A stretch of 64,000 bases of DNA from Gemmatimonadota bacterium (GCA_040388625.1 JAZKBK010000002.1:124001-188000), one strand, 5' to 3'. Shown: positions 1 through 64,000, numbered from the stretch's first letter. Made by a program: numbers and translations. Notes: generated by a model from the letters alone, not told the origin.

Positions 1-742
1 GCGGATGGTGATCTATGAATGTCGAAAGCGCCTGTGACAACGCGTCCGACGACTCGGCGCTCGCAGTGCGCATACGTGTCGCCCACACGTCGGCTTCCTG
101 CACCTCCGCCAATCGTGCAGCCGTGCGCAGTGCCATCCGGCGAATATTCTCGACCAGGCCGAGCCGCAGCATCGTCGGAATCGCCCACAGCTCGCCCAGC
201 TTGAGCTGCGACACGCGCTGAAACTCACGCGTGAACAACGTGATGTTATCGAGATCCAGTCTGCCTTCTGTATGACCGATGAGCTCGATCGCCAGCTCGT
301 ACACACGCGGATACCCTGCCAGCGTACCGGTCGCGAGCTTGGGCAGCTCCTGATAGTACTTGTGCGGGAGCGCGGTGCGTACCTCGCGCATGTGCTCCTG
401 AACGATGTAGTAGTTGTCCAGCAACCACTCGCCAGCCGATGAGATGTCGACGCCATGTGCAGCAGCATCACTCAGTGCGTGCTGGATCTCCTCCAGTACT
501 GTCCTGGTGTCGTCCAGTCTGCGAAGCAACGGGCCCGGACCGCGTCGCAGCGGCGGCGGTCCAATCTTTTCCTGGCGCGCGACCGCGCGTGCGCGCTCGG
601 CGAGTCGCTCGACGCCGAGCACCTCGCCTCGGATTGGAGCTACAAGATGGGCGGCGCCAGCGCCATCATCTTCGGTCCCGGTCCAGGCGAGGAAGCGCTT
701 GAGGACGTTTTTTTCGGTTTTTGGGGGGGTAGCTGTGGCCAC
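1..742 (-). CDS. Cyclic beta-1,2-glucan synthase-like protein, N-terminal part (cut by left edge)
   Basis: Read directly on the minus strand: an open frame runs from the window edge to a stop upstream of position 820. About 247 codons are visible from a GTG at 742; a TTG at 820 is the alternative start. The segments SSAGEWLLDNYYIVQEHM (about residues 101-118), YYQELPKLATGTLAGYPRVY (129-148) and LGELWAIPTMLRLGLVENIR (182-201) match the conserved N-terminal region of the very large NdvB/ChvB membrane proteins, which make cyclic glucan from UDP-glucose. The glycosyltransferase and phosphorylase domains lie outside the window, so the product is inferred from the family. No clear Shine-Dalgarno precedes either start. 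Confidence 0.82.
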   Translation of the reverse strand, partial: MATATPPKTEKNVLKRFLAWTGTEDDGAGAAHLVAPIRGEVLGVERLAERARAVARQEKIGPPPLRRGPGPLLRRLDDTRTVLEEIQHALSDAAAHGVDISSAGEWLLDNYYIVQEHMREVRTALPHKYYQELPKLATGTLAGYPRVYELAIELIGHTEGRLDLDNITLFTREFQRVSQLKLGELWAIPTMLRLGLVENIRRMALRTAARLAEVQEADVWATRMRTASAESSDALSQALSTFIDHHP

Positions 743-836
743 GTAGCGAAAGTTAAAGGCGCCGCCGAAGCGGTGCCCCGAATCTGCATGACGTACGGGC
801 CGGTGCGCGACGCCATGCAAGCGGGGACGTATCTAA

Positions 837-1109
837 CTATTGCACGTAGTACGCCTTTATCGCCGAGGAGATTACAACGTCGCGAACGTGGGCCGGGTCA
901 GGACTGTCCGCGAGCGCGCCCTCGGCCATGATCTCGTCCCAGATGCGCTTCACCCAGATCACGAACTGCTCCGCGCTGATCCCGCCATTGTGCGCCTCTG
1001 CCGCAGCGGAGCTTACCGCGCTGCGTACCTCGTCGTGCGCGCCCTCCGAGATCGAGCAATGCGCCCTCAGGGCCGCACGAAATTGGGTCGACGTCTCTTC
1101 ACTTAGCAC
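837..1109 (-). CDS. Small hypothetical protein (90 aa)
   Basis: GTG-started frame of 90 residues, acidic and alanine-rich, with no signal peptide, membrane segment or cysteine cluster. I do not recognise a family. The even amino-acid composition, the AT-rich stretch just upstream (about 1112-1125, promoter-like) and the position between two minus-strand genes favour a real gene. Helix-forming content such as FVIWVKRIWDEIMAEG suggests a small alpha-helical cytosolic protein. The frame ends 94 bp before the glucan synthase start and could be read with it. Confidence 0.6.
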   Translation of the reverse strand: MLSEETSTQFRAALRAHCSISEGAHDEVRSAVSSAAAEAHNGGISAEQFVIWVKRIWDEIMAEGALADSPDPAHVRDVVISSAIKAYYVQ

Positions 1110-1208
1110 GCGAAAAATATACTACGCATGTTTCCGGGAAGACAACGGGCAGTGAACAGTCGATCGGGCCACACGGGCGTCAGTAAAGGATTGGCAAGCG
1201 GCGACGCG

Positions 1209-2576
1209 TCATGCAGCAACTAGAGGAACAAGCTCGGTCATGTCCGCGACGGCATTTCTGAATGCTGCCAGGGCATCGAGAACCGTCGGATCGAAAGCCG
1301 TCCCGCGGCCCTCGTTCAGGATTCGGGACGATTCTATCCACGGAAGACTCGCGCGGTATGGCCTGTCCGCCGTCAGAGCCTCGTATACGTCGGCGACGCA
1401 CAGAATTCTCGCGGTCATGTCGAGTCTGTTACCGCTCAGATGCCATGGATAGCCGCTGCCGTCGAGCCGCTCGTGATGCAGAGCCGCCGACCACGCGAAG
1501 TCGCGGAAGGCAGGTACCCGGGACAGGATCTCCCAGGTAAAGAACGGATGGCGCTCCACGGATTTCCGCTCGGAATCGGTAAGTGGTCCGGCCTTGTCGA
1601 GGATGGAATTCGACACACCCAGCTTGCCAATGTCGTGAAGAAGGCCGGCGCGGTACACGCGCCGCTGAGTGCCAGAATCGAGCTTCATCTCGCGCGCGAT
1701 TCCCAGCGCGTACGACGCTACGTTGCGGGAATGCGAGTAGGTGTACGGCGACTTGGCGTCGATTATGTCGGCGAAGGCGCGCGCTACGACGTCCAGATCC
1801 TCCTCGCTTACCCAGCGCAGCTGGGACGCGGGCTCAGCGCCGATCACTTCATCGGTAGGATCGGTACTGTCGAGCCTCTCCCACCAGCTCGATTCATGAC
1901 GCCAGCCAAGGACGCGATCCACCAGGGCCGGATCAAACCAGGTCCCGCTCCGGCGCCGCGCGATCCCTATCGCGCCTCTGGAGCCGTCATGCTGATGAAA
2001 CACGTCGATCACCTGGGCAAGATTCGCGATTCGCGACATGAGCGGGATCGCGGGTCCGGCAAGCCCGTCGGGATGGCCCTTGCCGTTCCAGTGCTCGTCC
2101 AGGTGTCTCACCGCATCGGCGGTGGCCTGCGGGAATCCCAGCCGCATGGCGATGTCAGCGCCTCGCTCGCACCGTAATCCCATGATCTCCTTCATCACGT
2201 CTTCGGCGCGGGCGACGCCCACGAAATACCTGAGCTTGTCCGAAAGGCCGCCTTCCATGGCGACCGTACGTGCCGTCTCCACAGCGAGAGCCACCCTGTT
2301 CTGGCGGTCGACACGTCTCATTCGAGGCTTGAGCTCGAGGTCGTCCGTCCCGAACAGCTGGCAGAGACGAGCAGCGTTGTTGGAGCAGCCGGCGTCCTTC
2401 AGAAGGAGCGCGTAGTAGAGCGCGGCGCTGTCGGACGGGTTCATGTCCAGCTCGCGGCTCAGGCGCATGCCGATCAGGCAGGTGCGCATCGTGTGGCCAA
2501 TCGGCTGCCCTTCCGTGAGATCCAGCGCACACGAAAGCGCGGAAATCACCTCTGAAAGGTTGATGCGCGCGGACAT
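1209..2576 (-). CDS. Tandem HD / HD-GYP domain protein (probable cyclic-di-GMP phosphodiesterase)
   Basis: The 455-residue cytosolic protein has two HD-type halves. The C-terminal half is a canonical HD-GYP domain: HDIGK near 314-318, HHE at 367-369 and GSGYP at 373-377, the metal-binding and signature motifs of cyclic-di-GMP (sometimes cGAMP) phosphodiesterases. The N-terminal half looks like a degenerate copy, with KDAG at 60-63 where HDxG is expected and GKGHPDG at 165-171 where a GYP loop would be; it probably senses or dimerises rather than cleaves. There is no receiver, PAS or membrane segment. An 11-bp tandem array lies in its upstream region (2648-2711). Confidence 0.9.
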   Translation of the reverse strand: MSARINLSEVISALSCALDLTEGQPIGHTMRTCLIGMRLSRELDMNPSDSAALYYALLLKDAGCSNNAARLCQLFGTDDLELKPRMRRVDRQNRVALAVETARTVAMEGGLSDKLRYFVGVARAEDVMKEIMGLRCERGADIAMRLGFPQATADAVRHLDEHWNGKGHPDGLAGPAIPLMSRIANLAQVIDVFHQHDGSRGAIGIARRRSGTWFDPALVDRVLGWRHESSWWERLDSTDPTDEVIGAEPASQLRWVSEEDLDVVARAFADIIDAKSPYTYSHSRNVASYALGIAREMKLDSGTQRRVYRAGLLHDIGKLGVSNSILDKAGPLTDSERKSVERHPFFTWEILSRVPAFRDFAWSAALHHERLDGSGYPWHLSGNRLDMTARILCVADVYEALTADRPYRASLPWIESSRILNEGRGTAFDPTVLDALAAFRNAVADMTELVPLVAA

Positions 2577-2647
2577 AGTGTCGCCAAGTCTCGGCTACAC
2601 CCGCGCGTTATTCACCGGCAGAAAATTCCTCCCGGATCCGTACGGAG

Positions 2648-2711
2648 TCCGTCCCCACTCCGTCCCCACTCCGTCCCCACTCCGTCCCCACTCCGTCCCC
2701 ACTCCGTCCCC
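2648..2711. repeat. 11-bp tandem repeat, 5.8 copies, G-rich on the minus strand
   Basis: The unit TCCGTCCCCAC is repeated without error five times and then nine bases of a sixth copy. On the minus strand this is GGGG tracts separated by seven bases (ACGGAGT), which fits an intramolecular G-quadruplex pattern. It sits between the oxidoreductase stop (2716) and the HD-GYP start (2576), on the non-template strand for that gene, so it would be in the 5' leader or promoter. A period of 11 places each copy about one helical turn apart. Confidence 0.9.
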
Positions 2712-2715
2712 GCCG

Positions 2716-3423
2716 CTACGTCCCCGCGTACCACTCGTAGCCCTGATCGCTCCAGTATCCGCCGTTGCGCTTGGGCATGAAGACTATCTTTGTGAGGTAT
2801 TTCGTATTCTTGTAGCCCAGCTTCACGGGTGAGAAGAGACGCGCTGGCGCGCCGTGGCCGGGCTCCAGCATCCTGCCGTCCAGTCCGTAACAGATGAGCG
2901 TCTGCGGATGCATCGCGCTCTCGATGTCCCAGCTCTCGTGGTAGTCGTTGTCGAACGACTGAAAGTCGACGTACTTCGCGTCCGGAGTCGCGCCAGCTGC
3001 ACGCGCGAGATCGCTCATCCGAACTCCTGTCCACGTTTCCACCGCGGTCCATCCCTCGACGCAGTAATGATTCACGCGCTGCGTGATGCGCGGCAGACGT
3101 TGCAGCATGTCCATCGTCAGTGTGAGCGGACGCGTCACGAGCCCCGACACTTCGAGCGTCCACTGCCCGCGCGCCGAAACGTCCCACACTGGAACTGTAT
3201 CCGAAATGTAATATTTCGGTAACGCCACCCCCGCGTTGCGCCATCGCGATGACGGTGCATCCATCGACGTATGACGGAACAGTCCGCGCTCGAGTGTCTC
3301 GTTCTTTCGCATCGCATACTTCAATAGCTTGTCAGCGCCCTTCGGTCCGCGCGAGCCGCACGCAGCGAGGAGCCACGATGCGCTCAATCCGCCACTGGCA
3401 AGAAGAAAGTCACGCCTGCGCAT
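2716..3423 (-). CDS. Molybdopterin-dependent oxidoreductase, MsrP/sulfite-oxidase fold, Tat lipoprotein
   Basis: ATG at 3423 gives 235 residues beginning MRRRDFLLASGG, a twin-arginine signal, followed by a lipobox (LAAC, Cys22), so a Tat-exported lipoprotein is likely. The oxidoreductase molybdopterin domain fills the rest. NHYCVEGW places the probable molybdenum-ligand cysteine at 121, and the later HESW and LVTRPLTL segments also fit the family. It is shorter than E. coli MsrP. The start overlaps the preceding cytochrome b gene by 14 bp, indicating translational coupling and that the cytochrome is its electron partner. A longer upstream GTG/ATG frame exists but would bury the Tat signal. 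The substrate is unknown; methionine-sulfoxide repair is one possibility. Confidence 0.88.
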   Translation of the reverse strand: MRRRDFLLASGGLSASWLLAACGSRGPKGADKLLKYAMRKNETLERGLFRHTSMDAPSSRWRNAGVALPKYYISDTVPVWDVSARGQWTLEVSGLVTRPLTLTMDMLQRLPRITQRVNHYCVEGWTAVETWTGVRMSDLARAAGATPDAKYVDFQSFDNDYHESWDIESAMHPQTLICYGLDGRMLEPGHGAPARLFSPVKLGYKNTKYLTKIVFMPKRNGGYWSDQGYEWYAGT

Positions 3424-4132
3424 CGACGTCGTGCCTCGCGCGAGTGAAGATGTGATAGAACGGACGCGCATCACGCAACTCCGGCGCACGATCGGGATTG
3501 TACTTCCCCGTCACGATAGAGCGTATCGAATACGGATCCACGGCGAATACCATGAATATGTGAATCGCTGAAAGAACGACGAGCGCGAGCATCACGAGAA
3601 AGTGCCAGTAGCGCGCGTACACGTATCCACCCAGCAGATTGGTGAGTGGAGCGAGCGAGACCGGCTTCCACACGGCAACGCCCGTTATCACCGCAAGCGC
3701 CGCGAGAATCGGGATCGCGAAATAAGTGAATTTCTGCAGAGCGTTGTGCTTGCCCTGATGCGGATGCTTCTTGCGCACGAACGCGTAGAACTTGAGCATC
3801 TCCCACGAATCGCGAACGTCACCACGACGCGGTACCAGATCGCGCCACTCGCCGTGCAAGTAGATGAAGATCACGTACGCGATGCCGTTCACCACGAACA
3901 GCCACATCATCGCGAAGTGCCAGTTGCGCGCGCCGGCGAGCCATCCACCGAATGTCGCCCAGTGCGGTATGGCCTTCCCCGCGAAAGGATAACAGCAGAA
4001 CGTCATTCCACGCCGCGCGAACATTGGATAGGCGTTGAATATCTGCAACCCGCTCCCGATCATGATCACGAGCGCCACCACGTTCACCCAGTGCGTCACG
4101 CGTACGAACCAGTGATGTCGGTCTACAGCCAT
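3410..4132 (-). CDS. Cytochrome b561-type membrane subunit
   Basis: ATG at 4132 follows a strong GGGGGGAG ribosome site and gives 240 residues. At least four membrane segments are visible, with histidines in helix 1 (RVTHWVN), helix 2 (NWHFAMMW, IYLHGEW) and helix 4 (RYWHFLVM, SAIHIFM) that fit two b-type haems, as in the cytochrome b561/hydrogenase-b family. Because it overlaps the molybdopterin oxidoreductase gene, it probably feeds quinol electrons to that periplasmic enzyme, doing the job MsrQ does in the E. coli pair although it looks like a different family. An in-frame extension to 4378 has no membrane character and was not used. Confidence 0.87.
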   Translation of the reverse strand: MAVDRHHWFVRVTHWVNVVALVIMIGSGLQIFNAYPMFARRGMTFCCYPFAGKAIPHWATFGGWLAGARNWHFAMMWLFVVNGIAYVIFIYLHGEWRDLVPRRGDVRDSWEMLKFYAFVRKKHPHQGKHNALQKFTYFAIPILAALAVITGVAVWKPVSLAPLTNLLGGYVYARYWHFLVMLALVVLSAIHIFMVFAVDPYSIRSIVTGKYNPDRAPELRDARPFYHIFTRARHDVDAQA

Positions 4133-4268
4133 GTAGGGTCTCCCCCCTGGAGGTACGGCGCGGAAACGAACACAACGTCTCCGGGGTCTTAAGATATAGC
4201 TCCGGGTTTCCAATGGCGCAGTACGGCGCCCAGTGCATATTGGATCTGTGGAGCGACCATATCGAACC

Positions 4269-5621
4269 ATGGCCGAACATCGCGCCCAGTATCTGAAAGG
4301 CACTCCGCCGCCGCGCGTATTCTGCGCCGCGCTGCTTCTCGCAACGACCTCGTGCATCACGCCGAAACCGCTCGTCATAACGGCTCGGCCCGTGGTCGAA
4401 GCATCGCAACCGCGTCCGGGCGACGCGCCTCACGCCGCCATCCGCTGGTACGATACGTTCTGGAAGGCGCTCGCGGATGTAAACGTCCAGGCCGCGTGGA
4501 TTGTTGCCGACGGGAGCGAGCAGCGAAAGCTTGCCGACGCCATCGAGGATTTCCTCGGCGGAGACAATGCCGCAGCGGACTCGACCGTCGTCCCGCTTCT
4601 GTCAGCAAAGGACAGCGTGGTCCGCAATGCCGCGCGAATAACCTACGGGGCGATCCTTACCGCCGAAGGAAACTGGACCCGGCTGGCGTTCTATGCCGAC
4701 TCGGCCAAGAGCGAGTCCCGGGATGCGGCAGGTGTCGAAACCTGGGCATCGGCGTTCAAGGGTGTCTCCACGACCATATCGTTCGCGGATTCGATGTCCG
4801 TGGTGCCGCTCGGGCACTCGGAGAGCGGTGTGCCGATCGTCCCCGTGGTCGTGAACGGTGTCACTCGACACTTCTGGCTGGACACTGGGTCGAGCATCAC
4901 GATCCTCACATCGGACGTGGCGGACGCGTCCCACGTCGCGGGCATCAACGGCGACACGCTGGAGCTGGTGACATCCGTCGGACGACTGCCAACACGAGCG
5001 GCAGTCGTCAACTCGTTGAAGATCGGTGGGGTGACCGTCACCAATGCGCGCGCGATGATAGTCAGTCCCGGCGCGCTCCAGATGCGGGAGGCCACCTCCG
5101 GCCTCACGCCGCAAGCCATCGACGGCGTGATCGGCTTCGACGTGATCCGGTCGCTCGACCTGACGATCGATGATATCCACGATCGGGTCATTCTCCGCAA
5201 GCCGTCGCCCCGCCCGCCGGCCAAGGGGGAGGACAAGGGGCGCAATCTCTCCTGGTATGGAGTGCCGATCGTGACCCTGATCGCGGAAACCGGAGCGGCG
5301 ATCCATCTCGTGCTCGACACGGGCGCCGAGGAGACCTTCGGCACACCCGGGATGGCAACCAAGACCCACGCCAGGTGGAGGCCCGCCGAGCGGCGTACCG
5401 TACTGGGCTTCGGCGGGAGCAAGAGCGAATCGGGTATCGTGATCCCTTCGGTGCGGCTGTACCTGGGGGACGTTCCGCTCACATTCAAGCGAATCTTCCT
5501 TTATGAAGCGCAGTACCCGACCATTTTCACCCTGGACGGCACCCTCGGCGCCGACGCGGGCCGCGGCGGCATACTCCGGATCGACATGACCAACGGCCGG
5601 CTGGACATCGCGGGCAAGTGA
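4269..5621 (+). CDS. Retropepsin-like aspartic protease with two active-site motifs, lipoprotein
   Basis: From ATG 4269 the protein has 450 residues; a GTG at 4233 is an alternative. A signal peptide ends in a lipobox (ATTSC, Cys29). After an N-terminal region of about 170 residues come two retropepsin-like lobes. Lobe 1 has FWLDTGSS (Asp about 205) and a later DGVIGFDVIRSLDL. Lobe 2 has LVLDTGAEE (Asp about 350) and DGTLGADAGRGG. Both copies keep D-T-G, so a single chain could form the two-aspartate active site that retroviral enzymes build by dimerisation. The gene starts divergently from the cytochrome b gene. The substrate is unknown; an envelope location is inferred. Confidence 0.82.
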   Translation: MAEHRAQYLKGTPPPRVFCAALLLATTSCITPKPLVITARPVVEASQPRPGDAPHAAIRWYDTFWKALADVNVQAAWIVADGSEQRKLADAIEDFLGGDNAAADSTVVPLLSAKDSVVRNAARITYGAILTAEGNWTRLAFYADSAKSESRDAAGVETWASAFKGVSTTISFADSMSVVPLGHSESGVPIVPVVVNGVTRHFWLDTGSSITILTSDVADASHVAGINGDTLELVTSVGRLPTRAAVVNSLKIGGVTVTNARAMIVSPGALQMREATSGLTPQAIDGVIGFDVIRSLDLTIDDIHDRVILRKPSPRPPAKGEDKGRNLSWYGVPIVTLIAETGAAIHLVLDTGAEETFGTPGMATKTHARWRPAERRTVLGFGGSKSESGIVIPSVRLYLGDVPLTFKRIFLYEAQYPTIFTLDGTLGADAGRGGILRIDMTNGRLDIAGK

Positions 5622-5687
5622 CCGAATGGGTGTTCGGGTGCACGAGCGCGCTTGTTAACAGACTTCCGGACGCACTACATTTGACGA

Positions 5688-5915
5688 ATGCCCGCTGAAA
5701 ACAATGAAAAACTGACCGGCCCACACAGTGGATGGTGGGGCGTCGGAACCGCCCTCGTACTCACCGCTGCGACATGGGCGTTTCTCTTCTTCCTGCACCT
5801 CACGGTCTGGCACGACCCGATCAACCCGATTTCCCCAAATGAGCGGTCGACGGTGATTCAACCCGCCGAGGCGCCGACAGCACCAGCGCCAGCGCCAGCG
5901 AGTACGACGCACTAG
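5688..5915 (+). CDS. Small single-pass membrane protein (75 aa)
   Basis: ATG frame of 75 residues with one clear membrane segment (about 20-42, ALVLTAATWAFLFFLHL) and a proline/alanine-rich tail ending in PAPAPAPAS. I do not recognise a family. It lies 66 bp after the retropepsin-like gene on the same strand and could be its transcriptional partner. Most of the evidence is the hydrophobic segment and correct spacing, so it remains a tentative gene. Confidence 0.5.
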   Translation: MPAENNEKLTGPHSGWWGVGTALVLTAATWAFLFFLHLTVWHDPINPISPNERSTVIQPAEAPTAPAPAPASTTH

Positions 5916-5945
5916 GCAGGCAATCCATCGTCATTCCCGCTGTAG

Positions 5946-5965
5946 GGCGCGGATGCATCCGCGCC
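5946..5965. terminator. Perfect 20-bp palindrome between convergent genes
   Basis: GGCGCGGATG followed by its exact reverse complement CATCCGCGCC, flanked further out by ATTCCC and GGGAAT. It lies in the 90-bp gap between a plus gene ending at 5915 and a minus gene ending at 6006, so a bidirectional terminator is the simplest reading. There is no T-tract and no unpaired loop in the core, so it could instead be a protein-binding site or a dispersed REP-like element. Confidence 0.6.
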
Positions 5966-6005
5966 TTGGGAATCCATGTGTCCGTCGCCATACCCACGAA
6001 AACGC

Positions 6006-7454
6006 CTACAGCTCGTCCGACTTGATGACGAGCATCTTCTCCACCTGCATGTCACGGATGGAGTAGCCAATTCCGCCGGTGCCGAGTCCGGAGGTTCGTC
6101 GTCCCGCGAACGGCATCCAGTCGACGCGGAAAGTCGTGCTCTCGTTTACCATCACTGCAGTCGCATCCAGCCGGCGGAACGCGCGCAATGCGGTGTCGAG
6201 CGAGCGTGTGCAGATCGCTGACTGAAATGCGAACGATAGTGCGTTGGCGCGATCGATCGCCTCGTCGATGTCGTCGTACGGATACACGCACACCACGGGG
6301 CCGAATACTTCGAGCGTGCTGACCTTCGCGTCGCGCGGAGGATCATACAACACGGTGCATGCGTAACACGTGTCGGAGATTCGCTTGCCGCCGCACAGCA
6401 CTTTCGCGCCGCCATCCTTCGCCTCGCGTACCCACTGCTCGACGCGATCGACTTCGGAAGTCGCGATGAGTGGACCGACTTCCGTATCCGCACTCGTCGG
6501 ATCGCCAACGCGAAGCTTCTTCACACGATCTGCGAGCTTGTCGGCGAGCTGCTTCGCGATCGAGCGGTGCGCGAAGATTCGCTGAATCGAAACGCACACC
6601 TGCCCCGCGTGATAGAACGAGCCCTTCACGAGCATCGGAAGCATCTTCTCGATGTCGGCGTCTTCTGCCATTATCACTGGTGCCGCGCCGCCGTGCTCGA
6701 GCGCGCACCGCGTACCAGGCGGCAGCTTCGACCGGAGCATCCAGCCCACCTTCGCACTTCCAATGAACGTGAGAAATGCGACACGCGGATCGGTCGCAAG
6801 CCGCTCCGACAGCGCATGATCCATCGGCACCACCACCTGGCACCATCCATCCGGCAGTCCCGCGTCGTGCAGCATCTTCGCAAATTCAAAGCACGACATC
6901 GGCGTGCGCTCGGCGGGCTTCGCGATTACCGGACAGCCAGCGGCAATCGCCGTCGCCACCTGATGCACGATGAGATTGAGCGGATGATTGAATGCGCTTA
7001 TCGCGACAACCGGCCCCGCTGGCTCGAGAGAGGTGTACGCCATGTGATGCGATGACGCAGCGTTCAGTCGCATCGGAATCTCGCTGCCATGCTGAGTGCG
7101 CAGCACGTCCACACATCCGCGCACCGAATCGGCCGCTCTAATCGCCTCGGCGCGCGCATCCACCAACGGCTTGCCGCCTTCGCGCGCGATCGTCATCGCG
7201 AGCTGCTCGACGTCGTCGTCCATTCGATCGGCGAGCTTGCGAAGAATGTCGATGCGCGCCGCAGGCTCGAGCCATCTGGCCCTGTCGCGGAACAGCGCCG
7301 ATGCAGTGGCGAGGGCGGTTTCGATCACGCCGGCGTCGGCGACAGCGAACGTTGCGATTGGCGTGCGATCGTACGGAGAGAACACCGTTGCGTCGGCTGC
7401 CGAAGTAGTCGCGCCGGTGACGAAGAGACGAAAGTGCGGGAGCGATTGTGCCAT
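6006..7454 (-). CDS. NAD(P)-dependent aldehyde dehydrogenase
   Basis: The protein has 482 residues, the usual length for the aldehyde dehydrogenase superfamily, which oxidises aldehydes to acids with NAD(P). Family signatures are in order: SAFNHPLNL, the cofactor segment PVIAKPAERTP, FIGSAKVG, the catalytic glutamate in LEHGG (more often ELGG), the catalytic cysteine in HAGQVCVSIQR, and the C-terminal EVFGPVVCVY. The overall pattern resembles the lactaldehyde/phosphonoacetaldehyde group; the substrate cannot be set from sequence alone. The start lies 11 bp after the tonB stop, so the two are probably co-transcribed. Confidence 0.9.
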   Translation of the reverse strand: MAQSLPHFRLFVTGATTSAADATVFSPYDRTPIATFAVADAGVIETALATASALFRDRARWLEPAARIDILRKLADRMDDDVEQLAMTIAREGGKPLVDARAEAIRAADSVRGCVDVLRTQHGSEIPMRLNAASSHHMAYTSLEPAGPVVAISAFNHPLNLIVHQVATAIAAGCPVIAKPAERTPMSCFEFAKMLHDAGLPDGWCQVVVPMDHALSERLATDPRVAFLTFIGSAKVGWMLRSKLPPGTRCALEHGGAAPVIMAEDADIEKMLPMLVKGSFYHAGQVCVSIQRIFAHRSIAKQLADKLADRVKKLRVGDPTSADTEVGPLIATSEVDRVEQWVREAKDGGAKVLCGGKRISDTCYACTVLYDPPRDAKVSTLEVFGPVVCVYPYDDIDEAIDRANALSFAFQSAICTRSLDTALRAFRRLDATAVMVNESTTFRVDWMPFAGRRTSGLGTGGIGYSIRDMQVEKMLVIKSDEL

Positions 7455-7465
7455 TATTCAAACTA

Positions 7466-8245
7466 CTATTCTGTCGCCGAGTCGAGTGGGTTCGGCGTGG
7501 TCGTATCGATGTTGAAGCGGAAGGGCTGCTCCACCAGCTGGCGCACGCGCTTGCCGTTGAGGCGCGCCGGCTGGAACTTCATGCGCGGAAGCGCGTCGCG
7601 CACGGATGCAGCGAACTGCGGATCGGTGGAGTCGATTATCTCGAGCGACTGAACGTCGGCCGTGCCTGACGTATCGACGATGAATCGCACCGTGACCTTT
7701 CCCGGCACGCGGCGGGCCAGAAGGTCGGGCGGATACTGAGGAACCGCGCTGCCGTACGAGAACTGCACCGCGTTGTCCACCTCGAAGCTGGTGTAGACGT
7801 TGTCACCAGCCGCGGACGCCGTATCTGCCGAGGTTATCGGAGCGTGGACTTCGCTGTCGGCGGCTCGCCTGGCTGCCTGGTCGGTCTTTGCCGCCTTGCC
7901 GTTGGCACCGTCGCCGGGTCCGATACCAGAGAAGTACGCCAGCGAGGCAAATGCCGCGATGTGTTCCCCACCACCGCCAGCGGCGGACGGACTGCGTGGC
8001 GGCGGAGGGATGAACGAGACCAGCTGGCCTTCGGGTTGCGGACGATCGAGTACGTCGCCAACCGTCCAGACCAGTGCGGCGACCACCGCGACGTGGAGTG
8101 CGACGCTGAGCACGGATGGCCAGATGGACGGGCGCGAATACCAGAATCGTCCGACCGCCGCGCGAGGGCGTCCGCCCGTGGGGATCGCGATGGGTGGACC
8201 GAGTGAAGCGACAGCGCTTTCGGCATGACGAGGTGCATTCAGCAT
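7466..8245 (-). CDS. TonB-family energy transducer
   Basis: The 259-residue protein has a cytosolic arginine-containing N-terminus, one membrane helix near 45-62 (SVALHVAVVAALVWTVG), a proline-containing linker and a C-terminal TonB domain: PQYPPDLLARR, GKVTVRFIVD and MKFQPARLNGKRVRQ. TonB couples the proton gradient, through ExbBD, to outer-membrane receptors. No exbB or exbD is nearby. The linker lacks the long Pro-Lys repeat of E. coli TonB and is glycine/alanine-rich. Two direct repeats lie just upstream (8286-8305). Confidence 0.85.
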   Translation of the reverse strand: MLNAPRHAESAVASLGPPIAIPTGGRPRAAVGRFWYSRPSIWPSVLSVALHVAVVAALVWTVGDVLDRPQPEGQLVSFIPPPPRSPSAAGGGGEHIAAFASLAYFSGIGPGDGANGKAAKTDQAARRAADSEVHAPITSADTASAAGDNVYTSFEVDNAVQFSYGSAVPQYPPDLLARRVPGKVTVRFIVDTSGTADVQSLEIIDSTDPQFAASVRDALPRMKFQPARLNGKRVRQLVEQPFRFNIDTTTPNPLDSATE

Positions 8246-8285
8246 CGGAATAGCCCCTCAGATTGCGCACCCGGGAGTGGCGCGT

Positions 8286-8305
8286 TCTTGAAACCGTCTT
8301 GAAAC
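8286..8305 (-). promoter_or_regulatory. Direct repeat upstream of tonB (possible activator site)
   Basis: TCTTGAAAC occurs at 8286-8294 and again at 8297-8305, exactly 11 bp apart (GTTTCAAGA on the minus strand). Same-face direct repeats spaced by one turn are the typical layout for OmpR/PhoB-type response regulators. The site lies 41-60 bp before the tonB start codon and directly abuts the end of the upstream EamA gene. Function is inferred only from layout. Confidence 0.4.
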
Positions 8306-9271
8306 TTACAGTCGTTCCAGTTCGACGGACAGCCGCTCGCGCGTCACCGGCGCGTCAGGGGCGTAGCCCTCCGGAGCGGCTACGTTCCGCTTTGTAAGAG
8401 TATTGCCGGCCGTGCGACGGTTTACCACGAAGATGCCGGCAAGCACCAGAGTGCCGCCGATGATCTGCGCCAGTTGAAGCGGCTCGCCGAGGAACACGAC
8501 GTCGAGAAGTGCCGTGACCGGTGCGACGCCCAGCAAGCCGACCGACGCCGCCGTCGTCGGGAGCCGTCCGAGCGCGTAGGTGACACCAAGGTATCCCGTG
8601 ACTTGCGTCACGAGTCCAAGTGCGATGAGCGATGGCCATGCCGACGCCTTGAATCCGACGAGCGGCGCTTTCATCAGCAGGCAGACGATAAACATCGTCA
8701 CCACGCTGCCGATTATGGCGAGCGTCGTGAAGGTGATCGTATCCATGCTGACTCGCACGCGGCCAGTCGTGATCAGGTAGGCAGCGAAGAACACCGACGC
8801 AGCCGCAGCGAGCATGTCGCCGCCGACGTCGCCGATTCCCACACCGCCTCCGCCTGGCCTGATCATGTCGCCACCGACCATGACGATGCAGCCACCGAGG
8901 GCGAGAGCGAAGCCGATCCAGAACACCGATTTTGGCCGCTCGCGAAAGAGAATCCACGTCCCGAGGCCAACGAGCATCGGCGAATTGTTGGTGAGCACCA
9001 TCGCGGTGGTCGCCGACGTCTTGAGCACCGCCGTATTGAACAGTGCGAGATCCATTGCGAAGAACGCGCCGCCGAGCAGGGCGATGATCGTCGCTCTCGC
9101 CGACGGCAATTTCCCGCGGCGGGACAGCAACCAGTATGGGACGAGCACTACAGCCGCGACGAGTGCGCGATAGAACGCAGAGGTGACGCCCGGTACGTCG
9201 GCCCATCGAACGAGCGGTGCGGACCACGCGATACAGAAGACGCTGAGCGCGAGCGCGGCGAAAGCACGCAC
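8306..9271 (-). CDS. DMT-superfamily (EamA) transporter
   Basis: From a GTG at 9271 there are 321 residues with about ten hydrophobic helices in two EamA-type halves. The features are VRWADVPGVTSAFYRALVA near the N-terminus, AVLKTSATTAMVLTNNSPM in half one and LGRLPTTAASVGLLGVAPV in half two, the latter two being the usual conserved helix segments of drug/metabolite exporters. The cargo is unknown. It is divergent from a CGNR zinc-finger regulator, with a 9-bp inverted repeat between them, so regulated export of a small molecule is likely. Confidence 0.9.
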   Translation of the reverse strand: MRAFAALALSVFCIAWSAPLVRWADVPGVTSAFYRALVAAVVLVPYWLLSRRGKLPSARATIIALLGGAFFAMDLALFNTAVLKTSATTAMVLTNNSPMLVGLGTWILFRERPKSVFWIGFALALGGCIVMVGGDMIRPGGGGVGIGDVGGDMLAAAASVFFAAYLITTGRVRVSMDTITFTTLAIIGSVVTMFIVCLLMKAPLVGFKASAWPSLIALGLVTQVTGYLGVTYALGRLPTTAASVGLLGVAPVTALLDVVFLGEPLQLAQIIGGTLVLAGIFVVNRRTAGNTLTKRNVAAPEGYAPDAPVTRERLSVELERL

Positions 9272-9339
9272 GCGTGCCTTTCGTTGTGTTGCAGCCGGCC
9301 CGTCTCGAGATGTAGTGCTTGTCAGATCAACTCCGGAAT

Positions 9340-9368
9340 GTTACCATCAATACATGTTAGATGGTAAC
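9340..9368. promoter_or_regulatory. Inverted-repeat operator between EamA exporter and CGNR regulator
   Basis: GTTACCATC (9340-9348) and its exact reverse complement GATGGTAAC (9360-9368) are separated by 11 bp, putting the half-site centres 20 bp apart, two helical turns. The element lies in the 141-bp divergent intergenic region, in an AT-richer stretch where promoters are expected. A dimeric regulator, most simply the adjacent CGNR protein, could bind here to control both genes. Confidence 0.6.
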
Positions 9369-9412
9369 GCGACTTTTGATCAAAGTCAATCCATGATTTC
9401 GAGGAGACGGTA

Positions 9413-9940
9413 ATGCCCGAACATCGGCTGGGAACCCCGGGCGAGTACTACGTGCTCGAGTCGTTTCTGTGGCGTGAATTTACAGGTGTGGACGATTGGC
9501 TGGAGTGGACCGAGGAGCACGGACTCGCGCGAGCGACGACGTCGACGCGGGAGGTCTTCGGTCAGGCGATGGCGCTCAGGGAAGCGCTGCGCTCGCTCGA
9601 GGCGATGAACAATGGCGAGCGCGTCGACGACGCGCCCGCGCGTCTGTTGAACGAGCTCATAGAGTCACTCGGCGTGCATCCGGTGGTCGAGCCGTTCGGA
9701 GATGTGAAGCTGAGGGCGAGTGCCGTGACCGGGCGCAACGCACCGATCGCCAGCGTACTAGTCACGGCCCTGGACGCGATGTCGAAGGGGATGTGGGAGC
9801 GATTCAAACTGTGCCAGGATCCGACCTGCAGGGCCTCGTTCTACGATACGACGAAGAACGGGACGAAGACGTGGTGCTCGATGGAAGTGTGCGGGGCGCG
9901 GAACAAGATGCGGCGACTACGGGAGCGGCAGCACGGATGA
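9413..9940 (+). CDS. CGNR zinc-finger / ABATE-domain transcriptional regulator
   Basis: The ATG follows GAGGAGACGG, a good ribosome site. The 175-residue protein has an N-terminal ABATE-type helical domain and a C-terminal CGNR zinc finger, with cysteines in KLCQDPTC and in TWCSMEVCGARNKMRR, the last carrying the CGxRxK signature (CGAR here). Such proteins are predicted stress- or metabolite-responsive DNA-binding regulators. It is divergent from an EamA exporter across a 9-bp inverted repeat that is a candidate operator. Confidence 0.88.
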   Translation: MPEHRLGTPGEYYVLESFLWREFTGVDDWLEWTEEHGLARATTSTREVFGQAMALREALRSLEAMNNGERVDDAPARLLNELIESLGVHPVVEPFGDVKLRASAVTGRNAPIASVLVTALDAMSKGMWERFKLCQDPTCRASFYDTTKNGTKTWCSMEVCGARNKMRRLRERQHG

Positions 9941-10081
9941 TCCTGCTCGGGCGAGCGACGTTAGTCCCGGTACCGTTGGGAAGCGGGCGCCATTAGATTT
10001 TTAGGGCTTACCGGGAAGCGTGGGCGGGATGGCTCATCCACGTGGTGGTGAAGGCGGTAAGTGGTTGCAGGACAATGGTTT

Positions 10082-10154
<73 letters not shown>

Positions 10155-10182
10155 CTGTGGTAAAATGTTGCGACTGAAGGAG

Positions 10183-10228
10183 TTACACGCAAAGCGGCCA
10201 CTGATGTAGTTGACCGCTTTGCATGTAA
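10183..10228 (+). terminator. Strong hairpin downstream of tRNA-Phe
   Basis: Arms TTACACGCAAAGCGG (10183-10197) and CCGCTTTGCATGTAA (10214-10228) pair at 14 of 15 positions around a 16-base loop, 28 bp after the tRNA. No T-run follows, so it may act in 3'-end processing or as a factor-dependent terminator. Just beyond, GTCCCCA occurs twice 12 bp apart. Sequence 3' of a tRNA is a common integration site, but no integrase is present here. Confidence 0.5.
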
Positions 10229-10367
10229 TGTCCCCAGAAAGTCCCCAAGTTTGCGTTGAGAGCCGAGTTAGTAAAGAGGTCATCTCTCTATTGCTACGAT
10301 CTGCTGCGTGGACTCCGAGCCCCCTATCCGAGCGCGTGACAGAGCCGGCCCTGATCGGGCAGGCGAC

Positions 10368-10736
10368 TCAGGCTTCGAGCGGTCGCACCTGGACAGCCGT
10401 CCCATAACAGAGGACTTCGGTCACGCCCTGCATCAACTCATTCGCGTCGTAGCGGATACCGATCACCGCGTCGGCCTCTGCCATGTGCGCGTGAACCAAC
10501 ATGGTGTCAAACGCTTGCCGACGGGTGCGCTCGGCGAGTTCTGTAAAGAGCGAGATGTTCCCGCCGAACAAGGTTTGCAGGCCGGCCCCCAAGGTCCCAA
10601 ACACCGACCGTGACCGGACGACAACACCGCGCACCACGCCCACGTTCGCCACAATTCGAAAGCCGGGGATGTCGAATCCGGTCGTCGTCATGCTGTACGG
10701 AATGTCGGCGACTTGCGAAGCGATGATGGAGTCCAT
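10368..10736 (-). CDS. YbjQ/UPF0145 family protein
   Basis: The 122-residue protein spans the whole YbjQ family domain. Conserved blocks are FRIVANVGVVRGVVVRSR, the central helical AERTRRQAFDTML and the C-terminal GADAVIGIRYD-like segment (EADAVIGIRYDAN) followed by CYGTAV. Members form pentamers and have been suggested to bind heavy metals; the function is not established. It stands alone between tRNA-Phe and the DUF72 gene, with about 250 bp of apparently non-coding sequence upstream (10737-10985). Confidence 0.88.
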   Translation of the reverse strand: MDSIIASQVADIPYSMTTTGFDIPGFRIVANVGVVRGVVVRSRSVFGTLGAGLQTLFGGNISLFTELAERTRRQAFDTMLVHAHMAEADAVIGIRYDANELMQGVTEVLCYGTAVQVRPLEA

Positions 10737-10985
10737 GGCGGATTGTGTCGTGGGTGATTAGCTGTATGCGTCAGAGGTCTCCCTGCACGCGCGAAAGAAT
10801 ATACCGCCATCGGCGCCAGCCGACGTCCGTGCGTTTACGAGATACGCCTCGCGTCTGCAGCGACGGTCATCATGCGTTGGCCGCCGCTGCTGTTTTCGCC
10901 CCCCCAGCCTCGCCCGAATCTTGCGCTCGAGCAGTTTGCCGATTGACCTCGCGCGAACTCCCCACCAGAACGGCAGCCAGCCCAA

Positions 10986-12044
10986 GTGAGTCCAAGAGCG
11001 GCACCACCTCGCCCGGCCCCTGATCTCGATCCGGCGCACGATCCAGGCTTCGCCGAAGCACGCCGGCGCGCCGAGCGCGCAGTTGCCGAGACGCCGGCGG
11101 ACCTGATCGGCGCGCCAATACCGTGGGGCAAGAAAGGATCGCACGAGGTCCGCATCGGTACCGCGTCGTGGACGGATCCGACGATGACGCGCGCTGGTGT
11201 GTTCTATCCGGCAGGAACGTCGAGCGCCGAGGACAGACTCAGATATTACGCCAGCCAGTTTCCCGTTGTCGAAGTGGACTCGTCGTATTACTCGCTGCCA
11301 GAGCGCGCGACGGCGACTCTCTGGAGCAAGCGAACGCCGGACGATTTTCTCTTCTACATAAAGGCGCACGCCCTGATGACCGGGCAGCCGACGGAAGTCG
11401 CGCGACTCCCCGCAGGACTGCTCGAGCTTCTTCCGCCGGAGCTCGCCGCAAAACCCAGGATATACGGAAAGGATCTCGCACTCGACGTGAAGGCAGCGGT
11501 ATGGGACCACTTTCTCGATGCACTCGGTCCCTTGACGCTGGCTCGCAAGATGGGCGGCATTCTGCTTCAGTATCCGCGCTGGTTCCTTCCAACGCCCGAG
11601 AACAAGCATGAGATCGAGGAGGCAGCGGAGCGCCTCCGTGGGATACCTGTTGCCGTAGAGTTCCGGAATGAGTTCTGGTATTCGAGCGACACGGCAACCA
11701 AGTGGACGCTCGACATGCTTCGCGATCTCTCGCTGACGCACGTCATTGTTGACGGGCCGCAGGGGATGAAGAGCAGTGTGCCGGCAGTACCGGCGGTCAC
11801 GACGCCCACGCTCTCCATCGTGAGACTGCATGGGCGCCGAGCAGCAACGTGGGAAGCGGCCAAGGTTCCAACGGTCGAGCGTTACAGGTATCTCTACACC
11901 GCACGGGAACTCACCGGCCTTGTCACCGAGATCGAGGAGGCTGCGTCCGAGGCGGAGCGCACGGTGGTGCTCGCCAACAACTGCTACGCGAATTACGGTG
12001 CGACGACCGCAAGAGAGCTGATCGCGCGACTCGCGTCGCTATGA
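10986..12044 (+). CDS. DUF72 (YecE-like) TIM-barrel protein
   Basis: From a GTG at 10986 there are 352 residues. DUF72 begins near residue 54 with VRIGTASWTDP and continues with VEVDSSYYSLP, FLFYIKAHALMTG, GILLQYPRWF, IPVAVEFRNEFWY and VLANNCYANYGATTARELI, the standard YecE blocks. About 50 proline/alanine-rich residues precede the domain. The biochemical role of DUF72 is unknown; the fold is a TIM barrel. Despite a long antisense frame, codon use and conserved blocks clearly place the gene on this strand. Confidence 0.9.
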   Translation: MSPRAAPPRPAPDLDPAHDPGFAEARRRAERAVAETPADLIGAPIPWGKKGSHEVRIGTASWTDPTMTRAGVFYPAGTSSAEDRLRYYASQFPVVEVDSSYYSLPERATATLWSKRTPDDFLFYIKAHALMTGQPTEVARLPAGLLELLPPELAAKPRIYGKDLALDVKAAVWDHFLDALGPLTLARKMGGILLQYPRWFLPTPENKHEIEEAAERLRGIPVAVEFRNEFWYSSDTATKWTLDMLRDLSLTHVIVDGPQGMKSSVPAVPAVTTPTLSIVRLHGRRAATWEAAKVPTVERYRYLYTARELTGLVTEIEEAASEAERTVVLANNCYANYGATTARELIARLASL

Positions 12045-12115
12045 GCCACTTCTTTTCCAGCGGCACCCAAGTTGCCGGACTCGGCGCGAGCACGATCGCG
12101 GAATGACACTTGACG

Positions 12116-12165
12116 TGTCTTGAAGTGTCTTGAAGTGTCGGGCGGCATGCACATGGCATGCACAT
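12116..12165 (+). repeat. Two short tandem duplications upstream of the VOC gene
   Basis: TGTCTTGAAG is duplicated at 12116-12135 and followed by TGTC. GGCATGCACAT is then duplicated at 12144-12165. The first set also pairs with an upstream GACACTT (12105-12111), so it forms alternative hairpins. Both lie in the 187-bp gap before the ATG at 12232 and may be promoter or regulator-binding duplications. Confidence 0.7.
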
Positions 12166-12231
12166 TATGATTGATACCACCCAGCAAGGCGCCGTCTTCG
12201 CGCGCGCCAGCGACACCTGAGGAGAGCAGAC

Positions 12232-12720
12232 ATGAACAAGCTGACCACCTGCCTGTGGTACGACCACGGCGAAGCCCGCAAGGCGGCTGAGTTCTACGCG
12301 AGTGTGTTCCCCGACAGCAAGGTCGGCGAAAGCCACGCTTCGGCCTCAGACAATCCGTCTACGAAGGCGGGAGAGGAACTCACAGTCGAGTTCACCGTCC
12401 TGGGTCAGGCGTTCGTCGGCCTGAATGGCGGGCCAAACTTCAGGCCGAACGAGTCGGTCAGCTTCATGGTCCTTACCGACAATCAGGAAGACACCGATCG
12501 GTACTGGAATGCCATTGTAGGCAATGGCGGCGAGGAGAGCCAGTGCGGCTGGTGCAAGGACCGTTGGGGCTTCTCCTGGCAGATCACACCACGCGCGCTG
12601 CTCGAAGCGACGACTGATCCGGACCGCGCAGCAGCGAAGCGCGCAATGGACGCAATGTTGACGATGGGGAAGATCGACATTGCGAAGATCGAGGCGGCGA
12701 GGCGGGGAGAGGGGCGGTGA
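12232..12720 (+). CDS. VOC-fold PhnB-like protein
   Basis: The ATG follows GAGGAGAG. The protein has 162 residues of the PhnB/3-demethylubiquinone methyltransferase-like branch of the VOC fold: [25 protein letters not shown] at the start, [17 protein letters not shown] in the middle and [20 protein letters not shown] near the end. It is complete. The metal ligands and substrate of this branch are poorly known, so only the fold is claimed. It is the last plus-strand gene before a pair of minus-strand genes. Confidence 0.9.
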
Positions 12721-12738
12721 GTAGGATCACCGGCTGAG

Positions 12739-13158
12739 TCATTTAGTTTTGCATATGCTTCTATCCGCTGAACGTGCGGGCCAGAGTTTGGCGAGCGTTT
12801 TACATGCTGCACGCATATCTGATGGTCGCCTGGCGAGCCTCATGACAGCGATATAGTCATGGTAGAAGTTTGAGTCCGGAAGCCCGCGCATGTATGCCGC
12901 GCGGGCAAGCCGGATGCCGCGCTCCCAGTCGCCACCTTCCATCGCCCACAGTCCCACAGATGCGATTCTGGCTGTCGAGTCGCCGCGCGGAGTTCCATCA
13001 CTCCGATAGTCGAACCATCCTTTTGAGGCAGGTGGTGTAAACACGTCCGCTAAATCCTTTGCTGTCAGCGGCCCCGTGTTGTCGACAAGGGTTGCGCGGG
13101 CTGGATGATGGCATGCGCCGCTTGCGAAGAGCACAAAGATTAGAATGGACAATCTCAT
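12739..13158 (-). CDS. Hypothetical lipoprotein
   Basis: ATG at 13158 gives 139 residues starting MRLSILIFVLFASGAC, a short lipoprotein signal with lipobox SGAC; an ATG at 13197 adds 13 residues without improving it. The mature part has no domain I recognise. It contains WAMEGGDWERGIRLARAAYMRG, which resembles one TPR-like helix pair. The gene lies 85 bp downstream of the HExxH gene on the same strand, so they may form a unit with it. Confidence 0.7.
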   Translation of the reverse strand: MRLSILIFVLFASGACHHPARATLVDNTGPLTAKDLADVFTPPASKGWFDYRSDGTPRGDSTARIASVGLWAMEGGDWERGIRLARAAYMRGLPDSNFYHDYIAVMRLARRPSDMRAACKTLAKLWPARSADRSICKTK

Positions 13159-13243
13159 TGCTGCAGTACCAATGCTCGACTCATGGCTGTTTTCCATAGA
13201 AGATCATTTCCATCGACCGCGGACGACTCGCTGTGCGTGCGGC

Positions 13244-13876
13244 TTAACGATCATACTGGCGCATCGTTCGACGTACGACCCACTCCGGCATATCGTAGGC
13301 GCGCAATCGTGCCAGCTCGCGTTCACGCTTTTGTTCTAAAGTCCACCACGGTGTCTGAAGCACGGTGCTGTAGTACTTCAGCAGCGATTCGTTATCGGGC
13401 AGGAGCGTGGCGAAAGCGATTTGTTGACGAACCGCTGCAGCCTCGTGACGCGCCGCGTTTGCGCGTGGCGTCTTCACCACTCCTCGACCACATATCCGCG
13501 CGTGCGCTGCCTCGTGCACCAGCATCATGGCAATTGATCGTGGATCGCCTGCAACTACATTCTGCCAACTTAGTACACAGCGTCGCGTGCTGACCTCGAA
13601 GTATGCGCCGCCCGCCCGCAGGAGCCAGATTGCGGACAGATCTCGCCGCATGCGGCCGAGCCGGCGGTGGTCGTACTTGTCGATCAGGCCGAGCGCCAGA
13701 GTAACCTTGGCGAAGAAGAGCTCGTTGACTCCATCTCTTGCGTCGTCGAAGCTGACAAGCGGAATTCCGTACGCGGAGGCGCGTCCGCAAACCAATGCGA
13801 CTACGCCAATAAGGGCACGAGAGATGTGCCCGGCCACGCCCTTCAGCACCTGTGAGCCAAATGCCCTAAATTCCAT
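13244..13876 (-). CDS. Hypothetical membrane-associated protein with HExxH motif
   Basis: The 210-residue protein has an N-terminal hydrophobic segment (about 11-35, ending CGRASAYG) that could be a signal or membrane anchor. A metallopeptidase-type motif LVHEAAHARI follows (histidines about 119 and 123), then a possible third ligand region. I do not recognise a named family; the motif suggests a zinc metallopeptidase but could be a degenerate structural copy. The start codon almost touches the divergent retropepsin-like gene, so the two share a promoter region and perhaps a process. Confidence 0.7.
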   Translation of the reverse strand: MEFRAFGSQVLKGVAGHISRALIGVVALVCGRASAYGIPLVSFDDARDGVNELFFAKVTLALGLIDKYDHRRLGRMRRDLSAIWLLRAGGAYFEVSTRRCVLSWQNVVAGDPRSIAMMLVHEAAHARICGRGVVKTPRANAARHEAAAVRQQIAFATLLPDNESLLKYYSTVLQTPWWTLEQKRERELARLRAYDMPEWVVRRTMRQYDR

Positions 13877-14778
13877 TGTCGCGCGCGACTGTGAGCGTCG
13901 GGTGGGTTCCCCGAAAAGATACGACTTCCTTGCTACTTCAGCGACTTGGCTTTCCTGACGATTCCGTTTTCCCCGTCGTTCGTGCCGCCGAGCGCTTGAT
14001 CGTTGCCGCCAAAATTGAAGGTGACGACGCCGTTCTCATATTGGATACCGGTATGCGGCTCGACGTTTACCTCGACCGATCTTATGTCGAGCGGCGAGGG
14101 TTCACCGTTGAATGGCGTGGCGACCAGTTCGGAGTGTGCCCAACGGGCGATTTCGTTGTGCTTGGTCGACAGCGTGTATTCAATACGGCGACAGTCCAAG
14201 CCCTTCCGACAGAGAAAGGATATGATCCTGCTTATGCCGGTACGTTGGGGACGATGTTCTTCAATGATGGATTGCTCGGAATAGACTGGGCGAGCGGTGA
14301 GATAGCACGGACCTCTCAGCACGCTGCTATACGTGCGCTTCTTCCCGACCCGACGCACCGGCTGGGCCTGTTGCCGAACATGCAGGACGGCGTTCCGTTT
14401 ACTCGATCATTGAGGATCGACGGCCTCCGCACAACTCCGACATTCGCCGTCGCCTCGGGTCGCAGCTCGTGGATTTCGGCGCGCATTGCGAACCGCATTT
14501 CTTCACAGCGACATAGCCTGGATGAGATTGATTTGGCACGGAATGAGAGGTTCGACGTGCCTCTCGTCTTTCCGAACACCACGCCAATTCAACACTCGAT
14601 GAGGATCCACACATCCATTGAGCAGTACGGGAAGGGTTGGGGTGTACCAGAGTGCGACGGAATTCTGGGTGGCGACTTCCTGCGTCGCTGGCTTGTGGTT
14701 CTCGACATTCCAGCGGGACAGCTCCTACTGTACGATTACGCTCGCGTTCTACCCGAGCTGAAGATTTCACGCTATTAG
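13876..14778 (+). CDS. Retropepsin-like protein with one intact active site
   Basis: The frame opens with TTG at 13876; GTG at 13891 is an alternative. About 300 residues show retropepsin features: AVLILDTGMRLDVYLD near 52-67, a lobe-ending GTMFFNDGLLGIDWASG, then a second half whose active-site position reads FAVASGRSSWIS (D-T-G replaced by A-S-G), and a closing DGILGGDFLRRWLVVLD. One lobe is therefore intact and the other degenerate. No signal peptide is visible, unlike the other retropepsin-like gene in the window. It is divergent from an HExxH gene. Catalysis is uncertain. Confidence 0.72.
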   Translation: MSRATVSVGWVPRKDTTSLLLQRLGFPDDSVFPVVRAAERLIVAAKIEGDDAVLILDTGMRLDVYLDRSYVERRGFTVEWRGDQFGVCPTGDFVVLGRQRVFNTATVQALPTEKGYDPAYAGTLGTMFFNDGLLGIDWASGEIARTSQHAAIRALLPDPTHRLGLLPNMQDGVPFTRSLRIDGLRTTPTFAVASGRSSWISARIANRISSQRHSLDEIDLARNERFDVPLVFPNTTPIQHSMRIHTSIEQYGKGWGVPECDGILGGDFLRRWLVVLDIPAGQLLLYDYARVLPELKISRY

Positions 14779-14901
14779 GATGATTTTGTTCATCGTCGGG
14801 TAAATTGGGATGAACCGTTGGAACTTGGAGCGGCGAGTACACTTTGCACTCGAGTCCCCGCGCCGCTGGCAACAGTAATGCATCTCACTGTACACCGCGC
14901 C

Positions 14902-15627
14902 ATGCGCCTCACCATCCGTCGTGCCATCGCGACATACATCACGTTGCTCGTCGCAGCGACTACCGCGACTGTTCCAGCGTCGCCACTGCAGGCGCAAAGC
15001 GACAGCGCGCGCGACAGCACAGGCTTCCCGCAACCGACTGTCACCGCAACCGTCGTGCTCCTCGCCACGGGCGCTGCACTCGACCGGCCCATGCGTCGCT
15101 TGATCGCCAATCGCGGTCACAGTGCAGTCGTCAATTCACTCTCGAATGCCGGCAACGACCTGGGGACGGCTGGACACATCATACCAGTACTGGCCGGTTC
15201 GTATCTGGCGGAGCGCATCGCGGGACGAAGGCGCACCGCGGACGACATCGTCGACGCGGCGGCTGGCTACGCCGCATCTGACATTGTCGAAGGATTGCTC
15301 AAGAGCGCGGTAGGCCGAGAACGCCCGATGGTGAGCGGGAATCCCGAACGCTTTCACCCGTTCACGAGTCACGGCGACTTCCACTCGTTTCCGTCCGGGC
15401 ACATGACGCACATCGCCTCTATCGCTGCTGCTGCTGCGATAGAATCACACGAGCCCTGGCTTCGTGTGCTCGGGATCGGCGCGACCACGCTCGTGGGTTG
15501 GCAGCGCATACACGCCGATCAGCACTGGACCAGTGACGTGATAGCCGGCACGCTGCTCGGCGATTTCGTCAGCAGCGCAGTGGTGCATCGGTTACGACGG
15601 CTACACGGCCATCCGTTCGGTCTGTGA
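14902..15627 (+). CDS. PAP2-family phosphatase, exported
   Basis: ATG at 14902 gives a signal peptide (MRLTIRRAIATYITLLVAAT ending at PLQAQ). A longer frame starts at 14818 but would mask it. The three acid-phosphatase motifs follow: KSAVGRERPM, HSFPSGHMTH and RIHADQHWTSDVIAG, giving the catalytic histidines and aspartate of type-2 phosphatidate phosphatase/haloperoxidase-fold enzymes. Substrates in this family include phosphatidate, undecaprenyl diphosphate and lipid A phosphates; which applies is unknown. About 241 residues. Confidence 0.9.
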   Translation: MRLTIRRAIATYITLLVAATTATVPASPLQAQSDSARDSTGFPQPTVTATVVLLATGAALDRPMRRLIANRGHSAVVNSLSNAGNDLGTAGHIIPVLAGSYLAERIAGRRRTADDIVDAAAGYAASDIVEGLLKSAVGRERPMVSGNPERFHPFTSHGDFHSFPSGHMTHIASIAAAAAIESHEPWLRVLGIGATTLVGWQRIHADQHWTSDVIAGTLLGDFVSSAVVHRLRRLHGHPFGL

Positions 15628-15664
15628 GTCGATCGCGATCGGCAGAAGTCTCGCGAGCCGATGC

Positions 15665-16480
15665 TCAGCCGTCCGTCGAATCCGCCAGGCGGTAACGGAG
15701 CCTCCAGAAAATGAAACCCGTGACAACGGCCGCAAGCGCGAGTACTGCTCCAAATTCACTCAACAGATATTTCGTTCTACCAGTATTCACCGTCACGGTA
15801 TCGAAGAATCCCTGTATGAAGAGATTGTGACTCGCGTGCATGATCGCAGTCGGCCATACACTTCGTGACCGAAGGCGCAGCCACGCCATCGGGAAGCTGA
15901 TCCCGACAACCATCACGACAAAGCACGCGATCGAGTATGCTGCGGGCGTGCCGCCGTTGTAGCCGGCGAAGATGATGAGAGGTATGTGCCACACCGACCA
16001 GATGAGCCCGCTCACCAACGCGGTGCGCGTGAACGTCAGCCCTTCCGCGAGCTTCGGCACCAGAAAGCCGCGCCAGCCGAGCTCCTCGCCAAGCGCGTAG
16101 ACCAGGCTCGTGAGAATTCCGAGGATGATGAATCGCCACGCAGATGCGTGGAACCTACCGAGATCAACGCCGCCGAATCCGGATATCCATACAGCACCGT
16201 AGGCTGCTGCTGCATAGACGATGGGAAGCAAGTAACCGATGATTTCATATCTCGTCGGTCCCCATTTCCATCCCTCGCCACGCACGTTGCGCTGAAATAT
16301 CAGGCGTGTCGCGAGCGCCGAAACTCCCGGACACCACATCAGCAGAAGGACGTAGGAGCCGCTGCCCGCGGTCAGCGTTCCAGCTCTGGCAAACAGTATG
16401 TAGAAGATGGTGCTGAGCCCGAACGTGAAGATCAGGAACGTGGCAAGCTCTCTCGTCAGACGCGGGGTGAAGCGGTGCAT
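15665..16480 (-). CDS. CPBP-family intramembrane metalloprotease
   Basis: ATG at 16480 (MHRFTPRL) gives 271 residues with about eight membrane helices. Abi/CPBP motifs are present: GEELGWRGFLVPKL (motif 1, glutamates and arginine), SVWHIPLII (motif 2) and IMHASHNLF (motif 3), the metal-binding residues of Rce1-like proteases. Bacterial members process membrane-associated peptides, and some give bacteriocin self-immunity. No bacteriocin gene is seen next to it. It is divergent from a methyltransferase across about 90 bp. Confidence 0.9.
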   Translation of the reverse strand: MHRFTPRLTRELATFLIFTFGLSTIFYILFARAGTLTAGSGSYVLLLMWCPGVSALATRLIFQRNVRGEGWKWGPTRYEIIGYLLPIVYAAAAYGAVWISGFGGVDLGRFHASAWRFIILGILTSLVYALGEELGWRGFLVPKLAEGLTFTRTALVSGLIWSVWHIPLIIFAGYNGGTPAAYSIACFVVMVVGISFPMAWLRLRSRSVWPTAIMHASHNLFIQGFFDTVTVNTGRTKYLLSEFGAVLALAAVVTGFIFWRLRYRLADSTDG

Positions 16481-16571
16481 CGACTCTCCGGAGGAAATGA
16501 GGACCACTGTTTGCTCACGAATTTGCGAACGGCGATAATTTTACCTCAATCTCAGCCAACTGGATCGACCG

Positions 16572-17426
16572 ATGAGCCACCCCGACGCAGGCAGTTCCTC
16601 CGCCGTCGTAAGCCACTATGCCACCACATCGCTCACGACGCGGATAGGTGATGCTCTAAACCAGACTGGCCTCGCCGGCAATAACGATCTGATCAACTGG
16701 AAGGATCTCGCCCCGCTGGATGAGTTCCATGTCCGCGGTCTTGCCGCAACCGAAGAGCTCGCGGCTGAGCTGAAAATTGCCCCCGAAGCAACGGTACTCG
16801 ATGTCGGAAGCGGGCTCGGCGGCCCCAGTCGGTTTCTTGCCGCCACGTACGGCGCGCACGTAACTGGAATCGATCTCAGTCCGTCGTTCGTCGATGGCGC
16901 CACGATGCTGTCAGAGCGCACCGGACTCGCACACAGAACGACATTCCGTGTCGCGGACGCGCTCGCGCTTCCGTTCGAGGACTCGAGCTTCGACCACGCA
17001 TGGACCCAGCACGTCGCGATGAACATTCACGATAGAGCTCGACTCTACTCTGAGATCTTTCGCGTGCTCAAACCGGGCGGTCTGTTTGGGATCTATGATG
17101 TAATCGCTGGAAACGGCGAACCGTTGATATTTCCGGTTCCATGGGCACGTGAGCCCGCCATCAGCTTCCTTCTAACATCCGAGGCACTGCGCGATGTACT
17201 CTCGGCTACCGGATTCGACGTCGTATCCTGGACCGATACGACTGCCATCGCAAATGAGTGGATCGCAAGACAACAGGATGCACGCTCTCGAGCCCCGTCA
17301 TCTCCTGCAATCGGACTTCACCTCATAACACCGCCCGACTTCCCCGTCATGATGGCGAACCTTGGACGTAACCTCGTCGAAGGACGAGCCCGGATGCTTC
17401 AGGCAATACTGAAACGGCCGGCGTAA
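16572..17426 (+). CDS. SAM-dependent methyltransferase (glycine/sarcosine methyltransferase-like)
   Basis: The 284-residue protein has a class I methyltransferase fold: SAM motif VLDVGSGLGGPSRFLA near 75-90, the acidic loop VTGIDLSPSFVDGA, ALPFEDSSFDHAWTQHVAMN and RVLKPGGLFGIYDV. The N-terminal YATTSLTTRI and central pattern resemble the sarcosine/dimethylglycine and tocopherol/sterol methyltransferase groups. It is divergent from the CPBP gene and ends before a strong hairpin. The acceptor is unknown. Confidence 0.85.
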   Translation: MSHPDAGSSSAVVSHYATTSLTTRIGDALNQTGLAGNNDLINWKDLAPLDEFHVRGLAATEELAAELKIAPEATVLDVGSGLGGPSRFLAATYGAHVTGIDLSPSFVDGATMLSERTGLAHRTTFRVADALALPFEDSSFDHAWTQHVAMNIHDRARLYSEIFRVLKPGGLFGIYDVIAGNGEPLIFPVPWAREPAISFLLTSEALRDVLSATGFDVVSWTDTTAIANEWIARQQDARSRAPSSPAIGLHLITPPDFPVMMANLGRNLVEGRARMLQAILKRPA

Positions 17427-17440
17427 CACGCTCCAACGCT

Positions 17441-17480
17441 GATGGCGCAGCCCGAGTCGATCGACTCGGACTGCGCCATC
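17441..17480. terminator. Bidirectional terminator, near-perfect 40-bp palindrome
   Basis: GATGGCGCAG (17441-17450) pairs with CTGCGCCATC (17471-17480). The inner CCGAGTCGA/TCGACTCGG halves are also exact complements, leaving a single mismatch pair. It lies between a plus gene ending at 17426 and a minus gene ending at 17504, with AAAA just to the right. This fits termination from both sides. Confidence 0.8.
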
Positions 17481-17503
17481 GGAAAATCGCAAGGCGATCT
17501 GGT

Positions 17504-18454
17504 TTACGGCAATACTACATCGACACCGCTGATCGTCTTGCCCGATATCACTGTCACCGCCGGAACGAGCGCGGGATGGTTCAACGAGCCAGTCGGCGGT
17601 GTCGCGCGTACCGCGTAGGTTCCAGGCTGCAGCCACATCGCCGAGTACACACCGTTCGCGTCGGAGGTGGTCGTCGCAACTACGTTGGCCGACACCGTAT
17701 CCGTGAGCGCGGTTCCCGCCTTGAGAATCTCCACGGACGCATGCGCGGCAGGCGTTCCAGTAGCCGTCGAGTCGTGAATCGTTCCGGAGATTCCACCGGT
17801 CTCCTCAACTGCAGTCGCGTGAATCACCGGCTTGAAGATCAGACCGTTCTTGCCGATGCTCCGGCCGCGCATGACGAAGCTGCGGCCCAGATCGAAGTCG
17901 ATGAGCATCTGCGACTTGCCGCTCACAACAGTGAACGGCCGCGTAAGATCGATCTTGATCCCGCTCCGTCCGGCGCCCGGGAATTTGATTCCACCGTTCG
18001 CGCCCGTCAGAACCGATCCGTTCTTGAGAGTTATCGAGGACTTGTCGACGTCGAGCACGAGCCGGAAGCCGCGATACGTTCCCGTTGGCAACGTCGGCTG
18101 TGCAAGATTGACCGACTTCCCGCCCTGCAGATCGAGAAGATTGAAGGTCTGGTTTGGCGTTGCGAGTGTTACCCAACCGTGCGATGGATCGGTGTTGGAG
18201 TGGGAGTCATCATCCTTCCCGCTGTCCGCATCCACCGAGTCCACATCGGCAATCCTGCCATCGATCCGCACGACGAACAGATCCGCGCGTGCCACTGAAT
18301 CAAAGGGGAATGGAGCATCGGTCAGTGCAATGGAAACCGAGCCGGACGTGGATGGCGACATGCCACTGTCCGAACCGGAGCTGCACGCTGCAAGAGCTGT
18401 AGTAGCACACAACGCGAGTGCGACGACAGAGTGGGAAGTAATGGGACGACTCAT
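17504..18454 (-). CDS. DUF4382 lipoprotein
   Basis: ATG at 18454 (MSRPITSH) gives 316 residues with signal and lipobox (ALAAC); a further upstream in-frame start has no signal. The DUF4382 domain follows from SVSIALTDAPFPFDSV to the region around VIHATAVEE and includes an acidic serine/aspartate stretch (VDADSGKDDDSHSN). A C-terminal carboxypeptidase-regulatory-like beta domain (GISGTIHD to TYAVRATPP) resembles those in cell-surface proteins. It is a surface or periplasmic lipoprotein of unknown role, last in a minus-strand cluster downstream of an ECF sigma factor. Confidence 0.85.
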   Translation of the reverse strand: MSRPITSHSVVALALCATTALAACSSGSDSGMSPSTSGSVSIALTDAPFPFDSVARADLFVVRIDGRIADVDSVDADSGKDDDSHSNTDPSHGWVTLATPNQTFNLLDLQGGKSVNLAQPTLPTGTYRGFRLVLDVDKSSITLKNGSVLTGANGGIKFPGAGRSGIKIDLTRPFTVVSGKSQMLIDFDLGRSFVMRGRSIGKNGLIFKPVIHATAVEETGGISGTIHDSTATGTPAAHASVEILKAGTALTDTVSANVVATTTSDANGVYSAMWLQPGTYAVRATPPTGSLNHPALVPAVTVISGKTISGVDVVLP

Positions 18455-18534
18455 AGATTCTTTGCTCCAGAAAGGTTGAAAGTTTTCGCAAAAGCCCGCG
18501 CGAGCGCGACGATCAGCGCCCGTTCCTGCCATCA

Positions 18535-19290
18535 TCACGGACGACCCTTGCCAGTCGTCGGCGGTTTACCGTGCGCCGCGCCGCTCTCTCGTCCGTGAGT
18601 ACCTGCATTACCGGGAACGCCCGCAGGCGGCCCATGCGCAGCAGCGCCGGTTTCTGCCTCGCCCCCGCGACCGCCGCGAACACCATTCCCGCGGCCCTCG
18701 TTCGAGTGATTCTCCGACGCTACGCCATTATCGCGTCCGGACGACTCGATGTCCGCGTCGGATGCGCGCGCCGCGAGCTTGCTCTGAACTCGCTGCAACG
18801 CCTGATCGGACGGCAGGCCGCGACTCACCAGGCTTCCAATTACATACAGCGGTACAGCAAGAGAGCGTCCACTCGGCGCACTCCGCGCGAGTCTGGAAAC
18901 GTCGGGACCGCTGACGCCTTCACGCAAAGCCTCGGCGCCAGCCTCGATCTCGTCACCGGTGGGTTGAGCACTGCGTGCTGCCCGGAGTGCTTCTCTCGCC
19001 GCACGCATACGGGCAAGCTGTTCGTCCGCTGCACGTGCAATGTCCGGTGCCGCAACGCCGCGCGCCGCAAATTTGAGCGACCGGTTCAACACTGCGTCGG
19101 ATGGCAGATTGTCCGAGCGCGCATCGCTGATCACTGCCAGCACGTGCTGGGCGACATTCGCCGGCAGCACAGCCGAAAGTCGCGCTGACGGGTCAACCGC
19201 GCTGCTCTGTGCGGTCGCGATTGCAGAGCTCGCAAGAAACACGAGTGCAATGATGCTGTTGCTCACCGTCGTGATTGAACGCATTCTCAT
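18535..19290 (-). CDS. Exported hypothetical protein with internal repeats and Gly-rich tail
   Basis: ATG at 19290 gives about 251 residues with a signal peptide (ending near SAIATAQ); the upstream in-frame extension to 19368 lacks signal character. Two related helical blocks occur: NLPSDAVLNRSLKFAARGV with PDIARA, and GLPSDQALQRVQSKLAARAS with DADI. This suggests a duplicated module. The last 70 residues are low-complexity and rich in Gly, Ala, His and Arg, probably disordered. No family is recognised. It lies 80 bp before the DUF4382 lipoprotein gene. Confidence 0.72.
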   Translation of the reverse strand: MRMRSITTVSNSIIALVFLASSAIATAQSSAVDPSARLSAVLPANVAQHVLAVISDARSDNLPSDAVLNRSLKFAARGVAAPDIARAADEQLARMRAAREALRAARSAQPTGDEIEAGAEALREGVSGPDVSRLARSAPSGRSLAVPLYVIGSLVSRGLPSDQALQRVQSKLAARASDADIESSGRDNGVASENHSNEGRGNGVRGGRGGEAETGAAAHGPPAGVPGNAGTHGRESGAAHGKPPTTGKGRP

Positions 19291-19451
19291 CGCATGACTC
19301 TTGGGAAACAGGAGCGTTGGCCCATCAGCTGATGAAGCACTCTGCCTCGCGCTGATATGGACCTTCACCGGTTAGACTGCACGCTGACCCGGTCCGGTCA
19401 CATCCGAATTGCAACGAAAGTGTGACGCGCAGCATGACGTGATCGAAGTGC

Positions 19452-20597
19452 TCATGGTACAATCAGAACGGCAGCCAGTCCGCCGAATTCGTCCGTCACG
19501 GTCGTCAGCGACGGCGGCGGAAGCCACTTGCCACCGTCCACACGGACATTCATCTGATAGATGCCCGGTGAGAGAGGCGTCTCGAACGAATACCAGCCAT
19601 CGGCTCCGCGACTCAACGTGCGCGGCGCCCAGCCGGTGAAATCGCCGTTCACTTCCACGGTGCGACCCCCCGGTACCCGGAGCCGGAGGATCCGTCGCCC
19701 GCCGGCGCCGGCTGCCAACTGGAGCTCGGCTACACCGGCTGCCGTCGCGACAGGTTCGAGCTTCGCCATCAGCGGAACCTGTCGCGCGCTGCGCGTCAGG
19801 GAAATGCGCACGCCTGCCGATACGAATCGCCCGCCGGGAAACCCCTGCGTGTAATCCACCGGGTACGTACCGGCGCTGGCCAGCAATGCGACGCGCGGCA
19901 ACAGCCATGCGACTGCACTGACACTGCCCCACGCACGAGCCCCCGTGCCGAGCGCCGGGAGATGCGAGCCCGCACGCGTAACGGCGACCGCTCCCAGATC
20001 GAGCATGCCAACTCGCCACTGTCCTTCCGCGGTCATGTCCGTGTAGCGAATGGAATCGTCAACGGCGGTCGGTTGAACGGTAAGCGTCGCGTCAACCGGT
20101 CCATTCGCATACCAGAGGCCCGCCTCGCCCTCGCGCACGCTGCGCCAGCGCGAACCGTCCGAGGTCGCACCGCCGCCCGCGCCAATCCAGGCACCGAGGC
20201 CCGTCGCGTCCAGATGCAGGCGAGCCATTCCGATCGCGGCACCGGTCCGGTCCCCGTTCTGATGCGCGCTCCCTCCCAACGTCGCTGCCAGCTCGCCCGA
20301 GAATGCGCCAGCCGCCGGCGTGAACGCCGATGCGCCGACGGAGCCATTGGCACTCCAGGCTCGGGCCAGCTGCGCAAAGGTCCCCGACGCGGCCACGATG
20401 GCGTTATCCCAACCAGCCCGGAACGATGGAGAGAGTCCGGTTGCGGTTGCATTCAGGGAATCGGCGTACCGAAGTTGGGTCTCCTGCACGTCGAGCGAGG
20501 AGACAACCCGTTGAGCCGTCGCCACTGCGGGAACACTCGATCCAGCTGCCAATCCGGCGATGAGAAGAATGCACCAACTGACGCGCCCGGACGCCAT
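19452..20597 (-). CDS. Exported protein with C-terminal CBM48/AMPK-beta-like domain
   Basis: ATG at 20597 gives 381 residues with a signal peptide (GLAAGSSVPAVATAQ). The middle (about 30-280) alternates short hydrophobic strands and reads like an outer-membrane or beta-rich domain. The C-terminal 75 residues are an early-set glycogen-binding-like domain, with VEVNGDFTGWAPRTLSR, GWYSFETPLSPGIYQMNVRV and DGGKWLPPP keeping the tryptophans that contact glucan in the AMPK-beta family. It lies 58 bp after a membrane regulator carrying the same type of domain. The ligand is inferred only. Confidence 0.8.
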   Translation of the reverse strand: MASGRVSWCILLIAGLAAGSSVPAVATAQRVVSSLDVQETQLRYADSLNATATGLSPSFRAGWDNAIVAASGTFAQLARAWSANGSVGASAFTPAAGAFSGELAATLGGSAHQNGDRTGAAIGMARLHLDATGLGAWIGAGGGATSDGSRWRSVREGEAGLWYANGPVDATLTVQPTAVDDSIRYTDMTAEGQWRVGMLDLGAVAVTRAGSHLPALGTGARAWGSVSAVAWLLPRVALLASAGTYPVDYTQGFPGGRFVSAGVRISLTRSARQVPLMAKLEPVATAAGVAELQLAAGAGGRRILRLRVPGGRTVEVNGDFTGWAPRTLSRGADGWYSFETPLSPGIYQMNVRVDGGKWLPPPSLTTVTDEFGGLAAVLIVP

Positions 20598-20655
20598 ATG
20601 GGAGTTCTTGATAATTGTCGCTATGATCACGCTGTACTGGCGCTATTCTGGCCTA

Positions 20656-21336
20656 TCAATCGCTTCCTACAGTTACAACCGAGCTCGGGGTGTCGAAATC
20701 GTCAGCCAGGCGTTCCGACGAAGGATCAGCAACCCAGTGCTTGCCGTCGACCACGAAGGCATACTCGTGCCGCCCTGCGGGGAGTGCCACCTGAGCGCTC
20801 CAGACGCCGGGCTTGACCGCGACCAACGGAGTCGCCCGTCGCGCCCACGCGTTGAAGTCGCCCACGAGACTTACCGTCTGCGCCCGGGCATCCGTGAGAA
20901 CGAATCGTACCACGTAAACGGTGTCGTGGGACGGTGACGCCACAGCCTGACGGGTGGTCTGGGCCATAACACCATTGGTACCCTCAGGCGACCGCTGCAC
21001 CCTCTCGCCAGTCCGGGCTACCGCGAGCGTCCCGAGACTGACAAGCGCTGCAAAACCTGCGGCGAGAGCTCCCCAGCCGGCTGGTGGAAGCGTGACGGAA
21101 CGCCGTCGGCGCCACGCCGTAATCCCGGCCGCGCGCGGCTGGAGTCGGAGCACCGCGGCTGCACTGGGCGCTGTTTGCGGGCTCTGCGAGGTTTGAACGG
21201 CTGCTCTGACACGCTCTTCAAAACCGGGCCGTGGGCTCTCCGCCGTGCGCAGAATGGACCCCAGCTGGCGTGCAAAATCCGCATCCTCGCGGCCTGGCTC
21301 ATCGCCTTCGTGTTCCATATCAGAATGGATTTTCAC
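20656..21336 (-). CDS. Probable anti-sigma factor with periplasmic CBM48-like sensor domain
   Basis: GTG at 21336 overlaps the sigma-factor stop (GTGA), a classic sigma/anti-sigma junction. The 226 residues comprise a cytosolic N-terminus (1-80, acidic then basic), one membrane helix (about 87-107, WGALAAGFAALVSLGTLAVA) and an external domain. That domain is an early-set CBM48/AMPK-beta-like fold: VSLVGDFNAW, GVWSAQVALPAGRHEYAFVV and DGKHWVADP. No zinc anti-sigma HxxxCxxC motif is visible. A regulator that senses glucan-like polymer outside the membrane is an inference from topology and domain. Confidence 0.78.
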   Translation of the reverse strand: MKIHSDMEHEGDEPGREDADFARQLGSILRTAESPRPGFEERVRAAVQTSQSPQTAPSAAAVLRLQPRAAGITAWRRRRSVTLPPAGWGALAAGFAALVSLGTLAVARTGERVQRSPEGTNGVMAQTTRQAVASPSHDTVYVVRFVLTDARAQTVSLVGDFNAWARRATPLVAVKPGVWSAQVALPAGRHEYAFVVDGKHWVADPSSERLADDFDTPSSVVTVGSD

Positions 21337-21872
21337 CGCACCACTCCCTCGAGCAATTCCCGAAGTCGCTCACAACCTCGTTTTGCTCGCATTTTGAGCG
21401 CCGAGACACCGACGCCGGTGATTTCCGCTATTTCTTCGTAACCGAGCTCTTCGACGTACCTGAGTACAAATACCTCGCGCTGCTCGGGAACGAGTTGCGC
21501 GAGGGCGTATTCGATCTCCTCACCAATCGCCGAGTCTTCGCGCGAAGCAGGATCGATGAGGTCTGGAGCCACATCCACGAAATGCCGGTCGCGACGTGCC
21601 GTACGAGTAGCTCGCGTACGGCATTCGTTTACCAGAATCTGATACAGCCATGCCCCGAACCTGTCTCTATTTCGGCACGTTGCGAGCGCACGGAAGGCGC
21701 GGACAAATGCGTCCTGTAGAGCTTCTTCCGCGTCGTCCCGGTTTGCAAGCATTCGCAGCGCAAAGCGGAAGCACAGGTCCCGATACCGCCGAACCAGGAT
21801 CGTGAACGCGTCGAGATCACCGTCCACGACCGAGGCGATGAGATCCGCGTCTGGGGGAACCACCACTTCCAT
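21333..21872 (-). CDS. ECF-type RNA polymerase sigma factor
   Basis: ATG at 21872 (MEVVVPP) gives 179 residues; a GTG at 21896 adds eight. Region 2 is DLIASVVDGDLDAFTILVRR through DDAEEALQDAFVRAFRAL. Region 4 is LVPEQREVFVLRYVEELGYEEIAE with SALKMRAKRGCERLRELL, the helix-turn-helix for the -35 element. The length and absence of regions 1 and 3 are typical of extracytoplasmic-function sigma factors. Its stop overlaps the start of a membrane protein that is presumably its anti-sigma factor. Confidence 0.92.
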   Translation of the reverse strand: MEVVVPPDADLIASVVDGDLDAFTILVRRYRDLCFRFALRMLANRDDAEEALQDAFVRAFRALATCRNRDRFGAWLYQILVNECRTRATRTARRDRHFVDVAPDLIDPASREDSAIGEEIEYALAQLVPEQREVFVLRYVEELGYEEIAEITGVGVSALKMRAKRGCERLRELLEGVVR

Positions 21873-21992
21873 GCTATATAGACTAGGTCCGCGCACCGCC
21901 GGTCACACCTGATGCGCCGGTTATTCGCGGACAGCCGCCATGTTCAATCTGAGGCCCGATCGAGAGCAGTCCGAACAATCCGAACAGTCCCC

Positions 21993-23234
21993 ATGATCGC
22001 ATCGATTCAAGCACTTATTACGGTTCTCCTTGCAGCTGGCACGGCCTTACCCGTGGCTGCCGCAGCGCAAACGGCGCCGTCTCCGACGATGGCCGCCGGC
22101 CTCGCGACCGCGGATTCGCTGGTCCAGGCGGCGGTCGCGAGCAATCTCATCCCCGGCGCCGTGCTCGTAGTCTCGCGCAACGGCAAGGTGTTGCAGAACC
22201 GTGCGTTCGGATACGCCGAGCTGTATGACTTCAAGCTGCATCGGCTGGCGCATCCCCGCCCGATGCATACCACCACGATGTTCGATCTCGCGTCGGTGAC
22301 GAAGGTGATGGCAACGACGTTCGCGGTGATGATGCTCGTCGATCGCGGACAGGTGAACGTGGATGCGCCGGTTTACACGTACCTGCCGGACTTCCGCGGG
22401 CCGCATCTCGACAGCATCACCGTTCGCAATCTGCTCACACACTCCGCGGGCCTCGTACAGTGGCAACCGCTGTATTACCAAGCCTCCAACGAGCACGAGA
22501 CGTACGACGTCATACGCAGGATGCCGCTGCAGTGGGGCGTTGGCGAAGGTCGCCATTACAGCGATCTCGGCTTCATGCTGCTTGGCTACATCGTCGAGCA
22601 TGTGAGCGGCGAGCCACTCGACGTATTCGTGCAGAAGGAACTGTATCAGCCACTCGGACTCAAGTCGATAACATTCCTTCCGAAGAAGCACGGCTTCACC
22701 GACTTCGCTGCCACGGAACAGGGAAATGGCTACGAGAAGCACATGGTGTACGACTCGACTTTCGGATATCGGTATCGTGGCGATCCGACCGCGTGGAACG
22801 GCTGGAGACAGTACGTACTGAACGGAGAGACCAACGACGGCAATTCGTGGTACGCTAACGGCGGAATCGCGGGACATGCGGGGTTGTTCGCGACAGGCGC
22901 GGATCTGCACGTGTTACTGGATCTGCTGAACAATCGCGGATCATACGGCGGCCATCAGTACATCCGGCCTTCCGTAGTCGATTCATTTCTCACCGTCGAC
23001 CGGTTTCAGAACTACCTCGGCTGGATGAAACCACCGAATACACCGGACGGCAGCTACATGCACAACGGATTCACGGGGACGTACGTGATCGGTGTGCCGA
23101 AGGCTGGCTTGTCGATCGTGCTGCTGACGAACAAGCAGAACGTCGGCACGAACAGCCGCGGATACTTCTCCGATGTGAAGCCGCTGGATGAAGGCGTGAC
23201 GAGGGTGTTGGTGAATGCAGCGATGGGAAAGTAA
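21993..23234 (+). CDS. Beta-lactamase-fold serine hydrolase (PBP4/class C-like), exported
   Basis: ATG at 21993 gives a signal peptide (MIASIQALITVLLAAGTALP to AAAQ); an in-frame start at 21912 lacks it. About 413 residues. The active-site SxxK is LASVTKVM, the YxN-like motif reads HYSDLGFM and the third motif reads HNGFTGT instead of KTG. LLTHSAGL and LYQPLGLKSI are typical of this family. Members hydrolyse or transfer D-amino-acid peptides, esters or beta-lactams; the specificity here is unknown. It is divergent from the sigma-factor gene. Confidence 0.88.
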   Translation: MIASIQALITVLLAAGTALPVAAAAQTAPSPTMAAGLATADSLVQAAVASNLIPGAVLVVSRNGKVLQNRAFGYAELYDFKLHRLAHPRPMHTTTMFDLASVTKVMATTFAVMMLVDRGQVNVDAPVYTYLPDFRGPHLDSITVRNLLTHSAGLVQWQPLYYQASNEHETYDVIRRMPLQWGVGEGRHYSDLGFMLLGYIVEHVSGEPLDVFVQKELYQPLGLKSITFLPKKHGFTDFAATEQGNGYEKHMVYDSTFGYRYRGDPTAWNGWRQYVLNGETNDGNSWYANGGIAGHAGLFATGADLHVLLDLLNNRGSYGGHQYIRPSVVDSFLTVDRFQNYLGWMKPPNTPDGSYMHNGFTGTYVIGVPKAGLSIVLLTNKQNVGTNSRGYFSDVKPLDEGVTRVLVNAAMGK

Positions 23235-23243
23235 TCTCAGACA

Positions 23244-24128
23244 TCATCTGCCAGCATCCGCATGCAGCACGCGCCACGCGGCGTTCAACATCGGCTCCAG
23301 CTCCGCCCCCCACAGAATCCACGAGTGCCGCCCGGGAATCTCGTGGTACTCGTACCGTCCGCCATACGCACGCAGTGAATCCGTGAATGCCCTGTTACTC
23401 GGCAGGAAACTCGGATAACCGTCATGCGTGCCGATAGCGAGAAAGACGTACGGAAGACTGTCCGCCATCGTACGGCGGAAGATGCGCAGTGGATCGTACT
23501 CCGCGACCGATGCGACGCCGCCGGATCCAAACGCTTTCAATATGCTTTTCCCCGTCCCATTCCAGAGAACGGTATCTGATTGTCCCATCACACTCGCCAC
23601 CGACAGTGCAGCGCTCAATCCACCGACAAAATGATATCTGCGTGGATGACGCAGACCGAGCATCACCGCGCCGTAGCCGCCCATCGAGAGTCCGGCGATC
23701 GCCTGGCGCGTCGTGTCGACTGAGAAACGCCGGGTCACTTCGTTGTAGAGATCTACGGTAATGAAGGTTTCGTACGCCGCGCCCGGAGCTGACCGCGCGT
23801 TTACATACCACGAGTTCTCGGCGCTGGGCAGCACGACGATGAATGGGTACCGCTCGATCTCCTTCAGCAGATCCGTGCGACGCAACCAGTCATCCTTGCC
23901 GCCTGAATAGCCGTGCAACAGCCAGAGAACCGGGTAACGCTGGTTGGCTTCATATCCGGACGGAAGCACCACATTGTACGCGACGCGCCGGCCAAGCGAC
24001 GCGGCGTTGACTGTGTCGGTCTCTACACGGACAGAGTTATCGCGTACATATGGAGTTGTGGTTGCACAACCAGCGGCGAGGAACGCCAGGGCCGCAGTCA
24101 GCACGCACGAATGTCGCCTGTGGGGCAT
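23244..24128 (-). CDS. Esterase, alpha/beta hydrolase (esterase D/antigen 85-like), lipoprotein
   Basis: The 294-residue protein has a signal ending in a lipobox (LAAGC, Cys about 21). The putative-esterase domain follows: RVAYNVVLPSGY, YPVLWLLHGYSGGKDDW (oxyanion loop), the nucleophile elbow GLSMGGYGAV, and an aspartate/histidine region with IGTHDGYPSF and IPGRHSWILW. This family includes tributyrin and ferulate-type esterases. It begins 6 bp after the stop of the barrel protein gene, so the two share a transcript. A surface location is inferred from the lipobox. Confidence 0.9.
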   Translation of the reverse strand: MPHRRHSCVLTAALAFLAAGCATTTPYVRDNSVRVETDTVNAASLGRRVAYNVVLPSGYEANQRYPVLWLLHGYSGGKDDWLRRTDLLKEIERYPFIVVLPSAENSWYVNARSAPGAAYETFITVDLYNEVTRRFSVDTTRQAIAGLSMGGYGAVMLGLRHPRRYHFVGGLSAALSVASVMGQSDTVLWNGTGKSILKAFGSGGVASVAEYDPLRIFRRTMADSLPYVFLAIGTHDGYPSFLPSNRAFTDSLRAYGGRYEYHEIPGRHSWILWGAELEPMLNAAWRVLHADAGR

Positions 24129-24134
24129 TATGCC

Positions 24135-24758
24135 CTAGAACATAACACCCACGGTGATCGGGACGAATGCCATGCTTCCGTTGTCCTGGTTCACGTGATG
24201 GTATCGAGCCTCGATGAACCCATCGAAGAGCACGAACGGCACCGACACGCCGACACCAAGATTGAATCCAAGATTGCTCTGCGACGTGCTCCCGCCAGTG
24301 GTCGGCGAGATGCGGACATTGTACACGCCCGCTCCACCGATGAGATACGGGCGAACTATGGGCACTGGCAGCAGATGGACCGGAACGACGACATTGGCTG
24401 TGAACCCGAGCACGCGCGCATCTGCGTTGAAGCCACCTTGCGGATTCGTCGCGGGAAAACTGACATTCTTGCTGCCGAATCCATTATAGGCCACGTCTGC
24501 GCGCACGCTGAACGGCAACACGGGAAGCCCGATGCCCACCGAGCCCGTGACATTGTAGCCGGTGTTGACACCGGTGAATTGGCCCCTTCCATTCGCAAGA
24601 TCTTCCATCGGAACGGAAACGCCGCCCGATATTCCAAAAGTGATCGGGCTCACGATCGAGGTCGATCCTTGCGCAACCGCAGTTCGTGCGCTGAATGTGA
24701 ATCCCGCCATTGCCGCGACAACTGTCACTACGGCAACACGCTTTCCGGCAGTCGACAT
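24135..24758 (-). CDS. Outer-membrane beta-barrel protein
   Basis: ATG at 24758 (MSTAGKRV) gives 207 residues with a signal peptide ending near TAVAQ. The mature protein alternates polar and apolar residues in strands such as FGISGGVSVPMEDL, VTGSVGIGLPVLPFSVRADVAYN and VVVPVHLLPVPIVRPYLIGGAG. It ends in a C-terminal phenylalanine after FVPITVGVM, the usual BAM recognition signature. It resembles small OmpW/OmpA-like eight-stranded barrels. It is co-transcribed with the esterase lipoprotein gene 6 bp downstream. Confidence 0.82.
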   Translation of the reverse strand: MSTAGKRVAVVTVVAAMAGFTFSARTAVAQGSTSIVSPITFGISGGVSVPMEDLANGRGQFTGVNTGYNVTGSVGIGLPVLPFSVRADVAYNGFGSKNVSFPATNPQGGFNADARVLGFTANVVVPVHLLPVPIVRPYLIGGAGVYNVRISPTTGGSTSQSNLGFNLGVGVSVPFVLFDGFIEARYHHVNQDNGSMAFVPITVGVMF

Positions 24759-24832
24759 CGAATTCTCCAGATCAAGTTTGCGCGCACGCATTGCACGCAG
24801 GCACCGCACGTTTCGTGCGCGTCCTGCGCTTT

Positions 24833-25219
24833 CTATCTCTGTCCACTGCTGAACAGATTGAGGATGTTTCCATCCGGATCCTTGAACCAGGCGACGCGCA
24901 TGTTGCCCGACACATGGATGTCCCCTTCGAGCACGGTATCGGGCATCGTGTAGTGCTCGAACGTTATGCCCTTTCCGCGCAGCCCCTTGACGATGTCTTC
25001 AATCTCATCGCCAGCGTCCCAGCTCGCCGAAGTTGCCTGATTCGTGCCTGCGTACTGCGATGCGTAGACGAGGAGCATCGTCGCACCGCTGCGGTAATTG
25101 AGAACGCCACGTCGCCGCGGGCCGTCGTGCACGAAGCCGAGTGTGTCTTCGTAGAATTTCTGCGCCACATGGATGTCTTTCACCGCGATTGTGGCAAAGA
25201 CGTTTCTGTTCCCCAGCAT
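24833..25219 (-). CDS. VOC-family protein (glyoxalase/bleomycin-resistance fold)
   Basis: The 128-residue protein is one complete VOC module: FATIAVKDIHVAQKFYEDTLGF at the start, MLLVYASQYAGTNQATSASW in the middle and MRVAWFKDPDGNILNLF at the end. The latter is a strongly conserved C-terminal signature, with aspartate and asparagine where metal-binding glutamates may lie. The substrate is unknown. It is divergent from a PadR regulator with a direct repeat between them, so small-molecule-responsive control is likely. Confidence 0.9.
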   Translation of the reverse strand: MLGNRNVFATIAVKDIHVAQKFYEDTLGFVHDGPRRRGVLNYRSGATMLLVYASQYAGTNQATSASWDAGDEIEDIVKGLRGKGITFEHYTMPDTVLEGDIHVSGNMRVAWFKDPDGNILNLFSSGQR

Positions 25220-25318
25220 GCCTGTTCCCCCTTTCGTGTGGGCAACGTCGTCCGCGAATTACGGGCCGTCGAGGCGCCGGGCGTCCCCCTGTCGCGCTTC
25301 ACCTCGCGCCTCAATGTC

Positions 25319-25340
25319 TACTACGTTATACGTACTACGT
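25319..25340. promoter_or_regulatory. Direct repeat before PadR gene
   Basis: TACTACGT occurs at 25319-25326 and 25333-25340, 14 bp apart, and the segment contains ACGTTATACGT, a small inverted repeat. The element lies in the 147-bp region between the divergent VOC and PadR genes and is AT-richer than its surroundings. It is a candidate PadR operator or promoter core; no experimental support. Confidence 0.45.
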
Positions 25341-25366
25341 GGTGCGATATATCAGACCCGGGGCTG

Positions 25367-25702
25367 ATGAGCATGGAAATGGATGATACCGGCCGGTTTT
25401 CCGACCCGTCGCTGCTCATTCTGACGAGTCTGGCGGACGGGCCAAAACATGGCTACGCGATGACCCGGGACATCGAGGATTTCGGCGGCGTCGCGCTGGG
25501 GCCGGGCACGCTCTACGGAGCCATCGCGCGTCTGGAGGAGAGCGGCTTGATCGAGGCGCTGCCAGCGGAGGACCGGCGCAAGCCGTACCGACTGACGCGC
25601 GATGGATCGCACGAGTTGGCAGCACGGCTCCGCGGCATGGCGAGATTTGCAGCAACCGGGCTGGCTCGGCTTGGGGCTGCGTCCGAAAGTGACTGCAAAT
25701 AG
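25367..25702 (+). CDS. PadR-family transcriptional regulator
   Basis: ATG at 25367 opens 111 residues. A longer upstream reading frame is a shadow of the VOC gene. The PadR winged helix is clear: LLILTSLADGPKHGYAMTRDIE, LGPGTLYGAIARLEESGLIEAL and RRKPYRLTRDGSHELAARL. PadR proteins repress detoxification or export genes and release DNA on binding a ligand. The next gene, a metallophosphoesterase, starts 9 bp downstream, and a VOC gene is divergent. A direct repeat upstream may be its site. Confidence 0.9.
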   Translation: MSMEMDDTGRFSDPSLLILTSLADGPKHGYAMTRDIEDFGGVALGPGTLYGAIARLEESGLIEALPAEDRRKPYRLTRDGSHELAARLRGMARFAATGLARLGAASESDCK

Positions 25703-25711
25703 AATTCGACA

Positions 25712-26449
25712 ATGCGCATAGCTGTCTTCGCTGACGTTCACGGAAATCTGCTCGCGCTGGAGGCAGTCCTCGCAGACATCGCGTGGCGCTCGCCTGACGT
25801 TACGGTCAACCTCGGCGACTGTCTCTCCGGACCGCTGCAGGCAGCGGCGACAGCAGACCTGCTCATGTCTCGCGACTTCCTCACCATCCGCGGCAATCAC
25901 GATCGCCAGCTGCTGGATCGCCCATTCGAGCAGATGGGCGCCGCCGATCAGGCCGCGTATTCGGAGATGAACGACAGTCATCGCGCATGGCTCGCGACCT
26001 TTCCAGCCACAGCAGTGCTCGGCGACATGTTTCTCTGCCACGGATCGCCGGACAGCGATCTCACATATCTCCTCGAGCACGTGGGCCCGAGCGGAGCTTC
26101 GCTTGCACCGCCGGAGCAGGTGCGTGATCTCGTTCGCGGCATATCACAGCCAGTAGTGCTCTGCGGCCACACGCACATGCAGCGCGCGGTTACGGTCGCG
26201 GACGGACCTCTCGTCATCAATCCGGGCAGCGTTGGGCTTCCGGCTTTCCATGATGATGTTCCCTATCCGCACGTGATTCAGTCTGGCAGCCCGCACGCAC
26301 GCTATGCGATTCTTGACGAATCCGGCGGACATTGGCGCGCGGATTTCATTGCGGTCGAATACGACTCGGATTCCGCAGCGGCGCTCGCCGAGAAATCAGG
26401 AAGTCCGTGGGCGCGCGCTATCGCTACCGGGTACGCGCCAGTTCCGTAA
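25712..26449 (+). CDS. Metallophosphoesterase (YfcE/MJ0936-like)
   Basis: The 245-residue protein carries the calcineurin-type metal motifs in order: FADVHGNLLALEAV (DxH), VNLGDCLSG (GD), TIRGNHDRQLL (GNHD), LCHGSPDS and VLCGHTHMQRA (GHTH), then VINPGSVGLP. All metal ligands are present. Members of the YfcE/MJ0936 group hydrolyse phosphodiesters or phosphomonoesters with two metal ions; the substrate is unknown. It starts 9 bp after PadR and its 3' end overlaps the convergent symporter gene by 26 bp. Confidence 0.92.
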   Translation: MRIAVFADVHGNLLALEAVLADIAWRSPDVTVNLGDCLSGPLQAAATADLLMSRDFLTIRGNHDRQLLDRPFEQMGAADQAAYSEMNDSHRAWLATFPATAVLGDMFLCHGSPDSDLTYLLEHVGPSGASLAPPEQVRDLVRGISQPVVLCGHTHMQRAVTVADGPLVINPGSVGLPAFHDDVPYPHVIQSGSPHARYAILDESGGHWRADFIAVEYDSDSAAALAEKSGSPWARAIATGYAPVP

Positions 26450-27899
26450 CGACCGGTGTTTCTACACGCGTCGCCAGCGCGACCACAGTAAGCACGACTG
26501 CATTCACAGCCAGCGCAACGAAGCCGACGTTCAGATCCTTCACCATCTGCGGGGCGCCTGGAAGCAGCGTCGCGACGGATGCACCGGTGACAGTGAGAAA
26601 CACAACGGTGAGCTCACCGGCTACAATCCCGGCGATCGCGCTCGCAGCACTCACACGCTGGCGCTCACCCAGGCTCAATATGAGTGCGGGAAAGAGTTGC
26701 GTCACGAAGTTGTAGCCCATCAGAAGAAGCACGACGAGCGTCTGGCCGCCACGAAGAGTGAGAATCACGGCGACCAGTGTCAACACCGGCACGAGCGAGC
26801 GCGCGACCAGTGACACGGTTCGGTCGGATGCGGCGGGCGCCATCACTCTGTAAATGTTCTGAGATATGATCGTGCCCGCGGTGATGAGAATCATCGATCC
26901 AGGCACGAGCGCCGTCAGCAGGCCGGCGGCCCCGATCACGCCGACGGTCCACGATCCGAAACTCTGCTCGACGATGCGCAATAGCGAGAGATCAGCGGCC
27001 GCGCCCTTGAGGCCTGGCACAACGAGCATCGCCGCGAACCCGGTGAAGAACACGAACAGCACCACCAGCTGATACAACGGAAGGATCACCGCATTCTTGC
27101 GGAACACGTTCTCGCTGCGTGCCGTGTACACTCCTGCAAAGAACTGCGGCCACATGTAGAAACCCGTCGCCGTGAGCAGGACTGTGGAGATGAACCATGC
27201 CGGACTCATTCCGGATCCAGGCAGCGTCAGTGCGCCCGGTTTCGCCGCCTCGACGGCCTCGAACATCGCGCGGTACCCGCCGAAATAGTGCAGTGGCAGA
27301 TAGACACCGATGCCAACCGCAGCAGCGAGAATCATCACATCCTTCAGCGCAGACGTCCACGCCGACCCTCGCACTCCAGACACCACCACATATCCGACCA
27401 GTGCGATGCTCGACGTCCACACCGCCACTGCCTGCGTGATGACTCCGCCCGAGGCTTCGGAAACTATGATGCCGAGTCCCTTGAGTTGAAGCACGAGATA
27501 CGGCACGAGCGCCGCGACGCTGACGAGCGCAACGACGACACCGAGTGTCTTGCTCTCGTACTTCGCAACGAAGAAATCCGCCTGCGATACGAGTCTGCGC
27601 GTCTGCGCATATCGCCACACTATCGGCAGCAGGAAATACGAGACGCTGTATGCGATCGCACCGTAACAGAGGATGTAGAATGCAGGAGCGCCCTTGCCGT
27701 AGGCCCAGCCACTGCCGCCGAGGAAGGTGAACGTCGTGTAGATCTCGCCGGCCATGAGCAGAAACACGAATACCGATCCGAATCCGCGTCCTCCAACGCT
27801 CCACTGTTCGAGACTCATCACATGGCCGCGTCGCGCCATCAGACCGAGCGCGATGGCCAGTACAAAGACCCCGATGATTACAGCGAGCGCCGGTGTCAC
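26424..27899 (-). CDS. Sodium:solute symporter (SSS family)
   Basis: GTG at 27899 overlaps the DUF3311 stop (GTGA). The 491 residues form about 13 membrane helices. SSS-family landmarks are YTTFTFLGGSGWAYGKG, RYAQTRRLVSQADFFVAKY, the GLLTALVPGSMILITAGT segment and the later YNFVTQLFPALILS. Members use the sodium gradient to import amino acids, organic acids or vitamins. The coupled upstream genes, M20 amidohydrolase and DUF3311, suggest it imports the substrate or product of that hydrolase. The 3' end overlaps the convergent metallophosphoesterase gene. Confidence 0.92.
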   Translation of the reverse strand: MTPALAVIIGVFVLAIALGLMARRGHVMSLEQWSVGGRGFGSVFVFLLMAGEIYTTFTFLGGSGWAYGKGAPAFYILCYGAIAYSVSYFLLPIVWRYAQTRRLVSQADFFVAKYESKTLGVVVALVSVAALVPYLVLQLKGLGIIVSEASGGVITQAVAVWTSSIALVGYVVVSGVRGSAWTSALKDVMILAAAVGIGVYLPLHYFGGYRAMFEAVEAAKPGALTLPGSGMSPAWFISTVLLTATGFYMWPQFFAGVYTARSENVFRKNAVILPLYQLVVLFVFFTGFAAMLVVPGLKGAAADLSLLRIVEQSFGSWTVGVIGAAGLLTALVPGSMILITAGTIISQNIYRVMAPAASDRTVSLVARSLVPVLTLVAVILTLRGGQTLVVLLLMGYNFVTQLFPALILSLGERQRVSAASAIAGIVAGELTVVFLTVTGASVATLLPGAPQMVKDLNVGFVALAVNAVVLTVVALATRVETPVVTELARTR

Positions 27900-28132
27900 G
27901 ATGATCTCGAATCGTCAGGCACCGTCGCGGCCGCACTCGCCAGCTCGGCATCGCGCCTGCTGTCGAGCAGGTAGATGAGCGCCATCACGAGGGACGTGAT
28001 CACAACCCACACAACGATCCACGCGAGCAGAAACGGCAGGCCCAATACGTATGGATGGACGCGATTGGCGAATGGCACGCCGCCAAGCATCCCGAGTGTG
28101 GGAATCGCGGCGAGCCAGCGATATCGCCTCAT
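27896..28132 (-). CDS. DUF3311 small membrane protein
   Basis: ATG at 28132 overlaps the M20 stop (ATGA) and gives 78 residues with two membrane helices (RYRWLAAIPTLGMLGGVPF and LLAWIVVWVVITSLVMALIYLLD). The pattern VHPYVLGLPFLLAWIVVW is typical of DUF3311, a family that regularly precedes sodium:solute symporters, probably as a small partner subunit. It overlaps the symporter start by 4 bp at its other end, so it is coupled both ways. Confidence 0.88.
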   Translation of the reverse strand: MRRYRWLAAIPTLGMLGGVPFANRVHPYVLGLPFLLAWIVVWVVITSLVMALIYLLDSRRDAELASAAATVPDDSRSS

Positions 28133-29319
28133 CCGTGCGACGGCGCGAGAAAGTCCAGTGCCGCGACGACGAATATGCGCGTTCCGCAGTCGAGTGCGCG
28201 CTCGTCGATGTCGAAGCATTCGTGATGATGCGGCTGTACTATCCCTCGCTCCTCGCAACGTGCACCGACAAAGAAGAACCCGCCGGGCGCACGTTGCTGG
28301 TACGCTGAAAAATCCTCGCCGCCCATGCAGGGAATGGCCTCGGTGAGCGCCTCCTCACCAAGTGCACGAACCACTGCTCGACGCAGCAGTGCGGCGGCGC
28401 GCTCGTCATTCACTACTGGCCGATAACCGCGCTCGTACGAAAATGTGTAGCTCGCGCCATGCGCCGACGTGATGCCGGCGAGAATGCGCTCGATATGCCG
28501 CGGCATTTCCGTACGCAGATTCTCATCGAAAGTCCGTACCGTTCCTTCCATCTCGACCGAGCCTGGAATCACGTTGTGCGTGGTTCCGCCGGCAATCCGC
28601 GTTATCGATATCACCGATGGTTGCAATGGATCGACGTTACGGGCGACAACGTGTTGCAGATTGGTGATGAACTGCGCGGACACGGCAATCGGATCGACGG
28701 TCTGATGCGGCAGGGCGGCGTGCCCGCCGCTTCCCGTAATCGTTATACAGATCTTATCTGGGGCAGCCATGAGTTCACCGGCCTTTACGCCGACCTTGCC
28801 AACCTCGAGGGGAAGCCAGAGGTGTGCGCCGATCACGATATCCACCCCGTCCATCACACCAGCCTTCACCAGCTCCTCGGCCCCGCCAGGATGGAGCTCC
28901 TCGGCGTGCTGGAAGATGAAACGCACCTCGCCAGCGAGCGAATCGCGTCGGCCGACCAGCACCTTCACGGCGCCGAGCAGCATCGCCGTATGGCCGTCGT
29001 GGCCACATGCGTGCATGGTGCCCGGGTTCCGGGAAATGAAACTGTGGGTGTTGCGCTCCTCGATCGGAAGAGCGTCGATGTCTGCACGGATGGCCAGCAC
29101 CGGCCCCGGACCCGCGCCCTTGAGGCGCGCCAGGACACTCGTCGGAGTGGGTCGCGTGATCTCGAGGCCGCCGAATCCAGCGAGAGTGTCGGCAATCCAT
29201 TGAGAGGTTCGCTCCTCGTGAAACGAGCGCTCAGGGTGCTGATGCAGGTAGCGCCGCCACCCTATGACCTCTTCGCGAACCGTCTCTACGGTTTCGCTCT
29301 GTGAAACTGGAGCCGCCAA
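28129..29319 (-). CDS. M20-family amidohydrolase (hippurate/N-acyl-amino-acid hydrolase-like)
   Basis: A TTG at 29319 after GGCGGGGG is the likeliest start (about 396 residues); the frame stays open to 29457. M20D motifs are present: LAIRADIDALPI, TMHACGHDGHTAMLLGA (metal histidines and aspartate), FIFQHAEELHPGGAEEL (catalytic and bridging glutamates), GAHLWLPLEVGKVGV, the dimerisation-domain SGGHAALPHQTVDPI and the C-terminal MGGEDFSAY. The family cleaves N-acyl amino acids such as hippurate. No signal peptide. It is followed by DUF3311 and a symporter with successive 4-bp overlaps, so the imported substrate is probably hydrolysed in the cytosol. Confidence 0.9.
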   Translation of the reverse strand: MAAPVSQSETVETVREEVIGWRRYLHQHPERSFHEERTSQWIADTLAGFGGLEITRPTPTSVLARLKGAGPGPVLAIRADIDALPIEERNTHSFISRNPGTMHACGHDGHTAMLLGAVKVLVGRRDSLAGEVRFIFQHAEELHPGGAEELVKAGVMDGVDIVIGAHLWLPLEVGKVGVKAGELMAAPDKICITITGSGGHAALPHQTVDPIAVSAQFITNLQHVVARNVDPLQPSVISITRIAGGTTHNVIPGSVEMEGTVRTFDENLRTEMPRHIERILAGITSAHGASYTFSYERGYRPVVNDERAAALLRRAVVRALGEEALTEAIPCMGGEDFSAYQQRAPGGFFFVGARCEERGIVQPHHHECFDIDERALDCGTRIFVVAALDFLAPSHG

Positions 29320-29505
29320 GGAAAACCCCCGCCAGAGTTCGCTGGATGTTACAGACTTGCGCGCGTGTTGGACAGGGGCAGACACCGGGACGAGCGATCG
29401 CTGGCATGTGATAGCAGCGTACAACGCACGGTTCGCCGCAGGAATCCCGCTGTTCACGCTCGAGTCGTTTGTGTACGCCTGTAACGTGGTTACGCTGCAA
29501 GTCGA

Positions 29506-30477
29506 ATGGTCGGATCACAGTTGGGACAGTGTCTTCTCGCAATCGTCATGGCGGCGTGGGCGACCCCCGTCACGTATCGGACGGTGCATCCACCACCGGC
29601 GCATGCGCCACGTGATCCAACGCAGGTCGAGATGCGGAACGTCGATTTCTATGTCGATCCGGAGATAGTGCTCCACATCCACCGGCTCCGCGGGACGATA
29701 CGCAGCAAGGCTGGCGGTCCGGTCCTGTTCGACGACAAGCGATCACTCGTCATCCATCTCGCAAGTGCTGAAGTCGGTCTGAACGCGAACGACATTACGG
29801 CGCTGCTCAACAAGTACGTGTTCGCGTACAAGGGTGCACCACTCTCCGGCCTGCACGTAACGATTTCCGGATCGCAGATAATACTGACGGGGACACTGCA
29901 CAAGGTCGCCGCCCTGCCGTTCACGATCAGGGCAGAAGTAAGCGCGACACCCGATGGACACATCCGCATGCATCCGGTCCAGACGAAGATCGTCGGCCTT
30001 GGCGTCACTCACCTGATGCACGGCCTCGGAATGTCGTTGCAGAAGTTGGTGGATCTGAGCAAGGCGCATGGCGCGTCCGCCGTAGGCAACGACATCTACC
30101 TCGCACCGGACAGCATTCTCCCACCACCGACGATCGAGGGGCGCGTGACCGCTGTACGGATCGTGGGAAATGAAATGGTTGAGACTTTCGGCGGCGAGGG
30201 GACACCCGAGCAGCTCGGCATCCCCGATCCGAGCCAACGCAATTTCATGTTGTATCGCGGTGGCACATTACGCTTCGGCAAGCTCCTCATGGTCGATGCT
30301 GAAATGGAGATCGTCGACCTGGATCCGGAAGATCCCTTCAAGTTCGACCTGGACCGCTACGACGCGCAGCTCATCGCCGGATACTCACGAACGCTTTCGG
30401 ATCTCGGACTCGAGGTCTACATGCGTGACATCGACAAGATCAAGCGATCTTCTAGTGCGCGCCCTTCGTTGCACTGA
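29506..30477 (+). CDS. Exported protein of unknown function (323 aa)
   Basis: The ATG opens a protein with a short hydrophobic N-terminus (about 5-20, LGQCLLAIVMAAWATP) likely to be a signal or anchor. The body alternates beta-strands (VLHIHRLRGTIRSKAGGPV, LHVTISGSQIILTGTLH) and resembles periplasmic lipid-binding or DUF2993-like proteins, but I cannot assign it securely. PPAHAPRDPTQVEM precedes the folded part. Its last 26 bp overlap the convergent VanX-like gene. Composition and strand-specific codon use support a real gene. Confidence 0.7.
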   Translation: MVGSQLGQCLLAIVMAAWATPVTYRTVHPPPAHAPRDPTQVEMRNVDFYVDPEIVLHIHRLRGTIRSKAGGPVLFDDKRSLVIHLASAEVGLNANDITALLNKYVFAYKGAPLSGLHVTISGSQIILTGTLHKVAALPFTIRAEVSATPDGHIRMHPVQTKIVGLGVTHLMHGLGMSLQKLVDLSKAHGASAVGNDIYLAPDSILPPPTIEGRVTAVRIVGNEMVETFGGEGTPEQLGIPDPSQRNFMLYRGGTLRFGKLLMVDAEMEIVDLDPEDPFKFDLDRYDAQLIAGYSRTLSDLGLEVYMRDIDKIKRSSSARPSLH

Positions 30478-31540
30478 CCTGCTCGAACGTCACGTTCATG
30501 ATTGGATAATCGTGCCAATCCTTGTAGTCGAAGTGCCACCACTCCTGCGGGTTCGCGGTGAAGCCCTCGGCCTCCATCACCGAACGCAGCAACGCCCTGT
30601 GCCAACGTTGTAGCGACGTGCCACCCGGATATTCGGCGTACGCCCGATCGGTGCTCTCGTCGTAAGTGCTGACCATCGCGACTGGTTGGCCGGTCCTGAG
30701 ATCGTACAGCGTGAGATCCACGGCGCAACCGCGATTGTGCATCGATCCGTGTGCTGGATTTGCAACCAGCCATTTCTTGTCTGCCGGAGTCGCGTCCCAG
30801 AAGATCTTCGTCACGTACCACGGGCGATACGCGTCGTGAATCAGCAAGCCATAGCCACGCTTGTGCAGCGCGCGGCTGGCGCGAACCACGGCTTCGGCGG
30901 CGGGCCGTTGCATGAATGCGCGCGCCTGCGTGTACATGCGGCTGCCCAGGAAGTTGTTGGTGGTCGCGTAGCGGATCTCGAGCTTGATCGTGGAATCGAG
31001 CGTCGTCAGCTCGACCAGATCCGGCTTGCGCGCGCTCGGCGGCTCGACAGGCGGCGCTGCGGCCAGAGCGATGGTACGCAACTCCTCCACCGGACGGACC
31101 GGCGTTACGCGTAGCTGAGTGCCGGATTCGGGTCCAATCTGCCTGCGTGGGAATACTATCCCACCAACGGTGAGCTGCGTTGCGCGGCCGTTTGCACCGC
31201 GCTGGAACGTCACTCGCGAACCACCGTACAACCCTTCACGCGGCCACTGAAACACGTCAGCGGAAATCTGGCGGACGGGGTACGGCGTGAGCCATTCGAC
31301 TGTGGCGTAGAGCGATCCATCGCGTTCCGAGATGAGCATTCGATCGCCGTCACCGTATTCGCCAATGAGACCCATCCAGGCGGATGGAGCAGGCCTGGGC
31401 GCGGGGCCGATGCTCGTCTGCGCCCTGACGGTAGCAGCGCCGAGTGTCGACAAAATGAGTGTCGCGCAAACGAGCGCGTTGTATGCGCTTCGACGCTTGC
31501 CGACGGTTGATCGTACAGTCGGTTCAGTCACAGGCATCAC
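30452..31540 (-). CDS. D-alanyl-D-alanine dipeptidase-like (VanX, M15D), exported
   Basis: The protein has 362 residues. A signal-like N-terminus (VCATLILSTLGAATVRAQ) is followed by about 110 residues of unknown beta structure and then a VanX-type domain. Its motifs are LEIRYATTNNFLG, IHDAYRPWYVTKIFW, the metal motif HGSMHNRGCAVDLTLYD (histidine and aspartate) and EWWHFDYKDW (catalytic glutamate and third ligand). Such dipeptidases cleave D-Ala-D-Ala. In environmental bacteria this serves wall recycling or nutrition as often as vancomycin resistance, and no vanH, vanA or vanS-like gene is near. Confidence 0.88.
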   Translation of the reverse strand: MMPVTEPTVRSTVGKRRSAYNALVCATLILSTLGAATVRAQTSIGPAPRPAPSAWMGLIGEYGDGDRMLISERDGSLYATVEWLTPYPVRQISADVFQWPREGLYGGSRVTFQRGANGRATQLTVGGIVFPRRQIGPESGTQLRVTPVRPVEELRTIALAAAPPVEPPSARKPDLVELTTLDSTIKLEIRYATTNNFLGSRMYTQARAFMQRPAAEAVVRASRALHKRGYGLLIHDAYRPWYVTKIFWDATPADKKWLVANPAHGSMHNRGCAVDLTLYDLRTGQPVAMVSTYDESTDRAYAEYPGGTSLQRWHRALLRSVMEAEGFTANPQEWWHFDYKDWHDYPIMNVTFEQVSATKGAH

Positions 31541-31558
31541 AGCTCCGTCCGTATGAGG

Positions 31559-32761
31559 TCATACAGTACTTCGGTACTGCGCCAGCCACTCTGCGCTCCA
31601 TGAATCGAACACACCACCTTGAAGTGCGCCACGGGCGCCGCGCATGAGGTTGATGAGGAACGATATGTTGTGCAGCGCGAGCAGCCTCTTGCCAAGCATC
31701 TCTTCGCTTGCAAAGAGATGCCGCAGATATGCCCGGTCGTACTGCATACAGCAAGGGCAGTTGCATCCGTCCACTAATGGACGACGATCGGTGCGATAGC
31801 TGCTCTGCCGAATCTGCATCTTTCCATCAGGGGTGAATGCGGTCCCATCGCGACCCATCCGCGTTGGCGCTACGCAATCGAACAGGTCGATGCCGCGGCG
31901 CACGCCCTCGATGAGGTCATCCGGGAAGCCTACGCCCATCAAATATCGTGGGACGTTGCGAGGTAGAATCGGATCGCACACTTCCAGCATCGCGTACGTA
32001 TCATCCTTCGTTTCGCCGACGGACAAGCCACCTATCGCGACGCCGGACCAGTCTCCACTGTCGAGAATTCCGGCGACCGACGCTCTCCGAAGATCCGGAT
32101 AGGTACCACCCTGCACTATGGGAAAAAGCGCCTGCGGCGGCGCCGGACTGTCACATGCAAGAGTCGGCGCGCCAAGCGGCACTGCGAAATCCGGAATCGG
32201 AGCACGTCCTTCGCGAGAGATCCGATCGAACTCGATCCTGCAGCGTTGCAGCCAGCGGAGGCTTCGCTCCATGGCAGATCGTGCTGCTGCTGCATCACTC
32301 CGACCTTGAATCAGCTCGTCCAGCTGCATCATCACGTCGGCGCCAAGATTGCGCTCGATCCGCATCACGCTTTCCGGCGTGTACTGATGCGTCGAGCCAT
32401 CGATGTGACTCTGGAATTCGACGCCATCCTCGGTCACTGTTCGGAGCCTGGCCAACGAGAACACCTGGAATCCGCCGGAGTCGGTAAGCATGGGGCCGTT
32501 CCATCTCGTAAAAGCATGGAGACCGCCGAGCGCACGTACCATCATGTCGCCTGGACGAAGGTAGAGATGGTACGCGTTCGCCAGTACCATCCGGCCCCCA
32601 GCTGCTGCGACCTCCTCCATCGAGAGCCCGCGCACGACGCCATGTGTGCCTACGGGCATGAAAGCGGGTGTCTCGACTACTCCATGCGGAGTGTCGAGCC
32701 AGCCGAGCCGTGCAGAGCCGCACTCATGTGACATTCGAAATGAAAACGCCGCCAGGCTCAC
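31559..32761 (-). CDS. tgt: Queuine/preQ1 tRNA-ribosyltransferase
   Basis: The 400-residue protein is a TIM-barrel transglycosylase that swaps guanine 34 of GUN-anticodon tRNAs for preQ1. Motifs are FMPVGTHGVVRGL, LANAYHLYLRPG, LTDSGGFQVFSL (catalytic aspartate and substrate pocket), FPIVQGGTYPDLR, GGLSVGE, LFDCVAPTRMGRDGTAFT (nucleophile aspartate) and the zinc site DGCNCPCCMQYDRAYLRHLF. GTG at 32761 overlaps the preceding gene's stop by 4 bp; an internal ATG nine codons later is an alternative. No other queuosine-pathway gene is in the window. Confidence 0.96.
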   Translation of the reverse strand: MSLAAFSFRMSHECGSARLGWLDTPHGVVETPAFMPVGTHGVVRGLSMEEVAAAGGRMVLANAYHLYLRPGDMMVRALGGLHAFTRWNGPMLTDSGGFQVFSLARLRTVTEDGVEFQSHIDGSTHQYTPESVMRIERNLGADVMMQLDELIQGRSDAAAARSAMERSLRWLQRCRIEFDRISREGRAPIPDFAVPLGAPTLACDSPAPPQALFPIVQGGTYPDLRRASVAGILDSGDWSGVAIGGLSVGETKDDTYAMLEVCDPILPRNVPRYLMGVGFPDDLIEGVRRGIDLFDCVAPTRMGRDGTAFTPDGKMQIRQSSYRTDRRPLVDGCNCPCCMQYDRAYLRHLFASEEMLGKRLLALHNISFLINLMRGARGALQGGVFDSWSAEWLAQYRSTV

Positions 32762-34044
32762 GGGCGAGTCATCAACGACGCCACGGCGTTCTGGACAATC
32801 ACACCCAGGATGCCGAGCACAGCGAGCGAGCTCATTGTAAGTGTGAGACGTTTCTTGAGGCCGGGGTCTTTCGACACACGTGTAGCGAACACGACATTCA
32901 CCAGCACGCTCACTGCGGTCGCGAGAACGGCGCCGATCGCAGCAACCGATGGCGTGATAGTGCCGTGTGCGGCGAGCAGCGCGGCCGATGCGACAGTGCT
33001 CGCGCTCGACAGAACACCGCCGATGATGCTGATGAAATAGAAACCGGCATGGCCGAGCAGACGCTGGCCGAGTATTCCGGTAACCTGAATAGCGAGAAAT
33101 ACGAGCCCATACTTGATCGCCGATGTGATGGAGAACGGCGAAGTCAATGGGATGAGGGGCTGATTCTGGGCCGTTGCTTCGGACGCTCTGACCGACCGGT
33201 AGTGAAGAACGAGTAGCACGACCCCCGCACCGATCATCAACGTGAATGCAAGCATTCCACTCACGAGTGCTGCCGGTGCCAGCAGTACCAGCAGGACTGC
33301 GTTGCGAAGTATGGACGCTACAATTGCAAGCAGGATTCCGGCGTACGCAACGCCCGTGAGCGCATCACCGCTGTCACGGTCACGTGTAGCCATCTCCGTG
33401 ACCGTAACCGTGCTGTTCACAATTCCGCCAAGAAATCCCGTCAAGGCGACTCCTTTTGGGCCGTACATCTTGAGCAGGATGTAATTCACGAATCCGATGC
33501 CCGCGATGAGCATTACGATTATCCACGCTGCTCTGAGATCGAGGAGATCCCAACGGTCGGCGAATCCGCGTGGCAACACCGGATAGACAACGAACGCGAG
33601 AATCGCGAGCAGTATCGCCGACCGCAGTTCCGAATCGGTAAGACCGAGACTGAACTTGTGAAGTGGCTGCTTCCACGCCAGCAGCGCCGCCGTTATCACC
33701 GCAAGCGCGGTGGGCGTGAGTGTCTGTCCTTCTCCTGCCAGTATTCCAGCGAGCACGATGAGCACGAGCGCCGCCGACGTCGTGAGTTCGATCCCCTCGC
33801 CTGCTCGCATGGTCTGCATGTTCAGCAGTACGATCAGAACGCCGGTCAGCCCGACGCTCAGCAGAGCGAAGCTCTCGCCCAGCAACGCCCCGGTGCATCC
33901 GATCAACGCGATGAAGGCGAAGGTCCGAAGCCCCGCCTCCTTGCCACGATGCTCACGCTCCAGCCCGGCAAAAAGCCCGATGGCAAGTGCGAGTGCCAGG
34001 CGTTGGAACGTCGGCAGAAAAGGCCAGAGAGATGTCGAGTCCAA
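32758..34044 (-). CDS. MgtC/SapB plus DUF4010 membrane protein
   Basis: The frame is open to 34176, but residues before a TTG at 34044 have no family match and include three copies of a 13-bp repeat, so TTG 34044 (428 residues) is preferred. At least ten membrane helices are visible. The N-terminal part matches MgtC/SapB: LALALAIGLFAGLEREHRGKEAGLRTF, with ALIGCTGALLGE. The C-terminal half matches DUF4010, including GFLGGIVNSTVTVTEMATR and SIIGGVLSSASTVASAALLAA. The function is unknown; magnesium or ion stress is often proposed for MgtC. It overlaps tgt by 4 bp. Confidence 0.85.
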   Translation of the reverse strand: MDSTSLWPFLPTFQRLALALAIGLFAGLEREHRGKEAGLRTFAFIALIGCTGALLGESFALLSVGLTGVLIVLLNMQTMRAGEGIELTTSAALVLIVLAGILAGEGQTLTPTALAVITAALLAWKQPLHKFSLGLTDSELRSAILLAILAFVVYPVLPRGFADRWDLLDLRAAWIIVMLIAGIGFVNYILLKMYGPKGVALTGFLGGIVNSTVTVTEMATRDRDSGDALTGVAYAGILLAIVASILRNAVLLVLLAPAALVSGMLAFTLMIGAGVVLLVLHYRSVRASEATAQNQPLIPLTSPFSITSAIKYGLVFLAIQVTGILGQRLLGHAGFYFISIIGGVLSSASTVASAALLAAHGTITPSVAAIGAVLATAVSVLVNVVFATRVSKDPGLKKRLTLTMSSLAVLGILGVIVQNAVASLMTRP

Positions 34045-34056
34045 TTTCCCGTTTGG

Positions 34057-34093
34057 GCCTGAAAGTTGTGCCTGAAAGTTGTGCCTGAATGTT
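34057..34093. repeat. 13-bp tandem repeat, 2.8 copies, in divergent region
   Basis: GCCTGAAAGTTGT at 34057-34069 and 34070-34082 is followed by GCCTGAATGTT at 34083-34093. It lies between the divergent MgtC/DUF4010 and ABC-F genes, 13 bp before the proposed TTG start of the former. This could be a regulator site or a slipped-strand duplication. Confidence 0.8.
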
Positions 34094-34217
34094 CTTCTGG
34101 AAGTTACCGCTTCCGCGTATTTCTGATCGAACCTGGCTTTCGAATTGGCGCTCGGTATACGGGCTCGATGGCCCATCTGTTAACCTTCAAACCCCGAACC
34201 CTGGAAGAGATAACGTA

Positions 34218-36122
34218 ATGGCGTTGTTGGGCATGCAGGACGTAAGCATAGCGTTCGGTGGACCGCCAGTCCTCGATCACGCCGCATTCAGCATCGAGCG
34301 CGGGGAACGCGTCTGTCTGCTCGGACGGAATGGCACTGGCAAGAGCACGGTATTGAAGCTGCTGGATGGTACCATCGCACCGGACAGCGGGGAGATTGTG
34401 CGCCAGACCGGGATCGCCGTAACGCGTCTGGAACAGGAGATCCCGGCCGATCTCGGGGGAACGATCTTCGACGTCGTTGCCGCCGGACTCGGCGACACGG
34501 GCAGCCTGCTTACGCGCTATCACGCGGCGAGCCAGCGAGTGGCGACTGACAGCAGTGCCAGCGCGCTGCGCGATCTGGATCGGCTGCATCGAGCGCTCGA
34601 CAGCGCCAATGCATGGCAGGTTCAGACCCGGGTGGAAACCGTGCTCTTTCACCTGGGATTGGACGGCGAGGCACAGTTTGCGTCGGCGTCCGGCGGCAGA
34701 AAGCGTCAGACCCTGCTGGCTCGCGCGCTCGTAGCCGAGCCGGATGTGCTGCTGCTGGACGAGCCGACCAATCATCTCGACGTCGATGCAGTCGAATGGA
34801 TGGAAACGTTTCTCGTGGATCGCGGCATCACTCTCGTGCTCGTCACGCACGACCGTGCCTTTCTGCGCCGCGTCGCCACACGCATCGTCGAGCTCGATCG
34901 TGGACAGCTGGTCGATTGGGGTGCCGATTACGACACATATCTCGAGCGAAAGGAGGCAGCACTCGCCGCCCAGGCGCGCGAATGGGTCGAGTTCGACAAG
35001 AAGCTCGCAAAGGAAGAAGTCTGGATTCGCACCGGCATCCAGGCGCGCAGGACTCGCAACGAGGGACGAGTTCGATCTCTCGAGGCGTTGCGGAAGGAAC
35101 GCAGTGCGCGCCGTGAGCGCACAGGAACCGCGAAGTTGCAGGCACAGGAATCCGATCGGTCCGGACGACTGGTCGTGGAGGCGCGAGCCGTGACATTCGC
35201 GCGCGGTGACCGTACCATCATTCGCGATTTCTCGACGACTATCATGCGCGGTGATCGTGTCGGGCTCATCGGCCCGAACGGCTCCGGCAAGACGACGCTG
35301 CTGCGGCTGCTGCTTGGCGAGCTCGAGCCTGATTCCGGTACGATTCGCATCGGCACAGGACTCGATATAGCGTACTTCGATCAGATGCGCGAGCAGCTGG
35401 ATCCCGACAGGAGCGTATTCGATAGCGTGGCCGACGGCTCCGATTTCATAGACATCGCCGGCGCGCGGAAGCACGTACTTGGTTATCTCCAGGATTTTCT
35501 CTTTTCGCCTGACCGCTCGCGCGCTCCCGTGCGCGCGCTATCCGGTGGAGAGCGAAATCGTCTGCTGCTGGCGCGTCTCTTTACGCGGCCGTTCAATCTG
35601 CTCGTGATGGACGAGCCGACCAACGACCTCGACATCGAGACGCTGGATCTCCTGGAAGAGCTTCTGTTGGAGTTCAATGGAACGCTGCTGGTCGTGAGCC
35701 ACGATCGCGCGTTTCTCGACAACGTCGTCACGAGCACGCTGGTATTCGAGGGCGACGGTCGCGTGGGTGAGTACGCTGGTGGTTACACCGACTGGCTGCG
35801 CCAGCGACGAATGCCGGAGCGGGAAACGTCAACGACATCGGCAGCAAGCAAGCCGAAACGCGGCGCTGCTTCAACTCCGACGCCTGCGCGCAAGCGTCGC
35901 CTCACCTACAAGGAAACGAGTGAGCTGGCATCGCTTCCGGATGAGATCGACAGGCGCGAGAACGAGCGCGAGCAGATCTACACGTCGCTTTCAGATCCAG
36001 CATTCCTGCGAGATGGCGCAGCCGTCGTCGCCGCCAGGGATCGGCTCAACGAGATCGAGCTCGAGATGACCCGGTTGATGGGACGATGGGAGGAGCTGGA
36101 GACGATCGCGAGCGACAGCTAG
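34218..36122 (+). CDS. uup: ABC-F family ATPase (Uup-like)
   Basis: ATG at 34218 gives 634 residues. Two ABC domains lie head to tail: Walker A LLGRNGTGKST near 35, first Walker B LLLDEPTNHLDVDAVEW, second Walker A LIGPNGSGKTT near 352, signature ALSGGERNRLLLARLF and Walker B LVMDEPTNDLDIETLDL. A C-terminal helical coiled-coil (about 555-630) matches the Uup DNA- or ribosome-binding tail. There is no membrane domain, so the protein acts on translation or DNA rather than transport. Upstream in-frame codons from 34089 were not used. Confidence 0.93.
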   Translation: MALLGMQDVSIAFGGPPVLDHAAFSIERGERVCLLGRNGTGKSTVLKLLDGTIAPDSGEIVRQTGIAVTRLEQEIPADLGGTIFDVVAAGLGDTGSLLTRYHAASQRVATDSSASALRDLDRLHRALDSANAWQVQTRVETVLFHLGLDGEAQFASASGGRKRQTLLARALVAEPDVLLLDEPTNHLDVDAVEWMETFLVDRGITLVLVTHDRAFLRRVATRIVELDRGQLVDWGADYDTYLERKEAALAAQAREWVEFDKKLAKEEVWIRTGIQARRTRNEGRVRSLEALRKERSARRERTGTAKLQAQESDRSGRLVVEARAVTFARGDRTIIRDFSTTIMRGDRVGLIGPNGSGKTTLLRLLLGELEPDSGTIRIGTGLDIAYFDQMREQLDPDRSVFDSVADGSDFIDIAGARKHVLGYLQDFLFSPDRSRAPVRALSGGERNRLLLARLFTRPFNLLVMDEPTNDLDIETLDLLEELLLEFNGTLLVVSHDRAFLDNVVTSTLVFEGDGRVGEYAGGYTDWLRQRRMPERETSTTSAASKPKRGAASTPTPARKRRLTYKETSELASLPDEIDRRENEREQIYTSLSDPAFLRDGAAVVAARDRLNEIELEMTRLMGRWEELETIASDS

Positions 36123-36144
36123 AACCGTCAGGTGCTGACCGTCG

Positions 36145-36894
36145 CTACTTCACCGCCGTCAACACGCGCGCAGGCGGATATATCCACGGCGTGATTCCAT
36201 GCAGCTCGACCTCGCCCATACCCGCGGCGCGAAACTCCTTCGCGTAATCCCCGACGTGCGCGATGTCGAGGATTCCCACACGTCCGCCGGGTTTGAGCAC
36301 TCGCACCATCTCGCGAATCGCCTTGCGTCGCTCAGCGTCTCCGGTCACGTTGTGAATTGCGAGGCTCGATACCACCACATCGACGCTCGAGTCGTCCAAC
36401 GGTAGTGCACGCATGTCTGCGTCGCGCACTTCGACCCGATCCTCCACTCCCTCCGCGCGAGCGTTCGCCAGTGTTGCAGCCGCGGAGTTGCTCTTCTGAT
36501 CGACCTGCGACCAGAGATCCACGCCGATCGCGCGACCGCGTGGAACTCGTTTCGCCGCACCGATCAGCAGCAATCCATGCCCGCACCCGACGTCGAGCAC
36601 GGTCTCCGCGCCGTTGAATGCGAGCCGCTCCAGCAAACGGTCACGAGCCCGCAGCTTCCCCCACCTGCTGCTCGCCATCATCAAGCCGGCGCCGACCAAC
36701 AATGCCCAGCCGATCCATAGCAGGATCGACCCGATCGCGACCTGACGCAGCACCGCCGCCGTAAATACGGGCCGGCCGGCCACGATCCCGACCACGACGG
36801 CCACGATGCCGCAGATCGACATGACGCGAACGACGCCCGGCGCATCCAGACCGTAATCGGCGTGCGACGGCGTGATCTTGTCGGCTGCAGTCAT
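36145..36894 (-). CDS. Membrane-anchored SAM-dependent methyltransferase
   Basis: The 249-residue protein begins with two membrane helices (about 20-42, VVRVMSICGIVAVVVGIVAG; and 51-73, VAIGSILLWIGWALLVGAGL). A class I methyltransferase domain follows: ETVLDVGCGHGLLLIGAAKR (SAM site), ALPLDDSSVDVVVSSLAIHN, MVRVLKPGGRVGILDIAHVG. The membrane anchor plus the C-terminal GITPWIYPPARVLTAVK suggests a lipid or quinone-like acceptor, which is inference. No close operon partner; 269 bp without a recognisable gene lie upstream (36895-37163), with a small hairpin TGTATG/CATACA at 36989-37006. Confidence 0.85.
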   Translation of the reverse strand: MTAADKITPSHADYGLDAPGVVRVMSICGIVAVVVGIVAGRPVFTAAVLRQVAIGSILLWIGWALLVGAGLMMASSRWGKLRARDRLLERLAFNGAETVLDVGCGHGLLLIGAAKRVPRGRAIGVDLWSQVDQKSNSAAATLANARAEGVEDRVEVRDADMRALPLDDSSVDVVVSSLAIHNVTGDAERRKAIREMVRVLKPGGRVGILDIAHVGDYAKEFRAAGMGEVELHGITPWIYPPARVLTAVK

Positions 36895-37163
36895 GCGGAT
36901 CTCCGTCCGGGAGTAAGATCGAACGTTATCCCAATTCGGCCCATCGTGCTATAAACAAACGATTACCACGCAGTCCGCTCCGTGGGACTGTATGGGGGCG
37001 CATACAATTTGCGTCTGCGGATACTGCAGGACGCTTTCGGCGCGGGTATTGGGCGCCATGGCGAGTACCGGCGTCGAGTTGGCGGGTTCGTTAGCCTCCG
37101 TACGGGCCACCACTCGGCGCCCGGCGCGTCCCGAGGGTACACCGGACGCCTCGTCAATCGCGG

Positions 37164-37667
37164 CTAGGCCGCTACGGCCATCTCTTCCTGGACCGAGCGC
37201 GCCACGCAGTATTCGTTGCAGCGGATCCTGCGCGGACACTTGAGACAATCGCGCCTGATCTTCTCCGGATACAACGCCCGGTCCGCGATCACGTAGCCCG
37301 CGCTCTCGAAGAACTTGGGCGTGAGTGTCAGCGCGAACAACTCGTCGATTCCACGCTTGCGGGCAAGTCGCTCGACTTCGGCAACTATCGCAGTTCCGAG
37401 CCCGAGTCCATGCGCGTCACGCGCAACTGCAACAGACGCGACCTCGGCGAGCGAAGGCGAGTATTCCTTGAGCGCGCCGCACGCCATCACGGTTCCAGCG
37501 GAATCCACGGCAACTACAAAATCGTGCAGCGTCAGGCTTACCGATTCGGGCGACCGGTACAACATGATCGCCTCTGCGGCATAGCCATTCACGAGCGACA
37601 CGATGCCGGAGATGTCACCGCTCTGCGCGGGGCGCAACGCGATCGATGCCGTTACATCAGGATTCAT
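37164..37667 (-). CDS. argA: N-acetylglutamate synthase, short GNAT type
   Basis: The 167-residue protein is a GNAT acetyltransferase: IALRPAQSGDISGIVSLVNGYA at the start, ACGALKEYSPSLAEVASVAV, and the acetyl-CoA loop GLGLGTAIVAEVERLARKRGI. The C-terminal tail carries CLKCPRRIRCNEYC, four cysteines that could bind a metal. It overlaps argD by 4 bp at its start. Because the operon contains argC, argB and argD but no argJ, this protein most likely supplies N-acetylglutamate, the first step of arginine synthesis. The assignment rests strongly on context. Confidence 0.82.
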   Translation of the reverse strand: MNPDVTASIALRPAQSGDISGIVSLVNGYAAEAIMLYRSPESVSLTLHDFVVAVDSAGTVMACGALKEYSPSLAEVASVAVARDAHGLGLGTAIVAEVERLARKRGIDELFALTLTPKFFESAGYVIADRALYPEKIRRDCLKCPRRIRCNEYCVARSVQEEMAVAA

Positions 37668-38890
37668 CGAAGGACCTCTTCCAGCGATTCGAGCCCCTCT
37701 CTCATCTCATCGCGACTCATGACGAGCGGCGGCAGCAGACGGAGCGTGTACTCACCCGCCGATAGAATGAGAAGACCCGCATCCATCGCGCGTGCGACGA
37801 CGCCTGCGGCGGGCTCCACGACGTCGATCCCCCACATGAGCCCCATGCCACGCACCGCTCGCACGCGACCAGTACGACGCATGATCGCGCGAAGCTCCTC
37901 GCCCATCCATGCACCGTTGTCGCGCACCTGCTCCAGCAGCGCCGGCTCCGCAAGACGCTTCACGACATGCAGCGCGACGCTCGCGACCAGGGGCCCTCCA
38001 CCAAACGTGGTACCGTGATCGCCGGGCTTCATTACTGCCGAGATCTCTTCGCTGACGAGCACGGCGCCCATCGGCAGACCGGCGGCAATCGGCTTGGCAA
38101 GCGTTACCATGTCCGGCACGACGCCAGTTTGCTCGTACGCGAACAATGTTCCGGTACGACCGAGCCCGCTCTGAATCTCATCGAAGATGAGAGCGATGCG
38201 ACGCTCGTGCGTGAGCGCGCGCAGCTCCGCGAGCAGCCCGGGGTCGATCACTCGCACGCCGCCCTCGCCCTGCACCGGCTCGAGTATCACCGCTGCAACC
38301 GTACGCGCATCCAGCGCCGCATCCAGATCCTCGATTGTGCGCTCGACGATCGATACACCCGGTGCCAGTGGCTTGAATGGCGCCTGGTACTTTGCGCGAT
38401 CGGTAGCCGCCAGCGACGCGAAGAGGCGGCCGTGAAACGCGCCGCGCAACGAGATAATACCGGTCTTGTCGGGCGACATGGAACGGCCGAACTTGCGCGC
38501 GAACTTGAACGCGCCCTCGTTCGCTTCCGCGCCTGAGTTGCAATAGAAGACTGACGACGCGAAGGAGTGATCGACGAGAAACTCCGCCAGATCCTCGCCC
38601 GGCGCAGTGCGATACAGATTGGATACGTGCAACAGGCCCGTGGCGACCGCATCCTGAATCGCGCGTGCGATGCCGGCATCGTTGTAGCCGAACGCATTGA
38701 CGGCGATGCCACTCGCGAAATCCAGATACGCCTTGCCGGTCTCGTCGTACAGATACATGCCGTCGCCACGAACAAATTGTGCTGGCGGACGCTTGTACGT
38801 GCCGAGTATGGCTGACTGCGTTGGCACTGGAACCGGCATTGCCGGCTGTTCGGTGGATAGCTGCATCACAGGCAAAGTCATTGTCGTCAC
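37664..38890 (-). CDS. argD: Acetylornithine aminotransferase
   Basis: The 408-residue protein is a class III PLP aminotransferase. It has GDGMYLYDETGKAYLDFASGIAVNAFGYN, SVFYCNSGAEANEGAFKFARK, GAFHGR, VAAVILEPVQGEGGVRV, ALIFDEIQSGLGRTGTLFAYE (PLP aspartate) and MVTLAKPIAAGLPMGAVL, with the Schiff-base lysine in LAKPIAAG. It transfers an amino group to N-acetylglutamate semialdehyde. GTG at 38890 overlaps the argB stop; ATG three codons later is an alternative. It belongs to the minus-strand arg operon, overlapping the genes on both sides. Confidence 0.94.
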   Translation of the reverse strand: MTTMTLPVMQLSTEQPAMPVPVPTQSAILGTYKRPPAQFVRGDGMYLYDETGKAYLDFASGIAVNAFGYNDAGIARAIQDAVATGLLHVSNLYRTAPGEDLAEFLVDHSFASSVFYCNSGAEANEGAFKFARKFGRSMSPDKTGIISLRGAFHGRLFASLAATDRAKYQAPFKPLAPGVSIVERTIEDLDAALDARTVAAVILEPVQGEGGVRVIDPGLLAELRALTHERRIALIFDEIQSGLGRTGTLFAYEQTGVVPDMVTLAKPIAAGLPMGAVLVSEEISAVMKPGDHGTTFGGGPLVASVALHVVKRLAEPALLEQVRDNGAWMGEELRAIMRRTGRVRAVRGMGLMWGIDVVEPAAGVVARAMDAGLLILSAGEYTLRLLPPLVMSRDEMREGLESLEEVLR

Positions 38891-39663
38891 TTTGCGCCTA
38901 CCGTTGCGAGTGTTATGAATGTGCCGCGTCCGGATTCTCCGAGCGCGTCGATATCGGCAATGCGAACAACACGAACGCCGCCCGCAAGCGCGGCGTGCGC
39001 TGCTTCCAGCTTGGCGGCCATTCCGCCGACAGCGATTCCCGACGCGATGAGTGCACGCGCTTCATCGACGTCGAGCTGATCGATCACCTCTCCCGACGAA
39101 TCGAGCACGCCTTCGACGTCTGCAACCAGCAGCAGCTCGTCAGCGCCGAGTGCAACTGCGATGGCGGCCGCGGCATCATCACCGTTGACGTTGAGCGCAG
39201 TGCCCGGCGTTTCAGCGTTCGTCGCGAGTGGCGAGACGACTGGCAGTAGGCCAGCGAGCCAGAGCGTCTCGACCAACGACGTGTTGATGCTCACCGGCAT
39301 GCCGACGTAACCGAATTCCGAAATGCCGAGCGGTTTCGCCGCGATCAGGGACGCATCTTCGCCGGAGATTCCGACGGCCGGTGCGCCAGCAGCGTTGAAC
39401 TGCGACACCAGTCTCTTGTTGACGACACCCGAGAGAACCATCCGGATGATGTCGAGATCCTCGAGCGTCGTGACGCGGCGGCCGCCGGCGAACTTCGGCT
39501 CGCCGCCGAGCTTGCGCTGCAGCGCCGAGATCTCGTCGCCGCCGCCGTGGACGATACACATCGCCTTGCTCGCGTTCCATGCGGAAGCGATCATCGCGGC
39601 GAGCGAGTCCGCGGATTGTGCGCGGCCACCCAGCTTCACCACACGCGTCAATGGCTCCGTCAT
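38887..39663 (-). CDS. argB: Acetylglutamate kinase
   Basis: The 258-residue protein is an amino-acid kinase: TRVVKLGGRAQSADSLAAMI, CIVHGGGDEISALQRKLGGE, FAGGRRVTTLEDLDIIRMVLSG, VGISGEDASLIAAK, LNVNGDDAAAAIAVALGADELLLVADVEGVLD and the C-terminal GGMAAKLEAAHAALAGG. The residues placing N-acetylglutamate and ATP are conserved. There is no N-terminal helix of the hexameric, arginine-inhibited type, so it may be the dimeric, feedback-insensitive form. It overlaps argC and argD by 4 bp each. Confidence 0.94.
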   Translation of the reverse strand: MTEPLTRVVKLGGRAQSADSLAAMIASAWNASKAMCIVHGGGDEISALQRKLGGEPKFAGGRRVTTLEDLDIIRMVLSGVVNKRLVSQFNAAGAPAVGISGEDASLIAAKPLGISEFGYVGMPVSINTSLVETLWLAGLLPVVSPLATNAETPGTALNVNGDDAAAAIAVALGADELLLVADVEGVLDSSGEVIDQLDVDEARALIASGIAVGGMAAKLEAAHAALAGGVRVVRIADIDALGESGRGTFITLATVGAK

Positions 39664-40634
39664 GCCGGCAATCCCGCGATTTCCGGAAGCCCGAACATGA
39701 CGTTCGCGTTCTGAACCGCCTGTCCCGCCGCGCCCTTCATGAGATTGTCGATTGCCGCGACAATTATCAATGTCGGTTGACGCACGTTCGCAGCCTTCGT
39801 GACGCTCATGCGCACGACATTGCGGTGAACCACCTCGCGAAGCGACGGCATCGTGTCGCTCACTTCAATGAACGGCTCATCGCGATACAGGTCACGCCAG
39901 AGCGACAGCGGCTGCGCGAGCGACTCATTCACGGGGACAGTGATCGTGGCAAGTATGCCGCGCGCGACGGGAAGCAGATGCGGCGTGAAGAGAATGTCGT
40001 TGTCACCGCCCATCTCGCTGACCACTGCGCGCATCTCGTTCAGGTGCCGGTGCTCGTTCCCCACAGCGTAAGCACGGAAGTCTTCAGCCACCTCCGCGAA
40101 CATCAGCTCCGGCTTCGGTGTGAAGCCGGCCCCGGTAACGCCGCTGGCCGCGCTCACGTTGATGGTCGCACCCTTCGCTATGAGCGAACGGGCGAGCAGC
40201 GGCGCCAGCGCGATGAGAATCGCGGTCGGGTAGCAGCCTGGATTCGCGACGACGTCCGCCCCTGGCAGCAACGGCCGCGTCAGCTCGGTGAGGCCGTATG
40301 GAACAGTCGTCCCATTAAACGATGTCGAGCCGTTCCCGGGGCGCAGATCCGCTGAGAGATCGACCACCTTGGCGCCTGCCGCGGCAGCAGCGTGTACCCA
40401 GCTCGCGGACGCCCCATGTGGCAGCGCCGAAAAGATGAGGCCGGCGCTGTCCAGCTTCGCCTCGTCGGTCGCGATGAGAGAGATGGAACGGCCGGCAGCA
40501 CGGATGGTCTCGCCAGCCCTGGAATTGGCCGACGCGAAGACCAGTTCCATGCATGGATGCCGCGTAACGAGATCACAAATCTCGCGGCCCGCGTATCCCG
40601 AGGCGCCGAGCACGCCGACCGTAATTTTATTCAC
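39660..40634 (-). CDS. argC: N-acetyl-gamma-glutamyl-phosphate reductase
   Basis: GTG at 40634 opens the Rossmann motif NKITVGVLGASGYAGREICDL; the frame extends upstream to 40727 without family match. About 324 residues. Signatures are LIFSALPHGAS, VVDLSADLRPG, VANPGCYPTAILIALAPLL (catalytic cysteine), NVSAASGVTGAGFTPK, FTPHLLPVARGILATITVPV and NLMKGAAGQAVQNANVMFGL. It reduces acetylglutamyl phosphate with NADPH. It is the first gene of the arg operon; GACTGTTTATACATTCCTGG precedes it on the minus strand (about 40635-40654). This is promoter-like, with weak similarity to an arginine-repressor site, not enough for a call. Confidence 0.94.
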   Translation of the reverse strand: MNKITVGVLGASGYAGREICDLVTRHPCMELVFASANSRAGETIRAAGRSISLIATDEAKLDSAGLIFSALPHGASASWVHAAAAAGAKVVDLSADLRPGNGSTSFNGTTVPYGLTELTRPLLPGADVVANPGCYPTAILIALAPLLARSLIAKGATINVSAASGVTGAGFTPKPELMFAEVAEDFRAYAVGNEHRHLNEMRAVVSEMGGDNDILFTPHLLPVARGILATITVPVNESLAQPLSLWRDLYRDEPFIEVSDTMPSLREVVHRNVVRMSVTKAANVRQPTLIIVAAIDNLMKGAAGQAVQNANVMFGLPEIAGLPA

Positions 40635-40743
40635 CAGGAATGTATAAACAGTCACCGGGGCAGTCGCAATAGCTCCGATGTCTCTAACGAAGGTCTGCCA
40701 GTCAGCGTACAGAAGGAGACCCCTCAATCAGGAGCCGCGTTTA

Positions 40744-43074
40744 GTGCGCATTCGTCTTTTCTCAGCGCTGACATTCCTTGCGACAGCCTTGCCGTGCACG
40801 CCCGCGCTGTCAGTCGCGCAACGTGCCGCATCCGCGGTGCCGACGCCGGCTTCCGTGATCGGCTTCGCGCCCGGCACAGACAGGAAGCTTCCGGAATGGA
40901 AACAGGTAGTCGCGTACTTCCACGCGCTCGAAAAGGCGTCGCCGCGAATTCAGGTGCACACACTGGGCAAGACGACGCTCGGCCGGCCGTTCGTCGCCGC
41001 TTACATCGCCGACTCTGCAACGATCGCGAATCTCGCGCATTATCGCGGCATCCAGCGCCTGCTCTCGGATCCACGGCTAACGACGCCGGGACAGGTCACC
41101 AGGCTCCAGGTCGATGGCAAGCTCGTAATCCTCGTCACGTCGAGCATCCACTCCACGGAAGTCGGCGGCATACTCACGCCGATGGTGCTGGCCCAGAAGC
41201 TGGTGGGAGACGAGGACGACAACACGCGCTCCATCCGGCGCAACACCATCGTGATCCTGGTTCCGTCACTCAATCCGGACGGCGTGGACATCGTGCACGA
41301 CTGGTACGCGAGCTCCATGGGCACGCCGTGGGAAGGAAGCGGACCACCTGTGTTGTACCATCACTACACGGGCCACGACGACAACCGCGACTGGTACGCG
41401 TTCACCCAGGTCGAGACGCAGATGGTGATCGACTCGCTGTACAGCCCGTGGCATCCGGCGATCGTCAACGACATCCATCAACAAGGATCTTCAGGCACGC
41501 GGCTCTTCATTCCGCCATACATGGATCCGATCGAGCCGAACATCGATCCCATCCTCATGGCGGGCGTAGCGCAGATGGGCAAGGCGATGACGTGGCGCAT
41601 GACGTCCGACGGATTCGTCGGCATCGCGAACAACACGTCGTACGATGCGTGGACTCCGGCGCGCGCGTATCAGCACTATCACGGCGCGATCCGCATCCTG
41701 ACCGAGACGGCCAGCGCGGATCTCGCCTCGCCGATCGACGTACCATTCGATTCACTTCGCCCCGGCTACAATGTCGACCCCAAAAAGACCGGTGTCGATT
41801 TCCTCACCACGTGGCCCGGTGGCAGATGGACCATCGGCGACATCGTTCGCTATCAGACCGCGGCAACGATGGCGTTGCTCACGCAAGCCGCTGCCGATCA
41901 CATCGAATGGGTGCGCACATATTCGCAGGTCGAGCGCAACGCAGTGATGGGCAATCGCGCGCCGGGACGAGAAGATTGGCCTGCGACGATCGTGATTCCA
42001 GCGGAGGCTGCGCGCGACACCGCGATCAACGCGGCGCTCGGCATTCTGCAGCGCGGACGGGTTGAAGTGCGTCGCGCTAAATCTGCGTTCAGTGCAGATG
42101 GAAAGCAGTTTCCGTCCGGAAGCTATCTGATCTACACTGCGCAGCCATACGCTGCGTTCGCGAAGACGCTGCTCGAAGACCAGCACTACCCGAATCTGTT
42201 CGAGTATCCCGGCGGTCCGCCCAAGCGTCCGTACGATGTCACGGCGCAGACGCTGCCGCTGCTGTACGGCTTCAACGTGTCGTTCGTGCGCGACTCCGTC
42301 ACGGTTGCATCGACACCACTTGCTCCGGTTCGCGCGATTCCCTGGGTCGCGAAGGGGCTCAGCAACAACAAGGCGCGCCGTATCGCGATGTTCCAGAACT
42401 GGGCACCGTCGATGGATCAGGGATGGACGCAGTGGGTGTTCGATCAGTATCACGTTCCGTACACGCTGATTACGGCAAAGGACATTCGCGCCGGCAATCT
42501 CAGCTCTCGCTTCGACGCGATAGTGCTGCCGGATCAGAATGCACGCCAGATCGCCGGCGGCCCGCGCGGTGCATATCCGGATTCGCTCAAGGGCGGACTC
42601 GGCGACGATGGAGCGAAGCAGCTGGCGGCGTTCGTAAATGCCGGCGGTACTCTCGTGGCATTCAACGCTGCGAGCAATTACGCGATCGAAGCGCTGTCGC
42701 TACCAGTGAAGAACGTACTTGCCGATGTGCGGCCGAAGGATTTCTACGCGCCAGGCTCGCTCTTCAGGGTCGAGTTCGATCGCGCCAATCCTCTCGCGGA
42801 TGGCATGACGGCACCGACGCCGGCAGTCTGGTTCGAGGGTGGCCCGGCGTTCGAAGTAACCGATCCATCGCGTGCAACTATCGTCGCACGCTATCCTGCG
42901 CAGGGTGATCCACTCCTCTCCGGCTGGCTGCTCGGCGCAGACCGCATCAACGGCAAGGGCGCGATGGTGGACGTGAAGCAGGGCAAGGGACACGTCGTAC
43001 TGTTTGGATTCCGCCCGCAGTACCGGGCGCAGAGCATGTCGACGTATCCGCTGGTCTGGAATGCGTTGAGGTAA
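40744..43074 (+). CDS. M14-family carboxypeptidase-like metallopeptidase, exported
   Basis: GTG at 40744 (VRIRLFSALTFLATALPCTP) gives a signal peptide and 776 residues; the frame is open to 40678. The zinc peptidase domain has SSIHSTEVGG (histidine and glutamate ligands near 136-139), NPDGVDIVHDWY, DNRDWYAFTQVE, DIHQQGSSGTR (third ligand near 245) and the catalytic glutamate in RILTETAS (about 320). The C-terminal 250 residues form a Rossmann-like, class I glutamine-amidotransferase-fold domain (RRIAMFQNWAPSMDQGWTQW, ALVLPDQ-like AIVLPDQ), common in this M14 branch. It ends before a strong terminator. Probable peptide scavenging. Confidence 0.87.
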   Translation: MRIRLFSALTFLATALPCTPALSVAQRAASAVPTPASVIGFAPGTDRKLPEWKQVVAYFHALEKASPRIQVHTLGKTTLGRPFVAAYIADSATIANLAHYRGIQRLLSDPRLTTPGQVTRLQVDGKLVILVTSSIHSTEVGGILTPMVLAQKLVGDEDDNTRSIRRNTIVILVPSLNPDGVDIVHDWYASSMGTPWEGSGPPVLYHHYTGHDDNRDWYAFTQVETQMVIDSLYSPWHPAIVNDIHQQGSSGTRLFIPPYMDPIEPNIDPILMAGVAQMGKAMTWRMTSDGFVGIANNTSYDAWTPARAYQHYHGAIRILTETASADLASPIDVPFDSLRPGYNVDPKKTGVDFLTTWPGGRWTIGDIVRYQTAATMALLTQAAADHIEWVRTYSQVERNAVMGNRAPGREDWPATIVIPAEAARDTAINAALGILQRGRVEVRRAKSAFSADGKQFPSGSYLIYTAQPYAAFAKTLLEDQHYPNLFEYPGGPPKRPYDVTAQTLPLLYGFNVSFVRDSVTVASTPLAPVRAIPWVAKGLSNNKARRIAMFQNWAPSMDQGWTQWVFDQYHVPYTLITAKDIRAGNLSSRFDAIVLPDQNARQIAGGPRGAYPDSLKGGLGDDGAKQLAAFVNAGGTLVAFNAASNYAIEALSLPVKNVLADVRPKDFYAPGSLFRVEFDRANPLADGMTAPTPAVWFEGGPAFEVTDPSRATIVARYPAQGDPLLSGWLLGADRINGKGAMVDVKQGKGHVVLFGFRPQYRAQSMSTYPLVWNALR

Positions 43075-43090
43075 GTTGCAATAGGTGTCG

Positions 43091-43132
43091 AAATCAAAAC
43101 GCGCCTGCGGAAATGCAGGCGCGTTTTGATTT
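43091..43132. terminator. Bidirectional intrinsic terminator
   Basis: AAATCAAAACGCGCCTGC and its perfect 18-base reverse complement flank the loop GGAAAT. A-rich and T-rich outer stem ends give a U-tract in either direction. It separates a plus gene ending at 43074 from a minus gene ending at 43155. It is the clearest intrinsic terminator in the window. Confidence 0.95.
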
Positions 43133-43154
43133 TCCGTATAAGCTCTACACCGGA

Positions 43155-43754
43155 TCAATGAATCGTCTCATGCCGTTCAAGCATCGCCACGAAATCGGCG
43201 ATTCTCCTGGCGCGAGTCTCCGCACGCTTCGCGTTGTGAATGCGGAACAGGATGGCGTAGCGGTTCTGACTGGTTAACGTAGCGAAGAATTTTGCTGCGC
43301 GCGGCTTCGCGTCGAGCGCGGCCTGCAGATCGGGCGGGATTTCGATCGTTGCCTGCGAGGCATACGCCGCATCCCACCGACCGTCCTTCTTCGCGCGCTC
43401 CATCTCGGAGACACCTGCGGGCATCATCTTCCCACTTTCCAGCAGTGCAACCGCCTTGTCGCGGTTGATCACGGACCAGATGCTTCGCGCACCACGAGGC
43501 GTGAACTTCTGAATGAACGTCTCTTCGTCGTATCCCTTTCGCTGGCTATCTATCCAACCGTAACACAGGGCAACGTCGAGCGCCTCGGGGTGCGACACGG
43601 AGGGGATGCCGGATCCTTTCTTCGCGATGCGGATCCAGATCCCCACTGAAGTCGTGTGATGCTCGTCGAGCCACCTGTTCCACGCAACCTGGTCGGCGAA
43701 TGGAACGATCGGAATATCAGTCGGTGCTGCGGCCTTCTTCGACGCTCGCGCCAT
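43155..43754 (-). CDS. YdeI/OmpD-associated family protein
   Basis: The 199-residue protein carries the YdeI-type sequence: VAWNRWLDEHHTTSVGIWIRIAKKGS, ALDVALCYGWIDSQRKGYDEETF, FTPRGARSIWSVINRDKA, and the C-terminal YAILFRIHNAKRAETRARRI. The family is small, cytosolic and of unknown biochemistry, sometimes linked to antimicrobial-peptide resistance in Bacillus. It has no signal. It is 18 bp after the cytochrome gene on the same strand and may be co-transcribed. Confidence 0.9.
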   Translation of the reverse strand: MARASKKAAAPTDIPIVPFADQVAWNRWLDEHHTTSVGIWIRIAKKGSGIPSVSHPEALDVALCYGWIDSQRKGYDEETFIQKFTPRGARSIWSVINRDKAVALLESGKMMPAGVSEMERAKKDGRWDAAYASQATIEIPPDLQAALDAKPRAAKFFATLTSQNRYAILFRIHNAKRAETRARRIADFVAMLERHETIH

Positions 43755-43772
43755 TCAATGCAGGACTCGAAG

Positions 43773-44540
43773 TTACGGCTTGGGCTTGAGTGACTGCATT
43801 GCTCGGGTCGCCCCACGGTCCTTCGGGTCGATCGACAGTGCCTTCTCGAAGCTCTTGATTGCGGTCGCCGTATCGCCGCTGGCAAGTTGCGCAATACCAG
43901 CCTGGGACCACGCGGGCGCGGAGTTCGGTGCGTATTCCAGATTCAGCATGTAGAACTTGAGCGCGTCCGCCACTTTGTTCCGCTGACGCAACGCACTGCC
44001 AACCGCGAACAGTGGAGCTTCACCGAAGTCGTACGACGCGCGTCCGTAGTAACGCTGCCTCAGCTCCCGATACGTTGCGATGGCGGAATCGGTGCCGGCG
44101 GAATCGTAGCGAGTAAGAATTACCTGCTCGAGCGGCCGAGGCTCCATCACACCACGGTGACAGGTGGCGCAGGTGACGACGACAGGTGGTTCCAATCTCG
44201 ATGACAGCTTCGTCAGATAGTCAGCGTTGATGGCAGAGACCATGCGGAGCATCGTACGTGCCTTGTTCTTGTTCGGCTTCACGTCCGATGCAAAGTCGTG
44301 CCGATCACGTGGGATGCTATCATCAGCCATGTGGCAGAATTCGCAGCCCACGCCGAGCGCCCGCGTGAACGTGCCCATCGTATCGAGTAGCGCCTGCCGA
44401 GAGATATCCTTCGGAAAGAACTTGAGGTTCTTTAGAGGCGGCGGTGGACCCTGAGGGCGCTGGTTCTGCGCCCCTATGGTAAGTACCGGAATCGCGATTG
44501 AAGCAATGGCGGCAAATGCAAGAACGCGGAAACGTGTCAT
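43773..44540 (-). CDS. Diheme c-type cytochrome (reaction-centre subunit-like) with TPR tail
   Basis: ATG at 44540 (MTRFRVLAFAAI) gives 255 residues; a longer frame to 44810 lacks a signal. Signal peptide ends near IGAQ. Two haem sites are visible: CEFCH in LGVGCEFCHMADD and CATCH in VVVTCATCHRGV. This layout, with FTRALGVGCEFCH and NKARTMLRMVSAIN between them, matches the photosynthetic reaction-centre cytochrome-like family, which also occurs in non-phototrophs. The C-terminal third has one to two TPR motifs (GSALRQRNKVADALKFYMLN and ASGDTATAIKSFEKALSIDP). Periplasmic electron transfer is likely; no phototrophy gene is present. Confidence 0.9.
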   Translation of the reverse strand: MTRFRVLAFAAIASIAIPVLTIGAQNQRPQGPPPPLKNLKFFPKDISRQALLDTMGTFTRALGVGCEFCHMADDSIPRDRHDFASDVKPNKNKARTMLRMVSAINADYLTKLSSRLEPPVVVTCATCHRGVMEPRPLEQVILTRYDSAGTDSAIATYRELRQRYYGRASYDFGEAPLFAVGSALRQRNKVADALKFYMLNLEYAPNSAPAWSQAGIAQLASGDTATAIKSFEKALSIDPKDRGATRAMQSLKPKP

Positions 44541-44599
44541 GGTTGATCCTGGAAGTTGAGCTCCACAGTCGGTACTGCTGGTGCAGTCTCCACCGTCGC

Positions 44600-44755
44600 C
44601 TAAAACATGCGTGAAACGGGCTGTTTTCGGAAGATCAGCTGGAGCCGCAATTCGACCATGCCGATGCCCGACGCGAAGCCGTCCGGCACCACTCGTACCT
44701 CCTCGAAACCCTCGCGCTCGAAGAAGCCCCCGACTGCGCTGACTTGGGCGAACGG
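44600..44755 (-). pseudogene. Remnant of a GNAT acetyltransferase C-terminus
   Basis: A minus-strand frame of 52 codons closed by an upstream in-frame TGA at 44756-44758 encodes FFEREGFEEVRVVPDG and GMVELRLQL, a typical GNAT C-terminal end. The residues just upstream continue the family pattern only in another frame (ARLVTVRPSQR), and no start is possible. The surrounding 335-bp gap (44541-44875) contains nothing else recognisable. A frameshifted relic is the simplest explanation. Confidence 0.55.
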
Positions 44756-44875
44756 TCACCAAACGCGCCTGAACGGTCCGGAGCGAGCGTAGACGGCTGC
44801 GTAGAAGCATGTGGCGAGCGCCGCGCTATCATGTCGCATGCCAGGCCGCCAGGCGGTCCGACGATGTGCAGGGGG

Positions 44876-45703
44876 TCAGCTGGAGCTACTGATCAGTGCG
44901 GCGATCTCGCGCGAGGTTATCGGCTCGTCCACGAACGTGAACGTGCCGTGCTCCTTCATCTCGCGTGCTGCACGGACAACTGCGGCAAATGCGATACGAG
45001 TGAGTGCGCCGCCAACGCTGATGCGCTTGGCGCCGATCCGCGACAGCCCATCGACGTCGAAGTGCACGCCCTGCATTCCGGCCAGAACGTTCACCGGCCT
45101 GTCCACCGAGCGTATCATGGTCGCTATCTCGGCTACATCCGTCATGCCGGGCGCATACAGAACGTCGGCGCCGGCTTCCTGAAAGGCTTGTAGTCGCTTG
45201 ATGGTATCCGCAAGGTCCTTGCGCCCGTGCAGATAGTTCTCCGCGCGCGCGGTCAACATGAATGGAAACGGTAGCTTGCGCACCTCCTCTACAGCTGCGC
45301 GAATACGATCGACCGAATGCTCGAACGCGTAGATCGGATCGTCGTTGCGGTTGGTGCTGTCCTCGATCGAACAGCCAGCCAGGCCGGCGCCAGCTGCCAG
45401 ACGAATCGTCTCCGCAACGGTTTCCGGATCGTCTCCAAACCCGTTCTCCAGGTCCGCGCTCACGGGCAGTTCCGTCGCGGCGCACAGGTTTGTCGCATGC
45501 GCGATCATCTCGTCGCGCGTGACTCCGTGGTCCTGACGACCAATCGAGTTCGCGTAGCCGACGCTCGTGGTCGCGAGTGCCTCGAACCCAGTGCTTGCCA
45601 GGATTCGCGCGGAGCCGACGTCCCATGGATTCGGAATTACGAAGGCGCTATCGCGGTGATGCAAATCGCGAAACCGTCGTCCCTTCTCTGCCTGCGTTAT
45701 CAT
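44876..45703 (-). CDS. Isocitrate lyase/PEP mutase-family enzyme
   Basis: The 275-residue protein follows the carboxyvinyl-carboxyphosphonate phosphorylmutase/oxaloacetase pattern: FVIPNPWDVGSARILASTGF, ATTSVGYANSIGRQD, PVSADLENGFGDDPETVAETI (magnesium-binding acidic residues), AGCSIEDSTN, FMLTARAENYLHGR and ISVGGALTRIAF. The signature KKCGH of isocitrate lyase is absent. Such enzymes cleave or form C-C or C-P bonds next to carboxylates; the substrate is unknown. It stands alone, 37 bp after a NTF2-like gene on the same strand. Confidence 0.87.
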   Translation of the reverse strand: MITQAEKGRRFRDLHHRDSAFVIPNPWDVGSARILASTGFEALATTSVGYANSIGRQDHGVTRDEMIAHATNLCAATELPVSADLENGFGDDPETVAETIRLAAGAGLAGCSIEDSTNRNDDPIYAFEHSVDRIRAAVEEVRKLPFPFMLTARAENYLHGRKDLADTIKRLQAFQEAGADVLYAPGMTDVAEIATMIRSVDRPVNVLAGMQGVHFDVDGLSRIGAKRISVGGALTRIAFAAVVRAAREMKEHGTFTFVDEPITSREIAALISSSS

Positions 45704-45739
45704 CGTAAAAACTCTCTCTTCAGGAAACGACTGTGCCGA

Positions 45740-46150
45740 TCAGGCTGCGAACAACGGAGCAAGATCGACGTAGATGCGACATTCGTCCGCAAGTGGTGTC
45801 GATGATACGCTGATCGGAATCAGATGAAAGATCGTCACGGCGGGCACAGTTACTTCCTTTCCGTCATGCCTCATGTAGGTAACGACGGCCTCGAGAACCA
45901 CGATGTCGCCTTCGATCCAGGTGCGCCCGGAGTGATGCCGCAGCGACTTGAACGCAGCGAAGAATTGCGCGATTGCATCACGGATCGCATCGCGCCCAGT
46001 CAGCGCGTCGGAGTTGCCGAAGCGAAGTGTGGCGCCCGGTGTGAATACGGCCGCGAAACCGTCTGCATCCTTGTGATCGACGTGGTCCGAATAAAGCGTG
46101 CCAGCCCAGCGAATAACGTCGTCACGTGTGCGGCCTGCATCCTGCGGCAA
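45740..46150 (-). CDS. SnoaL/NTF2-like protein
   Basis: From a TTG at 46150 the protein has 136 residues with the cone-shaped NTF2 fold pattern: VIRWAGTLYSDHVDHKDADGF, FTPGATLRFGNSDALTGRDAI, FFAAFKSLRHHSG and WIEGDIVVLEAVVTY. Members are small hydrolase, isomerase or ligand-binding proteins; the substrate is unknown. No ATG is in frame, so the start is uncertain. The tail (LAPLFAA) is complete. A 12-bp tandem repeat lies just upstream. Confidence 0.82.
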   Translation of the reverse strand: MPQDAGRTRDDVIRWAGTLYSDHVDHKDADGFAAVFTPGATLRFGNSDALTGRDAIRDAIAQFFAAFKSLRHHSGRTWIEGDIVVLEAVVTYMRHDGKEVTVPAVTIFHLIPISVSSTPLADECRIYVDLAPLFAA

Positions 46151-46204
46151 GATGGAACTCCCGTTGAGTGGTAATCATCACAAGATATACGAATCGGCAC
46201 ACGC

Positions 46205-46262
46205 ATCACAGTGCATATCACAGTGCATATCGCAGCGCATGTCACTACGCGTGTCACTGCAT
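46205..46262. repeat. 12-bp degenerate tandem repeat, 4.8 copies
   Basis: Units ATCACAGTGCAT (46205-46216, 46217-46228), ATCGCAGCGCAT, GTCACTACGCGT and GTCACTGCAT decay progressively from left to right. The array spans the gap upstream of the NTF2-like gene and the last codons of the S9 peptidase gene (stop at 46254). The gradient of decay suggests recent expansion on the left side. Confidence 0.8.
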
Positions 46263-48398
46263 CAGCTTGCGCGTGAAGTAGGTCATCTCCAATGCCGTCG
46301 TGTGCGCGCGCTCCTTGAGACTTGCACCTGACCCGTGACCACCTTCTATCACTTCGTAGAACAGGTACGGGATATTCATCGACGCCAGCTTTGCCGCGAA
46401 TTTGCGTGCGTGTTGCGGACCCACGCGGTCATCCTTGGTGGTGGTCCAGATCAGCGGTTCCGGATACTTCACGTTGGCGTGAACGTTGTTGTATGGTGAC
46501 AGGTATTCCAGGAACTTGCGCTCCGCCGGAACGGAAACGCTGCCATACTCTCCCACCCACGAGCTGCCCGCCGCGATCTGCTCGTAACGCAGCATGTCCA
46601 GCAAAGGGACCTGGATGTCCACCGCAGTCCACATCTCAGGATGCTGGGTGAACTCGACGCCCATCAGCAGACCACCGTTCGATCCGCCCTGAATGCCGAG
46701 CCGGCGTGTGCTTGTGATTCTGCGCTTGACGAGGTCCTGCGCAACCGCCGCGAAATCGTCGTATACCACCTGACGATGCGTTTTGAGGCCGGCCTCGTGC
46801 CAGGCCGGACCGAACTCACCGCCGCCACGAATGTTCGCGAGCACCCACACTCCGCCGTGCTCGAGCCACAGCTTGCCGATGTTCGGCGAGTAGTTGGGAG
46901 TCTCCGACACCTGGAATCCGCCGTACGCATAGAGAATCGTCGGATTGTTCCCGTCCAGCTTCATGCCGCGCCGATGTACGACAAAGTACGGTACACGCGT
47001 GCCATCCTTCGACGTGGCTTCGAATTGCTCGACTACATCATTCGACGCGTCGAACTTGGGCGGAAGCGACTTGACCGACGAGAGCGCACCCGACTGCGCA
47101 TCCACCAGCCATACCGAGCTGGGCGTCAGGAATCCGGTAACGCCAAGAAATGCCGTGTTCGAATGCGCATCAGCATCGACGATGCCGATGGTGAGATTGT
47201 CGGGAAACCTGAGCTGGGAGCGTGTCCACCGGTTCGCGGCTGCCGGCGTGTATGTGTAGGCGCGTCCACGCACATTGTCGAGCTGCGTGAGTATGAGCGC
47301 GTTCTTCGTCGTAGCCATCCCACTGATCGACTCCCGGGGGCCGGGCGCTGCAACGAGCGTCGGCGCAAACTTCGCCGGACTCGCGAGCATGGTCGCCAGC
47401 GGTACCGATACGACGGATCCGGCCTTGAAGGCGGTGCCACCAGCTGGTGTCCAGGCTGTGTCCAGCGAAATGATCACTCTGCCCGCAACCATTGCCGACA
47501 CGGACGACTTGAGCGGAAGCGCAAGCTTCTCGAATCCGTTCCTGGTCAGGATGAACTGCTCGGCCTCGAACGTGCTCAGTGGACGGGCCACGAACACTGC
47601 ATGGTTACCGTCGCCATCGTCGAGCGTGAAAGGCGACACGCCATATCCGCCGTCGTTCGCCGTTCCGCGAAACACTTCGGTCGCCGCCGACAGCGGCTGC
47701 CCGCGCTTGATGCGCTTTACAATGTAAGGATATCCCGACTTCGTGATCTCGCCCGGTGCCCACTCGCGCGCGACCAATAACGTGTTGGGATCTTCCCACG
47801 CCACGCGTTGCTTGCCATGCGGTAATACGAATCCACCCGACACGAAACTCGCACTCGGCAGATCGATCTCCCGAACAGTCACGGCATCCTCGCCGCCGTC
47901 CGACAGTTGAACCATGCAACGGCGCTCCGCAGGCTCGGCGCAGGTACTTCCCTTCCAGAACCAGTTCGCCTTCTCTGCCTTGGATAGCGCGTCGAGATCG
48001 AGCACGGTCGTCCATGCCGGTGATGCGCTTCGGTAGCTGGCGAGCGTCGTGCGCCGCCACAGTCCGTGCGTATGCTCTGCGTCCTGCCAGAAATTGTAGA
48101 TCTGACCGCCGATGATCGACGGCGACGGAATGCGGTCACGCGCCTCCGCCAGCTTCACCGCATCGGCGTAAAGCGCAGCATAGTGCGGATCCTTCTCCAG
48201 CACCGCGACGGTCTTTGCATTTTCAGCGTTCACCCACGCCATGGATCGTGGACTGGAAACCTGCTCCAGCCACACAAAGGGATCGTTGCTGACCGCAACC
48301 GACGGATGTGCAGCCGCCCCGGACTGTGCGCCGATGGACGGGCTGGCAAACGTGACGAGCGACGCAGCCAGCGAGAGTGACCGAAACGAGAGTTTCAT
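46254..48398 (-). CDS. Prolyl oligopeptidase-family serine peptidase (S9A), exported
   Basis: ATG at 48398 (MKLSFRSLSLAASLVTFASP) gives a signal peptide and 714 residues. A seven-blade propeller region (about 70-430) precedes an alpha/beta-hydrolase catalytic domain: ILYAYGGFQ, LANIRGGGEFGPAWHEAG, the nucleophile elbow GIQGGSNGGLL (serine about 575), the aspartate in TTKDDRVGP (about 656) and the histidine in IEGGHGSG (about 687). These are S9A signatures. It probably cleaves proline-containing peptides in the periplasm. It follows the DUF5916 barrel gene by 137 bp on the same strand. Confidence 0.92.
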   Translation of the reverse strand: MKLSFRSLSLAASLVTFASPSIGAQSGAAAHPSVAVSNDPFVWLEQVSSPRSMAWVNAENAKTVAVLEKDPHYAALYADAVKLAEARDRIPSPSIIGGQIYNFWQDAEHTHGLWRRTTLASYRSASPAWTTVLDLDALSKAEKANWFWKGSTCAEPAERRCMVQLSDGGEDAVTVREIDLPSASFVSGGFVLPHGKQRVAWEDPNTLLVAREWAPGEITKSGYPYIVKRIKRGQPLSAATEVFRGTANDGGYGVSPFTLDDGDGNHAVFVARPLSTFEAEQFILTRNGFEKLALPLKSSVSAMVAGRVIISLDTAWTPAGGTAFKAGSVVSVPLATMLASPAKFAPTLVAAPGPRESISGMATTKNALILTQLDNVRGRAYTYTPAAANRWTRSQLRFPDNLTIGIVDADAHSNTAFLGVTGFLTPSSVWLVDAQSGALSSVKSLPPKFDASNDVVEQFEATSKDGTRVPYFVVHRRGMKLDGNNPTILYAYGGFQVSETPNYSPNIGKLWLEHGGVWVLANIRGGGEFGPAWHEAGLKTHRQVVYDDFAAVAQDLVKRRITSTRRLGIQGGSNGGLLMGVEFTQHPEMWTAVDIQVPLLDMLRYEQIAAGSSWVGEYGSVSVPAERKFLEYLSPYNNVHANVKYPEPLIWTTTKDDRVGPQHARKFAAKLASMNIPYLFYEVIEGGHGSGASLKERAHTTALEMTYFTRKLMQ

Positions 48399-48535
48399 GG
48401 CCCTTGAGAGTTTGTGGTACGGAGAGAATAGCGCGCCCGCGGGCGCGGCGCCACCGTCACACTCCCACTGCTGTCGTGCGTCGGCGGCTGAAGTCCGTCC
48501 CGGCGCTGGCACCGGCCCGGGATGCGCTGCGGCTG

Positions 48536-51205
48536 CTACCTGTTCAACCAGTAGCTGAACTTCACCAGAAACGTGTTGTCCGGCCGGAGCTGCAACAGAT
48601 CCGGATATGTCTGTGTCCATCCGCGTGCATCTGGTGCGTTGTCGTACCGCTGACGTCCCTGCGTCCACACCAGGAACAGTGTCGATCCTGGTCGGTATTC
48701 CCAGCGCACTACAGTATTCGACTTGAACTCGCGATCGCTGAATCCCGACATCGCCGACACTGGTGGCGTGTAGGCGACATATCGGTCGGAGTATCGCGCT
48801 GCACGCGGATCCGCACTCAGTTCGCGCGGGTCTGAGTAGGAACCGTTCGACACGAAAGGCTGCGCATAGAACTGGAACGACAGCGCCGGTGTTGCGATGT
48901 ACGTCGCGCGAACGGCGGTGACGAGCGTGTTCTGATGCAGATGCGCGAATGCGTAGTGCATCGCGGATGTAGCTGTATCATGGAAGTTGCCGATCCACTG
49001 CGTGTTGTCGTCGTTGTGCGATGCGGTGACATCCAGCGATAGAAGCAGTTGGCTCGATGCGCGCACGCTTAGCGTTGGCTCGATGCTGAGATTGTGCGAG
49101 CGCCCCTCGTCGGTGCGCATGTAGTTCAGATAGACTGCCGGCGTGATTCGGCGTCGATCATCACCGGTGACACCCATCCATGGAGAGAGATACGACGATT
49201 GCCGCACCGCCGGCCCGCCCCGTGCGCACCTGTCGCAGTACGTGCTTCCCAACTGGCCAAGCGTGGCGCCAGCGTTGAAACCCCAATTGTTGTGGAAAAC
49301 GAAATGCACGTTGGAATTGACCGCATGCTCCAGCGCCAACCCGTTCGTGTTCCACGTATTCCAGAAGTTGCCATTGATTCTAAAGCTGTTGTAAAGCCGA
49401 GTCGGCTTCAGAAAATTGAGCGCGCCCCAATTGCTCCAGCTCTGCCGATCCGCCCGGCGCAAATACCCGATATCGTTGATCTCGTAACCTGCGGATTGAC
49501 GCTGGTAGCTCGTCTCGAAGCGTGTGATCCCGCCGCCGTACTTGCCGAACAGCAGCTCTTCCGCATTACCTGTCAGCGACGTGAGACTGGAATCGACGCG
49601 CAGCTTCCCGTCAGGCCGCTGGTAGTAGTGCACGGCGCTCATCTGAGTCTGCGTGATCGCAGCGGCCGTTCCCGTCACTTCACTTCCCGTCAACGATCCG
49701 GAGATCTTGTAATTGTCGTTCAGGAAGCGATGCGCGAAGTCCACTCCGCCAACAGTCGCCGTTCGCCGCAGCGCATCCGCAGTCCACGAGTCGGTGTTCC
49801 GGTCGACGCTCGTGAGAACAGCGCCGATGTAGCTCTTTCCATCACGGAACTCGCGCTGCACACGAGCGACACCGTAATTGGTCGTTGGCTCGATGGTCCT
49901 GTCGAGCGAACCCGTCGCGCGCTCCGTCACCGCGTCCAGCACTCCCAAAGACAGCGACTTTCCAATCCGGCCACTCAGCTTGGTAGCGCCGAGGATAGTC
50001 GTCGCGGTCGGCGAGCTCGGGTCACCGTAATTCCCAATTAGTTGCGGAGTGCGACCAATTCTTCGTGAGTAGAACAGTCCCTCTGAGCTGCAGTTCACGA
50101 CGTTGCAGTTGATGCTGAACGCGTAACGCCCCTGTCCTTCGACGAAGAACGGACGCTGTTCGTTGAAGAATGTCTCGAACGTACCGAGGTTGAGCACCGA
50201 CGGATCTGCTTCCACCTGACCGAAGTCAGGATTCACCGCCGCCGTCAGTCGCAGACTCGGCGTCACGCCAACCTTGAGATCCGCACCGGCAGAAAGGCGC
50301 TGCGCACGGCCGTACGACGAAGCGCCCACCGTCGAAACATTCTTTGTCACAACGTACGGAACCACTTCGAGCGGATGCGTCGATCCCACGTCCCCGATAC
50401 CGGTCACCGTTCCCAGTTGAGAGACAGTCGCGTTCCTGCTTGGACGAAACACCGGCCAGCTCACACGCTCCTTGAAGCGATCGATGTCGCGCCAGATCCC
50501 GAACCCGATCGTGTGCACCGGTGCGTTGTTGAAGCCAAGCTGCGACATGGGAATCGCGAACTCGGCGGTCCACCCGAGTGAATCGATGGATGTCGCAACG
50601 TCCCAGACGCCATCCCACGTCTGGTCTTCGTTGGTGTCGTCGTACATCGCGTAATCACGCTTCACCAGACCCGGGCTGACTGCGAACTCGAATCCACTGC
50701 GGCCGTCGTGATACGAATCGATCATCACCTTCAGCTGATCTGTCGGCGGACGAACGTCCCGCCGCGCAAGGGTCTTGCGTATGAGCGCCGGCTCGGGATC
50801 GAACGCGCGAATGAAGACGTAGATGTTGTGACTGTCGTACGCGACCTTGAATTCGGTGCGGAAGCGCGGATCGCCGTCCTCCACCGGATCGAACTCGCGG
50901 AAGTGCGTTACCGCCGGCGCCTTTCGCCATACCGCATCGTCGTCGCGACCATCCAGCACGGGCGGATGGTCCGCATGCACCGCTGCAACCGACGTTATGT
51001 AGTCAGATGCAGCGGCTGGCTGCGGTGCCTGAGATGCCTGAGATGCCTGTGCACGAACGAGGACAGGAGCCATCGCGCCGAGAATCATCGCCACCGCACC
51101 GAGCGTGGGCCGCGAAGCTGAGAATGAAGATCGAATCTGAAAGGACACTGGCGAGCGTTGAATGGTGCATTGACGGGCCCGCCGGCGCGTGCCCTTCTCG
51201 ACCAT
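48536..51205 (-). CDS. CBM9-like/DUF5916 outer-membrane protein
   Basis: The 889-residue frame has a hydrophobic signal near 35-53 (LGAVAMILGAMAPVLVRAQ), so the true start is a little downstream of the frame's opening. A carbohydrate-binding family 9-type domain follows (about 75-250): PPVLDGRDDDAVWRKAPAV, FKVAYDSHNIYVFIRAFD, GFEFAVSPGLVKRDYAMYDD and WTAEFAIPMSQLGF. The remaining 600 residues (RPFFVEGQGRYAF onward) are DUF5916, a beta-barrel with alternating strands ending in an aromatic/polar tail. It is thought to be an outer-membrane porin- or receptor-like protein. The cargo, likely oligosaccharide or peptide, is unknown. Confidence 0.87.
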   Translation of the reverse strand: MVEKGTRRRARQCTIQRSPVSFQIRSSFSASRPTLGAVAMILGAMAPVLVRAQASQASQAPQPAAASDYITSVAAVHADHPPVLDGRDDDAVWRKAPAVTHFREFDPVEDGDPRFRTEFKVAYDSHNIYVFIRAFDPEPALIRKTLARRDVRPPTDQLKVMIDSYHDGRSGFEFAVSPGLVKRDYAMYDDTNEDQTWDGVWDVATSIDSLGWTAEFAIPMSQLGFNNAPVHTIGFGIWRDIDRFKERVSWPVFRPSRNATVSQLGTVTGIGDVGSTHPLEVVPYVVTKNVSTVGASSYGRAQRLSAGADLKVGVTPSLRLTAAVNPDFGQVEADPSVLNLGTFETFFNEQRPFFVEGQGRYAFSINCNVVNCSSEGLFYSRRIGRTPQLIGNYGDPSSPTATTILGATKLSGRIGKSLSLGVLDAVTERATGSLDRTIEPTTNYGVARVQREFRDGKSYIGAVLTSVDRNTDSWTADALRRTATVGGVDFAHRFLNDNYKISGSLTGSEVTGTAAAITQTQMSAVHYYQRPDGKLRVDSSLTSLTGNAEELLFGKYGGGITRFETSYQRQSAGYEINDIGYLRRADRQSWSNWGALNFLKPTRLYNSFRINGNFWNTWNTNGLALEHAVNSNVHFVFHNNWGFNAGATLGQLGSTYCDRCARGGPAVRQSSYLSPWMGVTGDDRRRITPAVYLNYMRTDEGRSHNLSIEPTLSVRASSQLLLSLDVTASHNDDNTQWIGNFHDTATSAMHYAFAHLHQNTLVTAVRATYIATPALSFQFYAQPFVSNGSYSDPRELSADPRAARYSDRYVAYTPPVSAMSGFSDREFKSNTVVRWEYRPGSTLFLVWTQGRQRYDNAPDARGWTQTYPDLLQLRPDNTFLVKFSYWLNR

Positions 51206-51268
51206 GAGATGCTCGACGTGTCAAAATGGTTTGTTTCGGCATGGAAGCACCTCCATCGCCCCACATCG

Positions 51269-51934
51269 TCAGTTCACTATGGATACCGTGAATCCGTCAT
51301 AACCCTTCAACCCAACTGTTTGAATCGCCGTGCTGGTCACTAGCGCGCTTATGGACACCCGGTCGAAGAATCGACGTACCCCTTGCGTGCCAGTGTCTTC
51401 GGTATCGTCGTTGATGACATCCCCATCACGCACGACGTTGTCGACGACGATCATGCTTCCGGGATGCGCCAGCGTGACCGCCCAGTCGAAGTAGGCGGGT
51501 ATGTTCTGCTTGTCGGCGTCGATGAAGACCAGATCGAACGGCTCGCGATCTTCCGCGGCCAATTGCGGAAGCGTGTCGAGCGCACTACCCACGCGCAGAT
51601 CGACGACGTCTGCGAATCCCGCTCGCGCTATGTTCGCTCTTGCAACGTCCGCGTGCATGGGCGCCTTCTCCAGAGTCACGATCCTTCCTCCAGGAGCGAG
51701 GCCGCGTGCGAGCCATATCGTACTGTAGCCGCCGAGTGTACCGATCTCGAGGATCGACTTGGCGCGCAGCGTCATGGCGAGCAGTTGGAGCAGTTTCCCC
51801 TGAGTCGGAGAGACGCTGATCGCCGGCATGTTCGCCGCCGCCGTCGCAGCCTGCGCAGCGTCCAGCGCGGAATCCGGGGGAATCAGCTTCTCCGCGAGGT
51901 AGCCGTCGACCGCCGTCCATGTTTCCTGATCCAT
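51269..51934 (-). CDS. O-methyltransferase (catechol-/caffeoyl-CoA-type)
   Basis: ATG at 51934 (MDQETWTAV) gives 221 residues; codons upstream to 52000 have no family match. Family blocks: VSPTQGKLLQLLAMTLRAKSILEIGTLGGYSTIWLARGL (SAM motif), GGRIVTLEKAPMHADVARANI, PFDLVFIDADKQNIPAYFDWAV (metal-binding aspartates) and MIVVDNVVRDGDVIND. It is a small, dimeric, metal-dependent methyltransferase of catechol-like groups; the substrate is unknown. It lies downstream of a divergent ABC operon. Confidence 0.92.
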   Translation of the reverse strand: MDQETWTAVDGYLAEKLIPPDSALDAAQAATAAANMPAISVSPTQGKLLQLLAMTLRAKSILEIGTLGGYSTIWLARGLAPGGRIVTLEKAPMHADVARANIARAGFADVVDLRVGSALDTLPQLAAEDREPFDLVFIDADKQNIPAYFDWAVTLAHPGSMIVVDNVVRDGDVINDDTEDTGTQGVRRFFDRVSISALVTSTAIQTVGLKGYDGFTVSIVN

Positions 51935-52129
51935 CGTGTTGGCTCCGTAATCGTGATACCGGCCCTGCCGGCTGGCCGTGTTCGGGTGAATACAGGTCAA
52001 AGATGCTGCAAAGCCCGGTCCCGCGGCCGATCCGGCCCGCGTGGCGCAGTCGCCATCTTGTCACATAGAAAGGCTACACATAGATTGACTATGTATTGAT
52101 CGCCTGGGGCAGTTGACCCTAACGCCAAC

Positions 52130-52855
52130 GTGCCGATGACTTCGTGGGGACCTGAGCCGGTAATCCGACTCGAACGGGTCGGAAAGACGTATCTCACCGA
52201 TGAAGTGGAGACGCGCGCCCTGTCCGACGTGTCGTTCGAGATCGCGCGCGGAGAGTACGTCGCGATCTCCGGTCCGTCAGGGTGCGGCAAGACCACTCTG
52301 CTGTCGATCCTCGGCCTTCTCGACGTCGCAAGCGCTGGCCGCTACGTCCTTGGCGGCCGCGACATTGCGGAGCTGTCGGGCGGACAGCGGGCGCGCATTC
52401 GCAACAGCCAGATCGGTTTCATCTTTCAGGCGTTCAACCTGCTGGGCGATCTCACCGTGTGGGAGAACGTTGCGCTACCGCTGAGTTACCGCGGTCTCGA
52501 GCCGCGAGACCGGCGCAAGTGCGCGCTCAACGCCCTCGAGCGAATGGGGATGGCGCACCGGCTGGATCACTATCCGGCGCAGCTCTCCGGCGGTCAGCAG
52601 CAGCGTGTCGCGGTTGCGCGAGCGATTGCAGGCGAGCCACTGATCATTCTCGCGGACGAGCCTACCGGTAATCTCGACAGCGATAACGGCGATCAGGTGA
52701 TGGAACTGCTGGCTGAGCTGCATCGCACGGGATCGACGATCTGCATGGTGACACACGATCCGCGTCATGCCCGGCACGCCGAGCGAACAATCAATCTGCT
52801 GGACGGGAATGTCGTCGCAATAGCATCGCGAGATTCGATGCTGCAACCAGTCTGA
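52130..52855 (+). CDS. ABC transporter ATP-binding protein (MacB/LolD type)
   Basis: GTG at 52130, with ATG two codons later as an alternative, opens 241 residues. Walker [16 protein letters not shown] near 50, the Q-loop [22 protein letters not shown], signature [20 protein letters not shown], Walker [17 protein letters not shown] and H-loop [13 protein letters not shown] are all present. It matches the MacB/LolD family, which powers mechanotransmission permeases. Downstream are a PadR gene and an ADOP permease, so this is the ATPase of that module. Confidence 0.95.
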
Positions 52856-52871
52856 TACCACCATATCCATC

Positions 52872-53210
52872 ATGTCGAAGAAAACCGATCGCGCAGACGT
52901 ACTTCCTGGCACTCTGGACATGCTGATTCTCAAGACACTCACCATCACACCGATGCATGGGTACGGAATCGCGCAGCACATTCAACAGGTATCGCGCGAG
53001 GCGATTCAGGTCGAGGAAGGCTCACTGTATCCATCGCTTCAGCGTATGCAGGTGAAGGGATGGTTGACGTCGGAGTGGGGTCAGTCCCCGACGGGACGCC
53101 GCGCTCGATACTACAGGCTCACCGCCGCCGGCAAGAAGCAGCTCGGCGCGGAGGTGGCGGATTTCCGAAAGGCAATAGAAGCGATTCAGCGGGTCATCCA
53201 GGCAGTCTGA
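52872..53210 (+). CDS. PadR-family regulator of the ADOP module
   Basis: The 112-residue protein has the PadR winged helix: LPGTLDMLILKTLTITPMHGYGIAQHI, QVEEGSLYPSLQRMQVKGWLTSEW and RRARYYRLTAAGKKQL. It lies 16 bp after the ABC ATPase and 11 bp before the permease gene, the standard ATPase-PadR-permease arrangement of Acidobacteriota and Gemmatimonadota. It presumably represses this operon until its ligand appears. Confidence 0.93.
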   Translation: MSKKTDRADVLPGTLDMLILKTLTITPMHGYGIAQHIQQVSREAIQVEEGSLYPSLQRMQVKGWLTSEWGQSPTGRRARYYRLTAAGKKQLGAEVADFRKAIEAIQRVIQAV

Positions 53211-53221
53211 GGTAACGAGTA

Positions 53222-55876
53222 ATGGCGATTTGGAGCTGGTTCGCGGCGATCTTGAGACGTCTGTCGTTCCGTGCGCGCCGTGCTTCGCTGGATGAGGAAC
53301 TGCGTGACGAGATGCAGTTTCATATCGACATGCTGACGCGCGACAACGAGGCGCGCGGGATGGCACCGGATGCCGCGCGCGAGCTCGCGAGACGACAATT
53401 CGGAAGCGCGACGATGCTGCAGGAGGCGAGTAGAAATCACTGGTCGCTCGGCTGGATCGACGCGCTATGCCAGGACGTGCGGTACGGGGCGAGATCCCTG
53501 TTGCGAACTCCGGCGATCACGCTGACCGTGCTGCTCACACTCACGCTCGCAATTGGCGCCACGACAACGGTGGTTGCGTTGCTCGATGCAACTCTATTGC
53601 ATCCAATCCCGCTCCACGATGTCGACCGTATTGCAACCGTATGCCAGGCTGCTCCTTCTGAATCGGCGTGCGTGACGCTATCTCCCGGAAATTATGTAGC
53701 GATTCGCGCTGCACACACCGTCTTTCAGGATGTAGCACTGGAGCGATACTGGGACGTGACGGTGTCGGGTCGTGCAACGGCAACTGTTGCCGAAGGTGCA
53801 GTCGTCACGCCGAACTACTTCTCGGTACTCGGCGTCACGCCATTGATTGGCCGGTCGTTCACGCAATCTGATGCGGACGCGTCGACGCACACCGTAACCG
53901 TGGTGATGCTGAGCTATTCATTCTGGCAGAGCCACTTCAATGGAGATCCGACTATCGTCGGGCGCAGTGTGTCGTTGAACGGGATTCCGAGAACAGTGAT
54001 TGGAGTCTTACGCAGGGACGATGCATTTCCGACGACTGCGTCCGTCTGGGGACCGGTCAGCGTTCCCGATAGTGTTGCGTTGAACCGCAACTTCTTCAAT
54101 GGCAGCATGGTGCTCGGGAGACTACGACCTGGCGCAACAGCTGCCGACGCCGCGCGCGATGTGGCGGCAGTCGAGCGACGGCTCGCGGTTGAGTCGCCGA
54201 CACCCAATGACAGCTGGCGTTTCATAGTGGCACCGCTCAAGGAATTCCGAACCGGCGACGTCCGGTCGTCAGTCCTGCTTGTTGTCGGCGCCGTCACCGG
54301 TCTCCTGCTCATCGCGTGCGCCAACGTTATCAACCTGATGCTCGTTCGCGCGACTACACGCGAGCGCGAAGTAGCGGTTCGCGCGGCGCTGGGCGCGGGA
54401 CGCGGACAACTCGCACGTCAGCTGATCATCGAAGGCATGATGCTGTCACTCGCTGCAGGCGTACTTGGCGTGCTTGCTGGCAAACTGGGAGTGACTCTGG
54501 TCAAGCAGAATGTCCCGGCAGACCTGTTCAGCTTTCTCCCGGGATGGGAAGCAATGGGTGTCAACAAGCACGTGGTGCTCATGATGCTGGGAATATGCGT
54601 CGCGATCGGCGCTGGGTTGTCCGCATTTCCGGCGTTTCGAGCAGCGCGCGCGGAGCTGACTGGAGCGCTCAAGCAGGGCACGCGCGGCAGCACTGTCGGT
54701 CGCCGAATCGCAAGAGTACGCACGACGCTCGTCATCAGCGAGATCGCACTTGCCGTAATACTCGTTACGGCAGCCTGCCTGCTGGTTCAGAGCTTTACGA
54801 GGCTGACTGCGGCCGGCACCGGTTTGAAACCCGACCAGGTGCTCACACTTCATCTGCAGCTTCCATCCACACTGAACGCCAGTCAGGCAATTACGTACCG
54901 CAGCACACTGGTGCATCAGCTCGAAGCACTACCGGGTGTCCGCCGTGTAGCGGTGATTGACCGGCTCCCGCTCAGCAACAGCAACAACTCCGGCAACTTC
55001 GTTCCCGACAGCCGGCCGGGCATCCCGGTCATTCAGGGACTGACCGCTCACGAAGAAGTAGTCACGCCGGGCTACTTCGCGGTCATGGGAATTCCACAGA
55101 TCGACGGCCGGGACTTCAACGATGCCGACCGTGACACGACCACCTCTGTAGTGATCATCAATCGCACGATGGCCAATCGGTACTGGCCTGAGCGTAGTGC
55201 GATTGGCCATACGATCCGCATGGGCCTCGAGGGACGTGAGCAGTACACCATAGCTGGTGTCGTCGGAGACGTGAGTTACGCCGGTGCAGACGAGCCGCCA
55301 GGACCGGAAGTCTACTCTCCGATGCGACGCGCTGTCTGGAGCACCGATATCGCGATTCAGACAGCCGGGAATCCGGGCGGAATGGCGCAGCAGGCCATCA
55401 GGACGGTTGGCGCAATCGATCCTTCCGTTGCCGTAACACGTGTCATGACGATGCGAGCCATGATGGCGCGACACTATTCGTACAACAGCCTGCTCGCGGA
55501 CGTTCTCGCCGTCTTTGCGCTCATCGCACTCGTGATAGCCGCGTCCGGTATCTATGGCGTCGTCTCGTACGGTGTCGCACAGCGCACGCAGGAGATCGGT
55601 GTCAGGATGGCGTTGGGCGCGAAATATCATACAGTTGTGCGCATGGTGATCATCGACGGTGCTCGCATGGCGGCGATCGGTGTCATGCTCGGTATCACCG
55701 GGGCGTGGTTCACTGGCAGGACTCTCGCATTCCTGCTCTACGGAGTGACGGCACGAGATCCGGTCACTCTGATCGTGGTAGCGCTCGCGCTTGGCACGGT
55801 TGCGCTGGCTGCCAGTTATTTCCCCGCCAGGCGTGCCGGGCGGGTGGAGCCCGTTGTCGCCTTGCGCTATGAGTAG
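53222..55876 (+). CDS. ADOP-type ABC permease (duplicated MacB-like)
   Basis: The 884-residue protein starts with an N-terminal cytosolic region (SLDEELRDEMQFHIDMLTRDN, with a conserved ELARRQFG), then membrane helix 1 (TPAITLTVLLTLTLAIGATT). Two MacB periplasmic/FtsX units follow: first TPNYFSVLGVTPLIGRSF with ANVINLMLVRATTREREVAVRAALGAGRGQLARQ, then TPGYFAVMGIPQIDGRDF with YGVAQRTQEIGVRMALGA. It ends EPVVALRYE. About eight helices. The architecture is the acidobacterial duplicated orphan permease. It probably pairs with the upstream ATPase; the cargo is unknown. Confidence 0.93.
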   Translation: MAIWSWFAAILRRLSFRARRASLDEELRDEMQFHIDMLTRDNEARGMAPDAARELARRQFGSATMLQEASRNHWSLGWIDALCQDVRYGARSLLRTPAITLTVLLTLTLAIGATTTVVALLDATLLHPIPLHDVDRIATVCQAAPSESACVTLSPGNYVAIRAAHTVFQDVALERYWDVTVSGRATATVAEGAVVTPNYFSVLGVTPLIGRSFTQSDADASTHTVTVVMLSYSFWQSHFNGDPTIVGRSVSLNGIPRTVIGVLRRDDAFPTTASVWGPVSVPDSVALNRNFFNGSMVLGRLRPGATAADAARDVAAVERRLAVESPTPNDSWRFIVAPLKEFRTGDVRSSVLLVVGAVTGLLLIACANVINLMLVRATTREREVAVRAALGAGRGQLARQLIIEGMMLSLAAGVLGVLAGKLGVTLVKQNVPADLFSFLPGWEAMGVNKHVVLMMLGICVAIGAGLSAFPAFRAARAELTGALKQGTRGSTVGRRIARVRTTLVISEIALAVILVTAACLLVQSFTRLTAAGTGLKPDQVLTLHLQLPSTLNASQAITYRSTLVHQLEALPGVRRVAVIDRLPLSNSNNSGNFVPDSRPGIPVIQGLTAHEEVVTPGYFAVMGIPQIDGRDFNDADRDTTTSVVIINRTMANRYWPERSAIGHTIRMGLEGREQYTIAGVVGDVSYAGADEPPGPEVYSPMRRAVWSTDIAIQTAGNPGGMAQQAIRTVGAIDPSVAVTRVMTMRAMMARHYSYNSLLADVLAVFALIALVIAASGIYGVVSYGVAQRTQEIGVRMALGAKYHTVVRMVIIDGARMAAIGVMLGITGAWFTGRTLAFLLYGVTARDPVTLIVVALALGTVALAASYFPARRAGRVEPVVALRYE

Positions 55877-56036
55877 AGAGGGCCCCATGGAGTAAGGATC
55901 GACGTAAGGATTACCCAGGGAATCATCGCAGATATCGCTGTATTCTCCCGCCCTACCCAGGGCATCGATTTGTCGTCATCTTATCAATCGGCAATTACGA
56001 TGCTCTGCCGCACCTCAAAATGCGAGAGAAACGAAA

Positions 56037-57956
56037 ATGATTTCCCATTTCATGCTTGACCTTACGAAGCCATTGCTCGCCAAGTCGTGGCTGGTTGCGT
56101 TGTTGGGCGTTCCGTTGTTCCCAACGCCGACAGTGCAGACGCTCTACATGCCGCGCAACGTCAAGGAAGCAATAAGAAAGGGAACTCGCTCACTCGACGG
56201 CCGCCCCGGGCCCAACTACTGGGAGAATCACGGCCGCTACTCCATCTCGCTCACTGTTGCACCACCCGATCGCACCATCAGGGGCACAGAGCAGATCAGC
56301 TACTCCAACAACAGCCCGGACACGCTGAAGAGCCTCGTCATCAAGCTGTTCGTCAACATCCACAGGCCGGGAGCGCCACGTGCGGGTGGCGCTGCTGACG
56401 CGTATCTCACATCCGGCGTGCACATCGACTCGTTCGCCGTTAACGGAACTGCCACTCCGTGGGGCAACGATGCACGCACCTTCACGTGGAAGCGCGTTCC
56501 ATTGAAGACCCCGCTCATGCCGCACGATTCGGTCAGGCTCGCCTTCGACTGGCACTACGAGATATCGCTGGAAGCGGGTCGCGAAGGCATGATCGATTCG
56601 ACCACGTATTATCTGGCGTACTTCTACCCACGCGTTGCGGTCTTCGACGACTACAACGGCTGGGATACGATGGACTTCACGGACCAGCAGGAATTCTACA
56701 GCGACTTCAATGATTACGACGTTACGCTGAACGTTCCCGCGAACTACGTCGTGTGGGGAACTGGCACACTACTGAACGCCGCTGATGTGCTGCAGCCTGC
56801 ACCGTTGCAACGCTTCAACAACTCGCTTACTTCCGATCAGGTGATCCACGTCGCGACAAGAGAGCAGATGGCTGGCGACAGCATCACCGTGCAGAAGCCG
56901 ACGAACGCATGGCACTTCAGAGCCAGCAATATTCCAGACATGGCATTTGCCGTCAGCAACCACTACGACTGGGATGCCGCCAGCGTAATCGTCGATGATG
57001 CGGCGCACCGTCGCGCCAGCGTACAATCCGCGTTCAACGACACGGCCGCCGACTACCATCACATGGTCCACTTCGGCCAGCACGCGCTCGACTGGCTTTC
57101 GCATAACTGGCCCGGCGTCCCCTATCCGTACGAGAAAACGACGATAGTACAGGGTTCCGCCGACATGGAATATCCCATGATGGTCAACGACGGCAGTACG
57201 CCCGACACTGTGTTCTCCCGCTTCGTCGTCGAACACGAGATCGCACACACGTACTTCCCGTTCTACATGGGAACCAACGAGACGAGATACGGCTTCATGG
57301 ACGAGGGCTGGGCCACGACCTTCGAGTACCTCATCGGGACTGCCGACCTCGGCAAGGAACGTGCTTCCACCTTCTTCCAGCAATTCCGCGTCAATGGCTG
57401 GATCCACGATCCGTCGCCACTCGAAGACCTGCCGATCGTCACGCCTGGTGACGTGCTCAAGGGTGTGGCATACGGTAATAATGCGTACGGTAAGCCTGCA
57501 CTTGGATACCTGGCCATGAAGGACCTGCTTGGCGACGCGCAATTCAAGAAGTGTCTGCAGGCGTACATGGATCGCTGGCACGGCAAGCACCCGATGCCGT
57601 GGGATTTCTTCAACACGTTCAGCAACGTATCCGGGAAGAATCTGAACTGGTTCTGGAATGACTGGTACTTCAGCAACAACTACATCGATCTCGCAGTCGC
57701 GAGCGTCACTAAAGCTCGCAACGGTTACTCGGTCGTGATCGACAACATCGGTGGTATGGATGCTCCAGTCGACATTCGCGTGAAGTACACGAATGGTGAT
57801 TCAGCGACGTTCCATCAGACGCCCGCGATCTGGGAAGCCAATCAACGCAGGGCAACCGTCACGATCCCGGCAACCCGAGCCGTCAGCTCGCTCGATCTCG
57901 ACGGTGGGATCTGGATGGACGCGGATACCACGAACAACAAGTGGGCACGCAAGTAG
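56037..57956 (+). CDS. M1-family (gluzincin) metallopeptidase
   Basis: The 639-residue protein has a hydrophobic N-terminus (WLVALLGVPLFPTPTVQT) that is a likely signal. The aminopeptidase-N-type N-domain includes DRTIRGTEQISYSNNSPDTL and SLVIKLFVNIHRPG. The zinc site is VVEHEIAHTYFPFY (about residue 400) with the downstream glutamate in GFMDEGWATTFEYL. GAMEN is not evident, replaced by ADMEYPMMVN, so this is a divergent M1 member rather than a classical aminopeptidase. It lies 10 bp before the M3 peptidase gene, suggesting joint expression. Confidence 0.88.
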   Translation: MISHFMLDLTKPLLAKSWLVALLGVPLFPTPTVQTLYMPRNVKEAIRKGTRSLDGRPGPNYWENHGRYSISLTVAPPDRTIRGTEQISYSNNSPDTLKSLVIKLFVNIHRPGAPRAGGAADAYLTSGVHIDSFAVNGTATPWGNDARTFTWKRVPLKTPLMPHDSVRLAFDWHYEISLEAGREGMIDSTTYYLAYFYPRVAVFDDYNGWDTMDFTDQQEFYSDFNDYDVTLNVPANYVVWGTGTLLNAADVLQPAPLQRFNNSLTSDQVIHVATREQMAGDSITVQKPTNAWHFRASNIPDMAFAVSNHYDWDAASVIVDDAAHRRASVQSAFNDTAADYHHMVHFGQHALDWLSHNWPGVPYPYEKTTIVQGSADMEYPMMVNDGSTPDTVFSRFVVEHEIAHTYFPFYMGTNETRYGFMDEGWATTFEYLIGTADLGKERASTFFQQFRVNGWIHDPSPLEDLPIVTPGDVLKGVAYGNNAYGKPALGYLAMKDLLGDAQFKKCLQAYMDRWHGKHPMPWDFFNTFSNVSGKNLNWFWNDWYFSNNYIDLAVASVTKARNGYSVVIDNIGGMDAPVDIRVKYTNGDSATFHQTPAIWEANQRRATVTIPATRAVSSLDLDGGIWMDADTTNNKWARK

Positions 57957-57966
57957 TGCTGATATC

Positions 57967-60039
57967 ATGAGCACGACCTCCGCGCGCGTGAATCCATTCT
58001 TCACCCCGAGCACGTTGCCGTTCCAGGCGCCGCGCTTCGATGAGATTCAGGAGGCTGACTACCAGCCGGCGATCGAGGAAGGAATGCGCCAGCAGATGGC
58101 GGAGATCGCGCGGATCATCGACAATCCTGCCCCGCCAACGTTCGAGAATACGCTAGTGGAGCTGGAGAAATCCGGCGAATTGCTGCACCGCGTGATGCCT
58201 GTATTCAGCGCGATTACTGGTGCCAACACGAGCGACTTCCTGCAGCAGGTCCAGGAAGATGTCGCGCCCAGACTAGCGGCGCACGAGGATGGGATCTATC
58301 TCGATCGCCGGCTGTTCGAGCGCGTGGAATCGATCTACAATCAACGCGATAGCCTGACTCTCGATGCAGAGTCGCGCCGCCTGCTCGATTGGTACTACAA
58401 CGACGTCTTCGTGCAGAAGGGCGCCAGACTCGCCGAGCCTGACAAGGCGGCGCTCATGGCGCTGAACCAGGAGGCGTCGACACTCGAGACGGCGTTCGTC
58501 AACAAGCTGCTTGCGGCAGCCAAAGCCGGCGCGTTGGCACTGACCGATCGTAATGCACTCGCGGGGATGAGCGACGCCGAGATCGCGGCAGCGGAGCGAG
58601 CGGCGCTGGAGCGTAATCTCGACAACGCGTGGCTCATCCCGCTGCAGAACACGACGCAACAACCGGCGCTTCTGGCGCTTAAGAACCGTGACGTCCGAAA
58701 GCGCTTGTTCGACGCGTCGTACACCCGCACCGAAAAGGGTGACGCGAACGACACCCGCGGTCTCATAGCACGCCTTGCGCAGATTCGCGCCTCGCAGGCG
58801 AACCTGCTGGGCCATGCTAGTTACGCCGAGTGGGCATTGCAGGATCAGATGGCCCGGACTCCCGGAGCGGCATTGAAGTTCGTGCGCGATCTGGTTCCTG
58901 CCGCTACGGCCAACGCACGCGCGGAAGGCGACGCTATCCAGGCGATAATCGACGGCGACGGCGAGTCGTTCCAGTTGGAACCGTGGGATTGGGAGCACTA
59001 CGCAGAGCGCGTCCGGAGAGCGAGATACGATCTCGACGAGGAGCAGATCAAGCAGTACTTCGAGCTGGATTGCGTGCTGCAGAATGGCGTGTTCTACGCC
59101 GCAACTCGTCTGTACGGTATCACGTTCCGGGAGCGCGACGATCTTCCCGTGTACCATCCGGACGTGCGCGTATTCGAGGTGACCGACGCTGATGGATCGC
59201 CGCTGACGCTCTTCTACTGCGACTTCTTCGCACGCGCCAACAAGAACGGCGGCGCGTGGATGGACAGCCTCATCACGCAGTCGAAGCTCCTCGGCGCCAG
59301 GCCGGTGATATACAACGTCGCGAATTTCATGAAGCCGGCATCGGGCGAGCCGGCATTGATCAGCTTCGACGACGTCACGACAATGTTTCACGAGTTCGGT
59401 CACGCGCTGCACGGGTTCTTCGCGGACCAGCAGTACCCGAGCCTGTCGGGAACCAGCGTTGCGCGCGACTTCGTCGAGCTTCCATCCCAGTTCAATGAGC
59501 ACTGGGCGACCGAGCCAACGGTATTTGCGAACTACGCGAAGCATCACGCCAGCGGCGAGCCGATGCCTCAGGACCTCACGGAACGGATCAAGCAGGCCGA
59601 GAAGTTCAATCAGGGCTACCGGTTGACCGAGGTGCTGGCGGCGGCGTTGCTCGACATGGCGTGGCACACTCTGCCCGCCGATGCACCACTCATGGACGTC
59701 GATGCCTTCGAGACACAGGCGTTGAGCGAAAACAACGTCAACCTGCGTACCGTTCCACCGCGCTATCGCTCCAGCTACTTCATGCACATCTGGTCAAACG
59801 GCTACTCTGCCGGCTACTACGCATATCTGTGGGCCGAGATGCTGGACGCGGACGCGTACGAGTGGTTCGAGGAGAACGGCGGGCTCACGCGCGAGAACGG
59901 CGATCGCTTCCGCGCAATGATCCTATCGCGCGGTAATACGGAGGATCTCGCCGCGATGTATCGTGCATTCCGTAGCCGCGATCCACGCATCGAGCCGATG
60001 CTCGCGGAACGCGGGTTGCTTGCGGGTGAAACGCAGTAG
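57967..60039 (+). CDS. dcp: M3-family peptidyl-dipeptidase/oligopeptidase
   Basis: ATG at 57967 (MSTTSARVNPFF) gives 690 residues; frame codons upstream overlap the M1 gene. M3A features are NPFFTPSTLPFQAPRFDEIQ, FENTLVELEKSGELLHRVM, NKNGGAWMDS, ARPVIYNVANF and the zinc site TTMFHEFGHALHGFF (about 475) with DFVELPSQFNEHW downstream. It closes with EWFEENGGLTRENGDRFR. There is no signal, so it acts on imported peptides in the cytosol, complementing the exported M1 enzyme 10 bp upstream. Dcp is the closest named family; exact specificity is inferred. Confidence 0.93.
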   Translation: MSTTSARVNPFFTPSTLPFQAPRFDEIQEADYQPAIEEGMRQQMAEIARIIDNPAPPTFENTLVELEKSGELLHRVMPVFSAITGANTSDFLQQVQEDVAPRLAAHEDGIYLDRRLFERVESIYNQRDSLTLDAESRRLLDWYYNDVFVQKGARLAEPDKAALMALNQEASTLETAFVNKLLAAAKAGALALTDRNALAGMSDAEIAAAERAALERNLDNAWLIPLQNTTQQPALLALKNRDVRKRLFDASYTRTEKGDANDTRGLIARLAQIRASQANLLGHASYAEWALQDQMARTPGAALKFVRDLVPAATANARAEGDAIQAIIDGDGESFQLEPWDWEHYAERVRRARYDLDEEQIKQYFELDCVLQNGVFYAATRLYGITFRERDDLPVYHPDVRVFEVTDADGSPLTLFYCDFFARANKNGGAWMDSLITQSKLLGARPVIYNVANFMKPASGEPALISFDDVTTMFHEFGHALHGFFADQQYPSLSGTSVARDFVELPSQFNEHWATEPTVFANYAKHHASGEPMPQDLTERIKQAEKFNQGYRLTEVLAAALLDMAWHTLPADAPLMDVDAFETQALSENNVNLRTVPPRYRSSYFMHIWSNGYSAGYYAYLWAEMLDADAYEWFEENGGLTRENGDRFRAMILSRGNTEDLAAMYRAFRSRDPRIEPMLAERGLLAGETQ

Positions 60040-60053
60040 CGAACTGACTTTAG

Positions 60054-61514
60054 TTATTTGACACGCCAGATGTCCAGCGTGCCGCTTGTGCTGTGATCGT
60101 TGGCGCTGCCTTCGGGCAGCGCAATCCTTCCGTCGACGACGATCGGACTGTTCCAGTGACCGCCACCGGCATCGAGGCTCGCGATCTGCTTCCCGGTGCT
60201 CGGCTCGTACACCACCAGACCGCCATTCGGATTGTAGACGTACAGCAGGCCGCCAGCTACAACAGGGCTGGTGCCCGCCGTTCCGTTCTGCCACATCGAT
60301 TGCAGCTTGCCGTTGCTGAAGCTCCATGCAGCTGTCCCGCTTCCGTCCGCGACGAACATCGACGTATTGGAGTTGCTGTATAGAACTGCTGGCGCCGTGA
60401 AGAGTCGCGCGCTCCCTGGCGTCTGAATCACCTGCAGCTCGCCGCCCTTGTGAGCTGTCGCACCGCTCATCACCGACGGGTTTAGAAGTCTGATCGTTCC
60501 ATCCTTGCCACCCTGCGCGATGTATCCGCCACCGAGCAGGACCGGAGATGATGATCCGACGTCCGCATCGGTTTCATCGAGCTGATCGGTGTTCGATGGT
60601 GTGTAGTTGCCGAGCAGAGCAGTCGCTGTCGGATTGAGCTCGAGAGTTGCGTCGCCCCAATACGTCTTGCCATCCCACTTCGCGTTGCCCGTGGCGACAT
60701 AGATGTCTCCGGTAGTGGAGTCGATCACTGCACCGGCCCGACCCCATATCGCCGAATCGCTTTCAGGACAGGACTTGGGATCGATCAGCACGGTCTGATC
60801 GCTACACAGAGAATTCCATACGTGCAGCAGGTTGCCGCTCGCCCCATCCAGAATGGCAACGTGACCCTGATACGGTGGCGCATCTCCGATGTAGCCACCG
60901 GTCGTAGCGATCACATTTCCGTGAAAGAAGTTCAGCGACGATGCGATCTTCTCCCGCTCCGGAAGCTTTGTAATGGCGGTGCTCCAGACGGAGTGACCGT
61001 CCGCGACTGCGAGCTTTTGGATGTGCCCATCTGGCGATGCCGCGTAGATGAACTGCCGGCTCGGATCTGCTACCGGTGTCGCGGTGGTGATCTGTCGAGA
61101 GCCGGCCCAACCACTGTAACCGGAAGGTGTGTACGTCCAGAGCACCTTGCCGCTGTCGGCGTCTATTGCCAGCGTCTTTCCATATGTCGTCGTGACGAAG
61201 AACACATCATGTGTTCCACCGCTCACACTCGCGCCGTGCAGGTAGATGGCAGACGCGTCGACGGTTCCGTCTATCGAAACCTGTTGCTTCTCGAGCGATG
61301 CAACATTTGCGGCGGTAATTCCCGTCGACGCTGGATCGACGCTCGAGCGTCCAACGTCAAAGCCGAACCGGGTCCAGTCCTGATGGACCGCAGCTGGCGC
61401 GACAGCGGTTGTGGAGTCGCCCGGAGCGGTGGTTGTAGTCGCAGGCGTGCGCTCGGCCGATCCGCCGCTGCACGCAGTCAATACGAGAGAACAGATAGCC
61501 ATGAGGTACTGCAT
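60054..61514 (-). CDS. PQQ-type beta-propeller lipoprotein
   Basis: ATG at 61514 (MQYLMAICSLVLTACSGGS) gives a lipoprotein signal with lipobox LTAC; an earlier frame extension lacks it. The 486 residues contain repeated propeller strands (WTYTPSGYSGWAGS, VATTGGYIGDAP, VGSSSPVLLGGGYIAQGGKDG, SPVVAGGLLYVYNPNGGLVVYEP). The pattern resembles quinoprotein or BamB-like eight-blade propellers, but no PQQ-ligand set is obvious. A periplasmic lipoprotein of unknown role. It is convergent with the M3 gene, and a hairpin lies upstream. Confidence 0.87.
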   Translation of the reverse strand: MQYLMAICSLVLTACSGGSAERTPATTTTAPGDSTTAVAPAAVHQDWTRFGFDVGRSSVDPASTGITAANVASLEKQQVSIDGTVDASAIYLHGASVSGGTHDVFFVTTTYGKTLAIDADSGKVLWTYTPSGYSGWAGSRQITTATPVADPSRQFIYAASPDGHIQKLAVADGHSVWSTAITKLPEREKIASSLNFFHGNVIATTGGYIGDAPPYQGHVAILDGASGNLLHVWNSLCSDQTVLIDPKSCPESDSAIWGRAGAVIDSTTGDIYVATGNAKWDGKTYWGDATLELNPTATALLGNYTPSNTDQLDETDADVGSSSPVLLGGGYIAQGGKDGTIRLLNPSVMSGATAHKGGELQVIQTPGSARLFTAPAVLYSNSNTSMFVADGSGTAAWSFSNGKLQSMWQNGTAGTSPVVAGGLLYVYNPNGGLVVYEPSTGKQIASLDAGGGHWNSPIVVDGRIALPEGSANDHSTSGTLDIWRVK

Positions 61515-61581
61515 TTCGCCTCGGTCGCGAGCGCGACTTGGTTGAGTCGTCTGATGGATCATGTCCGGCGTCTGGCGCACG

Positions 61582-61627
61582 GAACGATCATCGGCCCGAC
61601 CTGCATCGGCCGTGCCGATGATCGTTC
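61582..61627 (-). terminator. Hairpin between two minus-strand genes
   Basis: GAACGATCATCGGC (61582-61595) and its exact 14-base reverse complement GCCGATGATCGTTC (61614-61627) flank an 18-base loop. It lies 17 bp past the stop of the serine hydrolase gene and 68 bp before the propeller lipoprotein start. No T-run follows, so a factor-dependent terminator or processing hairpin is possible. Confidence 0.7.
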
Positions 61628-61643
61628 GACGCTATTGCACCTC

Positions 61644-62693
61644 TCAATCCTTGGCACCGAGCCACTTCCTTACCATCTCCGCGACGCGCTCGGCCGCAGG
61701 CGGATCTTGGTTGGCAAGTACTATCAGGTCGTAGCCACCCGGCAGATCGCCTTCGACATCGCCGTTGAGTCCAACTGATCCGCCCGCAGCCCCCAGACCA
61801 GCTGGCGGTCCTGATCTGATCCTGTGCGCACGCAGAGCCTGGAGAAATGCGAGCAGGTCGTGCACCGTGGAATAGCCGCCACCAGCTGAGCTGCCCCGTC
61901 CCGGAAGGTCAGCACTGTTGCGATGAAGAGATACTCCGGCCGGCGCCGTTTCATCGCCACGTGTATATCCGATGGCCGTATTGGGTGGCAGCGAATCAAC
62001 CTCGTACGAAGCGGTTCGCATCATTCCGGCTGGTTCGAATATGTGCTGCTGAACGTAAGTGTAGTAATCTTGCCCCGATAGCCGCTCGATCAGCAGGCCG
62101 AGTACGACGTACCCAGCATTGGAGTATGCGGTGCGCGTGCCAGGTTCGAACTGCATCGGTGCGTCGACGAACAACGGGAGGTAACTCGCGAGCGTACGGA
62201 TGTCATTTCGCTTTCCGCTCGCCGGTGCCGCGAAGATGTTGCCACCGATTCCCGATGTGTGTCGCAACAGCTGCCGGATCGTCACCTTGCCGGCGACTTC
62301 CTGATTCGGATAGTCCGGCCAGTACTTCACGAGATTGGAATCCAGATCGAGCTTGCCGTCGTCGCGAAGTTGCATGATCGCGATTTGGGTGAAGATCTTG
62401 TTGATCGAGCCAATGTTGAACGCGGTTTCCAGATTGTTCGGTCGCCCGGCTTCGCGGTCGGCCATGCCGTATGCGCGCTGGAACACCGGAACGCCGTTCC
62501 TGGCAAGCAGCGCCACACCAGAGAATTCGCCAAGTCCCGCCAGGCTGTCGAGTGAATGGGACAGGCGGCTGATCAGCGCTGGCTGCGATACGGCTGGTTG
62601 TCGGAGTCGCCCTGGTGAGGGCTGCTGAGCACCGAGGAGTTGTGACCCGGCGACGAGCATCGCCGCGATGATGGCACGAGATGAATCACGCAT
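61644..62693 (-). CDS. Beta-lactamase-fold serine hydrolase, exported
   Basis: The 349-residue protein has a signal peptide (AIIAAMLVAGSQLLGAQ). Active-site SxxK is FNIGSINKIFTQI, the YxN motif is TAYSNAGYVVLGLLIE and LLRHTSGIGGN is family-typical. The third motif is not a clear KTG; GGYDLIVLANQDPPAAERV takes its place. Around 349 residues is usual for this class C-like group, which includes D-aminopeptidases and esterases. It is the second such gene in the window (see 21993-23234). It ends before a hairpin. Confidence 0.9.
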   Translation of the reverse strand: MRDSSRAIIAAMLVAGSQLLGAQQPSPGRLRQPAVSQPALISRLSHSLDSLAGLGEFSGVALLARNGVPVFQRAYGMADREAGRPNNLETAFNIGSINKIFTQIAIMQLRDDGKLDLDSNLVKYWPDYPNQEVAGKVTIRQLLRHTSGIGGNIFAAPASGKRNDIRTLASYLPLFVDAPMQFEPGTRTAYSNAGYVVLGLLIERLSGQDYYTYVQQHIFEPAGMMRTASYEVDSLPPNTAIGYTRGDETAPAGVSLHRNSADLPGRGSSAGGGYSTVHDLLAFLQALRAHRIRSGPPAGLGAAGGSVGLNGDVEGDLPGGYDLIVLANQDPPAAERVAEMVRKWLGAKD

Positions 62694-62765
62694 GGAGAAT
62701 CAGTACCTACCGCCTGCAGGAGTCTCCGATACCGGGCTGTGGCAGCAAGCCCTCGATCCCGCCCA

Positions 62766-63278
62766 CTACTCCCCCAGCACCGGTTCGTACTCCGTGATGA
62801 CAGGCGGCTCCAGGTGGCTCTCGCGCGACAACACCCGTGCGCACGTATTCCAGCGCAGGATCGAGTCGTCGTTCTCCGGCGGACGAATCGCCTCCGCCTT
62901 CTCGTACCACTCCATCGCCTCGCGGAACGCATTGTACGCCATGGTGCTGCTGCCCATTGCCACGCGACGCAGCAGCTCCTGGCCGTGTCGCTCCGATGCA
63001 ATGCCGGTGTAGTAGGCGCGCTGATATGGATCTGTGATGCGGGCCAGGGCAGCGCGCACTTCGTGCATCACGCGGCCGTGCCCTGCCGCAAGCTGGTCCG
63101 TGAGAGCCAGTACCAACATCACTATCACCTGTTGATTGTCGGGCTCTATCGCGAGAATATCCCGGCAGATGCTCTCGGCCGCCCATGACTCATTGAGCAG
63201 TCTGTAGCGTTCTGCCTTCTGAAGAGCACTGGGAATCGCCGCTCGCGAAATCGGCTTCAGTTGGAATTTCTCCGTCAT
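62766..63278 (-). CDS. Hypothetical protein encoded after sdhB (170 aa)
   Basis: ATG at 63278 overlaps the sdhB stop by 4 bp (ATGA), so translation is coupled to sdhB. The 170-residue protein is largely helical and lacks a signal or cysteines. ALQKAERYRLLNESWAAESICRDILAIEPDN resembles a TPR helix pair, and FREAMEWYEKAEAIRPPEND resembles another. I do not recognise a named family. A role linked to assembly or stability of succinate dehydrogenase is only suggested by the coupling. Confidence 0.75.
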   Translation of the reverse strand: MTEKFQLKPISRAAIPSALQKAERYRLLNESWAAESICRDILAIEPDNQQVIVMLVLALTDQLAAGHGRVMHEVRAALARITDPYQRAYYTGIASERHGQELLRRVAMGSSTMAYNAFREAMEWYEKAEAIRPPENDDSILRWNTCARVLSRESHLEPPVITEYEPVLGE

Positions 63279-64000
63279 GATGAGACCCTCGCTGGTTCCT
63301 TGTGACGAAACAGACTGACTAGTTTGTGCAGCGGATCGTAGTGCTGATCGACGACACGCTCCTTGAGCGGAATTATCGCGTTGTCGGTGATCGTGATGTT
63401 TTCGGGACAGACCTTGGTGCAGCACTTGGTAATGTTGCAGTAACCGATGTTGTGCTTGTCCTTGAGGTCCCCTGTGCGATCCAGCACATCGAGCGGATGC
63501 ATCTCGAGCTGCGCCGCGTGCACGAGCAATCGCGGTCCTACGAATTCATCATGCAGATGATGATCGCGTAACACATGACACACGTCCTGGCACAGGAAGC
63601 ACTCGATGCATTTCCGGAATTCCTGAATCCTGTCGACGTCGCCCTGCGCCATGCGCCACGTTCCGTCCGGTGCATCCGGCGCGCGCGGCGTGAATTGTCT
63701 GATGCGCTTCTTCTGGCGAAAGCTCGAGGAAACGTCGGTAACCAGATCACGCACGAGCGGAAATGCACGCATCGGCTCGACGGTTATCGGCTTGTCGAGA
63801 TCGAGCTGATTCAAGCGAGTCATGCACATGAGTCGCGGCATGCCGTTGATCTCGGCAGAGCACGAGCCGCACTTGCCGGCCTTGCAATTCCAGCGGACCG
63901 CCAGATCGTTGGCGCTCTCCGACTGAATCTGATGGATCGCGTCCAGCACGACCATCCCGTCGGATACTGCGGTCCGGTATTCCTCGAAGTGCCCTGACGT
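63275..64000 (-). CDS. sdhB: Succinate dehydrogenase/fumarate reductase iron-sulfur subunit (cut by right edge)
   Basis: The visible part is about 241 C-terminal residues. The frame continues past the right edge (SGHFEEYRTAVSDGMVVL precedes the first in-window ATG). [2Fe-2S] cysteines are in NCKAGKCGSCSAEI and LMCMTRL. The 4Fe/3Fe motifs are RKCIECFLCQDVCHV and, near the end, CNITKCCTKVCPENI. The subunit passes electrons from FAD to quinone. The flavoprotein gene would lie to the right on the minus strand. Its stop overlaps the next gene's start. Confidence 0.93.
   Translation of the reverse strand, partial: TSGHFEEYRTAVSDGMVVLDAIHQIQSESANDLAVRWNCKAGKCGSCSAEINGMPRLMCMTRLNQLDLDKPITVEPMRAFPLVRDLVTDVSSSFRQKKRIRQFTPRAPDAPDGTWRMAQGDVDRIQEFRKCIECFLCQDVCHVLRDHHLHDEFVGPRLLVHAAQLEMHPLDVLDRTGDLKDKHNIGYCNITKCCTKVCPENITITDNAIIPLKERVVDQHYDPLHKLVSLFRHKEPARVSS

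Follow-up and report, generated by a model that had tools for sequence, protein, structure and literature searches.

A conserved ECF sigma factor cassette with two CBM48 proteins in Gemmatimonadota: a putative trans-envelope signalling circuit

CBM48 domains are familiar parts of AMPK and of enzymes acting on glycogen and starch, and their occurrence in two envelope proteins encoded downstream of an ECF sigma factor gene raises the question of what such a group of genes may sense and control. The locus lies in a 64,000-nucleotide stretch of DNA from a Gemmatimonadota bacterium, which is called the window here. Its five genes, all of which had been listed in an earlier note on this DNA, were found on the minus strand with the coordinates given there, in the 5′–3′ order sigma, TM-CBM48, OMP-CBM48, REP and DUF4382 lipoprotein. 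The sigma factor (180 aa, 21333–21872, ATG at 21872) contains sigma-70 regions 2 and 4 only (PF04542, 3e-15; PF08281, 8e-15), as is characteristic of the ECF group, and its stop codon overlaps the start of TM-CBM48 (226 aa, 20656–21336) by 4 nt, in agreement with the overlap reported previously. The next gene, OMP-CBM48 (381 aa, 19452–20597), encodes a protein with a signal peptide, a predicted barrel and a CBM48-type domain, and it is followed by REP (251 aa, 18535–19290), which is exported, and by a lipoprotein (17504–18454) with the lipobox LAAC and a CarboxypepD_reg domain (PF13620, 4e-8), for which the DUF4382 assignment held as well (PF14321, 2e-21).

A second copy of the arrangement is located on another contig of the same genome, and a genome-wide search returned four AMPK1_CBM matches, all of them inside these two cassettes. 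The gene set also recurs across the phylum, whose members live in soil and water: the family of the 226-aa protein is encoded in 119 of 200 genomes assigned to Gemmatimonadota by way of named relatives, thus the supposition that sigma/CBM48 pairs are widespread in this phylum was borne out by the neighbourhood survey. Taken together, these two observations indicate that the cassette is not a product of chance. In the 59 loci read in detail, the sigma gene was present in 56, TM-CBM48 in 59, OMP in 55 and REP in 56; a number of the absences fell at contig ends. The commonest order was sigma–TM-CBM48–REP–OMP, and TM-CBM48 and REP occurred together in 118 of the 119 genomes, so REP is a constant component, which the earlier note overlooked, as it did the predicted barrel nature of the CBM48 partner. 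Clustering of the neighbouring ORFs of the 59 loci revealed no further sense family in more than eight loci and no cassette genes beyond local synteny; the remaining large clusters were reading frames antisense to the cassette genes, and a further short antisense frame appeared in 18 loci. The DUF4382 lipoprotein is accessory, being present in a minority of the cassettes. The same set was recovered from Rhodothermota, Eisenbacteria, Myxococcales, Proteobacteria and Nitrospirae records, where the REP scores were weaker, and its carriers outside Gemmatimonadota include an isolate, Salinivenus lutea. An apparent sigma–anti-sigma fusion in locus L095, where one ORF runs across both genes, was dropped as evidence, the last sigma helix being apparently frameshifted. 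Considering these results, we concluded that the cassette is real and conserved.

TM-CBM48 consists of an N-terminal part, one TM helix at about residues 85–105 and a C-terminal CBM48/AMPK1_CBM domain at residues 151–224. Throughout the family about 60 residues precede the TM helix, which was detected in 57 of 61 members, and the number of K+R per 15 residues is 3.4 before the helix vs 1.9 after it. By hydropathy and charge, from which the topology was judged, the N-terminus is thus predicted to be cytoplasmic, and a sigma-adjacent gene for a protein with one TM helix and a cytoplasmic N-terminus corresponds to the layout of class I membrane anti-sigma factors. The outer domain, which had been placed outside the cell in the earlier note, would be periplasmic instead, provided that the host is a normal diderm. 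The Hx3CxxC zinc motif was found in none of the 61 members, supporting the claim that the sigma factor is coupled to a membrane regulator without this motif, and a zinc anti-sigma identity was rejected for the family; a Deltaproteobacteria MAG relative carries HIKECDEC, which fits the zinc pattern and counts in favour of an anti-sigma role. The motif is optional, as about half of the membrane-bound class I anti-sigma factors do not possess it (PMC7406223). No anti-sigma model matched the N-terminal part of the window protein. Distant relatives in the syntenic position matched the NCBIfam anti-sigma family NF052375 (L117, 8e-14; L126, 2e-8) over their cytoplasmic and TM parts, and it is through these relatives that the window protein is tied to the anti-sigma family. 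The failure of its own N-terminal part to match would suit the view that TM-CBM48 is not an anti-sigma factor at all and that the sigma gene and those for the envelope proteins have only their operon in common. However, the position of TM-CBM48 beside the sigma gene is constant, with the two genes overlapping or abutting, and its topology and the matches of the distant relatives also speak against this view, which makes it very improbable. TM-CBM48 is therefore probably a membrane anti-sigma factor that would act by sigma inhibition.

The exported protein with the second CBM48 domain appears to be of a different kind than supposed. Its CBM48 part was recovered near the C-terminus (AMPK1_CBM, 7e-7, above the cut-off), while the protein was modelled as an outer-membrane barrel and not as a soluble protein. 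The AlphaFold2 model (mean pLDDT 84.6) comprises 14 strands (residues 30–266), a linker of low pLDDT and a C-terminal beta domain at residues 291–380. The best structural matches (VIA) were two 14-stranded porins, CymA with a Z score of 18.6 over 240 residues and OmpG with 17.9, at a sequence identity of 6–8%. The signal peptide and the even-stranded barrel, the latter known from the predicted model only, make the protein porin-like, and the Pfam matches of the family were restricted to AMPK1_CBM, CBM_48 and Porin_4, apart from one chance VbhA match. Because the strand number is even, both termini emerge on the same side, while the longest two of the loops between strands (10–11 residues) protrude from the opposite face; following the usual orientation of such barrels, the CBM48 domain of OMP-CBM48 is predicted to be periplasmic. 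Unlike CymA and OmpG, the modelled protein would thus bear a C-terminal domain in the periplasm, and both CBM48 domains of the cassette probably reside in this compartment. The notion that the protein binds glucan at the cell surface is corrected by this model. Direct contact between the two domains was addressed by a mirror-tree analysis, which gave r = 0.38 after sigma had been partialled out; the signal was no higher than that of other operon pairs, and the approach was therefore set aside as uninformative on this point.

The protein previously described as a repeat protein is exported, and its model showed an all-helical domain of ~160 residues, predicted with high confidence over residues 32–193. 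None of the 37 REP members examined had a Pfam match, the fold search returned nothing with E below 0.001, and in the searches made a match to RseB appeared neither by sequence nor by fold. The window lacks the first REP and contains the second type, that is, the copy type that accompanies DUF4382, which is 46–54% identical to the REP copies located downstream of OMP in other loci.

Upstream of the sigma gene and of the REP–DUF4382 unit, a two-box, ECF-type motif, TGTGAC-N18/19-GTCTWW, was recognized. The putative autoregulatory promoter P1 (TGTGAC-N18-GTCTAT, 21878–21907, minus strand) nearly abuts the sigma start codon, its −10 box ending ~5 nt upstream of the ATG at 21872, and an in-frame GTG at 21896 lies inside P1. 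The second putative promoter, P2 (TGTGAC-N19-GTCTAA, 19372–19402, minus strand), precedes REP–DUF4382. Both are exact matches of a pattern, TGTGACN{18,19}GTCTWW, that occurs four times in the whole 3.84-Mb genome: at the two sigma promoters, at the REP–DUF4382 promoter and at one other site. Three of the four matches thus fall inside the two cassettes, and the reversed control pattern gave two matches. The fourth site lies ~180 nt upstream of a gene read by eye as rsfS and was rejected as a regulon member, being probably a chance match; this putative rsfS gene is followed by one for a large outer-membrane-type protein. Across the loci, TGTGAC was present in 24 of 54 regions upstream of sigma genes vs 4.0 in shuffles, and GTGAC-N15..19-GTC likewise in 24 of 54 vs 1.8. 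The strict two-box motif, counted within 180 nt upstream of genes, was observed 19 times upstream of sigma (0.42 expected) and 10 times upstream of REP (0.43 expected), mostly in loci with REP behind OMP, while upstream of OMP, which is usually inside the operon, none was observed (0.41 expected). The strict form precedes only about a third of the sigma genes. In a clade of three loci (L057, L061 and L071), a different shared sequence, GTTACCAA-N-CTCTTTAG, was spotted by eye. The boxes typically end ~4 nt ahead of the sigma start codon, which suggests that the sigma transcripts are leaderless or nearly so. The occurrence of the same motif ahead of sigma and of REP–DUF4382 supports the claim that the sigma factor controls the downstream genes; of the shared motif that had been sought for these genes, separate exact matches upstream of OMP and of DUF4382 were lacking.

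The signal was examined through the sugar contacts of the CBM48 domains. Among solved structures, the profile of the 226-aa family matched 1z0n (6.6e-13), which is the AMPK-β1 glycogen-binding domain, and 5ot1 (2.2e-14), a GH13 pullulanase. Together with the Pfam matches above the curated cut-offs (AMPK1_CBM, 1.5e-9; CBM_48, 1e-7), this identifies the outer domain as a CBM48-type early-set domain, as the earlier note had read it, and not as an unrelated Ig-like fold. The equivalents of AMPK-β W100 and W133, the stacking tryptophans, are kept in 117 of 117 and 101 of 117 domains, across both CBM48 groups and including both window domains, whereas at the positions aligned to K126 and N150 the AMPK-β residue is never retained. 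Only two of the four sugar contacts, the tryptophans, are thus retained, yet plant AKINβ2, which keeps the same two residues only, binds starch in vitro (PMC4032982). These features would fit a glucan sensor, in which the anti-sigma CBM48 binds an α-glucan or maltodextrin entering via OMP-CBM48 and the sigma factor induces glucan capture proteins. The similarity of the barrel to CymA, a 14-stranded cyclodextrin porin, points in the same direction, but OmpG is nearly as close. GH13 was found in 79 of 119 genomes with the cassette vs 22 of 81 without it, an association confounded by phylogeny, and it is absent from the remaining 40 cassette genomes. The genome of the window itself encodes one GH31 but no GH13, glycogen synthase (GT5) or glycogen phosphorylase (GT35), for which reason glycogen regulation was rejected as the role of the cassette. 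Moreover, the clustering of neighbours in the 59 loci found no glycoside hydrolase or other enzyme gene recurring beside it. The case for a glucan signal, as proposed in the earlier note, is consequently weak: a glucan ligand for the CBM48 domains is possible, a glucan-utilisation system is unlikely, and so is the glucan sensor as a whole. In comparison with AMPK-β, the domains of the cassette share the Pfam family and the tryptophans but sit in a bacterial envelope, in a genome devoid of the glycogen pathway.

The loss of the polar contacts and the persistence of the cassette in genomes without glycogen genes can also be accommodated without any sugar. If CBM48 served as an E-set interaction domain only, the system could resemble RseA/RseB in outer-membrane homeostasis: REP or OMP-CBM48 would occupy the anti-sigma factor, and when the barrel is scarce or misfolded, the sigma factor would be freed and would restore the OMP and REP levels. 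The putative regulon seen, which is almost only the cassette itself, and the constant presence of REP as an exported helical partner are consistent with this reading. The sigma-E system likewise has a non-zinc membrane anti-sigma factor, a small periplasmic protein and outer-membrane proteins in its regulon; on the other hand, the cassette has a CBM48 sensor and a dedicated OMP, and the searches made revealed no relation of REP to RseB. In addition, the stacking tryptophans are conserved, although a domain with a structural role alone might do without them. We consider this alternative rather unlikely. Another sigma factor with a membrane anti-sigma factor linked to carbohydrate-binding modules is SigmaI/RsgI, which serves biomass sensing in cellulolytic clostridia, but that system is Gram-positive, with a non-ECF sigma factor and other CBM families, and controls cellulosome enzymes.

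The closest analogue is the Fec/Fox type (FecI–FecR–FecA), in which STN-like domains, one on the anti-sigma factor and one on the outer-membrane transducer, make contact in the periplasm (PMC11637429). The cassette has the same kinds of parts: an ECF sigma factor, a single-pass anti-sigma candidate with a periplasmic domain and an outer-membrane barrel, the inner- and outer-membrane partners carrying related periplasmic domains, here AMPK1_CBM/CBM48-type. It differs in having CBM48 in place of STN, an additional REP and a porin-like, 14-stranded barrel without a plug, and no iron-uptake gene recurs nearby. As neither a TonB-dependent receptor match nor an STN domain was found in the OMP family by Pfam and in the 14-stranded model, the cassette falls outside the Fec family. 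Considering the conserved gene set, the signs of an anti-sigma factor, the shared periplasmic compartment, the promoter motif and the Fec precedent, we propose, at a probability of about 0.5, an autoregulated trans-envelope sigma/anti-sigma circuit in which CBM48 takes the place of the STN pair. Its gene set, domains, predicted barrel topology and promoter motif with its position were obtained by computation, and from these we infer binding of sigma by the N-terminal part, a CBM–CBM or CBM–REP contact, the kind of ligand and the release of sigma. TM-CBM48, with its short cytoplasmic part, would hold the sigma factor at the inner membrane, while the porin-like barrel would present the sibling CBM48 on a flexible periplasmic linker, and REP may serve as periplasmic adaptor. 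A ligand entering the barrel, or an altered barrel or REP level, could be the trigger, upon which the barrel CBM48 or a shared ligand would change the contact with the anti-sigma CBM48 and free the sigma factor, perhaps by proteolysis. The freed sigma factor would then transcribe its own operon and the REP–DUF4382 unit from the TGTGAC-N18/19-GTCTWW promoters.

Trans-envelope signalling by ECF sigma and anti-sigma factors is known as such; where it runs from the outer to the inner membrane, most of the detailed knowledge comes from the sigma-E stress pathway and from TonB-dependent receptors. The literature searched contained no account of CBM48 with anti-sigma or ECF systems; the 2021 ECF reclassification was outside that search, and a listing among the ECF groups is possible. 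Tentatively, the cassette may represent an undescribed, TonB-receptor-independent class of trans-envelope signalling that operates with the help of paired CBM48 domains and REP, is ancient in Gemmatimonadota and extends to several other phyla. The phylum has been little studied, and over half of its genomes sampled here carry the cassette, the regulon of which is open to direct test by way of the promoter motif. If the proposed circuit is correct, the same logic would have been realized a second time from unrelated parts, and signalling by paired domains would have had more than one origin; CBM48 would acquire a function in envelope signalling of bacteria, and the unannotated families REP and possibly DUF4382 would receive their first role.

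The neighbour of the window sigma gene on the opposite strand (21912-23234, +) is divergently oriented and encodes an exported protein of the beta-lactamase family (PF00144). The first ATG of this gene and the −35 box of P1, the putative autoregulatory promoter of the sigma gene, are 5 nt apart, so that the promoters of the two genes may overlap. The fourth exact match to the promoter pattern in the same genome was located at C4:303742-303772 (L184:3243-3273); downstream of it, a small rsfS-like ORF at a distance of about 180 nt and a large outer-membrane-type protein are encoded. This site is possibly a further member of the regulon, or a chance match.

In four loci (L050, L057, L061, and L071), the OMP gene for the CBM48-bearing barrel is separate from the sigma operon, and an additional short ORF, which matched the sigma profile weakly (score 64-82), lies between them. 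The region 5′ of sigma in these loci resembles GTTACCAA-N-CTCTTTAG, not TGTGAC-GTCT.

Sigma and TM-CBM48, the probable membrane anti-sigma factor, are fused in a single ORF at L095:6969-8273, which may be an assembly error because the final sigma helix appears frameshifted. The TM-CBM48 relative of a Deltaproteobacteria MAG (L105:4060-4200) has a zinc anti-sigma-like N-terminus broken by a TAG, and represents either a pseudogene or a sequencing error.

Larger proteins, each containing at least one CBM48-type domain, were found in Eisenbacteria, Cloacimonadota, and KSB1 records (L113, L118, L128, and L135), where no sigma gene was matched near them. These proteins are further uses of the domain beyond glycogen enzymes.
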